Source of the DNA: Polyangium aurulentum
GTDB lineage: Bacteria; Myxococcota_A; Polyangia; Polyangiales; Polyangiaceae
NCBI GenBank assembly: GCA_945875545.1
Contig: CAMCKZ010000016.1
Span: 1 to 44,232 of the forward strand
Direction: 5' to 3'
DNA length: 44,232 nt
In this document: in pieces, positions 1-44,232 of the stretch
How the letters are laid out: every line of letters begins with the position of its first letter
How positions within the stretch are numbered: position 1 is the first letter of the stretch
The notes under the pieces: generated by a model
The model's database searches: none
What the model was told of the DNA's origin: nothing
The model's input: only the letters and a program-made list of their open reading frames with translations
Made by a program: the position numbers and the translations under genes

Positions 1-368
1 TCTTCCGCGGCCTCTGGATCGACCCGTGAGAGCGTGGCCAGCACGCGTTCGCCCAGTTCGATGGACAGCGAGTCGATGAAATCGACGCGGTCGTCGGCCT
101 CCATCTCGCTTGCCAATTCCGCGATGCGATCAGGGCCGAGATGCTCCCCGATCTCTTCCTGCTCGAGATCCCCAAGGCGCTCAAAAATCGGTGCCGCATC
201 TTCCGCGGGCATCTCCCGCATCAAGATCGCAGCCTCTTCGGGCTCGAGCTCCGACAGGAAGTCGGCGACGTCTTCCGGGTGAATCTCGTCGAGCAAGTCG
301 CGGACGGACTCCGGGTCTTCGCGGAGGAGTTTCTTCAGCTCGGGGCCGAGAAGCGTGGCGAGCCTCAT
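1..368 (-). CDS. mgtE: Magnesium transporter MgtE, N-terminal part (cut by window edge)
   Basis: The reading frame starts at an ATG (complement of 366-368) and stays open to the left edge, so only about 122 N-terminal residues are visible. The protein begins MRLATLLGPELKKLL and runs on with acidic helical repeats such as IHPEDVADFLSELEPEEAA and MPAEDAAPIFERL. This is the superhelical MgtE intracellular N domain, which in characterised MgtE proteins precedes paired CBS domains and a five-helix Mg2+ channel. In the family the cytosolic domains sense Mg2+ and close the pore. The CBS and membrane parts lie outside the window, so assignment rests on the N domain alone. Other proteins that carry an isolated MgtE_N domain, for example flagellar MotE-like proteins, are a less likely alternative. 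The gene is divergent from the small gene at 535, with 166 bp between them. Confidence 0.8.
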   Translation of the reverse strand, partial: MRLATLLGPELKKLLREDPESVRDLLDEIHPEDVADFLSELEPEEAAILMREMPAEDAAPIFERLGDLEQEEIGEHLGPDRIAELASEMEADDRVDFIDSLSIELGERVLATLSRVDPEAAE

Positions 369-534
369 GGCGGCGGACCCTAGGCCGAGACGCCGATCTT
401 CACGATGCAAAAGCAACCCAAGCAGCGCGTCCCACGTTCGCCGCGGAGTGTCTACTCGAGCGTAAGCGCGAAACATTTTCTGGCACCCCGACGCCCGTGG
501 ATTGCATCGGCCCCGGTGCCGTAAGCTCGACGCC

Positions 535-867
535 ATGCTCATCGACGTGCTGACGGCGCTCCTTCGGGAGCACGACGATATTCAGGCTTTGGCGGTCATC
601 GACGACTTGGGTGCCATCGTTTCAGAAACAGCGGCCATTCCTGGAAATGAAAAGGCTATCGCGGTTCTGGTTCGCGCATGGCTTGCGGCCCACGCCACGG
701 GTGCAGGCCTCGCGGAGCTTCGCGCCGAAGGCCCTTCGTCGGCGTTTCTTGTGCGCACGCTGGGCCCGGCGACCGTCGTTGCAGACCTGAAGACCGGCGC
801 CTCTCTTGGCCGCATCGCGTTGGTCTTGAGGCTTCAGCACAGCAGCCTCGTGGGAGCTCTCCCGTGA
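535..867 (+). CDS. Small roadblock/LC7-like protein, coupled to aroQ
   Basis: A 110-residue protein if started at the ATG at 535; an in-frame upstream extension to 502 adds residues that do not look conserved. The pattern is an N-terminal amphipathic helix (VLTALLREHDDI), a strand and turn (ALAVIDDLGAIVSE), a central helix (KAIAVLVRAWLAAHATGAG), then strands ending in ADLKTGASLGRIALVLRL. That order of elements and the 'ID.LGAIV' turn resemble the roadblock/LC7 fold used by MglB-type regulators of small GTPases. This is an inference from pattern, not a recognised family match. Its stop overlaps the aroQ start (GTGA at 864-867), so the two are probably translated together. No GTPase gene is adjacent in the window. 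Confidence 0.55.
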   Translation: MLIDVLTALLREHDDIQALAVIDDLGAIVSETAAIPGNEKAIAVLVRAWLAAHATGAGLAELRAEGPSSAFLVRTLGPATVVADLKTGASLGRIALVLRLQHSSLVGALP

Positions 868-1325
868 GCGACGCCCGCATCAAACTGCTCTTTCTGTCGG
901 GCCCGAACCTTCAACTTCTCGGCACGCGCGAGCCGGCTATTTACGGCCACGAAACCCTCGAGACCATTTACGAGCGGGCCTGGGCGCGCGCACTGGAACT
1001 CAACGCCGATATGGACGGGCGGCAGACGAACCACGAAGGAACAATCGTCGATTGGATCGGCGAGTCGTACGGCTTTTTCGACGCGATCCTTTTGAACCCC
1101 GGCGCGTACACGCACACCTCGCTCGCCATCCACGATGCGATCGCCGGTGCGGGAGTTCCGACCATCGAGGTTCATCTTTCAAACATCTATGCGCGCGAAG
1201 AGTTTCGGCGCCACTCGGTCATCGCCTCCGCGTGCGTCGGGTCCATCGTCGGATTTCGCGGCGATGGGTACGTCCTCGCGGTCGAAGCCGTGGTGCGTTA
1301 TCTGAGAGCCCGCGGAAAACACTGA
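864..1325 (+). CDS. aroQ: Type II 3-dehydroquinate dehydratase
   Basis: Converts 3-dehydroquinate to 3-dehydroshikimate in the cytosolic shikimate pathway. At 153 aa it has the usual type II length. Hallmarks are in order: LSGPNLQLLGTREPAIYG near the N-terminus (the catalytic Arg and Tyr of the lid loop), LLNPGAYTHTS (substrate-binding Asn), EVHLSNIYAREEFRRHS (catalytic His and a substrate-binding Arg) and a C-terminal GFRGDGYVLAVEAV. The start is the GTG at 864, because the conserved strand (IKLLFLSGPN) begins a few residues later and the GTG overlaps the upstream stop as GTGA. An aroQ-accB-accC order is common in bacteria. Here aroQ and accB are separated by 146 bp, so accB may have its own promoter. 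Confidence 0.95.
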   Translation: MSDARIKLLFLSGPNLQLLGTREPAIYGHETLETIYERAWARALELNADMDGRQTNHEGTIVDWIGESYGFFDAILLNPGAYTHTSLAIHDAIAGAGVPTIEVHLSNIYAREEFRRHSVIASACVGSIVGFRGDGYVLAVEAVVRYLRARGKH

Positions 1326-1471
1326 CCCCGGGCGAGGTGCATTTAGGCGCGCCGATGGCCGCCATGAGCCCAATTTAGGCGGCCTGCGTAGCGCTCTTCG
1401 CATTGGCTTTTTCCGCTCCGATGGCCTGTCAGGGCTTTCATCGGGCCGGCATTCGAGTACGGTCCCAAATC

Positions 1472-1972
1472 ATGAAGCTCGACCTCGACCAGCTCGACGC
1501 GCTGCTCGCAAAACTTGCAGCGCATGACGTCTCCGAACTCGAATGGGAAGACGATACCGCGCGCCTTCGCGTCGTCCTTGGAAGGGCCGCATCGAACGCG
1601 GCGGCATCGCATGTTTTCGCGCCATCAGCGCCTTACCCCAATGCCGCGACGAGCGCCTCGCCGCAAGCCGGTGCGCCCACCGGAGCAGGCGGAGCAGGCG
1701 GAGCAGGCGCAGCAAGCCCCGTCGTCGTTGAAGGCACCATCGTCACGAGTCCATTTGTCGGTACGTTTTACCGTGCACCGAACCCCGAGGCCCCGAACTT
1801 CGTCGACATCGGAAGCACCGTCAAAACGGGTCAGACGTTGTGCATCGTCGAGGCCATGAAACTCATGAACGAGATCGAATCCGACGTCGCGGGCAGGGTC
1901 GTCGAGGTCTTCGCAGAGACGGGGAAATCCGTGGAATACGGCCAACGACTTTTCCGTATCGTCTCCGTTTGA
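1472..1972 (+). CDS. accB: Biotin carboxyl carrier protein of acetyl-CoA carboxylase
   Basis: Carries biotin between biotin carboxylase and carboxyltransferase in the first step of fatty-acid synthesis. The 166-aa protein has an N-terminal helical region ([15 protein letters not shown]), a flexible Ala/Gly/Pro linker (about residues 45-85) and a C-terminal biotinyl domain with the biotinylation motif [11 protein letters not shown], whose central Lys is modified. [14 protein letters not shown] marks the start of the lipoyl/biotinyl fold, including the 'thumb' typical of AccB. The ATG at 1472 is chosen because upstream in-frame residues back to 1403 are not family-like. The linker contains a 9-bp tandem repeat encoding GAG units. 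Only 7 bp separate it from accC, so the pair is an operon. Confidence 0.95.
1681..1716 (+). repeat. 9-bp tandem repeat in accB linker
   Basis: Three exact copies of CGGAGCAGG (1681-1707) are followed by a diverged fourth. Copy-number change would lengthen or shorten the Gly/Ala linker by three residues without a frameshift. Confidence 0.8.
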
Positions 1973-1979
1973 GGGCCTC

Positions 1980-3341
1980 ATGAAGAAGGTTCTTATTGCC
2001 AATCGCGGAGAGATCGCTCTCCGCGTCATTCGCGCTTGCCGTGAGCTCGGCATCGAAACCGTCGCGGTCCATTCCGAGGTTGACGCCCGCGCGTTGCACG
2101 TTCGTTTTGCCGACGAGTCGGTTTGCATTGGCCCAGCAAACGCGGCGCAAAGTTACCTCAACATCCCCGCGGTCCTCGCCGCCGCCGAGGTCACCGGCGC
2201 CGACGCCATCCACCCGGGCTACGGATTTCTATCCGAAAATGCGCGCTTCGCGGAGCTGTGCGGCAAGGCCGGAATCACCTTCATCGGTCCTTCTCCCGCT
2301 GCCATGCGGGCCTGGGGCGACAAGGTCACCGCTCGCGACAACGCGGCACGATTTGGCCTTCCACTTTTGCCCGGCTCGCGCGTTTTGGCTGACGCAGAAC
2401 ATGCGGTCGTCGAGGCCGAGCGCATCGGATTTCCCGTCATCTTGAAGGCTTCGGGCGGCGGCGGCGGGCGCGGAATGCGCATCGTGCGCAGCGCCGAAGA
2501 GGTGCGTTCTCAGTTTCCGAAAGCGCGCGCCGAGGCCGAGGCTGGCTTCAAAAATCCAGACATTTACCTGGAGAAATTCATCGAGCGCCCCAAGCACATT
2601 GAGTTCCAAGTCGTCGCCGATCAGCACGGCGGCGTGTGGACCCTCGGGGAGCGCGAATGTTCGCTCCAGCGTCGCCATCAAAAGATGGTCGAAGAGGCAC
2701 CGAGCCCACGGATGAATCCCGAATCACGACAGCGTATGGCCGAGGTAATACGTCACGCAATTCGCGAAACTGGGTACCACTCCCTCGCCACGATGGAGTT
2801 CATCATGGACGAAACCGGTGAGCTTTATTTCCTCGAGACCAACACGCGCGTGCAGGTCGAACACCCCGTCACAGAAATGGTCACGGGGCTTGATCTCGTG
2901 GCGATGCAACTGCGTGTGGCCATGGGCGAAAAGCTTGATCTTCCAGACACGCGCCCGTGGCATTTTCGTGGGCATTCCATTGAGTGCCGCATCAACGCCG
3001 AAGACCCGGAAACCTTCGCGCCGTGGCCGGGGCTCATCACCGAATATTTTCCTCCCGGTGGGGCGGGTGTTCGGGTCGATTCGGGTATCTACGGGGGCTG
3101 GCGCGTACCGGCCGATTACGATTCTTTGCTGGCCAAAGTCATCGTTCACGCGCCCACACGTGCTGAGGCTATTGTGCGCATGAGGCGAGCCCTCGACGAA
3201 TTCATCGTTGGAGGCATCCGTACGAATATTCCGTTCCACAAGGTGCTCATGAGCGACCCGGCTTTTCTCGACGGTTCCATGACGACACGTACGGTTGAAA
3301 ACATCTTGGCGGAGCGCAAGGCCCGCCTCCAGTCGTCGTAA
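1980..3341 (+). CDS. accC: Biotin carboxylase subunit of acetyl-CoA carboxylase
   Basis: ATP-dependent carboxylation of biotin on AccB. The length of 453 aa is close to the usual 445-450. It begins MKKVLIANRGEIALRVIRA, the biotin carboxylase N domain. The ATP-grasp glycine loop GGGGGRGM, the block ERECSLQRRHQKMVEEAPSP and ETNTRVQVEHPVTEMVTGLD (metal- and bicarbonate-binding region with the catalytic Glu and Arg) are all present. The C-terminal block HSIECRINAEDP is also typical. The gene follows accB after 7 bp. The carboxyltransferase genes accA and accD are not in the window. No obvious terminator follows before the XRE gene. Confidence 0.97.
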   Translation: MKKVLIANRGEIALRVIRACRELGIETVAVHSEVDARALHVRFADESVCIGPANAAQSYLNIPAVLAAAEVTGADAIHPGYGFLSENARFAELCGKAGITFIGPSPAAMRAWGDKVTARDNAARFGLPLLPGSRVLADAEHAVVEAERIGFPVILKASGGGGGRGMRIVRSAEEVRSQFPKARAEAEAGFKNPDIYLEKFIERPKHIEFQVVADQHGGVWTLGERECSLQRRHQKMVEEAPSPRMNPESRQRMAEVIRHAIRETGYHSLATMEFIMDETGELYFLETNTRVQVEHPVTEMVTGLDLVAMQLRVAMGEKLDLPDTRPWHFRGHSIECRINAEDPETFAPWPGLITEYFPPGGAGVRVDSGIYGGWRVPADYDSLLAKVIVHAPTRAEAIVRMRRALDEFIVGGIRTNIPFHKVLMSDPAFLDGSMTTRTVENILAERKARLQSS

Positions 3342-3414
3342 TTACGCGCGGATGCTGTCCCATAAGAACAACTTCTAGTTGCCAGCGCCACCGGCATGCA
3401 GTAGAGACCGTTCG

Positions 3415-3795
3415 GTGGACCGCTCAGCCGAAATCTTCCCGCGACAACTTCGTCACATGCGTCTTCAGCGAGGTTTCTCGCAGGAGCAACTGGCAAAACT
3501 TGCCGGCTTGAGCATAAACGCCATCAGCTCGTTTGAGCGCGGCCTGAGGTTTCCGCGGCCCCGATCCCTCGATTCGCTCGCGGGCGCGCTGGGCGCAGAA
3601 CCGAGCGCGTTCATGAGCGATGTGGTCCCGGCAACAACGGATCGCGGCACGCTCGCCGACATTCTCACGCTGCTTAGCCGTGCCAACAACGACACACTGC
3701 AGACCGTGCTCGAGCTCGCGAAGGTGATCGTCGTCCGCGACCATCGTCGCCTCGATGTGGCTGCGGCGCCTGTGGAAATTACCGCAGAAGCCTGA
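3415..3795 (+). CDS. XRE-family helix-turn-helix regulator
   Basis: Probable DNA-binding regulator of about 126 aa. A Cro/C1-type helix-turn-helix spans roughly residues 8-65 and reads RLQRGFSQEQLAKLAGLS followed by INAISSFERGLRFPRPRSLD. The remaining 60 residues are helical with no recognised ligand or peptidase domain. The start is uncertain: GTG at 3415 is used here, and an in-frame TTG at 3379 would add 12 residues; neither has a strong ribosome-binding site. It lies 73 bp downstream of accC and could be cotranscribed with it. Regulation of fatty-acid genes, thiC or itself are all possible, and the sequence does not decide. A run of nine T at 3873-3881 lies downstream without a convincing stem before it. 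Confidence 0.85.
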   Translation: MDRSAEIFPRQLRHMRLQRGFSQEQLAKLAGLSINAISSFERGLRFPRPRSLDSLAGALGAEPSAFMSDVVPATTDRGTLADILTLLSRANNDTLQTVLELAKVIVVRDHRRLDVAAAPVEITAEA

Positions 3796-3843
3796 CACTG
3801 GCGATGGCCCGGTGAGGGCTGTCTAATCGGCCCAGGCGGTTAA

Positions 3844-5706
<1,863 letters not shown>

Positions 5707-5743
5707 GGGATTTTCCTGCTGTTTTTTCTGCAAGGTGCCGGGC

Positions 5744-7984
5744 GTGAAGGTCGCGCGGAGCGACACGGAGCAAGCCGCCGAACAGGAGATTGTCTTTCCG
5801 ATCGAGGGCATGACCTGCGCCGCCTGCCAACTGCGCGTTGAGGGTGCACTGCGGGCCCTGGAGGGCGTTCACGAGGCCTCTGTCAACCTGCTTGCCCATC
5901 GCGCCAACGTCCGTTTCGATCCCCGGCGCACGACCCCGCAGTCCTTCGTCGCGGCGGTGGATCGTGTCGGCTTCGATGCCTCCCTGCCCCTTCGGCCGGT
6001 CACCCTTGTGGAACAAACGCGCGCGGCACACGAACGCCGACAGTCGGACTTTTTGAAGCTCTTCGTCCGCGCGGGCCTGGCTTCCGTCGTGGCCATTTTC
6101 GCTATGGCGGCAAGTGGTCACGGAGCGATGGCTGGAAGTGAGCACGGCGCGATGGCAGCATCGTATTCCATGGGTTTTTCCTGGGTTGACGCCTTCGTGG
6201 TCGGGGCTTCACTGGCCCTCGGATTTTCCATTTTCGAGCGCGGCGTTCGCGAACTTTATCTCCGCGCGCCGGGGATGGACGCCTTGGTGACCCTCGGAAG
6301 TGCCGCAGCCCTCGCGTTGACCGCCGGCGCATGGTTGCAGTTTGCATCCTTTCACGGGCAGCATCACGCGGACGGCATTCCTACTTTGGTGGCCGCACTT
6401 CTCGTCGGTCGCACCCTCGAAGCACGCGCGAAGGGCGAGACCCTCGTCGCGCAGGCCTCGCTTGCGGCGCTCTTGCCGGCGCGCACGGTGCTTCTTCGCG
6501 ACGGCCACGCGGTGCCGGTTCCAACGCGCGAGCTTCTTCCGGGCGACGTCGTTCGCGTGTCCGCCGGTGAGGCTTTTCCCTGCGATGGAAGCATTTTGCT
6601 CGGTGAAAGCGACGCCGACGAATCAGCTCTCACGGGCGAGGCTCGCCCCGTCACAAAGGGGCCTGGCGACGGTGTCATCGCTGGAACGCGCAACGGTCTT
6701 GGAACGCTCGACGTACGCGTGGCAAGCGTCGGCGACGGAACGATGCTCGCCGCAATCTTGTATTCTGCAGAGATCTCGCAGCGGCACCGCGGCGAGCTGG
6801 AAGGATTGGCGGCGCGCGCCATTCGTCCATTTGTTCCTACGATGATGCTCGTGGCGCTGGTGGTGGCCGGGGCATGGGGCTTTTACGCGGGGGCCGCATC
6901 GGCCCTTCTGCACGGCGCCAATGTGCTGTTGGTGGCGTGCCCGTGCGCCCTCGGATTGGCCGTTCCAGCGGCCATCACCGTTGCCCTTGGGCGGGCCTCT
7001 TCCCTAGGAATTTTGCTGCGCCGAGGCTCGGCAATGGAGCAGGCGTCCGCGGTGACCCATGCCTGTTTCGACAAGACGGGAACCCTCACCACGGGCCACA
7101 TGAGCATCCACAGTGCCCACGCTGCGATACCCCACACGGAGGCCGCGCTTCGACACGCTGCGGCCGTCGCTGAAGAGGGCATCGATCATCCGCTCGCGCG
7201 CGCGCTCCAGGTTCCTCGGGCCGCGTCCCACGGTTGGTCGCGGCGCGTGGTGCCTGGAAGGGGCGTGATTGCCACACGGCTTCTCGATGCGATTGTGGTG
7301 GGCACCCCCGCGTTCGTGGCCGCCGAACTTCACCAGAGCTTGCCGGACGAACCGAAGGAATTCGGCACCCCCATCGCCGTCGCTCAGAACGGGATATTCG
7401 TAGGGTATTTGCTCATTTCTGACACCCTTCGCCCCGGCGCAGCGGAGCTTGTAGCCGCCCTCCGCCGAAGGCACATTTCTGTGACGGTGCTCACGGGTGA
7501 TGATGCAGTCTACACGGAGATGATTCTTGCTCCGTTGGCCGTCGAGGCGCACTGCCGCATGACGCCGGACGGAAAACGCGAAGCCATCGAAGCCTTGCGC
7601 GCGAAGAATCCGAAGTGCGTGGTGCTGTTTGTCGGAGACGGCATCAACGATGCTCCGGCCCTGGCCGCCGCCGACGTGTCCGTCGCATTGTCGTCGGGAA
7701 CCGCCATCGCGCGTTCCGTCGGAGACGCGATTTTACTGCACGACGACGTGCGAAACCTCGTGCCGTTTCTTTCCCTTGCACGGCACACGGTGCAAACCAT
7801 GAAGCGCAACCTCGGGTGGGCTGCACTCTACAACCTTTTGGCGTTGCCCCTTGCGGCCGGTGTTTTCGAGGGCTTCGGCGTGCACATGACGCCCACGGTG
7901 GCCGGGGCCGCGATGGCCGCAAGTTCGCTCGGCGTGCTCGTGCAGTCGCTCGCGCTGCGCTGGACAACGCTCGAGAAAGTCTGA
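5744..7984 (+). CDS. copA: Copper-translocating P1B-type ATPase
   Basis: Inner-membrane ATPase that exports Cu+ (or Ag+). The order is one N-terminal heavy-metal-associated domain (GMTCAACQLRVEG, about residues 20-85), a His/Met-rich first membrane loop (GHGAMAGSEHGAMAAS), an actuator domain with the TGEARP loop, the metal-binding CPC in ACPCALGLAVP (about 398), the phosphorylation site DKTGTLT (about 442), the HP nucleotide-binding motif in IDHPLARAL, GDGINDAPALAAADV (about 631), and final helices with YN and MAASS motifs. CPC with YN and M..SS signatures points to Cu+ rather than Zn2+ or Cd2+. The GTG at 5744 gives 746 aa and is preceded by AAGGTG at good spacing; GTG at 5735 is an alternative. 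No copper chaperone or CueR/CsoR gene is adjacent. It is convergent with the SDR gene, with 14 bp between. Confidence 0.93.
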   Translation: MKVARSDTEQAAEQEIVFPIEGMTCAACQLRVEGALRALEGVHEASVNLLAHRANVRFDPRRTTPQSFVAAVDRVGFDASLPLRPVTLVEQTRAAHERRQSDFLKLFVRAGLASVVAIFAMAASGHGAMAGSEHGAMAASYSMGFSWVDAFVVGASLALGFSIFERGVRELYLRAPGMDALVTLGSAAALALTAGAWLQFASFHGQHHADGIPTLVAALLVGRTLEARAKGETLVAQASLAALLPARTVLLRDGHAVPVPTRELLPGDVVRVSAGEAFPCDGSILLGESDADESALTGEARPVTKGPGDGVIAGTRNGLGTLDVRVASVGDGTMLAAILYSAEISQRHRGELEGLAARAIRPFVPTMMLVALVVAGAWGFYAGAASALLHGANVLLVACPCALGLAVPAAITVALGRASSLGILLRRGSAMEQASAVTHACFDKTGTLTTGHMSIHSAHAAIPHTEAALRHAAAVAEEGIDHPLARALQVPRAASHGWSRRVVPGRGVIATRLLDAIVVGTPAFVAAELHQSLPDEPKEFGTPIAVAQNGIFVGYLLISDTLRPGAAELVAALRRRHISVTVLTGDDAVYTEMILAPLAVEAHCRMTPDGKREAIEALRAKNPKCVVLFVGDGINDAPALAAADVSVALSSGTAIARSVGDAILLHDDVRNLVPFLSLARHTVQTMKRNLGWAALYNLLALPLAAGVFEGFGVHMTPTVAGAAMAASSLGVLVQSLALRWTTLEKV

Positions 7985-7998
7985 GTGCCCGCGTCGCG

Positions 7999-8823
7999 TC
8001 AGCCTTCGGTGCGGGGCTTGTGGAGCTTGTGAGACTTGTGAGGCTTGCGCAGCTTCGATGCACCGGCCTTGAATGCAAGATGCACGAGTTCCGGAGCGTG
8101 GCGCGCGACGGAGGCCGCGAGCTTTCCGTGGAGCGTCACAATGACCTCGCGCCGACGAGCCTCCACCGCATCGATGATTTGCCGGGCCGCCACTTCGCGC
8201 TTCATCACGAGAAACGTCGGGACCGGATCGGAGCCCGGTGAGTGGCTGCCATCACGCCTTTTCTCCCGGATTTCGCTCTCGACAAATCCCGGGGCCACAT
8301 GCGTTACCGCCACGCCCCTCGGGGACATTTCACCGTAGAGAGCCTCAGCCAGAGCACGTACGGCGTATTTACTCATCGCATACGCGGAGTTATCGGGCAT
8401 CGACACGTAACCCATGACGGAACCGACAATGGCGATCGAGCCCTTCGTGATGGAGACCGCCGGTATCGCCGCTTGAACCGTTCGCACGACGCCAAAAACG
8501 TTGGTCTCGAACTGCCGACGAAAATCGTCGATCGACAGGTCTTCCACCTGACCGCCCACTGAAAATCCCGCGTTCGCCACGACCACATCGAGCTGCCCGA
8601 ACATCTCTTGCGCCGCCGCGACGGCCTTCTCGATCGAGCCGTCGACGCACACGTCGGCCTCGACCCCCAGGCACTGATTTCGCCCAAGGCGATCCTCGAG
8701 GGAACGCAGGCGATCCACGCGGCGCCCCACAGCGACGACGCACGCCCCGCGGCTCGCCCATTCGAGCGCCATCGCCTCGCCAATACCCGACGTAGCCCCG
8801 GTAATCATCACGACTCGCTTCAT
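7999..8823 (-). CDS. Short-chain dehydrogenase/reductase with basic His/Lys tail
   Basis: NAD(P)-dependent oxidoreductase of the classical SDR family, 274 aa. Visible motifs are the Rossmann TGATSGIG near residues 8-15, NAG in VVVANAGFS, the catalytic Ser in IAIVGSVMG and YAMSK (YxxxK). The arginines after strand 2 (VGRRVDR) suggest NADP(H) preference. Substrate is unknown. The last 20 residues are a low-complexity tail of KxH triplets (KPHKSHKLHKP) made by a 9-bp repeat, unusual for SDRs. The start at 8823 is supported by AGGGG upstream. The frame is open further, to 9291, but that part runs through the divergent intergenic region and into purL and is not SDR-like. It is transcribed away from purL. 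Confidence 0.9.
   Translation of the reverse strand: MKRVVMITGATSGIGEAMALEWASRGACVVAVGRRVDRLRSLEDRLGRNQCLGVEADVCVDGSIEKAVAAAQEMFGQLDVVVANAGFSVGGQVEDLSIDDFRRQFETNVFGVVRTVQAAIPAVSITKGSIAIVGSVMGYVSMPDNSAYAMSKYAVRALAEALYGEMSPRGVAVTHVAPGFVESEIREKRRDGSHSPGSDPVPTFLVMKREVAARQIIDAVEARRREVIVTLHGKLAASVARHAPELVHLAFKAGASKLRKPHKSHKLHKPRTEG
8016..8057 (-). repeat. 9-bp tandem repeat encoding the SDR KxH tail
   Basis: About four and a half imperfect copies of GCTTGTGAG (plus-strand reading) with period 9. On the coding strand they give successive Lys-x-His triplets at the C-terminus of the SDR. Confidence 0.75.
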
Positions 8824-8843
8824 GGGCAATCCCCTAGGTGGAT

Positions 8844-8950
8844 GCTGGGAAACGCGGAACCGCCCCAAATCGTCGCTTGGGCTCGTCGAAATACAGAAAG
8901 TATTCCTGCCTCGCCCTGCACTAGCTTTGGGAGCGTCCGCGTTTCCCAGC
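8844..8950. repeat. Nested inverted repeat between SDR and purL
   Basis: Perfect 15-bp arms GCTGGGAAACGCGGA (8844-8858) and its reverse complement (8936-8950) are 77 bp apart. Inside are a second pairing, CCCAAA at 8864-8869 with TTTGGG at 8926-8931, and a central AATAC/GTATT hairpin (8890-8894 and 8900-8904) whose centre, 8897, coincides with the centre of the outer arms. It sits in the 255-bp divergent region, 129 bp before the purL start and 21 bp before the SDR start. It could be a structured leader, a paired operator or a small non-autonomous element. The sequence alone does not choose between these. Confidence 0.8.
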
Positions 8951-9078
8951 GCATTCCTAGCAGTCCGCGCGCCGGGTCGATAGGGGTCGATACGGTGCCC
9001 TGCGGCGAGGCCGCCCCTGGGCCGTGAATCGTCGGTTGTCCATTGCCCGACCCCGAGCTTCACCGCTACATCGCGGCC

Positions 9079-12000
9079 ATGCTCGTTCTGCCCGGTGCCC
9101 CCGCTCTTTCCGACGCCCGCCTCGCGAAGCTTCACGCGATTGCGCTCGTGGGCAATCCCGGGGTGACGGGGATAACTGCACACTACATGCACTTTGTGGA
9201 GTGCGGTGAAACGGCGACCGCCGTCGAACGAGACCGCCTCGAAGCCATTTTGGGAATCGATGCACAATGCATGCGTCGTTCCGGCGATCACGGCTTCATC
9301 GTGTCGCCCCGGGTCGGCACGATCAGCCCGTGGTCGTCGAAGGCCTCGGACATCCTGGGGAGGTGCGGCCTTGGGTCTCTTGGCCGCATTGAACGCTGCG
9401 TCGGGTATGGATTTTCAGGTGAAATCATCAATGAATCCATGCTCTTCGCGAACATCCACGACCGCATGACCGAGTCGGTTCTTCGTAGCGACAACGACGC
9501 GCGGGCCCTCTTTTCCAGCGACCTCCCGCGCAAGCTCTCACGTGTTGACCTCCTCGGGAGAGGGGCTTCGGCGATCGAAGACGCGAACGACACACTGGGG
9601 CTCGCGCTGTCTCCTGACGAGGTCGCGTACCTGGCCCACTCGTTCACGCAGGCGCAGCGCAATCCCACGAACGTTGAGCTCATGATGTTCGCCCAGGCCA
9701 ACAGCGAACACTGCCGCCACAAGATTTTCAACGCGAACTTTGTCGTCGACGGCGTCGCGCAAATTCGCTCGCTTTTCGATCTTATCAAGCTCAGTACGGC
9801 GGCGAGTCCAGCCGGTGTATTGTCGGCGTATACCGATAACGCGGCCGTCATTGCAGGCTCTCTCGGCGGGCGATTCTTCCCGCGCGAAGACGGCGTTTAC
9901 CGCACGACCGAAGAGCCGATCCATATTCTCGCCAAGGTCGAAACGCACAACCACCCGACTGCCATCAGTCCCTTTCCCGGGGCGGCCACGGGCGCGGGCG
10001 GCGAAATTCGCGACGAGGGTGCAACGGGTCGAGGCGCGAAACCCAAGGCGGGCATCTGTGGCTTCGCCGTTTCTCACCTGCGCCTGCCCGGTGCGCCGCG
10101 GCCTTGGGAGTCCATAAACCCAGGGAAACCTCAGAGAATCGTCGACCCGCTGCGCATCATGATTGACGGACCCCTTGGGGCTGCCGCGTTCAACAACGAG
10201 TTTGGGCGACCGAACATCGGCGGCTTTTTTCGTGATTTCGAACTCCAAGTTCCGACCCATGCCGGCCCCGCGTGGCGCGGTTTTCACAAGCCCATCATGG
10301 TCGCGGGCGGACTCGGCAGCGTGCGCCCAATGCACGTGAAAAAGGGCATCATCGAGCCGGGCCATCTCGTGATCGTTCTCGGCGGGCCCGCGATGCTCAT
10401 CGGTCTCGGGGGCGGAGCAGCCTCGTCCGTGGCAAGCGGTGCATCGAGCGAAGACCTGGATTTTGCCTCGGTTCAGCGCGACAACGCGGAGATGGAGAGG
10501 CGCTGCCAAGAGGTCATCGATCGGTGTTGGCAGATGGGCGATGGCAACATACTTCGGTCGATCCACGACGTGGGCGCGGGTGGCCTCTCCAATGCCCTTC
10601 CGGAGCTCGTACACGAGTCCAAACGCGGCGCCGTTTTTCAGTTGCGCGCCGTGCCCACCGCCGAACCTGGACTCGCGCCCCACGAGCTCTGGTGCAACGA
10701 GGCGCAGGAGCGTTACGTCCTCGCGATCAACGAGAGCGATCTCAGTATTTTCGAGGCTATTTGCAGGCGGGAGCGCTGCCCATTTGCGGTCGTCGGCCGC
10801 GCCACCGAGCCTGCGGATTTGCTCGTCGAGGACGCGCTGCACAACGATTCGCCCGTCTCGATGCCCATGCATGTTCTCCTCGGCAAGCCTCCGAAGATGA
10901 CGCGGAATGCGGACCGCGTGGACCGGCCCGGAGACGATTTCACGGGAGCCGAATTGCCCCTCGGCGAGGCCCTTACCCGCGTGCTGCAACAGCCTACCGT
11001 TGCCGACAAAAGCTTCTTGCTCACCATCGGCGACCGATCGGTGACCGGGCTTGTGACGCGCGATCCCTTCGTTGGTCCCTGGCAAATCGCCTGCGCCGAC
11101 GTTGCTGTAACACAGGCAAGCTACAACGTATATGTTGGCGAAGCGATGGCCATGGGCGAGCGGTCACCGGTCGCCATTTTGAACCCCGCAGCCTCGGCGC
11201 GCTTGGCCGTGGCGGAGGCCCTAACGAACGTATGTGCCGCGTATGTTGGGGAGATTGGTCGTGTAAAACTGAGCGCGAACTGGATGGCAGCCTGCGGCGA
11301 ACCCGGTGAAGACGCCGCTCTCTTTGACGCGGTGCAGGCGGTGGGCGCTGAGCTCGCGCCCGCCCTCGGCATTGCGATTCCCGTGGGAAAAGACAGTCTA
11401 TCCATGCGCACGGTGTGGAGCGATGGCGGAGAAAAGAAGAGCGTCGTTTCGCCGTTGGCCCTCGTCGTCACAGCGTTTGCGGCCGTCAAGGACGTGCGAA
11501 AGACGCTCACGCCCCTCATGGATTTCTCGGAAAATGGGCGTGCGGATCTTGTGCTGATCGACCTTGGCCGCGGGCGCTGCCGCCTCGGAGGCAGCATCGT
11601 GGCGCAGGTGTACGAGAGCATCGGCCGCGAGACCCCGGACCTCGACGACCCCAAATTGCTGCGGGCTTTTTGGGAGCTCATACAGACGTCGCATGACGAT
11701 AACTACCTCGCGTCTTACCACGACAGATCCGACGGCGGGCTTGCGATTACCCTGCTCGAAATGGCATTTGCCTCCGGCGCAAGCTTGTCGATTTCTCTTC
11801 CGTCCGGGCAAGCGTCCGGGCAAGCGTCCGACCTCGCGGTTCTCTTTTCCGAGGAACTGGGGGCCGTCGTGCAAGTGCGGGGCGCGCACCGCGAGGCCTT
11901 CTTTGCTCGCGCGAAGTCCCTCGGCCTTGAGCCTTGGACGCACGCGATTGGCACCGCCGCGCTCGGGCGCTCGATTCGGATCACGCGCGAGGGCCGAGCC

Positions 12001-12972
12001 CTCATCGATGGCGACCGGTTCGCGCTGCGGGCCCAGTGGAGCGAGGTGACCCATCATGTGGCGCGACTTCGCGACGACGCCACGTGCGCCGACGAAGAGC
12101 ACGCGCTTCGCGTTGATCCTGCGAATTCTGGGCTCACAGCGCTTGTCGCCTTCGACGCGGCCCGCGATATTTCCGCGCCCTACCTGAACCTCGGAGCCCG
12201 CCCGCGCGTAGCGATCTTTCGCGAGCAGGGGGTCAACGGCCACGTCGAAATGGCCGCCGCTTTCGACCGCGTGGGCTTCGAATGCGTAGACGTGCACGCG
12301 ACCGACCTCCTCGAAAAACGCGTGCAGCTTGCAAGCTTTCGAGGGCTCGTGGCATGCGGCGGATTTTCTTACGGAGACGTGCTCGGCGCGGGCCAGGGCT
12401 GGGCCAAGTCGATTCTTTTCGACCCCAGCGCGCGTGAACAATTTGAAGCATTTTTCCAGCGTTCAGACGCGTTCACCTTGGGCGTGTGCAACGGATGCCA
12501 GATGCTCGCGAACCTGCGCGAGCTCATCCCCGGCGGCGGCCTGTGGCCCCGTTTTCGTCGAAACCGCAGCGAGCAATTTGAGGCCCGTGTCGCGATGGTT
12601 CGCATCGAGGAGAGCCCATCGATTTTCTTCCGCGGCATGCACGGCTCGCATCTTCCAGTGGCCGTCGCCCACGGCGAAGGTCGCGCGGTTTTTGACAACG
12701 CCGCCGCCCAAATGGCAGTCCGCGAGGCGGGACTTTGCGCCGCGCGTTTTGTCGATGGCCGCGGCGATAGAACCGAGGTTTACCCGCTAAATCCCAACGG
12801 ATCCGTCGGCGGCCTCACCGCCATCACGACCCCCGACGGGCGCGCAACCATCCTGATGCCGCATCCGGAGCGGGTCATTCGCACGGCCCAACTTTCATGG
12901 CATCCGCGCGACTGGCACGACGACTCACCGTGGCTGCGCTTCTTTGGCAACGCGCGAGCCTGGGTCGATTAG
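9079..12972 (+). CDS. purL: Phosphoribosylformylglycinamidine synthase, single-chain
   Basis: Fourth step of purine synthesis: FGAR plus glutamine and ATP give FGAM. This is the long one-chain form (1297 aa) known from Gammaproteobacteria and eukaryotes rather than the PurS/PurQ/PurL complex. The N-terminal PurS-like domain ([12 protein letters not shown]) is followed by two AIR-synthase-like halves with [19 protein letters not shown] (about 289) and [16 protein letters not shown]. The C-terminal glutamine amidotransferase has the nucleophile in GVCNGCQML (about 1136) and the His-Glu pair in PHPER (about 1260). The ATG at 9079 aligns with the family start; an in-frame TTG at 9043 is an alternative. 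A 12-bp duplication gives SGQASGQAS near residue 910. Purine regulation could involve the inverted repeat upstream. Confidence 0.97.
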
Positions 12973-13028
12973 CGCGCTTCGACCGATTGTTCCTGGCGAA
13001 GCCCGAGACCAGGGTTACGTTGGGGCCC

Positions 13029-13925
13029 ATGCGCTGGGATGAAGACCACGACAGCAACGACGTCGACGATCGACGCGGCGACAGCCCCCTTTCCGGGCTT
13101 AGTGGCGGCGGTGGCGGCGGCGGTTTCTGGTTCCTGCTGCAGGTTTTGCCCTGGCTCGTGCAGTCGCCGATGGGGCTGATGTTGGCCGTCGGTTTTGTTG
13201 GATTTGTAGGCATTCGCGCGCTCGTCGGCGGCGGCGCGCCCGCGCACGAGGCGCGCCACCAGCAGGCCAGCCACGGGCCCCAGAGCGCCACAAAAGACGC
13301 GAGTTACCACTTCGTCAGCTTCGTTCTCGACGACGCCCAGGCCACTTGGCAGCGCGTCTTCGACGAGAACGGTTTGCGTTACCGGCGCTCACGGCTCGTC
13401 ATGTATGCGGGTCGTACGCGTACGGGCTGCGGACTAGGTGAGGCTGCTATGGGGCCGTTCTATTGCCCGGGCGACGAACGCACGTACCTTGACGTGTCTT
13501 TCTTTCGCGAACTGGAACAGCGTTTTGGCGCACCCGGAAAGTTCGCCCAGGCCTACGTCATCGCCCACGAAATCGGCCATCACGTGCAAAAAGTCTTGGG
13601 AACGAACGAAAAACTGGGCCGGTTTGGCCACAAAGAGGGCGCTGAAGGCGGGTCTGTGCGGCTTGAGCTGCAGGCCGACTGCTACGCAGGAATGTGGGCC
13701 CACGGCACGCAGGCCCGGGGCGTCCTTGAACCGGGCGACTTCGAAACCGCCATCAAAGCCGCGCAAGCCATCGGCGACGACGCCCTCCAGCGGCGCGCAC
13801 AGGGGTACACCGTGCCCGAGTCGTTCACCCACGGCACCTCCGAGCAGCGCATACGCTGGCTGACCCGCGGCTATGAAAAGGGAACCCTCGACGCCTGCGA
13901 CACCATCCACGCCCGCGAGCTCTGA
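13029..13925 (+). CDS. YpfJ-like neutral zinc metallopeptidase
   Basis: A 298-aa membrane-anchored protein of the putative neutral zinc metallopeptidase family (YpfJ, DUF-type; physiological substrate unknown). It starts MRWDEDHDSNDVDDRRGD, an 'RW..' acidic opening seen in the family, followed by a Gly-rich stretch and a hydrophobic segment (about residues 32-65). Then come TGCGLGEAAMGPFYCPGDERTYLD, the zinc site HEIGHHVQ (HExxH) and ELQADCYAGMWAH, which supplies a downstream Glu that probably acts as third ligand. The two Cys in the TGC...YC block could be disulphide-bonded if the domain is periplasmic. The ATG at 13029 lies 57 bp after the purL stop. A longer frame beginning inside purL (12897) is rejected because the extra residues are not family-like. 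Confidence 0.88.
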   Translation: MRWDEDHDSNDVDDRRGDSPLSGLSGGGGGGGFWFLLQVLPWLVQSPMGLMLAVGFVGFVGIRALVGGGAPAHEARHQQASHGPQSATKDASYHFVSFVLDDAQATWQRVFDENGLRYRRSRLVMYAGRTRTGCGLGEAAMGPFYCPGDERTYLDVSFFRELEQRFGAPGKFAQAYVIAHEIGHHVQKVLGTNEKLGRFGHKEGAEGGSVRLELQADCYAGMWAHGTQARGVLEPGDFETAIKAAQAIGDDALQRRAQGYTVPESFTHGTSEQRIRWLTRGYEKGTLDACDTIHAREL

Positions 13926-13944
13926 GCGCGCGCCCCGCGCACTT

Positions 13945-14598
13945 CTACGTGGTCGGTGCGGGCTCGCGGCGGCTGCGCAGCCACGCGATGAATGGCGGCG
14001 CGATCGAGATGACCACAATGACGTAAACGATGCGCTCGATGGACTTAGCGTCGAATATTTTTCCTAGAAAATACCCTAGCGAAGTCATCGATGCGACCCA
14101 CGCGACTCCGCCGCCAATGTTGAACTGGGCGAAGCGGGAGTAGGGCATGTTTCCGATGCCTGCAACGATGGGCGCGAACGTGCGAGCGAAGGGCATGAAG
14201 CGCGCGACAACGATGGTCTTGCCGCCATGCTTCGCGAAAAAGTCGCGGGTTGCGAGCAAGTGGTCGCGCCTAAAAAAACGCGACTGTTCGCGCTCATAGA
14301 GTGCCGCGCCCGCCCTGCGTCCAAACGCGAAACCCACCGCGTCGCCGGCGATGGCCATGACCATCAGAACAACGTTCAGCACGAGAAGATTGACGAAGGG
14401 ATCGAGCCCCATGGGGTTAATCATTCCGCTGTTCACCAAGACGCCGGCGGTCACGAGAAGCGAGTCGCCCGGGAGGAAAAAACCCACGAGCAATCCGGTT
14501 TCAGCGAAGATGATCGCCATCAGCACCGGGTAGCCGCCCCAGTTGATGAGACCCGGCAAATTGCTAAGAAAATGAATCAACGAACGAACAGCTTCCAT
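13945..14598 (-). CDS. DedA-family membrane protein
   Basis: Polytopic inner-membrane protein of 217 aa from the DedA/SNARE-associated superfamily; characterised members act in lipid-carrier recycling and membrane homeostasis. Family signatures are FAETGLLVGFFLPGDSLLV (the E...PGDSLL re-entrant motif, about residues 30-50), AIAGDAVGFAFGRRAG and the second conserved block ARFMPFARTFAPIVAGIGNM with its essential Arg and Pro. At least four hydrophobic segments can be counted. The ATG at 14598 is used; a GTG at 14610 would add four residues. It is convergent with the metallopeptidase (19 bp apart) and divergent from the oxidoreductase at 14733. Which lipid it moves cannot be told from sequence. 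Confidence 0.92.
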   Translation of the reverse strand: MEAVRSLIHFLSNLPGLINWGGYPVLMAIIFAETGLLVGFFLPGDSLLVTAGVLVNSGMINPMGLDPFVNLLVLNVVLMVMAIAGDAVGFAFGRRAGAALYEREQSRFFRRDHLLATRDFFAKHGGKTIVVARFMPFARTFAPIVAGIGNMPYSRFAQFNIGGGVAWVASMTSLGYFLGKIFDAKSIERIVYVIVVISIAPPFIAWLRSRREPAPTT

Positions 14599-14732
14599 GC
14601 GGCGCGGCACTAGTCGGCTTGTGACCCGGTCGCAAGCAAGAGGCGGTTCTTCTTTTCACCGCGACGATTTCGACCCTCGCTCCCGCGTTCCAACTCTTGC
14701 TCTCGAACCCCTCCTGCCCACAGGTGCATCCC

Positions 14733-15767
14733 ATGCCCATGACCTGCCTCGCCATTCAGCTCGAAGGCGCTTTCCACGTCGGCAATTTGGTCCTTCGCGA
14801 GCTGCCCCTCGGCGAGCTTGCACCTCACCACGTGCGCGTCGCCATTCGCGCGGCCAGCCTCAACTTTCGCGACCTCTTGATGGTGCGCGGCGTCTACAAC
14901 CCCAAGCAGCCGACGCCGCTGATTCCGTGCAGCGACGGCGCGGGCGAAGTTTTGGCGGTCGGGGCGAACGTGCGCGCGTTCAAGGTCGGCGACCGGGTTA
15001 CCACGTGCTTTTTTCAGGATTTTTGCTCGGGAGAGGCCACCCGAGAAAAGATGAGCACGAGCCTCGGTGGCCCTATTCAAGGCACACTTCGTACGGTTTG
15101 CGACTTCCTTGAAACAGGTCTCGTCCATACGCCGTCTTACCTAACCGATGGGGAGGCCGCAACGTTGCCGTGCGCAGCGCTCACCGCGTGGAACGCCCTC
15201 GTCGAACAAGGAAATGTGAAACCCGGGCAAACGATTTTGCTCCAAGGCACCGGCGGCGTTTCGATCGCGGCCCTGCAGATCGCCCGCGAACTTTTGGGGG
15301 CGCAGGTAATTCTTCTCTCGCGAAGTGCTGAAAAACTCCGCCTCGCAAGCGCATACCGGCTCCTCGGCGCTATCGACACCGGCGCCACGCCCGACTGGAG
15401 CAAGGCTGCGCGCGCTCTCACGCCGGGCGGACGGGGAGTCGATCACGTGGTCGACGTGGGCGGTGCTGACACCCTTCAACAGTCGATTCGCGCGCTTCGG
15501 CCTGGCGGCACCGTCTCGGTGATTGGCGTGCTGTCCGGAGCGAAAACCGAGCTTCAACTCACCCCGATGCTGATGCAAAATCTCCGCCTTCAAGGCGTCT
15601 TGGTGGGCACGCGCGAGATGCAACTGCGCATGAATGCGGCCTACACGTCAGCGGCAATCAAACCTATTATTTCTCAGCAATTTTCCCTGGCCGAGGCCCG
15701 CCAAGCCTTCGCCGCGCTTGCCCTCGGTGCTCACTTTGGCAAGGTCGTCATTCGCGTCGATGCGTGA
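14733..15767 (+). CDS. Zinc-free MDR alcohol dehydrogenase/quinone oxidoreductase-like
   Basis: NAD(P)-dependent oxidoreductase of the medium-chain superfamily, 344 aa. The N-terminal GroES-like domain contains SLNFRDLLMVRGVYNP and PLIPCSDGAGEVLAVG. Where zinc-dependent enzymes have a GHE motif this protein has CSDGAGE, and the catalytic zinc ligands appear to be absent. The Rossmann part has LLQGTGGVSIAALQIA followed by HVVDVGGADTLQQSI. It looks closest to the MDR7-type group of NAD(P)-dependent alcohol dehydrogenases, substrate unknown. The ATG at 14733 has AGG upstream; a second ATG follows at 14739. It is divergent from dedA (134 bp with no recognisable site) and convergent with tolB (9 bp apart). 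Confidence 0.88.
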   Translation: MPMTCLAIQLEGAFHVGNLVLRELPLGELAPHHVRVAIRAASLNFRDLLMVRGVYNPKQPTPLIPCSDGAGEVLAVGANVRAFKVGDRVTTCFFQDFCSGEATREKMSTSLGGPIQGTLRTVCDFLETGLVHTPSYLTDGEAATLPCAALTAWNALVEQGNVKPGQTILLQGTGGVSIAALQIARELLGAQVILLSRSAEKLRLASAYRLLGAIDTGATPDWSKAARALTPGGRGVDHVVDVGGADTLQQSIRALRPGGTVSVIGVLSGAKTELQLTPMLMQNLRLQGVLVGTREMQLRMNAAYTSAAIKPIISQQFSLAEARQAFAALALGAHFGKVVIRVDA

Positions 15768-15776
15768 GCATCAAAC

Positions 15777-17117
15777 TCACGGCTCCCAGCGCAAACTTTC
15801 GCCTTCCACCTTGGCAACGATTTGCTGATTGAGCCCTTGCGGATTGGCCATGAAGAGCCCACCGCGACTCGAAAAAAAGGCAATCATGCGGCCGTCCGGC
15901 GAACAGGCCGGGTACTTGTTCGACCCCTGCCCTTGCGTGAGCCTCTGCAGGCTTCCGCCATCCGGATCGATGGAAAAGACGTCCCATACGCCGCCCTCGC
16001 GGCCCATGAAAAGAATGCGCATGCCCTGCGGCGTGCCGCACCACGTGGGCGCCATATTTTCCTTGCCCCGCCATGTCACGCGTTTGCCCTCGACATAAAT
16101 TTGTTGCGTCCCGCCCACATCCGACGCCCACGCGAGGCGACCGTCGGAGGAGAACGCGGGGTGCGTGCTTAGGCCCCCCTGGGTGACACGCTGAGGCTCT
16201 TTCGCGCCGAGTTCGCCCTTGAAGACGTCTGCGCGTCCGCCGCTCGCTACAACGGCCGCCAGGCGCTTTCCGAAGAAGGCGACGCCCAACGCGAGGCCGG
16301 TCTGTTCAAACACCGGAGCGGGCACGCCGACTTTGAAGATCGCGAACGAACCGTTGGTTTGGCTGCCCGAATAATAGACGCCGCCGGGGCCGAATGCAGG
16401 GGCCTGCGCCACGTCTTGAGGGGCCGGAAGGCGCCCGAGCCCCGAGCCATCGGCGTCGATGACGAAGATGCCGCGCTTGCCTTTTTCCGTGCGCGAACTG
16501 AAAACCAAACGACCGCCAAACGAGCCCGGCGTGCCTGTGAGCCACTTGATGACCTCGTTGCAAAACTGATGGGTAACACTTCGCATACTCTCTTTCGATA
16601 CATCGTATGCCTTCGTTAGTACAGCGTCTCTGCTTCGGCTTACCGCAAACAGCCTAAATGTAACGCGCGTCGCCTCGACCTGCGTTTTTACGACGTATTC
16701 CGCCCCGACTTCGCGCCAGGAGCGGTCGTCGATGCGCGTCGTTTCGCCCGCTACGTCGCCCTTGAACGAGCGCGGATCGATGACCTCCACGAGGGACGAG
16801 AGCTGAAAGTCGCGACTCATCACGTCCGCCGACATGGCGTCGTCGGTCCCCTGGGCAGCCACGACCGCGACCTTGAAGAGGGCGCGCGCGGCACCCGAAA
16901 CATCGATCTCGGTGACCTCAGCGGCTCGCTCTTCTCCAAGTTGCGGAAGGGGGCCTTCGTCGTGGGATACGACGGGAGGGGCAGTCGTTGCCGGGGCCGT
17001 TACCGGGGCCGTTACCGGGGCCGTTGCCGGGGCCGGCGTGGAAGCTGCGCCGAGCGGAAGCGCGGCAAGGGAAAAGGCGGCCAGAGCGGCAAAGGCAAAG
17101 CGTGGCATGAGGTCCAT
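15777..17117 (-). CDS. tolB: TolB-like beta-propeller periplasmic protein
   Basis: Periplasmic component of the Tol envelope-constriction system. The start MDLMPRFAFAALAAFSLAALPLG is a signal peptide ending near AASTPA. A Thr/Ala/Pro linker made by a 12-bp repeat follows, then the TolB N-terminal domain (IDVSGAARALFKVAVV; MSRDFQLSSLVEVID) and a propeller with PD40-type blades such as FVIDADGSGLGRL, THPAFSSDGRLAWASD and KYPACSPDGRMIAFFSS. The length of 446 aa is normal. The linker between the signal peptide and the TolB_N domain is longer than in typical TolB. The ATG at 17117 is used; an upstream TTG (17141) and the ATG at 17108 are alternatives. It is the last gene of tolQ-tolR-tolA-tolB on this strand. 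No pal gene follows; the next gene is convergent. Confidence 0.9.
   Translation of the reverse strand: MDLMPRFAFAALAAFSLAALPLGAASTPAPATAPVTAPVTAPATTAPPVVSHDEGPLPQLGEERAAEVTEIDVSGAARALFKVAVVAAQGTDDAMSADVMSRDFQLSSLVEVIDPRSFKGDVAGETTRIDDRSWREVGAEYVVKTQVEATRVTFRLFAVSRSRDAVLTKAYDVSKESMRSVTHQFCNEVIKWLTGTPGSFGGRLVFSSRTEKGKRGIFVIDADGSGLGRLPAPQDVAQAPAFGPGGVYYSGSQTNGSFAIFKVGVPAPVFEQTGLALGVAFFGKRLAAVVASGGRADVFKGELGAKEPQRVTQGGLSTHPAFSSDGRLAWASDVGGTQQIYVEGKRVTWRGKENMAPTWCGTPQGMRILFMGREGGVWDVFSIDPDGGSLQRLTQGQGSNKYPACSPDGRMIAFFSSRGGLFMANPQGLNQQIVAKVEGESLRWEP
16986..17033 (-). repeat. 12-bp tandem repeat in tolB linker
   Basis: Four contiguous copies of CGTTRCCGGGGC (plus strand; R is G in copies 1 and 4, A in copies 2 and 3). 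On the coding strand they give TAPV/TAPA units just after the signal peptide. The period of 12 keeps the frame. Confidence 0.85.
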
Positions 17118-17171
17118 TGGGGCAGGAGTTGGAGAGTACAACGGGAAGTCAAGTCAAATCGGTCGCGGAGC

Positions 17172-17978
17172 TTAGGGCTGAAAATTCACCACGATCGTCT
17201 TGCCGCGAAAGACGGCAGCTTCGTCCGCCGGGGGCTCCGGGAGCGTCGTACGTTGGTCGCGAAGGAGCAGCAACATGTTGCGCGCCGAGTCGTCGAAGAA
17301 CTCGTTGCCGCTCGACCTCACGGGCTTCTCCGAAACCGCGACGATGTGCATCGTGGCGTCGGTGGTGATGGCGTACTTGACCGTGAGCTGGGCCACGTCG
17401 CCGGGCGTCAAGAACGACGGAATGCGCCAATAACGGCCAAAAAAATCCTTCAACTGGGCAGCGTAAATACTTCCGGCGCGCACCTTCGACGGGTCGGTCT
17501 GTGTGCCAAAACTGCTGCCGCCCGCCGCGCCCGCCGCGCCCGTACTCGGGGGCCCCGCATCGGAAATCGGCGCCACGACCGGCGCATTTTTCTCCGCGAA
17601 GGCTTCCGCTTTTTCCGCAAAGCGCGAGAGGGAATCGTCTTCTTTCGCGACCTTCGGCTGCGGTCCCGCGTCGCGTTTTACGACCGGCTCGTTGGAGGCG
17701 TTTTCGGACGCGACGATCACATCGCTCGGCTTCGTCGGCATGGGCGGCGCTGCACGCTGTGGCAGTTCAAACACCCGAGGCGCGTCACCAAGTTTCAGCA
17801 ATTCTGCAGCAATAACAGGGGCTGGTATATAGGTGCGCTCAGTCGTACGCATACGCACATACCCGGCCATCGTGAGCCCCACCATCGCGGCCGGTATGGC
17901 ATGCACCGCAAACGCCAGAGCGAGCCCGACGGCCCATTCGTCCGGGGCGTGATGCGCTTGGGGTCCTGTCGATCGCAT
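17172..17978 (-). CDS. tolA: TolA/TonB-like energy-transducing protein
   Basis: A 268-aa protein with one N-terminal membrane helix (about residues 15-40, WAVGLALAFAVHAIPAAMVG), a periplasmic spacer rich in Pro, Ala and charged residues including an EKAEAFAEK helix, and a C-terminal domain (from about 175: YAAQLKDFFGRYWRIPSFL) like the TolA/TonB C-terminal fold. By position directly after tolQ and tolR it should couple the proton-driven motor to TolB and the outer membrane. The spacer is much shorter than the long helical domain of Escherichia coli TolA, so a TonB-type assignment cannot be excluded. The start codon is one base from the tolR stop, which implies coupling. A Gly/Ala stretch (GAAGAAGG) is encoded by a short GC-rich repeat. 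Confidence 0.75.
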   Translation of the reverse strand: MRSTGPQAHHAPDEWAVGLALAFAVHAIPAAMVGLTMAGYVRMRTTERTYIPAPVIAAELLKLGDAPRVFELPQRAAPPMPTKPSDVIVASENASNEPVVKRDAGPQPKVAKEDDSLSRFAEKAEAFAEKNAPVVAPISDAGPPSTGAAGAAGGSSFGTQTDPSKVRAGSIYAAQLKDFFGRYWRIPSFLTPGDVAQLTVKYAITTDATMHIVAVSEKPVRSSGNEFFDDSARNMLLLLRDQRTTLPEPPADEAAVFRGKTIVVNFQP

Positions 17979-17979
17979 C

Positions 17980-18408
17980 TTATTTCACGACGAGTGGATC
18001 GGTCACCATCCCGAGTTTTTCCACGCCCGCCGCCCGCGCTGCGGCCATCGCGCGCAGCACCACGCCGTAGCGCACGCCCTCGTCGGCCTGAATATACAGT
18101 TCCTTGTCGTCGCGCAGCCGCGCGTTCGTTCGCAAGCGATCGGCCATGCCCACGGTGATTTCATCTTTGCCCAAGAAGACCCTTTCGTCCTTCGTGACCG
18201 TAAGAATCAGCTTCGATTCATCGGTCGTCATGGGCGACGTTTTCGCCTTCGGAAGGTCGACCTGAACGCCCGTGTGAAGCATGGGAGCGGTGACCATAAA
18301 GATGACGAGCAAGACCAGCATGACGTCGATGAGCGGCGTCACGTTTATCTCGTTAAGGCCTCCCAAACGCCTGCGTTTTCCCCCGCTAGAAGAGAGTGCA
18401 GCCCCCAT
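17980..18408 (-). CDS. tolR: TolR/ExbD-type biopolymer transport protein
   Basis: A 142-aa single-span membrane protein. After a basic N-terminus (GGKRRRLGGLNEIN) comes the signature NVTPLIDVMLVLLVIFMV, whose Asp is the proton-conducting residue of the TolR/ExbD family. The periplasmic part (VQVDLPKA..., KDERVFLGKDEI, ELYIQADEGVRYG) has the standard ExbD fold pattern. It lies between tolQ (3 bp upstream) and the tolA-like gene (1 bp downstream). Together TolQ and TolR form the proton-motive-force motor. ExbD is the alternative name for this family, but linkage to tolB favours TolR. Confidence 0.93.
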   Translation of the reverse strand: MGAALSSSGGKRRRLGGLNEINVTPLIDVMLVLLVIFMVTAPMLHTGVQVDLPKAKTSPMTTDESKLILTVTKDERVFLGKDEITVGMADRLRTNARLRDDKELYIQADEGVRYGVVLRAMAAARAAGVEKLGMVTDPLVVK

Positions 18409-18411
18409 GAC

Positions 18412-19200
18412 TCACACGCCTCCGAGCTTGGCGCGGGCGACGACTTCATCGCCAAACGCGTCGAATCCGTCGGCCACCTGGCCGATGCGGCGTGCAAAAT
18501 AATTGTACGCCATGACGGCGGGAATGGCGGCCACGAGTCCAACGCCCGTGGCGATGAGGGCCTCTGCGATTTTGGGGGCCACCACCGGCAGGTTGGCGGA
18601 CTGCTGATTTCCGATGCTCAAAAATGCGTCCATGATCCCGTAGACGGTGCCGAAAAGTCCGATGAACGGAGCGGTCGAACCAATCGTGCCGAGCAGCGCC
18701 ATCCATGACTCCAAGTGGGAAAGTTCCTGGATTGTAGCGCGCCTCACGACGGCGCCCAAACGCACCGCGGTCGATTCATCGAGCACCCCAAGCCGGCCGC
18801 CGGTCATGCGAAGAAGCTCGTTGTAAGCGGTGGCAAAAATCCGCGCATGGGGTGCCATGGTGCGCTCGCTCGCCGCCCGAGCCACCTCCTCAAACGATCG
18901 GGCCTTGTCGTACGCCTTCAAGAAGATCGCGGTCTCGGTGCTGGCGCGCCCAAGATGAAGGATCTTCATGCCGATAACTAGCCAGCACATTCCTGAAAAT
19001 AGCCCCAATATGATGATGACGGCTTTCACTGGAATTGATGCGCCGAGAACGAGTTCCACCGGATCGAGTCGCGCGGGCTCCGCTGCCGCGGCCGCCAGCG
19101 AATCCACGAAATTCGCGGCCACGTTCGATGCCACGTTCGATGCCACGTTCGATGCCACGTTCGATGCAAGGGAGACGAGTTCGAGCGCGCGATTCAACAT
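18412..19200 (-). CDS. tolQ: TolQ/ExbB-type proton channel protein
   Basis: A 262-aa MotA/TolQ/ExbB-family membrane protein that forms the pentameric part of the Tol motor. The first helix is about residues 55-80 (VKAVIIILGLFSGMCWLVIGM). The cytoplasmic domain follows, then two helices containing WMALLGTIGSTAPFIGLFGTVYGIMDAF and ALIATGVGLVAAIPAVMAYNYFARR, the conserved channel segments with the small and Thr residues expected. The N-terminus is unusual: before the first helix is a 35-residue extension with four SNVA units encoded by an exact 12-bp repeat, then a poly-Ala stretch. It is the first gene of the operon. The 105 bp between it and the divergent lipoprotein gene show no recognisable operator. 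Confidence 0.93.
   Translation of the reverse strand: MLNRALELVSLASNVASNVASNVASNVAANFVDSLAAAAAEPARLDPVELVLGASIPVKAVIIILGLFSGMCWLVIGMKILHLGRASTETAIFLKAYDKARSFEEVARAASERTMAPHARIFATAYNELLRMTGGRLGVLDESTAVRLGAVVRRATIQELSHLESWMALLGTIGSTAPFIGLFGTVYGIMDAFLSIGNQQSANLPVVAPKIAEALIATGVGLVAAIPAVMAYNYFARRIGQVADGFDAFGDEVVARAKLGGV
19121..19168 (-). repeat. 12-bp tandem repeat at the tolQ N-terminus
   Basis: Four tandem copies of ACGTTCGATGCC (plus strand; the last copy differs in its final base). On the coding strand they encode SNVA repeats ahead of the first membrane helix. The near-identity of the copies suggests recent slippage. Confidence 0.9.
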
Positions 19201-19305
19201 GCCTTCTCGCTTATCGAAGGGCCGAGGCTCGGGCCAAGTTGCCTTGTGCCTTCCGTTCTTCGCGCCCCTTTTCAGAACCGAGGTCGTGGGTTAGGCCGCT
19301 TCCGC

Positions 19306-20154
19306 ATGCGCTTCCTTCTCCGCGCCGTGCCTCTCCTCGCCCTGCCCTTCGCCGTGGCCTGCGACGACCTCTTCGCCAGCACACCCGCGACCGTGGCCCT
19401 CGCGCCCGTCACAGGGCTCCAAGTACGCGCCGCGACCATGATGGCCGGCGTCGGTTGCGCAAGCGCCACGTCGACCACGCAGGCGCACAAATGGGGCGGC
19501 ACCATCCGGGTCAAAGGCGCGACAGAGATTCTTGGAGCGCGGGTCGTCGACTGTTTCGCCGATCTTGTTTTTAACAATTTGCCCGTGACCGACGCCGCGG
19601 CAAACGCTTTCGAAATCGACCTCGTGGCCTTCACCTCGCCCGCGTGGAACGCCATTCTCCCCGCCGCCCAGGCCCTGCTGATCGACGGCCAAGTGGCCTC
19701 TCTCGCGACGCTGCCAGCAACCTGGCGAGCGTCCTGCGAAGGCACTTCCGAGCCGGGGATTCGCCGCGAGGCGGTCTGTGTACCTTACACGCTTCAAGGC
19801 GGCGCATCGGTGGGCGTCACCTTTGCGTCGCTCACGTTCGGGCCTTCGGACGGGGGCACTGCGAGCTCCGTCGATGCAGCCACGAATGCCGATTCCGGCG
19901 ATCCCAGCGACGCTGGCACGGGCGCCTGCCCTTCGGCCCGGGCGTGGTCCTTCGCATTCTTGGCCCCGACGCGCGCGCCAGCGAGTGGAAGTCCCTGTGA
20001 TTTTCCGTCTTTTTCCTTCGATCTCCCCGCGCTTTCCGCGGTTCGGGGCACGGTCAGTGTTGAGAGCCTCGGCGGCGTCGTGCACGAGGCATTGTGTTCG
20101 GGCTCGGCCCAAGCAGGGCTCCACACGGAGCTGACGTGCAACCCCCTTCAGTAG
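19306..20154 (+). CDS. Predicted lipoprotein of unknown function
   Basis: I do not recognise the family. From the ATG at 19306 the product is 282 aa with a lipoprotein signal peptide (MRFLLRAVPLLALPFAVAC) and Asp-Asp right after the lipidated Cys. Six further Cys are visible (for example VGCASAT, VVDCFAD, ASCEGTS and LTCNPL), consistent with disulphides outside the cytoplasm. A low-complexity Asp/Ser/Gly stretch (DAATNADSGDPSDAGTG) separates two probable beta-rich halves. Proteins of this kind are abundant in myxobacteria. An upstream in-frame extension to 19246 is rejected because it puts 20 residues before the signal peptide. It is divergent from tolQ, so a role in the envelope is possible but not shown. 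Confidence 0.72.
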   Translation: MRFLLRAVPLLALPFAVACDDLFASTPATVALAPVTGLQVRAATMMAGVGCASATSTTQAHKWGGTIRVKGATEILGARVVDCFADLVFNNLPVTDAAANAFEIDLVAFTSPAWNAILPAAQALLIDGQVASLATLPATWRASCEGTSEPGIRREAVCVPYTLQGGASVGVTFASLTFGPSDGGTASSVDAATNADSGDPSDAGTGACPSARAWSFAFLAPTRAPASGSPCDFPSFSFDLPALSAVRGTVSVESLGGVVHEALCSGSAQAGLHTELTCNPLQ

Positions 20155-20169
20155 GTCGACGCTGGGCGT

Positions 20170-20190
20170 AAGCATGCAGTTTGCATGCTT
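20170..20190. terminator. Hairpin between convergent genes, possible bidirectional terminator
   Basis: AAGCATGC and GCATGCTT form a perfect 8-bp stem around a 5-nt loop, 16 bp after the lipoprotein stop and 39 bp after the ligase stop on the other strand. There is no T tract on either side, so termination is an inference from position. Confidence 0.45.
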
Positions 20191-20229
20191 CGCGAAGCGG
20201 GCTTGGAAACGCGCCGGCCCGGGTTCGGG

Positions 20230-21786
20230 TCAGCGGAGGTCCGTCTTCTTGATCTTGCCCGTGTCGGTCTTGGGCAGGTCGTCAACGAAGGCCACGTATT
20301 TCGGGACCATGAAACCCTCAAGATGCGCTTGGCAGTGCCGCAGGATCTCGCGCTCTGAAAAAGACGCGCCCGCTTCAAGCACCACGAACGCTTTGATGGC
20401 TTGCCCAAGCACGTCGTCGTCGACGCCAATGACCGCCGCATCGCGCACACCCTGAAGGTTGTAGAGTACATTCTCTACCTCCTTTGGCGCGACTTTTTCC
20501 CCACGAGATTTGATGACGTCGTCCATCCGACCGACGAAATACAGGTACCCATCATCATCTAGTTTGCAGAAGTCTCCCGTATGGAGAACGTATTCGCCTT
20601 GTACGGGCCCTGGCTTGAGCTTCTTTTCCGTGGCTTCTGGTTTCTCCCAATAGCCCTTCATGACCGTGGCACCGCGAATGACCAGCTGACCCACGGTGTT
20701 GGGCGGCACTTTTTCGCCCGCATCATCCACAATCCAAAGCTCCGTATTGGGAATGGCAATGCCCACGCTCGTGGGCTTTCGGTCCAGGTCTTCGGGCGGA
20801 AGGTACGTGCATCGTTTGCATTCGGTGAGGCCGTACATGGAGAAAATTCGAGCTGCCGGAAAGATCTCTTTGAGCACCGTGATGTGCTTCACGGGCAGAG
20901 CGGCGGCCGTATTCGAAACGTAGCGAATCCCGGAAAAATCCAGGGTTTGCCGTTGCCGGAGTTCGGCGAGAATCGAAAAAATAGTGGGCACTCCCGGAAA
21001 GCCCGTGACCCCTTCATCGACGATGCGCTTCAGCACCTGGGCCGGGTACGTAAACGACCGCTCGAGCACCAACCGAGCACCGGCGCGCACCGCCATGAGC
21101 ATCTGATAGAGCCCGTAATCGAAGGCCAACGGGAGCACGTTGAGAATGACCTCGTCTTCGCGAATGCCCAAGTACGCGGAGATGCTGGTGGCGGCGGTGA
21201 GCATGTTGCGATGCGTGAGCATGACGCCCTTTGGATCGCCCGTGCTGCCGGAGGTGTAGAGAATCGACGCCAGGTCCACATCCAGATTTTGGCGCTTGGG
21301 TGGCGACTCTTTCTCCTGGGGCAAGAGGGCCTCATTCCAGGGAATTACCGTGCCTTCGCGCTTGACGTCGGGCCCCGACACGATGCTCAAAGCGACGTGC
21401 GTCGTGCGGGCGAGCGCGGGCCTCCATACGCGTTCCAAATGGGCATCGGTTACCATCGCCGTGGCTCGGCAATCGTTTAGGTAATACGCGAGCTTGTCGA
21501 GCTTTGTTTGGGCGTTGATGATGGAGATGACCGCGTTCGCCTTGAGCACCGCCCAGAAGGCGATGCAGGTGAACGCGGTGTTGTCGCCGAAGACCACAAC
21601 GCGAGCTCCCCGCGCGACTCCGCCCGCCACAAGCGCGTGCGCCAACTGGTTCGCCTGGGCATTCCATTCGCCGTAAGTGATGCGCTCATCGCCAACCACG
21701 AGAGCAACCTTTGCCGGGTGCGTCTGAGCGGCGTATTCCAGGTAATCATGTAGTTGGGGAACAGGTCCGTGCATCGATGCGGGCAT
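20230..21786 (-). CDS. AMP-forming acyl-CoA/acyl ligase
   Basis: Member of the adenylate-forming (ANL) superfamily, 518 aa. The P-loop-like motif SILYTSGSTGDPKGVMLTH (about residue 175), the adenylate-binding block SMYGLTECKRCTYLPPEDLD, the hinge-proximal HTGDFCKLDDDGYLYFVGR and the C-terminal catalytic Lys in PKTDTGKIKK are all present, so it should be active. The 'YGLTE..R.TYLPPE.LD..P.SVG' stretch recalls the acyl-CoA ligases found in exosortase/exopolysaccharide loci (from memory, not a search). The acyl substrate is unknown. It is divergent from the FIST gene (130 bp between) and two genes away from a BY-kinase for polysaccharide export. ATG at 21786; another Met is four residues in. Confidence 0.87.
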   Translation of the reverse strand: MPASMHGPVPQLHDYLEYAAQTHPAKVALVVGDERITYGEWNAQANQLAHALVAGGVARGARVVVFGDNTAFTCIAFWAVLKANAVISIINAQTKLDKLAYYLNDCRATAMVTDAHLERVWRPALARTTHVALSIVSGPDVKREGTVIPWNEALLPQEKESPPKRQNLDVDLASILYTSGSTGDPKGVMLTHRNMLTAATSISAYLGIREDEVILNVLPLAFDYGLYQMLMAVRAGARLVLERSFTYPAQVLKRIVDEGVTGFPGVPTIFSILAELRQRQTLDFSGIRYVSNTAAALPVKHITVLKEIFPAARIFSMYGLTECKRCTYLPPEDLDRKPTSVGIAIPNTELWIVDDAGEKVPPNTVGQLVIRGATVMKGYWEKPEATEKKLKPGPVQGEYVLHTGDFCKLDDDGYLYFVGRMDDVIKSRGEKVAPKEVENVLYNLQGVRDAAVIGVDDDVLGQAIKAFVVLEAGASFSEREILRHCQAHLEGFMVPKYVAFVDDLPKTDTGKIKKTDLR

Positions 21787-21916
21787 GGCGAAAATCTCCG
21801 AAGCTGCAGCCTACGGTGCGCGCCGGCGGACGAAAAGGGTTACGTCGCACGCGGCGTCGCACGACCCCCCCTGCCGGGAAGTGGCGCCGCACGGGTAACG
21901 CTCGTAGCGTGGAGGT

Positions 21917-23071
21917 GTGCTGTGGTTTCACGAGGCTTCCTATGACCCGGATCCACTCCGCGCCCTCGACGACGCCGAGAGCGCTTTGCACGTTGCATGT
22001 GCAATACACCGACCGCAGCTCATCATCGCCTTCGTCGTGGCAAAGTGGGGGGGGCATTTGGCCGAGTTCGCCTTTGAACTTGAGCGACGACACCGCCAAG
22101 CCCTCACGCTGATTGTACCCGTTCCCGCCCTGGGAATTCCCTGCTTTGGCAACGTGGGTCCCAACCTGGTGCTTCACGCGGCCCACGCTCCGCGCTCACG
22201 CTTTTTGCCCTGGTACCACGAGCCAACCAGCGACAAGCTTCGCGTCCCCGCCATTCCGGGTCCCCTTGGCCTCCTCCTTTTTGCCGACTGCAACTCGGTA
22301 CAAATCGATCGACTCGTACTTGAACTCGGGGCACGCACCGCTGGCCTTGCGGGAGTCGCCCTCGCGCCGGCGTGGGGAACGGTGCCCTTTGCCATCGGTG
22401 GCGAGGTCCACAAGGGTGGCGCGATGGGTGTATTCTGCGACAATCCGTCCTTTGCAGAGGCCGACAGCTTTCCCCTGGCGACGGTGCACAGCCCCACCAT
22501 GATTGTCACCGCGGGCACCGGTGGCCTCATTGAAACGCTGGATAATCGCCCGGCTGCGGCAGTCCTGTCCGATTGGATGCGCACGCTTCACCCCGCGGAC
22601 TTTGCGCAAGCGCGGCACGGGGTTGTCGTTGAATTGGATCTCCGCGCGCAAGGGATTCAGTCGCATGACTCCGACTTTGCGACGTGTCGCATGATCGGGG
22701 TCAACGAGGAACACGGGGTGTTGCAGATCGACGCCCCGACCCGGCTCTATCAAGCCGTGCGCTTTGCCGTGAAGAGCGGCGCGACAGCGATCCCCGCAAT
22801 CGTGGTGCGGGCGGCGGCCCCTGAATATGGCGATCCCGCACCTATCTTACTGTGTCAAGAAGAATCGGTACCCATCATCGAATATGCATTTTACCAGGGT
22901 AATTCCCGGGTGCAGAACCTGGCCCGGTGGGCCCTTCGGGGCGTCGCGCCCATCGCGGGCAGCCAGGGCCAATCGCTTCCGGTGCACCGCCATTCCGTTG
23001 GGGTCCTTCACCTTTCGCAAGGGGCATTCCCGGGGCCTCAGGGAAGCGCGCCAACGCCCAGCGACGCCTAA
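21917..23071 (+). CDS. FIST-domain sensory-type protein
   Basis: A 384-aa soluble protein with the look of a FIST_N plus FIST_C protein, a proposed small-ligand-binding module of signalling proteins. Supporting features are the opening WFHEASYDPDPLRALDDAES (the family often starts with a sample-of-repeats 'D...A' segment), LIIAFVVAKWGGHLAE, the central LLLFADCNSVQIDRLVLEL followed by AGLAGVALAP and GGEVHKGGAMGVFC, and the late segment VQNLARWALRGVAPIAG. The usual 'GG' after strand 6 appears here as AGVAL. The fold assignment is moderate. The start is GTG at 21917, with GGAGG very close before it. No kinase, cyclase or chemotaxis domain is attached. A stem-loop lies 33 bp after the stop. Confidence 0.6.
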   Translation: MLWFHEASYDPDPLRALDDAESALHVACAIHRPQLIIAFVVAKWGGHLAEFAFELERRHRQALTLIVPVPALGIPCFGNVGPNLVLHAAHAPRSRFLPWYHEPTSDKLRVPAIPGPLGLLLFADCNSVQIDRLVLELGARTAGLAGVALAPAWGTVPFAIGGEVHKGGAMGVFCDNPSFAEADSFPLATVHSPTMIVTAGTGGLIETLDNRPAAAVLSDWMRTLHPADFAQARHGVVVELDLRAQGIQSHDSDFATCRMIGVNEEHGVLQIDAPTRLYQAVRFAVKSGATAIPAIVVRAAAPEYGDPAPILLCQEESVPIIEYAFYQGNSRVQNLARWALRGVAPIAGSQGQSLPVHRHSVGVLHLSQGAFPGPQGSAPTPSDA

Positions 23072-23103
23072 TCCGATCCGCCCACTACGCGTTTTTCGTG
23101 CGC

Positions 23104-23130
23104 GCGCGGCGTTAACCTTGAACGCCGCGC
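23104..23130. other. Strong intergenic stem-loop upstream of the BY-kinase gene
   Basis: GCGCGGCGTT (23104-23113) and its exact reverse complement (23121-23130) form a 10-bp GC-rich stem with a 7-nt loop. It follows the FIST gene and precedes the BY-kinase start by 67 bp. No T tract follows. It could end FIST transcription, stabilise the kinase leader or bind a regulator. Confidence 0.6.
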
Positions 23131-23197
23131 AACGGCATGGCATGCATTCCGCCGCGGGTCCTGTTCTCAGCCGCGCCCGCGAGCACCACGACCACTC

Positions 23198-25528
23198 ATG
23201 TCTGAAGTTTCCCACCGCCCCGCGCCGCCGCCTCCCCAGACAACCCTCGCCGAAGATGCGTCGACCGGGCTGTCTTCGCTCACGCGAACGGTGCGCAAAC
23301 ATTGGGGGCTGATCCTGGCCTCCATGATTCTGTCGATGGGTCTGGCGGTGACGTACAACCGCACATCGGAGGTCGCGTATCAGGCCACCGCGCTGATTGA
23401 GTTTGATCCAAATCCCATTCGGCCCCTCGGTGAGAAGGGCTCGAGCCTCAATCCGAACAACGCGACCACCTATTGGGACCACAAAGAGTTCTACGAAACC
23501 CAGTATAAACTCTTGGTTTCCGACGACGTCCTTCGCCGTTTGGTTCAGACCCTCGGCCTCATGTCGGACCCGGAATTTGTTCCGGCGGCACCACAAAAAA
23601 CGGGGCGACCCTTTGGCGTCGACGACTTGGCGGCATCGTTGCGCCGGCGCATCACCATCGAACCGGTGAAAAACAGCCGGCTCGCGTACGTCAGGTTCGA
23701 ACACAAAGATCCCGCGCGGGCGCGTCTTTTTTGCGAGACCCTCGTCAAGGTTTACCTCCAGAAAAATCTCGACGGCGCCGTGGGGCAAACGAGCGACGCG
23801 CTCTCGTGGCTCAATGGCCAAGTCGATACGCTGCGCCACGAACTCGAAGCCACCGAAAACAAGCTTCACGACTTCAAGGAACGAAACAGCCTTCCAAGCA
23901 TCTCGCTCAACGAAGCTTCGAACATGGTCGGCGTCGAACTCCGCGACCTCAACGAGGCCCTGACGAAAACGCGTGTGCGTCGTCAAGAGCTGAAAGCGCG
24001 CCAGGCCGAGCTTGAAAAAGTGCCTTCCGACAAGCCCGACAGCCTGCCCTCCACGGAGCTTCTGACAAGCGCGTATTTGCAGCAAATTCGCAGCGGGTTT
24101 CTTGCAGCGGTGGCCGACCGGCAACAGCTCCTCGCGGACAACAAGGGAGAAAATCATCCCCTCGTGCGCAAGGCCCAAGAGCGCGTCGAAGAGCAGCGCA
24201 AAGCCCTCCTCGCGGAGGTCATCAACATCAAGGGGGCCGTGACGCGCGACCTCGCGGTGGTCGATCGCGAAGAGGCCGGAAAGGCTACGCTGTACGAGCA
24301 GTCTCGTCAGCGTGCCGTCGATTTGAACATGAAGGCCATCGAGTACCATCGCCTCGATCGCGACCGCGAAAACAACGAAAAATTGTTCTCGCTCCTCCTC
24401 GAGCGAACCAAAGAGGCCGACCTCCAGCGCATGCTTCGCGTGAACAATGCACGCATGGCCGATCCGCCCGTCGAGCCCCGTGCGCCAATCCGGCCGCGTG
24501 TCCTCGTCAACCTCGTCCTCGGGCTGGTTCTGGGGCTCCTCGCCGGCGGTGGCTTCGCTTTTCTGCGCGAGCACCTGGATGTCTCCCTCAAGACCCCCGA
24601 CGACGTCGAGAATCGCCTTGGAGTGACCTTTCTTGGACTGCTGCCGCAGCTCGGAGAAGGTTCCGAGGGTGGCGGCTATTACTCGTATTACCGTAAACGG
24701 GCCAAAACCCGCGAAGAGGCAAAAAAGAGGCGCCGGTCCACCAACGTGGAGGAGCGCGAATTGCCGCCTGAACTCGTCGTTCACGAGCGCCCGCTGGCGG
24801 GTATTTCCGAGGCCGCGCGCGCCATTCGCACAAACGTGCTCTTCATGAATCCTGATCGCCCGTTCAAGCGCATTCTGGTGACGAGTTCCGTTCCCGGCGA
24901 GGGAAAAACCACGGTCGCCTGCTCCATCGCCATTGCCATGGCCCAAAGCGGCCAGCGGGTTGTGCTCGTCGATTGCGACCTTCGACGCCCGCGCATTCAT
25001 CGTATTTTCGACCGCGTTGGAGACGAAGGCGTGACGAACGTTCTCATCGGCCAGGCGTCCGTCGACGACGTCGCGAAGCCCTCCATCGTTCCCAACTTGT
25101 GGACGGTTCCTGCGGGCCCCATTCCTCCAAATCCTGGCGATATTCTCCACTCGGAGGCTTTCAAGCGCTTCATCGATGACCTCTCGTCGCGGTTTGATCG
25201 CGTCATTTTCGACACCCCTCCCGTCGTGCCCGTCACCGACGCGGCGATCATTTCGACCCTCGTCGATGGCGCCATTTTCGTGACCCGCGCCTTCAAGACC
25301 TCCTACGCGGTGGCGCGCCAGGGCGTGCGCACCCTGCGCGATGTCGAGGGTCGCATCATCGGCGCCGTTCTCAACGCCGTCGATTTGCGCAAGCACGAAT
25401 ACAGCTACTATAAGCAGTATTACTATTACCGCAAAGAGGGTTATCAGCCCGTGATCCTGCGGGAAAGTGCCGTGCCCGTCCGCGTGGAGGCCCCAAGCGA
25501 GGACTCCCCCGCCCCGCCCCCGAATTAG
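23198..25528 (+). CDS. Wzc-type polysaccharide co-polymerase with BY-kinase domain
   Basis: Inner-membrane protein of 776 aa that in its family sets chain length and export of capsule or exopolysaccharide through tyrosine autophosphorylation. A Wzz domain lies between TM1 (about residues 36-53) and TM2 (about 434-455), with long periplasmic coiled coils such as DTLRHELEATENKLHDFKE between them. The cytoplasmic kinase has Walker A SSVPGEGKTT (about 565), Walker A' VDCDLRRP (about 590) and Walker B IFDTPPVVPV (about 669). The C-terminus carries a Tyr cluster (YSYYKQYYYY, about 737-746), the expected phosphorylation tail. A basic KKRRR segment sits between TM2 and the kinase. No flippase, polymerase, Wza or phosphatase gene is in the window. 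The MatB-like gene follows after 35 bp and may be cotranscribed. Confidence 0.9.
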   Translation: MSEVSHRPAPPPPQTTLAEDASTGLSSLTRTVRKHWGLILASMILSMGLAVTYNRTSEVAYQATALIEFDPNPIRPLGEKGSSLNPNNATTYWDHKEFYETQYKLLVSDDVLRRLVQTLGLMSDPEFVPAAPQKTGRPFGVDDLAASLRRRITIEPVKNSRLAYVRFEHKDPARARLFCETLVKVYLQKNLDGAVGQTSDALSWLNGQVDTLRHELEATENKLHDFKERNSLPSISLNEASNMVGVELRDLNEALTKTRVRRQELKARQAELEKVPSDKPDSLPSTELLTSAYLQQIRSGFLAAVADRQQLLADNKGENHPLVRKAQERVEEQRKALLAEVINIKGAVTRDLAVVDREEAGKATLYEQSRQRAVDLNMKAIEYHRLDRDRENNEKLFSLLLERTKEADLQRMLRVNNARMADPPVEPRAPIRPRVLVNLVLGLVLGLLAGGGFAFLREHLDVSLKTPDDVENRLGVTFLGLLPQLGEGSEGGGYYSYYRKRAKTREEAKKRRRSTNVEERELPPELVVHERPLAGISEAARAIRTNVLFMNPDRPFKRILVTSSVPGEGKTTVACSIAIAMAQSGQRVVLVDCDLRRPRIHRIFDRVGDEGVTNVLIGQASVDDVAKPSIVPNLWTVPAGPIPPNPGDILHSEAFKRFIDDLSSRFDRVIFDTPPVVPVTDAAIISTLVDGAIFVTRAFKTSYAVARQGVRTLRDVEGRIIGAVLNAVDLRKHEYSYYKQYYYYRKEGYQPVILRESAVPVRVEAPSEDSPAPPPN

Positions 25529-25563
25529 GTGGACGGCTGGGGAAACGGCGGCTTCGGCCTCTC

Positions 25564-27135
25564 ATGAGAACCCTCCTAGCCGCTCTTCTCGCCCATGCTC
25601 CGGACCGTCCAGCGATTCGGCGGGCCGCGGTCCTCACAAGTTACGGCTCCCTCGCCCAAACAATCGCGTTGGCTGCGGACCACTTGGTCACGGACTTCGC
25701 CGTTGTGAGCGGTGCCCGCGTGGCCATGCTCCTCGAGCCCGGCGAGGACTTCGTCGCGGTTCTATTTGCCATCTGGAGGGCCCGGGCCGTCGCCGTGGTG
25801 CTCAGCCCGCTTTACCCTCCGCGCGAACGAGCGCAGCTCATTGCCGATGCGCGCGCGACGGTGATCGTCGCGTCGCCGGGCCTCGCATCCGTCGCGAGAG
25901 AGAGCGCCGGCGACGCGATTTCCCTGTATATTTTCAGTCCATCGTCTGGTCGGCGAACCGCGTCCGCCATCGACCCGCTGCCGCTGCCCGCGCTCGACGA
26001 CCTTGCTTTGCAAATGTACACGTCGGGAACGACCGGTCGGCCGAAAGGTGTACTCCTCACGCATCGTCAACTTGACGCACAGCTTGGCGCCCTCGCGTTT
26101 GCATGGGCCATGAGCCCCGAAGACTCGCTGCTCCACGTGCTGCCGCTGCATCACATTCACGGCCTGTCCATCGCCCTTTTGAACGTCGTTCGCGTCGGCG
26201 GCGTCGTGGAGATGCTGCCTGCCTTCGACGCGCCCGCGGTGCTCTTGGCGTTCGCGCGATGCTCGGTCTTCATGGGGGTTCCGACTATGTACGCGCGCCT
26301 CCTCGACGCCCTCGACGCCCTCGACGACGACGCGCGAACCCTGGTAACGTGCTCTATTTCAGCCATGCGACTGTGCACCAGCGGGAGCGCCGCGTTGCCC
26401 GTGTCTCTCGGCGAGCGGTGGGCTGCGTACGCCGGGGCCTACCCGCTGGAACGCTTCGGCATGACCGAGGTCGGAGTGGCTTTCTCGAATCCACTTCGAG
26501 GGAAACGCATTCCTGGCAGCGTCGGCAAAGCTTTGCCCGGCGTGCGAATGCGGGTCGTGTCCGAAGACGGCAGCAGCGCACGCGAGGGCGAACTTCTCAT
26601 CGCGGGGCCCACGGTTTTTGAAGGCTACTTCGAGCGCCCGGTCGAAACGGCAGAAGCATTTCAAACCCTCATCGACGAGGGCGGCGAGGGCGACGATGGC
26701 GACGAGGGCGGGGCCCACGACGAAGTTCTCTGGTTCAAAACCGGCGACACCGTTCGCCTCGATGCAGACGATCGCGTGCAAATACTCGGTCGAACCAGCG
26801 TCGACATTCTAAAGAGTGCAGGATACAAGCTTAGTGCGATCGAGATCGAAGAGGCATTGCGCCGGCATCCGCGGGTCCGAGATGCGGCGGTCGTCGGTCT
26901 TCCGAGCGAGACCTACGGGCAGGTGGTGGCGGCAGCCGTGATGCTCAAATCGGGTGCCGCGCTGAGCGTGACCGAACTCATGACCTTCATGAGCAATGAA
27001 CTTGCATCTTACAAGCTTCCGAGAATCGTTCGCCTCGTCGACGACGTGCCTCGCAACGTTCTTGGAAAAGTTTTGAAGCGCGAACTCGCGGTGCTCTTGG
27101 CGCGTGAGCCCGGCGCTGACGACTCCCTCGCGTGA
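25564..27135 (+). CDS. MatB/ACSF3-like AMP-forming ligase (possibly malonyl-CoA synthetase)
   Basis: ANL-superfamily ligase of 523 aa. Core motifs are MYTSGTTGRPKGVLLTHRQL, LPLHHIHGL, FGMTEVGVAFSNPLRGKRIPGSVGKALPGV, LGRTSVDILKSAGYKLSAIEIE and PRNVLGKVLK with the catalytic Lys. The 'MTE.G...NPL.G.R.PG.VG..LPGV' block and 'GRTS.DI.K..GYK.SA.EIE' are typical of malonyl-CoA synthetases, which would make malonyl-CoA from malonate; methylmalonate is another possibility. Without the specificity-pocket alignment this stays an inference. An acidic Gly/Asp/Glu insertion (about residues 375-392) precedes the FKTGD hinge, and LLDALDALDDDA is encoded by a 9-bp repeat (26301-26327). It starts 35 bp after the BY-kinase stop. 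Confidence 0.82.
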   Translation: MRTLLAALLAHAPDRPAIRRAAVLTSYGSLAQTIALAADHLVTDFAVVSGARVAMLLEPGEDFVAVLFAIWRARAVAVVLSPLYPPRERAQLIADARATVIVASPGLASVARESAGDAISLYIFSPSSGRRTASAIDPLPLPALDDLALQMYTSGTTGRPKGVLLTHRQLDAQLGALAFAWAMSPEDSLLHVLPLHHIHGLSIALLNVVRVGGVVEMLPAFDAPAVLLAFARCSVFMGVPTMYARLLDALDALDDDARTLVTCSISAMRLCTSGSAALPVSLGERWAAYAGAYPLERFGMTEVGVAFSNPLRGKRIPGSVGKALPGVRMRVVSEDGSSAREGELLIAGPTVFEGYFERPVETAEAFQTLIDEGGEGDDGDEGGAHDEVLWFKTGDTVRLDADDRVQILGRTSVDILKSAGYKLSAIEIEEALRRHPRVRDAAVVGLPSETYGQVVAAAVMLKSGAALSVTELMTFMSNELASYKLPRIVRLVDDVPRNVLGKVLKRELAVLLAREPGADDSLA

Positions 27136-27152
27136 CGTGTGGGCGGGCCTTT

Positions 27153-27716
27153 TCAGCGGGCGCGTGCGGCCTTTGCGATGGCGTCGGCGTCCGCCCCACC
27201 GGGGCTCCGAATCACCTCGTGGCCGAGCGGATCGTAGACAATAACCTCAGGAATCCATCGCACCGGCGCGAACGGTCCGCCGCTCGTTCGTAGGTCGTCG
27301 GTGGCGTGAACGACCGCGCACAAAGGGGCCATGCGCTCGCCGAAAAGTCGCACCAACGGCCAGGCGTCTTCGCGATCCATCGCGACGATGATGCAGCGAG
27401 GCTGCGTGCGGTAAGTCTTCGAATCGCGTTCGAAAAGTTCGAGCTGCGCGAGGCTTCGAAGGTCGTCGGAGGCCAAAAAGAAAACCACAAGACTGCGCCC
27501 GCCGGGAGGCTCTTCGCGCAACGTGCGCCCGTCGGTGGCGTTCAGCGAAAATCGCAGAAGAGATGCCGCGGCCCAGGGCTCGGCGCTCTCGGCCCCGCGG
27601 CAACCGGCAAGCGCGTGCAAACAGAGGCCGATCGGAAGACAGCGAATAAGTGCAGAATACACGGATAATCTCTTGGGTGCAGGGTCGCCGCAAGCGAACC
27701 TCGCCGCCCCGTTCAT
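27153..27716 (-). CDS. Redoxin-like lipoprotein lacking the CxxC motif
   Basis: A 187-aa protein with a lipoprotein signal (SALIRCLPIGLCLHALAGC) and then a domain that reads like a thioredoxin/AhpC-type fold: FSLNATDGRTLREEPPGG, SLVVFFLASDDLRSLAQLELFE, PRCIIVAMDRE, and WIPEVIVYDPLGHEV, where the Pro before EV matches the cis-Pro loop. At the place of the redox CxxC there is ASDD, so it should not be a dithiol oxidoreductase. One Cys remains in the following strand and one later. The start overlaps the stop of the upstream gene as ATGA (27713-27716), so the two proteins probably work together. The signal is preceded by an unusually long n-region, and an internal GTG start is possible. Function unknown. 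Confidence 0.65.
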   Translation of the reverse strand: MNGAARFACGDPAPKRLSVYSALIRCLPIGLCLHALAGCRGAESAEPWAAASLLRFSLNATDGRTLREEPPGGRSLVVFFLASDDLRSLAQLELFERDSKTYRTQPRCIIVAMDREDAWPLVRLFGERMAPLCAVVHATDDLRTSGGPFAPVRWIPEVIVYDPLGHEVIRSPGGADADAIAKAARAR

Positions 27717-28414
27717 TCGGACTCTGTTTCGCCGAATAGCAGGGATTCCTCAAGTAGAAAGCTGCACACCGCCTGCCAATCAAACACGCTCTCGCGCCGG
27801 TACCGGGCTTCGGTCAGCACCGTGGTGATGAGGTCTGCAACCGCCGTGGAGGCATCGACCGGCTCGAGCAAAATGCCATCGAGGACGACGAGAAGGGCCG
27901 ACCCCACTTCGGCTTCGTGGGCAATCGACCGCTCGCGCACGAAACGAAAACCGTCTTCGAGTTGATAAACGACCTCGACGATTTCCGACGCGCCCCCCGC
28001 AATGGGAACGAGAATCCGGCATCCGCGAAGACCCGCCTTGGAAACGCCGGACCACGCCTCCAGCGTCGATTGATTGCGTTCCACAGCCTCCCAAATGGCC
28101 TTCGTCATGCTCGCCACGCTGAGCGGATCATCTTCGACGAAAATCAATGGCAAGAGCATCGCGAGACCGAGGCCGTCGCCGGGCAAGTCATCCATCACCT
28201 CGGCCACAAACTCTTTTCTCTCCACGTTCGACAGGGACGCGTAGTCCAGCGCCGCCTCGATGGTCGTCGGGATATCCGATCCAGCCAGGGCCGCCGCAAC
28301 CTGAAAAAGCCTTGAAAATCGGGCAGTTACATCATCTTCCGCGAGCAGATGACCCGAGCGCGGCCCAATGGGCAGCACGCCAGATGCAATAGGCTCGTCG
28401 TCGTCGTCGGTCAT
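27713..28414 (-). CDS. Hypothetical protein coupled to the redoxin-like lipoprotein
   Basis: I do not recognise this 233-aa protein. It has no signal peptide or membrane helix and is acidic, starting MTDDDDEPIAS. The middle is helical (FSRLFQVAAALAG, EFVAEVMDDLPGDGLGLAML). The second half has alternating strands (CRILVPIAGGASEIVEVVYQLEDGFRFVRE; GSALLVVLDGILLEPVDAST) and a final helix. The ATG at 28414 has GAGGG about nine bases upstream; a GTG at 28441 would add nine residues. Its stop overlaps the start of the lipoprotein gene (ATGA). It is divergent from the sigma factor gene. A cytoplasmic partner role for the lipoprotein is unlikely without a membrane link, so coupling may only set stoichiometry. 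Confidence 0.65.
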   Translation of the reverse strand: MTDDDDEPIASGVLPIGPRSGHLLAEDDVTARFSRLFQVAAALAGSDIPTTIEAALDYASLSNVERKEFVAEVMDDLPGDGLGLAMLLPLIFVEDDPLSVASMTKAIWEAVERNQSTLEAWSGVSKAGLRGCRILVPIAGGASEIVEVVYQLEDGFRFVRERSIAHEAEVGSALLVVLDGILLEPVDASTAVADLITTVLTEARYRRESVFDWQAVCSFLLEESLLFGETESE

Positions 28415-28547
28415 CGGGGTCAACCCTCGCGCATACGGCACATTCTCCGCGCGACTTGCGAGAGCGGGCGCAAAATCCCCAAGCGCCTGTTGAAGGGAGT
28501 TAACGCCGATCTTGCCTCGACCGCGAAAACTGGGTGTTCTTGGAGGG

Positions 28548-29207
28548 ATGACGCCGGGCGCTCAGGAATCAAACGAGGGTCCGAAGTGGACGACCGCGGC
28601 GAAGGCTGTCGAGCTCATCGCGTCGTGGATTCATCGGAGCAGCGGCACGACGGTTCAATACGAGGATCTGGTGAGCGCTGGAAACGAAGCGCTTTTCCTC
28701 GCGGAACGGCAGTTTGAAGATGCGCGAGGCGTCCCGTTTGGTGCCTACGCACGCATTCGCATCCGCCGGTCGATGATCGATGCGGTGCGACGCGAGGGGC
28801 GCCTCTCGGGCCGGTCTCTCACGAAACTGCGATGCATCACGATCTCAGACGACGTCCTTGACGAGCTCACCGGTGACGACCAGTTCGGGGGCAACCATCA
28901 GGCTTGGGCGATCGGCGCCACCACCGCATCAACCATGTGCAGTCTGCATGGACTTGAAGCGGCTCGAACGCCCGAAGAAATGCTCGCGCGGGCCGAGTTG
29001 AAGCACAAGGTTGCCGTCGCGCTAAAGACGCGATCGCCGCAGGTTCAGCGGCTCTTTCGGCTTGTTTACGAAGACGCCTTGACGCTCGATGAAGCCGCAA
29101 AAAAATGCGGCGTCTCTCCTTCCTGGGCCACGCGCATTCACGCGCGCGAGATGGTGGCGCTGGGCCGCGAGCTTGCTCCGATGTTGGAACCGCGTTCGCC
29201 AGACTAA
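28548..29207 (+). CDS. FliA/WhiG-type RNA polymerase sigma factor
   Basis: About 219 aa. Region 2 is clear: VQYEDLVSAGNEALFLAERQ followed by GVPFGAYARIRIRRSMIDAVRREG, the pattern of FliA/WhiG/SigB-type alternative sigma factors rather than ECF ones. Region 4 near the C-terminus has the helix-turn-helix TLDEAAKKCGVSPSWATRIH. The stretch between them (GDDQFGGNHQAWAIG...) is a poor match to region 3. No anti-sigma gene and no flagellar gene is adjacent. The start is uncertain: ATG at 28548 sits immediately after GGAGGG, and a TTG at 28512 has GAAGGGAG 12 bp upstream. It is followed after 35 bp by mnmA and is divergent from the hypothetical/lipoprotein pair, which it might control. Confidence 0.82.
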   Translation: MTPGAQESNEGPKWTTAAKAVELIASWIHRSSGTTVQYEDLVSAGNEALFLAERQFEDARGVPFGAYARIRIRRSMIDAVRREGRLSGRSLTKLRCITISDDVLDELTGDDQFGGNHQAWAIGATTASTMCSLHGLEAARTPEEMLARAELKHKVAVALKTRSPQVQRLFRLVYEDALTLDEAAKKCGVSPSWATRIHAREMVALGRELAPMLEPRSPD

Positions 29208-29242
29208 GGTCGCCCGCGGCGAGCGTGCTAGTCCCCAAGACC

Positions 29243-30364
29243 ATGAGCCATCCAAAACCTCGCATTGTCGTTGCGATGAGCGGTGGGGTTGATTCGTCGG
29301 TCGCCGCGCTGCGCCTCGTTCGTGAGGGCTACGAGGTCATCGGTGTAACGCTGCATCTCTGGGATTATCCAGAGAAAATCGCCGATGCGAAGGCCCGCTG
29401 TTGCGCCCCGGAAGATCAGCACGACGCTCGCCGCGTGGCCGATGCCCTCGATATTCCGCATTACGTTTTCGACCGACGCCAGCTCTTTCAGCACCACGTC
29501 GTGGGCCCTTTTATCGAAGCGTACCTGGGCGGAACAACCCCGAGTCCGTGCAACGACTGCAACCGCACGGTGAAGCTCACGGAGCTTTTTCACATCGCCG
29601 ATACCCTCGGGGCGTCGCACGTCGCCACAGGCCACTACGCGCGAATTCTCCCCGACAGCCGCGGCGTAAAACGCATCGCGCGCGGCCTCGACGCGCAAAA
29701 AGATCAGAGCTATTTTCTTCATGCGACGCCGAGAAATCAGATCGACAGGTTACTATTTCCCCTGGGAGAATCCTCGAAATCTGAAGTTCGAGCCGAGGCG
29801 CTTGGCCACCACCTGACCGGGGCCGCCAAGGCCGAGTCTCAAGAACTCTGCTTCATCGGTGCGGGTGACGGCGCGTACGCCGCGTTCGTCCAAGACAGGG
29901 CCGCGGAGCGCGTAAGGCCGGGCCCGATCCTCGACGAAGCCGGGCATGTGGTGGGGCATCACGAGGGCGTGCATCGCTTCACCGTCGGGCAGCGCAAAGG
30001 GCTCGGCGTCGCGAGCGCGCAGCCTGTTTTCGTGGAGCGGATCGATAGCGAAACCGGGGCCGTGCACGTGGGCTCTGGAGAGCGCCTCTTCGCCGAAGAA
30101 GCCGTCCTCGAAGACGTATGCCTCGGCGACGGGATCACGCTCCCCCTCGAAGGTGCCATCGTGCGCGTTCGCTACCGTCATCTAGGGCAAATCGCTCGCG
30201 TTGTGAGCGATGGCGGGGTCACTCGGGTCTGCTTCGAGGCACCCGCGCGGGCCTTGACGCCGGGGCAAACGGCCGTCATCTACGAGGGCGATTGCGTCGT
30301 CGGCGGGGGCCGAATTGCGTACGCCCGGCGCCCGAGTGTCGGCCAGGGAACGGCGCTCGCGTGA
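29243..30364 (+). CDS. mnmA: tRNA-specific 2-thiouridylase MnmA
   Basis: Adds sulphur to U34 of Lys, Glu and Gln tRNAs. The 373-aa protein begins with the PP-loop motif VAMSGGVDSSVAALRL, has the first catalytic Cys in TPSPCNDCNRTVK (about residue 102), HVATGHYARI, the dependence motif DAQKDQSYFLH, and the second catalytic Cys in SQELCFIG (about 202). The C-terminal part with HRFTVGQRKGLGV matches the family's beta-barrel. The ATG at 29243 aligns with the family start; the frame is open into the sigma factor gene, but that extension is not conserved. It is followed 26 bp later by the TPR-type gene. Confidence 0.96.
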   Translation: MSHPKPRIVVAMSGGVDSSVAALRLVREGYEVIGVTLHLWDYPEKIADAKARCCAPEDQHDARRVADALDIPHYVFDRRQLFQHHVVGPFIEAYLGGTTPSPCNDCNRTVKLTELFHIADTLGASHVATGHYARILPDSRGVKRIARGLDAQKDQSYFLHATPRNQIDRLLFPLGESSKSEVRAEALGHHLTGAAKAESQELCFIGAGDGAYAAFVQDRAAERVRPGPILDEAGHVVGHHEGVHRFTVGQRKGLGVASAQPVFVERIDSETGAVHVGSGERLFAEEAVLEDVCLGDGITLPLEGAIVRVRYRHLGQIARVVSDGGVTRVCFEAPARALTPGQTAVIYEGDCVVGGGRIAYARRPSVGQGTALA

Positions 30365-30390
30365 GGTGCCGAGAGCCCCATCGCGCGCTC

Positions 30391-31278
30391 ATGATTCCCG
30401 CTCTCATACGCGGCATTTTTTTCGTCATCGGTGCCTCGGGCTTCATCGCCGCCCGTGCCCACGGTGCCCCTGTCGCCACGATTTTGGAGCGCGCGCGAGG
30501 GTCACTTCAAGAGGCGGATTTTGACGCCGCCGCCAAGGCTTACCAAGCGGCGATCGACGCCGGAGGTTTGTCTCCGTCCGAGCTTGCCGAGGCCTTCTTG
30601 GGCATAGGAATTGGCGCTTTTTATCAGGGAAATTCTAAGCGGGCACTGGATGCTTTTCGCCTCGCGGTGGTCGTCGATGGCAACGTCTCCATGACCGACG
30701 ACGCGCCAAAAAAAGCGAAAACACTTTTGGATCAAGCCCGTCGCGAGATGAAAAAACGGACCCTCGACTGGTTTCGCGTCACCATTCCCGAGGGGTCTCT
30801 GGCCGCCGGGGCGAAGGCCGCCACGGTGCGCGTGCGAACCGACGCAGTGGCGGGTCTCGAGGCCGTGGAAGTGGAGGCGCGGTCCGGCGATGGCGAGCCG
30901 TGGATCAAGCGTTTTCCCATCTCACGAGACGTAGACGTGCTGCTCCCAAGCTCCGTGCACACCACCGGGCGCGTGCGCTTGCGCATCTCGGCGATCGACG
31001 ACGTGGGCAACCGCTGGGCGGAATACGCGCGAAGCCTCGACGTCGACCGCACGCCCAAGACGGAACCCGTGATCGTGAAGCGCGAAGAAGTCGTTGCGGC
31101 GAGGCCACCGGTGGTGGCTGCAAATTCCGCCGCGCCGCCGACGACTCCGCCCCTTTGGTCGTCGCCTTGGCCATGGATCGGGCTTGGGCTCGTGGGCATC
31201 GGGGTTGGTGCGGCATTTTCGTATTCGGCTCTCGATTCGAGTTCACCGGCTCGGATCGGTGTGCCACGCGTTCAGTGA
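30391..31278 (+). CDS. TPR-type exported protein with C-terminal membrane helix
   Basis: A 295-aa protein of unknown function. A signal peptide (MIPALIRGIFFVIGASGFIAARAHGA) is followed by TPR-like helices: TILERARGSLQEADFDAAAKAYQAAIDAG, then LAEAFLGIGIGAFYQGNSKRALDAFRLAV. Next is a beta-sandwich-like domain (RVTIPEGSLAAGAKAATVRVRTD..., RVRLRISAIDDVGNRW), a Pro/Ala linker, and a terminal hydrophobic helix (WIGLGLVGIGVGAAF). The arrangement is common among myxobacterial proteins encoded near Ser/Thr kinases. A likely place is the periplasm, anchored in the inner membrane. The gene ends 131 bp before the kinase gene, with a probable terminator between. The ATG at 30391 is chosen because the signal peptide begins there. 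Confidence 0.75.
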   Translation: MIPALIRGIFFVIGASGFIAARAHGAPVATILERARGSLQEADFDAAAKAYQAAIDAGGLSPSELAEAFLGIGIGAFYQGNSKRALDAFRLAVVVDGNVSMTDDAPKKAKTLLDQARREMKKRTLDWFRVTIPEGSLAAGAKAATVRVRTDAVAGLEAVEVEARSGDGEPWIKRFPISRDVDVLLPSSVHTTGRVRLRISAIDDVGNRWAEYARSLDVDRTPKTEPVIVKREEVVAARPPVVAANSAAPPTTPPLWSSPWPWIGLGLVGIGVGAAFSYSALDSSSPARIGVPRVQ

Positions 31279-31279
31279 G

Positions 31280-31316
31280 CGCCGCTTCGAATCAAGCGGT
31301 GGCCGTCCCTTTTTTT
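31280..31316 (+). terminator. Probable intrinsic terminator after the TPR-type gene
   Basis: CGCCGCTT (31280-31287) pairs with AAGCGGTG (31294-31301) including one G-T pair, with a 6-nt loop. A run of seven T (31310-31316) follows after eight bases. The long gap to the T run lowers confidence. Confidence 0.55.
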
Positions 31317-31409
31317 CCCGTATTTTTACGGAGCAATCGTAGTTCGAGTGGCGCGCGCTCCAAAGGTCTGGTGTACTCCGAGAGCCCGCTTCCGCATTGA
31401 GATACGCAC

Positions 31410-33761
31410 TTGGCTGACGACCGCACCGCACGCCCCCGAGGTACATCCCGCGATGGCCAACAGCCGTCCGGGCACCGAGGCACCTATTTCTTGGGTGAGT
31501 TTCGCATCGTCGATGAAATCGGCGTTGGCGGAATGGCAAGCGTGCATCTTGCACGCGTCGATGGTCCTGCGGGATTTCAAAAGTGGGTCGCGATCAAACG
31601 CATTCATGCGCACTTGGTTGAAGACCCCTCGTTCGTGAACATGTTCCTCGACGAGGCAAAGGTGGCTGCTCGCATCAGCCACCCGAATGTCGCGAACGTT
31701 TTCAAGCTCGAACAACACGAAGATTCCTACTGGATTGCCATGGAGTATCTCCACGGCGAACCCCTCCGCGAGGTCATGCGCCGCACCGAAGAGGTGGGCC
31801 GCATCATGCCAACTGAAATCGCCTGCCGCGTCATCAGCGACGCCGCCGAAGGCCTTCATGCGGCCCATGAACTTCGCGGCGAAGAGGGCGAATTCCTGGG
31901 CGTTGTTCATCGCGACGTCACCCCTCACAACCTTTTCGTGACCTACGACGGCACCACCAAGGTCGTCGATTTCGGCATCGCTAAATTCAGTTCGCGCCTG
32001 GCACATACGCGAGCTGGTATGGTTAAGGGTAAGCTTGCGTATATGTCGTCGGAGCAGGTCTCCGGCGAGTCCGTGGATCGACGCACGGATATTTTCGCTC
32101 TCGGCGTGGTCCTCTGGGAATTGACCACGGGGCAGCGTCTTTTTCGGATGGACAGCGACATCGACACCCTCGCCAAAGTGCAGGAGTGCATCGTCACGCC
32201 GCCGTCGGCCATCGTGCGCGACTACCCCCGCGACCTCGAGTCCATCGTTCTGAAGGCGCTCGCCAAAGACGCGAACCACCGCTTTCAGACCTCGCGCGAA
32301 TTCTCGCGAGCGCTCCAATCGTACGTCCTAAAACGCGGCATCTTCATCGCGAACGATGAAGTTGCAGGATACATGCGTTCCATTTTTTCGGACCGCATCA
32401 AGAACCGCGACGTGTATCTCCGGTGGGCCGCAGAAGTCACGTCCACGATCGACATCGACCCGAAGGCCACAGGCAATGCGTCCCTGGTTTTTCCCTCGGA
32501 AGCGGCACCCCAGCGCGGCGACCGCAGCGACCGCATCGACCCCACCAAACGGCCGCCCCCTCCGCCTCCACGCCCGAGCCCGCGTACGCCCCCATCGCCC
32601 CGCTCCACGGTTGGGGCTCTACCTGCTGCCGCGCCGCGCGCAGACCTCTTGGAGACCCTGCGGCCCGCGGGAAAACCGACCCTAACGGCCCCTCGCCCGG
32701 GCAACAACCTCCGAACCCAAACCGTCCCCCGCTTTGAAGAGCCCGGCGACGCCCATTTTGATCGCCCGAGCGGGTCCGCGGCGTCCGGCGAGACGCTCGT
32801 GGGAGACTTGGAAGACGACGATGAGTCGGGCGACACCATCGTCACAAACGCCACCTTCGCCGACATGCAGCGGGTCGCGTTTCTCCAGGAGCCCAGCGGG
32901 GTTTCCATAGCGATCGAGCTCGATGCACCGAAGCCAGCGGCCGCCGCTCCAGCGATGGCGCGAGTCGCGCCTGCCGCGCCTGTAGCCCCGCGGCGCCACG
33001 CCGCCCCAAACCCCTCCGCCGACGCCACACTTCCACCTTCCGATGCCCTTCTGGGCCTCCCGGACTTGGCCTACTTGGAGGGATCACGCAGCTACGCGGC
33101 GGCAAAAACCAAGCGACCCAGCGACGCCGTGCTCGCCCTCACAGGTGCCGTTTTGGGGCTTGTCGTCGTGGCCCTTTTGTTTTGGGTTTTCCTCCCTGCG
33201 AGCGGTAGCAGTCCGTCAGCAACCGCCGCCGCGGGCCCTGGCGGTCCGAGTGAAGCGACCTCTGTAGCGCCTGCAGCCGCGTTGGCACCCGCGCCGTCAC
33301 CAAGTGCCGCGGTGCCCCCGTCGGGGCCTGCCACGGGCTCTCCAGCGCTCGCGGGAACGGCCGCGGACAGCCTCCCGGCGCCGGTGCCAAGCGCTCGCAA
33401 GCCCGCTGGTGCCCTGCGAATGGACGGCGCTTCCGTCAATGGAGCATCGCGCGGCAAGGGCGCAGCGCACGGTGCGCAGGCGGCACCAACCCCGGTGGGT
33501 TCGGCCATCAGCAAGCGCTCCCCGGAGGTCGTCGGCCCCGCCTTTGGAGAACTCACGGTCATCTGTCTCCCCGCCTGCGACGATATTCGTCTAGACGACG
33601 TACGTATTGGGGAATCCCCGATCATTCGCAGGCGTGTGGTTGTCGGCCAACACCACCTCGAGCTTCAGCGCTTGGCCCAGCGCGAAACCATCGTGCGTCG
33701 GCGCATTGTGCAGGTCACCGAGAACCACGTCGAGCAGGTTCGCGAAATCATGAATCCATGA
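31410..33761 (+). CDS. Transmembrane Ser/Thr protein kinase with PEGA-like C-terminal domain
   Basis: A 783-aa Hanks-type kinase. The catalytic domain spans about residues 31-310: glycine loop IGVGGMASVH, VAIK (Lys63), catalytic loop HRDVTPHN (Asp169), metal loop DFGIAK (187). The activation segment ends YMSSEQ where most family members have (A/S)PE, so the conserved Pro is replaced by Ser. A long Pro/Ala-rich cytoplasmic linker (about 355-570) follows, with a DDDESGDT acidic patch, one TM helix (about 574-595), a second low-complexity linker, and a C-terminal PEGA-like domain (from about 711: FGELTVICLPACDDIRLDDV). The start is a TTG at 31410; no ATG exists before the glycine loop. Its stop overlaps the next gene (ATGA), pointing to a shared pathway. 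Confidence 0.9.
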   Translation: MADDRTARPRGTSRDGQQPSGHRGTYFLGEFRIVDEIGVGGMASVHLARVDGPAGFQKWVAIKRIHAHLVEDPSFVNMFLDEAKVAARISHPNVANVFKLEQHEDSYWIAMEYLHGEPLREVMRRTEEVGRIMPTEIACRVISDAAEGLHAAHELRGEEGEFLGVVHRDVTPHNLFVTYDGTTKVVDFGIAKFSSRLAHTRAGMVKGKLAYMSSEQVSGESVDRRTDIFALGVVLWELTTGQRLFRMDSDIDTLAKVQECIVTPPSAIVRDYPRDLESIVLKALAKDANHRFQTSREFSRALQSYVLKRGIFIANDEVAGYMRSIFSDRIKNRDVYLRWAAEVTSTIDIDPKATGNASLVFPSEAAPQRGDRSDRIDPTKRPPPPPPRPSPRTPPSPRSTVGALPAAAPRADLLETLRPAGKPTLTAPRPGNNLRTQTVPRFEEPGDAHFDRPSGSAASGETLVGDLEDDDESGDTIVTNATFADMQRVAFLQEPSGVSIAIELDAPKPAAAAPAMARVAPAAPVAPRRHAAPNPSADATLPPSDALLGLPDLAYLEGSRSYAAAKTKRPSDAVLALTGAVLGLVVVALLFWVFLPASGSSPSATAAAGPGGPSEATSVAPAAALAPAPSPSAAVPPSGPATGSPALAGTAADSLPAPVPSARKPAGALRMDGASVNGASRGKGAAHGAQAAPTPVGSAISKRSPEVVGPAFGELTVICLPACDDIRLDDVRIGESPIIRRRVVVGQHHLELQRLAQRETIVRRRIVQVTENHVEQVREIMNP

Positions 33762-35338
33762 GACTGCGGCGCGGCACGCTTCGGGCAAGCGTCGTCGGAG
33801 TCGTGCTCTTCGCGGCGTGCCAGCCGGGTGCCGAAATCGCATTCACCCTGACACTTCCCCCGAGCCTTTCCGGCGAAAATATGCCCGCGTGGATTGAACT
33901 CGGAGCCATGCGCGGAGCGTGTCCCAGCGCGTCGGCTCTCGGTGGTGGAATCCCCTTGGGTGAGGCAACTTCGCGCATGGTATTTCCAGCAAATGCGGCG
34001 CGCGCACCTACGTTCGGCGCCCTCTCGCGCGAACGGTGGGCCTTCATGGCCGCCGCCCGCGATGAGTCCTGCGGCGTCGTCGCGCTCGGATGCAAATCCG
34101 TTGATCTCAACACGGCCACCGAGGTGACGCTCAACCTCCAGGCCATCGACGGTCCACGCGAGGGAACCTGCGGCGCGGGCACCGTTTGCCAATATGCACA
34201 CTGCATCGAATTTCCCGCGACGAGCACAACCTCCGCCGAGGGGTGCAGCCTGGCCGTGCGCGGAGGCGGAGCCCTCGTCGACCCCGTAACGATCGATGGC
34301 TCGCGCGAGTCTCTCGCGTCGGGCCCGGCTCTCGCGGCATCCGGTTCGTCATTTTTTTCGAGCACCCTCGATGGCCTCAAGACCGGAGAAAGGCTCCGCG
34401 TCAATCGTCGTTGGCTCGGCCTCGACGGCATTGTTTTGCCCCGACCTGACACCGATGAAACACCCTGCACGGGCACCGTCGAACGCGGCGGAATCAGTCT
34501 TGCGGCCGCCGTCAATGGGCGGGTCCTCGAAGCCAAAGTGGGCCTCGCATGCGGGGCCGCGGCAACCCTCGCCGTGAGCGAGTTTTCACCGCCGTCCACC
34601 GATCGCAATCTCTTTCGCGCATCGCTCCCGAGCGGCACCGTCCTGCGCCCGCACAGCCTCGTTCGCGAAGGTGTCTCCGGGCGATCTTACTTGGCGAGCA
34701 CGTCCCCAGCGGGCCTGCGGATCGAGGCCCTCGATGCCGCACGTCTCGGGGCCTCGGTCGTGGGATTGCCATCGCCGGTGGCCAGTTTGCTCGACGTTGC
34801 GGCCAGCGATTCCGCATCCCTGTGGCTCGGGCGAAGCTTGAACGGGAGCGCCGTGGCAGGCATCATCAAGAACGGTATTTCACAAACAATTCAAGTAGAT
34901 GCAGGATCCATCGCGGTCGCCAGTCGCGGGGCCACTTTCGAAATTCTGTCCCTCGATGGACTTGGCTTTGTGCGCATCGATCGCGTCTCCGAAACGGGCT
35001 CGCCCGTCAGCTTCACGGACTTCGGAAAGCCCACGACCGACGCCCTCATCACCGACGCCACACTTGTGACGAGCGGCGAGTTCACCGTCGTGGCCGTGGG
35101 CGTTGCGGGGGAGGTTTGGCTCCGCGCTCAGTCGATCCAAGACGCCACAGGAATGAACCATGCGTGGCGGCGCCTCAGCGATTCGGTGCCCCTCGCACGA
35201 CGCCGACGCGACGGTGCCCTCACGCTTGCGAGCGCCGCCGACGCCATCGCACTGGTGTGGCAAACCTCGGAAAATCCCAGCGCCGACGACGTCCCATTCG
35301 GTTTTGCAGTGGCGCGCTGCGAAGGCCGAAAGCCGTGA
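33758..35338 (+). CDS. Large predicted lipoprotein coupled to the kinase
   Basis: A 526-aa protein that I cannot assign to a family. It has a lipoprotein signal peptide (RASVVGVVLFAACQPG). The N-terminal third is Cys-rich (GACPSAS, ESCGVVALGCKS, GTCGAGTVCQYAHCIEF, EGCSLAV), resembling an immunoglobulin-like or disulphide-stabilised domain. The rest is rich in short beta strands with repeated 'S..A....G' turns (SYLASTSPAGLRIEAL; SLWLGRSLNGSAVAGIIK; FEILSLDGLGFVRIDRV; TVVAVGVAGEVWLRA), which suggests a beta-propeller. The start ATG overlaps the kinase stop, so translation is coupled and a role as the kinase's extracytoplasmic partner or sensor is a reasonable inference. Its own stop overlaps tilS as GTGA. 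Confidence 0.72.
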   Translation: MRLRRGTLRASVVGVVLFAACQPGAEIAFTLTLPPSLSGENMPAWIELGAMRGACPSASALGGGIPLGEATSRMVFPANAARAPTFGALSRERWAFMAAARDESCGVVALGCKSVDLNTATEVTLNLQAIDGPREGTCGAGTVCQYAHCIEFPATSTTSAEGCSLAVRGGGALVDPVTIDGSRESLASGPALAASGSSFFSSTLDGLKTGERLRVNRRWLGLDGIVLPRPDTDETPCTGTVERGGISLAAAVNGRVLEAKVGLACGAAATLAVSEFSPPSTDRNLFRASLPSGTVLRPHSLVREGVSGRSYLASTSPAGLRIEALDAARLGASVVGLPSPVASLLDVAASDSASLWLGRSLNGSAVAGIIKNGISQTIQVDAGSIAVASRGATFEILSLDGLGFVRIDRVSETGSPVSFTDFGKPTTDALITDATLVTSGEFTVVAVGVAGEVWLRAQSIQDATGMNHAWRRLSDSVPLARRRRDGALTLASAADAIALVWQTSENPSADDVPFGFAVARCEGRKP

Positions 35339-36072
35339 AGGGCACGCACCCGCCAACGCTCTTGACCATCGTTTTGCGGAGCCTGAACGGCGAGTGCAAA
35401 GCCCTCCGCGGGAGCACGGTGCTCGTGGCCACAAGTGGCGGGAGAGACTCGCAGGCCCTGCTCCACGCCCTCGCGTGGCATCACAAAAAGATGGGGCTGC
35501 GCCTCGTGGCCCATGGCGTCGATCACGGCCTTCGGCCCGAGGCCGCCGCCGAACTCGACCTCGCGCAAATGCTTGCAGAGCGCATGCATATTCCGTTCGC
35601 GCGGACGACTGTTGAAGTTCGCGGAGGGGGGAATTTGCAGGCCCGCGCCCGCGACGCGCGATTTCATGCTCTTCGTGAAGCGGCGGCGAATTCGAACGCG
35701 CAGTTCATCGCCACGGCCCATCACGCGGAAGACCGGGCCGAGACCGTGCTGCTTCGCCTCTTGCGCGGAGCGGGTCCTCGTGGGCTCGCCGTTTTGCCGC
35801 CGCTCTCGCTCGACCTCGCGCGCCCCATCCTTCGGGCATCGCGTGCGGCGATTGACGCCCACGTGGAGCGCCACGGGCTCCCGTTTTCGTCGGACCCAAG
35901 CAACACGAACCGCCGATTTGCACGCGTTCGCGTCCGCGAAGAAGTGCTCCCGCTTTTGCGGCAACTGGACCCTCAGGTCGTACTGCACCTCAGCAATCTG
36001 GCCGACCGCCTGCTCAATCTGCGCGAGTCCGGATGGGATAACCCTGACGATTTGCAGTCTACCGACCCATGA
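35335..36072 (+). CDS. tilS: tRNA(Ile)-lysidine synthase, short form
   Basis: ATP-dependent ligase that adds lysine to C34 of the Ile tRNA reading AUA. The PP-loop VLVATSGGRDSQALLHAL (about residues 28-45), VDHGLRPEAAAELDLA, and the family-specific TAHHAEDRAETVLLRLLRGAGPRGL are diagnostic, followed by RPILRASRAAIDAHVERHGLPFSSDPSN. At 245 aa it has only the catalytic domain and a short tail; the TilS C-terminal domains present in Escherichia coli are absent. Short forms are known in other bacteria. The start is the GTG at 35335, which overlaps the lipoprotein stop (GTGA). ftsH follows 123 bp later, as is frequent for tilS-ftsH. An open frame runs back to 34549 inside the lipoprotein gene and is rejected. 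Confidence 0.9.
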   Translation: MKGTHPPTLLTIVLRSLNGECKALRGSTVLVATSGGRDSQALLHALAWHHKKMGLRLVAHGVDHGLRPEAAAELDLAQMLAERMHIPFARTTVEVRGGGNLQARARDARFHALREAAANSNAQFIATAHHAEDRAETVLLRLLRGAGPRGLAVLPPLSLDLARPILRASRAAIDAHVERHGLPFSSDPSNTNRRFARVRVREEVLPLLRQLDPQVVLHLSNLADRLLNLRESGWDNPDDLQSTDP

Positions 36073-36195
36073 TCGACACGAAGCCCTTGCCTCGCAGCGG
36101 TCTCGTGACCAAGTTCTGCAGCAAGCGCTTCCGCTCGGAGGCTGCGAAAGCTACCATGCCAGGCTCTCCGCTACGGTTTCGGGCTCGAGGTATTA

Positions 36196-38139
36196 GTGAA
36201 ACAGTCCCATAAGACGCTTCTGATTTGGATTCTGATTTTCGTGATGTTCTTGGGCGTCTGGCACGTCCTTTACCCGCAGGAGCGCGCACAACCCGTGGCC
36301 TTCAGTGAGTTCATCACGGAGGTGCAAGCGGGCCGCGTCGACGACGTGCGCATTCGCGATCGCGAATATGTTTTTCGGCTCAAGGCCGCAGACGGCGCTC
36401 GCGCGGTAGAAAAAGAAACCGTCGGCCCCCGCGCCGACGACGCGCTGCTTGCGCGCCTCAAGCCCGACAGCAAAGAGGTCTCGCCGCCAAAGATTACCTT
36501 TGAGCGCGATGAGCAGCAAAATGGCTGGGGCGGCGCGCTTCTCGGCATGCTTCCGATGGTCTTTCTCATCGTGATTTTCTTCCTGTTCATGCGCCAAATG
36601 CAGAACGGAAGCGGCAAGGCCATGAGCTTCGGCAAGGCCAAAGTTCGCATGCTCGGCGAGTCCCAAAACCGCGTGACGTTCGCCGATGTCGCGGGCGTCG
36701 ACGAGGCCAAAGACGAGGTCGAAGAGATCATTGCGTTTCTCAAAGACCCGAAGAAATTTCAGCGTCTCGGCGGCCGTATTCCGCGCGGCGTACTGCTCAT
36801 TGGCCCGCCGGGCACAGGCAAAACCCTCCTCGCCCGCGCCATCGCCGGTGAAGCCGCGGTTCCCTTTTTCAGCATCAGCGGCTCTGACTTCGTCGAGATG
36901 TTTGTGGGCGTCGGTGCGAGCCGCGTACGCGATCTTTTCGAGCAGGGAAAAAAGCATGCACCATGCATCATCTTTATCGATGAGATCGATGCCGTAGGTC
37001 GCCATCGCGGGGCCGGTCTTGGCGGTGGCCACGATGAGCGCGAACAGACGTTGAACCAGCTTCTCGTCGAGATGGACGGCTTCGAGCCCAACGACGGGGT
37101 CATCATTGTGGCGGCGACCAACCGCCCCGACGTCCTCGACCCGGCCATTCTGCGCCCAGGCCGCTTCGATCGCCGCGTCACCGTCAGCCGACCCGATGTC
37201 AAGGGCCGCTTGGAAATCTTGAAGGTGCACGCGCGCCGAACGCCCCTCGCACCGAACGTCGACCTCGAAATTCTAGCGCGGGGCACTCCCGGGTTCACTG
37301 GCGCAGACCTCGAAAACCTGGTGAACGAGGCCGCGCTCATGGCGGCCCGGCGCGACGAAGACTCGCTGTCGATGCTCGATTTTGAGCTGGCGAAAGACAA
37401 AGTCTTCATGGGTGCCGAGCGACGCTCCCTCGTCATCTCCGACGAAGAACGGTGGAACACCGCCATTCACGAGGGCGGCCACACGATCGTCAGCGTTCTG
37501 CTGAAGCACCACGAGCCCGTGCACAAGGTCACCATCATTCCGCGCGGCCCCGCGCTGGGCCTCACGTGGCACCTGCCGGTGGGCGACACCTACACGCTGT
37601 CGAAGGTGCAGGCCGAGTCCAAGATCGCGGTTCTCCTCGGTGGCCGAATCGCCGAAGAGGTCACCTTCGGAAGCCTCACGACCGGCGCCGGAAACGACAT
37701 CGAGCGAGCCACCGATATCGCGCGCCGCATGGTCTGCGAGTGGGGCATGTCAGAAAAACTGGGCCCGCTCTCTTACGGAAAAAAAGAAGAGTCGCTCTTT
37801 CTCGGGCGCGACTTGTCGTCGCGCCAACACGATTACAGCGAGCAAACGGCTCGCGTGATCGACGAAGAAATTCGTCTCATCGTGGGCACGCAATACACGC
37901 GCGTTCGCGCGCTCGTGGAGGCGAACAAGGAGCCGCTCGTAGCCTTGGGCCGCGCACTCATGGATCGCGAGACCCTTGACGCCGAAGAGATCCAAGCGGC
38001 CATCGAAGGCCGTCCCCTCCCCGATCGCGATAAGGTGGTTATTCCCACATATGCTGACCGCGATAGGGCCAAAAAAGAGGCCCGAAAGGGGGCGCCGATT
38101 TTCGGTGGTCAACCCCCCAAACCCGCACCAGCCGGCTAG
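36196..38139 (+). CDS. ftsH: ATP-dependent zinc metalloprotease FtsH
   Basis: Membrane-anchored AAA+ protease of 647 aa that degrades membrane and regulatory proteins. Two N-terminal helices ([18 protein letters not shown] and [18 protein letters not shown]) enclose a small periplasmic domain. The AAA domain has Walker A GPPGTGKT (about 203), pore loop [14 protein letters not shown], Walker [13 protein letters not shown] and the second region of homology [20 protein letters not shown]. The protease has HEGGH (about 424) where most FtsH have HEAGH; the HExxH ligands are intact. The region after it ([21 protein letters not shown]) is also divergent. The distal [15 protein letters not shown] block with the third zinc ligand is present. 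Start GTG at 36196 with GAGG six bases upstream. Confidence 0.95.
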
Positions 38140-38158
38140 TTCGCAGTCCAGCGCCAAC

Positions 38159-38192
38159 GAAAAACCGTCTTCTTGACCGACGACGGTTTTTC
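38159..38192 (+). terminator. Rho-independent terminator after ftsH
   Basis: GAAAAACCGTC (38159-38169) and GACGGTTTTTC (38182-38192) form a perfect 11-bp stem with a 12-nt loop, ending in a T-rich stretch (TTTTTCTATTTT). It starts 20 bp after the ftsH stop and separates ftsH from the glycolytic cluster. Confidence 0.88.
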
Positions 38193-38210
38193 TATTTTCG
38201 CCCTTCCACG

Positions 38211-38231
38211 TGACGGCGACACGTCGCGTCA
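38211..38231. promoter_or_regulatory. Dyad upstream of gap, possible operator
   Basis: TGAC-G-GCGAC-AC-GTCGC-GTCA is a near-perfect palindrome with one unpaired G. It lies 95 bp before the gap start, between the ftsH terminator and gap. A regulator site for the glycolytic genes is an inference; no promoter boxes are clear. Confidence 0.4.
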
Positions 38232-38326
38232 TTGCGTTGCCATGCTGTCGCGGTTGAAGCACGGCCGACGAGGGTCTACGGTCGAACTCGCTCGGACAAT
38301 CCGAGCTCATTTGCGAGGGTTTTGAC

Positions 38327-39343
38327 ATGTCCACGAAGATCGCCATCAACGGATTTGGTCGCATTGGTCGCTGCGTCGTGCGCGCGATCGCGGAGCGCAA
38401 AATCGAGGGACTCGAACTCGTCGCGATCAACGACCTAACCGACGCCAAAACCCTCGCTCACCTCTACAACTACGACACCGTTCACCGCCGAGCGGCGGTG
38501 CCCGCGCGCGTCGTCGACGGCGGGCTCCTTATCGGGTCTCAGCACGTGGCCATTTCGGCAGAACGAGACCCGACGAAACTCCCGTGGTCGGCGGTCAAAG
38601 CCGAGATCATTTTTGAGTGCACGGGCCTCTTCACGGACCGAGAAACGGCCGCCGCGCACCTGCAAGCCGGGGCGAAAAAGGTCATCATCAGCGCGCCCGC
38701 AAAAGGGCCTGATGCCACCCTCGTCATGGGCGTCAACGACGGCATCTACGACGGCGACAAGCATCACATTGTGTCAAACGGCTCGTGCACCACAAACTGC
38801 CTCGCGCCCGTCGCCAAGGTGCTTCTTGACACCTTCGGAATCGAGTCGGGTCTCATGACGACCATCCACTCGTACACGAACGACCAGGCCGTCCTCGACA
38901 TCCCCCACCGCAAGGGCGATCTGCGCCGCTCACGGGCCGCCGCACAGAACATGATTCCGAGTTCGACCGGCGCCGCCAAGGCTCTCGGCGAGGTTATTCC
39001 CGCACTTAAGGGCAAGGTCGACGGTCAAGCCGTGCGCGTTCCAACGATGGACGTGTCCCTCGTTGACCTCTCGTTTCAGAGCACAAGGCCAATGACCAAA
39101 GAGGCCATCCACGAGGCCATGAGGGCCGCCGCAGAAGGCTCCATGCGCGGCATTCTCGGGTACACCGAAGAGCAGCTTGTCTCGAGCGACTTCATCGGCG
39201 ATCCACGATCGTCCATCTTCGACGCCACAGTGACGCAAGTCCTCGGCGACCGTTTTGCCAAGGTTATGAGCTGGTACGACAACGAATGGGGCTTTTCGAA
39301 TCGCATGATCGATCTCGCGCTTTTGATGGGCAGCAAGCTCTAA
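38327..39343 (+). CDS. gap: Glyceraldehyde-3-phosphate dehydrogenase, type I
   Basis: Oxidises glyceraldehyde 3-phosphate to 1,3-bisphosphoglycerate with NAD+. At 338 aa it has the usual length. The Rossmann start KIAINGFGRIGRCVVRA and the active site SNGSCTTNCLAPVAKVL (catalytic Cys about 154) are intact, as are HSYTNDQAVLDIPH with the catalytic His and SSTGAAKALG for phosphate binding. The C-terminal WYDNEWGFSNRMIDL is canonical. The ATG at 38327 has GAGGG eight bases upstream. It is the first gene of gap-pgk-tpi-secG, which supplies lower glycolysis in one operon; pgk begins 28 bp after its stop. Confidence 0.98.
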   Translation: MSTKIAINGFGRIGRCVVRAIAERKIEGLELVAINDLTDAKTLAHLYNYDTVHRRAAVPARVVDGGLLIGSQHVAISAERDPTKLPWSAVKAEIIFECTGLFTDRETAAAHLQAGAKKVIISAPAKGPDATLVMGVNDGIYDGDKHHIVSNGSCTTNCLAPVAKVLLDTFGIESGLMTTIHSYTNDQAVLDIPHRKGDLRRSRAAAQNMIPSSTGAAKALGEVIPALKGKVDGQAVRVPTMDVSLVDLSFQSTRPMTKEAIHEAMRAAAEGSMRGILGYTEEQLVSSDFIGDPRSSIFDATVTQVLGDRFAKVMSWYDNEWGFSNRMIDLALLMGSKL

Positions 39344-39371
39344 TGCATACATTGTACATACGAGGTACGCT

Positions 39372-40568
39372 GTGAACATTATCGAGGGTATTCGCACCGT
39401 CGAGGAGCTTGAGGTCGAGAACAAGCGCGTCTTCGTCCGCGTTGATTTCAACGTCCCGATGGACGACGGCCGCATCACCGACGACACCCGCATTCGCGAG
39501 GCTCTGCCCACCATCGAAGTCTTGCGCGCCAAGGGTGCGAAGGTCGTCCTCGCAAGTCATTTGGGGCGGCCAAAACCAGGTAAACACGACGGGCTGTCGA
39601 TGGTCCCCGCGGGTGAACGTCTGGCGGAACTCGCCGACGTCGAAGTTCACGTGCCCGAAAACTGCATCGGCAAGACCGCTCAAAAAGTGATCTTCGATCT
39701 GCGCCCGGGGCAAGTCTGCTTGCTCGAAAATCTTCGCTTTCACGAAGAAGAAGAAAAGAACGACGAAGGCTTTGCCCGCGAACTTGCGAGCCTCGCAGAT
39801 GCCTACGTATGCGACGCGTTCGGCGCTCTGCACCGTGCGCACGCCTCGGTGCACGCCCTGCCCCGACTCTTTCGCGATCGGGCCGCGGGGCTGCTCGTCA
39901 TGAAAGAAATTCGCTCCTTGGGTCGCCTCTTGGAGGCCACCGAGCGCCCGTACGTGGCCATTCTTGGCGGCGCAAAGGTCTCCGACAAGATCGCGGTCAT
40001 TGAGGCTCTCATGGAGAGATGCGACGCCATTTTGATTGGCGGCGCGATGGCCAACACCTTCCTCGCGGCGAAGGGCCTGAACATGCAGAGGTCTCTCGTC
40101 GAGCACGACAAGCTGCCCCTCGCTCGCACGCTTCTCGAAAAAGCGGCGGCGCGGCGCATCGACTTTTTGCTGCCCACAGACCTGGTCGTGGGCGAATCGG
40201 TGAAGTCGACCGAAGGCCGTTTGGTCGCGGCCGCCGATGTGCCTGAAGGCATGTCAGCCCTCGACATCGGGCCCGATACGGTGGCTCGCTATGCGGCGAA
40301 AACGGCCGACGCGGGCTTGGTGTTTTGGAACGGCCCCATGGGTCTCTTCGAGCAAGCGGCCTTTTCCCGCGGCACCTTCGGGCTCGCAACGGCTCTCACA
40401 GAATCCAAGGCATTTACCGTCGTTGGCGGCGGCGACAGCGCCGCGGCCGTTCACGCAGCGGGCGGTAATTTGGCGGCGAAGTTCGGTCACATTTCGACCG
40501 GCGGCGGTGCAAGTCTCGAACTCATCGAAGGGAAAAAACTTCCGGGCATCGAGGCTCTTCGCCCATGA
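39372..40568 (+). CDS. pgk: Phosphoglycerate kinase
   Basis: Transfers phosphate from 1,3-bisphosphoglycerate to ADP. The 398-aa protein has RVFVRVDFNVPMDDG, VVLASHLGRPKPGKHDG, the LENLRFHEEEEKND block, VAILGGAKVSDKIAVIEAL, FWNGPMGLFE and the nucleotide-binding VVGGGDSAAAVHAAG, all in family order. The start is a GTG at 39372. Its stop overlaps the tpi start (ATGA at 40565-40568), which indicates coupled translation of two consecutive glycolytic enzymes. Confidence 0.98.
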   Translation: MNIIEGIRTVEELEVENKRVFVRVDFNVPMDDGRITDDTRIREALPTIEVLRAKGAKVVLASHLGRPKPGKHDGLSMVPAGERLAELADVEVHVPENCIGKTAQKVIFDLRPGQVCLLENLRFHEEEEKNDEGFARELASLADAYVCDAFGALHRAHASVHALPRLFRDRAAGLLVMKEIRSLGRLLEATERPYVAILGGAKVSDKIAVIEALMERCDAILIGGAMANTFLAAKGLNMQRSLVEHDKLPLARTLLEKAAARRIDFLLPTDLVVGESVKSTEGRLVAAADVPEGMSALDIGPDTVARYAAKTADAGLVFWNGPMGLFEQAAFSRGTFGLATALTESKAFTVVGGGDSAAAVHAAGGNLAAKFGHISTGGGASLELIEGKKLPGIEALRP

Positions 40569-41341
40569 ACCCATCGCGCCGGCCCCTCATCGCGGGCAAC
40601 TGGAAGATGAATTTGGGTGGCCCCGAGTCCATCGGTTTGGCCTCGGGCATCGCCCGCGTGGCGAGAGAACTTGCAGGCCTCGACGTCGTCATTTGCCCGC
40701 CTTTTACGGCTCTCGCGGCGCTGGCAGCCGAGCTGGATGGCGGCCCGCTGCGCCTCGGCGCGCAGAACGTCCATTCCAAAACCAGTGGAGCTTTTACCGG
40801 CGAGATTTCCGCCGACATGCTTGTCGCAACGGGCTGCACGTGGGTGATTGTTGGTCACAGCGAGCGGCGCCAATTTTTCGGCGACACCGACTCGTGGGTG
40901 GCCGAAAAAGCCCAAGCGGCGTTCAAAGCCAAGCTCGCACCCATGGTTTGTGTCGGCGAAACCGAGGCGCAGCGCGAGGCCGGCGAAACGCTCGCGGTGC
41001 TTGAACGCCAGCTAAATGCCGTACTTCCGGTCTTGGTCGCGCACGCGCGCGCGCCCATGGCCATCGCCTACGAGCCGGTGTGGGCCATTGGCACGGGCAA
41101 GGCGGCGGGCCCCGCCGACGCCGAAGAGGCTCACGCATTTATACGCAAGTACATCGCGGGCACATCTGAAGAACTGGCAGCCCGCGTGCGGGTGCTCTAT
41201 GGCGGGTCCGTCACTGGCGCGAACGCCCGCGACCTTCTTGGCTGCGCAAACGTCGACGGCGCCCTCGTGGGCGGTGCCAGCATCGCCATCGAGAAGTTTG
41301 AACCGATTCTTAGGGCGAGCCACGCCCTCACGCTTTCCTGA
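40565..41341 (+). CDS. tpiA: Triosephosphate isomerase
   Basis: Interconverts dihydroxyacetone phosphate and glyceraldehyde 3-phosphate. The 258-aa TIM barrel shows LIAGNWKMN (Lys and Asn of the active site), VIVGHSERRQFFGD (catalytic His), AYEPVWAIGTGKAAGP (catalytic Glu followed by the flexible lid loop) and VLYGGSVTGANARDLL for phosphate binding. It starts inside the pgk stop codon and ends 8 bp before secG, so the four genes form a tight operon. Confidence 0.98.
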   Translation: MNPSRRPLIAGNWKMNLGGPESIGLASGIARVARELAGLDVVICPPFTALAALAAELDGGPLRLGAQNVHSKTSGAFTGEISADMLVATGCTWVIVGHSERRQFFGDTDSWVAEKAQAAFKAKLAPMVCVGETEAQREAGETLAVLERQLNAVLPVLVAHARAPMAIAYEPVWAIGTGKAAGPADAEEAHAFIRKYIAGTSEELAARVRVLYGGSVTGANARDLLGCANVDGALVGGASIAIEKFEPILRASHALTLS

Positions 41342-41349
41342 GATTTTCC

Positions 41350-41691
41350 ATGTACGCCTTTCTCATGTTCATCCACGTCGTCGTCTGCCTTTTTCTGGTC
41401 GTCGTCGTGCTGCTCCAGCCCGGTCGCGGCGGAATCGGCCCGTCAATGGGCGGCGGCGGCCAGCAGGTTTTCGGCGGCGGCGGGGCCGGCAACGTCCTCA
41501 CGAAGGCCACCACCGCCTTCGCGGTCGTCTTCATGTTTACAAGTATTTCGCTGGCGTACTTGTCGAGTTCCGGCAGCAACGAACTCAAAACCCGCGCCGA
41601 AGAGCGCAAGAAGGTCCGCGCCGAGAGCCTCGGCGTGACCCAAAAGCCCGCCGAAGAAACGAAACCCGTGAGCCCCGGCGGCGCAAACTAA
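41350..41691 (+). CDS. secG: Preprotein translocase subunit SecG
   Basis: Small inner-membrane partner of SecYE. The 113-aa protein has two membrane helices: FLMFIHVVVCLFLVVVVLLQ near the N-terminus and TTAFAVVFMFTSISLAYL (about 55-72). Between them is the conserved cytoplasmic loop LLQPGRGGIGPSMGGGGQQVFGG, and the C-terminal tail is charged. The VVLLQPGRGG motif is the SecG signature. Position directly after tpi is a widespread bacterial arrangement. A 28-bp direct repeat begins right after its stop codon. Confidence 0.93.
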   Translation: MYAFLMFIHVVVCLFLVVVVLLQPGRGGIGPSMGGGGQQVFGGGGAGNVLTKATTAFAVVFMFTSISLAYLSSSGSNELKTRAEERKKVRAESLGVTQKPAEETKPVSPGGAN

Positions 41692-41695
41692 CCGT

Positions 41696-41757
41696 CGCGA
41701 ACTAACGCGCGCGATCCAACGGCCGCGAACTAACGCGCGCGATCCAACGGTCGCGAA
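41696..41757. repeat. 28-bp tandem direct repeat after secG
   Basis: Two copies of a 27-bp block, CGCGAACTAACGCGCGCGAT followed by CCAACGG, lie at 41696-41722 and 41724-41750 (period 28). A partial third begins at 41752. The secG end (GCAAACTAACCG) resembles the repeat start, so the repeat may derive from the gene's 3' end. Confidence 0.85.
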
Positions 41758-41793
41758 AATAGAACACCCGGAGCAGCGCGCTATGCGCCGCTC

Positions 41794-42105
41794 TTACCGG
41801 CTCTTGGAACGGGCCGCGAGACTGGCGATGGCACCGCGAACGCCGAGCGCGTGGGACGTCTCGCCGGGCATACGACGCGCCAGCCACCCGATGAGCGTCA
41901 TGGCGGCATCGCGCGCGTCTGCGGGGCACCCAGGCTCGTTAACGAGGCATGCCAAGTGACCGATGAAGTGGCTGCGATCGTGCGCGGCGGAATCAAGGTC
42001 GGAGCAGCCCGAATCCGTTGGCGCGCCCGCATTGGAGCGAGCGTCGGAATGCGACTCGGAACGCGATTCGGAGTTGCAGTTGGCGGCGAGGAAAAGGTTG
42101 GTCAT
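41794..42105 (-). CDS. Small hypothetical protein with Ser-rich repeats
   Basis: A possible 103-aa cytoplasmic protein with no recognised family. It starts MTNLFLAANCNSESRSESHSDARSN, where the SESR/SESH/SDAR units come from an imperfect 12-bp repeat (42037-42072). The rest (FIGHLACLVNEPGCPADARDAAMTLIGWLARRM) is helical with two Cys. Third codon positions are GC-rich as in neighbouring genes, which favours a real gene. An overlapping frame on the other strand (41851-42267) runs into ftsK and is less likely. It lies 62 bp downstream of ftsK on the same strand. Confidence 0.45.
   Translation of the reverse strand: MTNLFLAANCNSESRSESHSDARSNAGAPTDSGCSDLDSAAHDRSHFIGHLACLVNEPGCPADARDAAMTLIGWLARRMPGETSHALGVRGAIASLAARSKSR
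42037..42072 (-). repeat. Imperfect 12-bp tandem repeat in the small hypothetical gene
   Basis: Three units ending in TCGGA on the plus strand (GCGAGCGTCGGA, ATGCGACTCGGA, ACGCGATTCGGA). They encode the SDAR, SESH and SESR units of the hypothetical protein. Confidence 0.65.
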
Positions 42106-42167
42106 TCTACGTCCACCGTGCAGATGCGGCACGGGCGAACCGGAACATTAGCGCGCGTGGGCCAGTG

Positions 42168-44232
42168 TCAAGGAGAAACGAGAATATCCCGGTCTTTTGA
42201 ACCATTTGGCGGACCAACGATGCCGCGTCTCTCCATGCATTCCACAATGCGCGCCGCGCGGTTGTAGCCGAGGCCGAGCTTGCGCTGCAGCCACGAGGTG
42301 GAGCATCGCTTCGTTTCAAAAACCAAACGGACCGCGTCGTCGTACATCGCATCGGTAGGTTCCTCCTCGTTCGAGCCGTCGTCGTCGCCGTCTTCATCGC
42401 GCGGTTTGAGAATGTTTTCGTCGTACACGGGCTCGCCTTGGGCGCGCAGGTGGTCGGTGATGGCTTGAACTTCTTCTTCGCTGACCCACGGGCATTGCAC
42501 GCGCCGCGTGTCGTTCGTTCCATTGAGTTTCACGAGCATGTCGCCCTTGCCAAGAAGGTGCTCGGCGCCTTGCTCGTCGAGAATGGTGCGCGAGTCGACT
42601 TTCTGCGACACGCGAAAGGCGATGCGCGTCGGAAAGTTCGCTTTGATCATGCCCGTAATGACGTCAACGGACGGCCTCTGCGTCGCGAGAATCACGTGCA
42701 TTCCGGCCGCTCGAGCCTTCTGCGCCAAACGCGCGATGCAGGTTTCAACCTCTTTCCCTTGCTGCATCATCAAGTCGGCGAACTCGTCTACGACGATGAC
42801 GATGTGAGGCATTCGCTCGGGCAGCGGTGCGACGCCCTCGTCGGGATTCACCGGCGGAGCGGTGTCAAGAAGGCCATTGTGGTCGATGCCTATCACCACC
42901 TTTTTATTGGGGTTTTTGGCCGTTCCGCGGGCCACGCGATCGCACCAGCCGTTGTACGTCGAGATGTTCTTCGTGCCTGCATCGGCGAACGCTTGGTAGC
43001 GCCGTTCCATCTCGTCGACGGCCCATTTGAGGGCCAACGCGGCCTGCTTCATGTCTGTCACGACGGGCAGCAGCATGTGCGGAATGCGATCAAAGGGCGC
43101 GAGTTCCACAACCTTTGGGTCAATCATCAGAAGGCGCAGATCGTCTGGCGACCTGCGAAAAAGCAGGGAAGTCAACATGACGTTGAGTCCCACGCTCTTG
43201 CCCGCACCCGTGGCACCCGCAACGATGACGTGGGGCATCGACGCGAGATCGGCGTACAGCGGTGCGCCCACGATGTCGCGCCCGAGCACCACGGGCAGCG
43301 GCACGTCGTACTCTTGAAAACGCCTGTCTTCGACGAGTTCGCGAAGGCTCACGGGCACCCGACGATCGTTGGGCAACTCGAATCCGATGCGGTTTTTTCC
43401 AGGGATCGGCGCGACAATGCGCACCTTGCGGGCGAGGGCCAAGGCAAGGTCGTCGACGAGCGACGCCACCTTCGAAACCTTCGTGCCTGCGTTTGGCGAA
43501 AACTCGTACGTCGTGACCGTGGGGCCCGGCAGAATGTCTTCCACTTTCCCCGTCACGCCGTAGTCGCCCAAGGTCTTCACGAGCAGGTCCGAGTTGCGCA
43601 GAAGGCCCTCTTTGTCGACCTCCACTTCGCCCGATTTCGCCGACGTCAGCATGTGGAGCTCCGGCAACGCGAAGGGCCGTTTCGCAGGCGGAAAGAGCGG
43701 AATCTGCACGCGTGGCCCCGTGACGTCGACGGCCCGCGCGCCGGACGTGTCGACGATGGTCGGCAGCACGTTCGAAACCACCTCGGCAATTGGCTGCACA
43801 ATGCATGTAACGTCATCGGGCTCGTCGCAGAGCGCCTTCGCGATGGACTCGTCTGCCGCTTCTTCAACCCTTTTTCTTCGCGGACGTCGGCGAGGTTTTT
43901 CGTCCTCAACAACGGAAGAAATCGTCGCAGTTGGTGCCGCGGCGTCGGTCATGCAACTTGGAACAATGCGCGGCAATTCTGGGGTATTTTCTCGGGAATT
44001 GCCACCAAGTGCGGTCGCCAGCAGCGTGGCCGATTCGTCGCGAACGACCACGATCGGATCGGTGCCTTGCTCGACCTCTTCGACCCGGCCCGCCGCACGC
44101 CACGCGTCACGAATGCGCGTCAGAATGGCCACCATCGCGGCGACAAAACGGGCCGCCATGAGGGCTGCACCATCGGCCAACGCGATGAAAGAAAAGCCCG
44201 TGCGCGCGATGAGCAGCAGGCCCAAAATGGAC
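42168..44232 (-). CDS. ftsK: DNA translocase FtsK/SpoIIIE (N-terminus cut by window edge)
   Basis: Septum-located ATPase that pumps chromosome ends during division. About 688 residues are visible and the frame is open to the right edge; the visible start (ILGLLLIARTGFSFIALADG) looks like the last helix of the membrane domain, so the true start is outside. A charged linker with RRRPRRKR follows. The motor has VTTYEFSPNAGTKVSK (alpha domain), Walker A VIVAGATGAGKSVGLNVML, Walker B IVIVVDEFADLMMQQGKEVE, ATQRPSVDVITGMIKANFPTR and SRTILDEQGAEHLLGKGDML. The C-terminal gamma winged helix (AVRLVFETKRCSTSWLQRKL; YNRAARIVECMERRGIV) should read polar KOPS-like sequences and contact XerD. The short insertion VARGTAKNPNKK is ordinary for the family. 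Confidence 0.95.
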   Translation of the reverse strand, partial: SILGLLLIARTGFSFIALADGAALMAARFVAAMVAILTRIRDAWRAAGRVEEVEQGTDPIVVVRDESATLLATALGGNSRENTPELPRIVPSCMTDAAAPTATISSVVEDEKPRRRPRRKRVEEAADESIAKALCDEPDDVTCIVQPIAEVVSNVLPTIVDTSGARAVDVTGPRVQIPLFPPAKRPFALPELHMLTSAKSGEVEVDKEGLLRNSDLLVKTLGDYGVTGKVEDILPGPTVTTYEFSPNAGTKVSKVASLVDDLALALARKVRIVAPIPGKNRIGFELPNDRRVPVSLRELVEDRRFQEYDVPLPVVLGRDIVGAPLYADLASMPHVIVAGATGAGKSVGLNVMLTSLLFRRSPDDLRLLMIDPKVVELAPFDRIPHMLLPVVTDMKQAALALKWAVDEMERRYQAFADAGTKNISTYNGWCDRVARGTAKNPNKKVVIGIDHNGLLDTAPPVNPDEGVAPLPERMPHIVIVVDEFADLMMQQGKEVETCIARLAQKARAAGMHVILATQRPSVDVITGMIKANFPTRIAFRVSQKVDSRTILDEQGAEHLLGKGDMLVKLNGTNDTRRVQCPWVSEEEVQAITDHLRAQGEPVYDENILKPRDEDGDDDGSNEEEPTDAMYDDAVRLVFETKRCSTSWLQRKLGLGYNRAARIVECMERRGIVGPPNGSKDRDILVSP

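Follow-up and report, generated by a model that had tools for sequence, protein, structure and literature searches.

Most bacterial MITEs are short-lived and derive by deletion from a local insertion sequence (IS), ordinary MITEs arising from their IS by internal deletion. Among the described systems, the ERIC (IRU, RU-1) sequences of enterobacteria are extragenic imperfect palindromes of 127 bp that are dispersed and non-autonomous (PMC2229807), the Correia/NEMIS elements of Neisseria and the RUP elements of pneumococcus are MITEs of about 107–155 bp with terminal repeats (Correia with an optional internal insertion), and the MITEs of DDE-type IS (e.g., MITEAba12, PMC6382973) have their ends in common with a full-length IS in the genome. 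The GTAG/CGTC REPs, finally, are abundant extragenic DNA palindromes of only 20–40 bp that are tagged at one end (PMC3733652).

The feature studied here is located in the window (i.e., the whole stretch of 44,232 bp of Polyangium aurulentum DNA that was analysed), and is very probably one copy of a non-autonomous, MITE-like transposable hairpin that is mobilised in trans into YTAR sites. Its architecture is that of a MITE, close in kind to the ERIC, Correia and RUP elements, and in size it equals ERIC. Nevertheless, ERIC has TA at its ends and an unrelated sequence, whereas the Polyangiaceae hairpin has YTAR/CTAG, a covarying core found in multiple genera and terminal repeats that vary by lineage. 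Correia/NEMIS and RUP likewise differ in target and sequence, and the accessible portions of the literature on them describe no constant multi-genus core with exchanged ends. With the MITEs of DDE-type IS, the Polyangiaceae hairpin has in common that its ends match those of a full-length IS, here with YTAR-type duplications, but unlike in ordinary MITEs the hairpin core is made of non-IS sequence and has a far wider distribution than the only IS identified. A hairpin family with a multi-genus core and changing terminal repeats was not found described in the literature searched, most subscription literature lying outside that search.

An earlier note on this DNA had described three concentric pairings within 107 bp, and all three were present: perfect 15-bp arms at 8844–8858 and 8936–8950 (gap of 77 bp, centre at 8897), CCCAAA/TTTGGG at 8864–8869 and 8926–8931 (centre at 8897.5), and AATAC/GTATT at 8890–8894 and 8900–8904 (centre at 8897). 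A fourth pairing, GGGC/GCCC at 8879–8882 and 8913–8916, was located between the other levels. The 107 bases were predicted to fold at –54.8 kcal/mol on the plus strand (z of –6.3) and at –62.0 kcal/mol on the minus strand (z of –7.2), and 0 of 200 shuffles reached this stability on either strand. Moreover, among 2000 first-order random versions of the spacer between the SDR gene and purL, 0.1% contained a perfect 12-bp inverted repeat and none contained one of 15 bp. Together, these results indicate that the inverted repeat is not due to chance, in agreement with the earlier note.

While the arms had been placed correctly, the 107-bp limits proved too narrow. Alignment of the copies in the host's own genome revealed a unit of 127 bp (8834–8960) with CTAG at both ends, its limits being set by the other full-length copies, which start and stop at CTAG there and show identity confined between both CTAGs. 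The left (8834–8837) and right (8957–8960) CTAG are presumed to be the two copies of a 4-bp YTAR target duplication, based on the CTAG ends of most copies and the single CTAG in tandems. They enclose a left terminal repeat GTGGATGCTGGGAAACGCGGA (8838–8858, plus strand, assigned via arm matches in the host genome) and a right terminal repeat (8936–8956, minus strand, assigned via arm matches and arm comparison), within which the perfect 15-bp arms pair. Further inward, a conserved folded core (8860–8932; 100 bits in the window with covariance model R1) comprises helix 1 (CCCAAA with TTTGGG), helix 2 (GGGC with GCCC), helix 3 (AATAC with GTATT) and a conserved internal CTAG (8921–8924), all on the plus strand.

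The suggestion of a small MITE-like element, to be checked by searching for copies with the same arms, was borne out by dozens of such copies with target duplications, and by one filled/empty pair (see below). In the host assembly (3.52 Mb in 188 contigs, i.e., fragmented and possibly lacking repeats), BLAST yielded 36 matches to the region, 13 of which were near full length at 80–95% identity, and the arm pattern YTAGNNGNNNGCTGGGAAACG yielded 71 matches with at most two mismatches vs. four for the reversed pattern. The sequence around these copies was unrelated from copy to copy. Copies fell into length classes of about 127, 139–142 and 175–190 bp, the longest with an extra inner hairpin, and at three places they were arranged head-to-tail with one common CTAG, as expected if insertion into CTAG duplicates it. 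The family thus consists of short (127–190 bp), non-coding and dispersed copies with terminal inverted repeats and a target-site duplication, as in a MITE. Two congeners contained one arm match each (with 1 mismatch), suggesting that the window's subfamily expanded in the host lineage. Five host loci (L041, L045, L046, L049 and L052) contained solo terminal repeats, in which the ca. 21 bp next to CTAG enclose unrelated sequence and which to judge from their sequence are probably deletion remnants or strongly degraded copies.

Among 117 distinct elements with automatically set ends, YTAR was present on both sides in 35 and on one side in 22, and identical tetranucleotides were present in 30; these counts are descriptive, the end-finder favouring YTAR and delivering a few false entries. 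The target duplications of these elements were often imperfect. Comparison of orthologous filled and empty sites yielded only one clean empty site, in which Polyangium sp. 15x6 has CTAG where Polyangium sp. y55x31 carries an element, and the TAG of this empty CTAG terminates the reading frame of the gene upstream. One orthologous site carried different subfamilies in two Polyangium species (L173:about 1380–1500 and L240:4355–4475), indicating either replacement of copies or repeated use of a site.

In the complete Polyangium genome G103, the 16-base subfamily end TAGCAGCCTGTGGANT retrieved hairpins, six near-identical copies of a 1,530-bp IS, two end fragments and nothing else. This IS encodes a 483-residue protein (L112:365–1816) with DUF772 and DDE_Tnp_1 domains, as do IS of the IS1182/IS5 superfamily, and IS1182 was its top NCBIfam family, albeit at 176.7 bits and thus below the family cut-off of 270. 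Five of the six copies were flanked by CTAG/CTAG or TTAG/TTAG, and one by CTAA/TTAA. About 20 bp of the left end are common to the IS and the Polyangium hairpin subfamily, so that the wider family does have an autonomous partner, demonstrated for the one Polyangium subfamily CAGCCTGTGGA; the hairpins themselves, unlike such IS, encode nothing. A DDE transposase of the IS1182/IS5 kind would then act in trans on the terminal repeats and cut and paste the hairpin into YTAR sites, and we infer trans-mobilisation by IS1182-type transposases for all lineages.

In the host assembly of 188 contigs, which may lack repeats, no IS was found to end in the terminal repeats of the window's subfamily (CTAG-GTGGACGCTGGGAAACG), nor did this fragmented assembly contain a DUF772 protein or a homologue of the Polyangium transposase. 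Unpaired host arms, inspected for a hidden IS, belonged to solo ends or to degraded copies, or else bordered unrelated sequence. The DDE_Tnp_1 fragments on host contigs C52 and C146 were dismissed, being ISNCY/IS1182-like but truncated, at contig ends and without matching terminal repeats, and an IS701-family helper was rejected as well, there being no DDE_5 transposase in the host genome (search of genomes G000–G003). A tblastn search of 20 genomes with the Polyangium transposase returned only the congener and one weak match, so that this transposase cannot be the helper everywhere.

In Minicystis, a DUF772 IS of 1.68 kb (at least 12 copies) had CTAG on both sides in 11 of the 11 copies examined. 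It was considered as the partner of the Minicystis hairpins, since it also targets CTAG, and rejected because its ends differ. In Minicystis rosea, one IS1182-like IS is situated inside the internal CTAG of a hairpin (L274:354–2038), equivalent to the CTAG at 8921–8924 in the window, and another copy adjoins a hairpin-like sequence at its CTAG edge (L154). What at L274 had looked like an element of 1,800 bp with hairpin ends is thus really the Minicystis IS inserted into a hairpin.

Movement of REP/BIME-like palindromes by a RAYT (Y1/HUH) transposase would agree with the high copy number, extragenic position, hairpin structure and conserved CGTC in the core, and abundant extragenic DNA palindromes are indeed what the elements and the GTAG/CGTC REPs have in common. 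Nevertheless, the host genome contains no Y1_Tnp (HUH) transposase gene, and hence no RAYT, which largely refutes a RAYT/REP system, and elements of 120–190 bp with two-sided terminal repeats contrast with CGTC-REPs described as short and end-tagged, so that we regard this explanation as extremely improbable.

Myxobacteria carry retrons with long DNA hairpins, and an origin of the hairpins in retron msDNA or another retroelement, with integration of DNA copies, would fit with the DNA-like pairing of the core described below. A retroelement origin has been proposed for repeats of Nannocystis exedens (Lampson and Rice 1997, as cited in PMC6868368). The YTAR duplications and the ends in common with a DDE IS point to cut-and-paste transposition instead, leaving a retroelement source highly improbable for the Polyangiaceae hairpins.

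With a covariance model built from window positions 8860–8932 and 45 candidates scored per genome, the core was detected in 31 of 108 family genomes and 19 of 48 genera (Polyangium, Minicystis, Sorangium and MAGs), often in tens of copies each and with up to at least 38 model matches in a genome. The outer terminal repeats varied by lineage, and weak matches from further genera combined this inner sequence with different outer stems. Unpaired stretches of the core were also conserved (i.e., TCGTCGGTCG on the left and CCTAGC on the right). Scanning about 85,000 species-representative genomes for the 18-base core pattern TGCTGCGCG-N8-CGTCGGTCG yielded many matches that, among those listed, came mostly from Polyangium, Minicystis rosea, Sorangium cellulosum and Polyangiaceae MAGs. 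The covariance model confirmed at least 57; among the matches listed, all confirmed ones belong to Myxococcota records, some of which bear the title delta-proteobacterium, whereas it did not confirm the listed matches in Arthrobacter, Mycobacterium, Chlorobi and others. The core model matched the window a second time, marginally, at 9019–9065 (just 5′ of purL; 18.6 bits, E of 0.007), probably by chance.

Compensatory changes in relatives, proposed earlier as a check, were readily observed. In 49 distinct cores, 94.5% of the cells were paired (vs. ca. 40% in slid controls), and 138 two-sided changes were counted vs. 32 in shuffles (0 of 500 shuffles reaching the observed number). Such changes affected 6 of 6 pairs in helix 1, 4 of 4 in helix 2 and 3 of 5 in helix 3, in which 98% of the cells were paired. 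A second set of 40 cores, partly overlapping the first, gave the same covariation result. The folded core is thus maintained by compensatory change in about twenty genera, while the terminal repeats changed.

A structured RNA should tolerate G-U only on its own strand, and an A-C opposition is a G-U event read on the opposite strand. G-U and A-C were found 9 vs. 9 times in the first set and 6 vs. 9 times in the second (small counts from related sequences), so that the excess of G-U over A-C expected on the transcribed strand of a structured RNA was not seen. Since G-U was no commoner than A-C, the pairing is strand-symmetric and looks like that of DNA, not RNA. The core is apparently constrained as DNA rather than as RNA, although small counts from related sequences make this an argument and no proof. 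Selection on structure, as the earlier note had put forward, thus holds for the core, but the pairing statistics favour DNA over the RNA version of that claim. Moreover, the copies across the host genome adjoin unrelated genes, and no known Rfam family matches the element. A structured RNA, whether attenuator, small RNA or riboswitch-like leader, with an effect on SDR/purL or on the neighbours of other copies would draw support from the very stable fold on both strands and the strong covariation, but would be at odds with these neighbours, the lack of an Rfam match and the strand symmetry, and would need neither terminal repeats nor target duplications; we consider it very unlikely.

The window copy is located between two divergent genes, i.e., an SDR-family oxidoreductase gene (7999–8823, minus strand) and purL, encoding a full-length FGAM synthase (9043–12972, plus strand; 1884 bits, with the likely ATG at 9079). 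Its edge lies 10 bp before the start codon of the SDR gene, the place where the copy would have inserted, and the AG of its CTAG completes an AGGGGA (8836–8831) before the SDR gene. From its sequence and position, this AGGGGA is plausibly a Shine-Dalgarno sequence that is partly supplied by the element. No promoter- or terminator-like match and no T-run was found in the window copy. A role as a shared regulatory leader of purL found no support, given the unrelated genes beside copies genome-wide and the lack of an Rfam match. The site beside purL looks incidental; the element is very probably not a purine-gene switch, no tie to purines having been found, and a supposed regulator upstream of purL would thereby be removed.

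Stop codons were strongly associated with the hairpin edges. Among elements with enough flank (n = 82; coding-like frames, with YTAR controls from the same loci), a stop codon was situated at the hairpin edge in 43 of 82, vs. 43 of 239 other YTAR sites and 17 of 2957 random sites, and at both edges in 10 of 82. This association exceeds by far what the target motif predicts. Convergent genes were the commonest context of the copies, and divergent genes were rare. Both the stop codons (43 of 82 at an edge, 10 at both) and the convergent context would be in line with terminator or insulator hairpins of mobile origin, retained and multiplied for ending transcription after stops, notably between convergent genes, and a terminator benefit is a possible contributor to the association. 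Against this, the window copy contains no T-run or terminator-like match, many copies (the window's included) are located away from 3′ ends, and the enrichment is also expected from loss of harmful insertions, so that retention as terminators is unlikely. Survival of harmless insertions explains much of the association: as TAR serves as a stop codon, and two convergent genes can have their overlapping stops within one CTAG, a non-autonomous hairpin inserting at YTAR/CTAG would restore the stops and harm no gene, and such copies would accumulate.

The proposed transposable hairpin has three parts, namely the 4-bp YTAR/CTAG target duplication, terminal inverted repeats that are specific to a lineage, and a core (ca. 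73 bp, imperfectly palindromic) common to the Polyangiaceae. The core would be kept as folded or palindromic DNA, and might, more tentatively, serve the transposase or a host protein as a site of recognition or assembly; a DNA-level role is what we infer for it. A pure MITE would have no need of a core conserved across genera, which counts against our preferred explanation. It is conceivable, though rather doubtful, that the core is a folded DNA module which parasitises insertion sequences independently and has persisted in the Polyangiaceae, repeatedly re-dressed in the terminal repeats of the resident YTAR-targeting DDE transposase, with stop codons as safe landing sites. If this picture holds, the family would offer a testable case of long-term coexistence of a non-autonomous element, its helpers and host gene ends in bacteria with very large genomes, and could be used directly as a repeat family in the annotation of Sorangium, Polyangium and Minicystis genomes.

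Some host loci showed further arrangements. Longer variants (L028:351–577, L031:363–546 and L023:456–623) contain an additional inner palindrome GGGACCCATCCCC..TGTGCGAAGCA..GGATGGGG whose position behind ATCGTC is constant, and this module is also found inside a second host repeat family. The latter has GACCCTCGCCGAAAA ends and mosaic inner hairpins GGGGACCC..GGATGGGG (L054:1925–2350, L055:1828–2150 and L056:1640–1740, on contigs C56, C50 and C151), and at L054 it splits a copy of the window's family beside its internal CTAG. Its ends are those of hairpins in the Polyangiaceae MAG ZH-3nov15-113 (L187, L230). Finally, one copy (L008:1320–1446, contig C66) is unlike all others in having a 15-bp direct repeat CCCAGCACGGCTCTA on its flanks, and this repeat overlaps with the right end of the copy itself.
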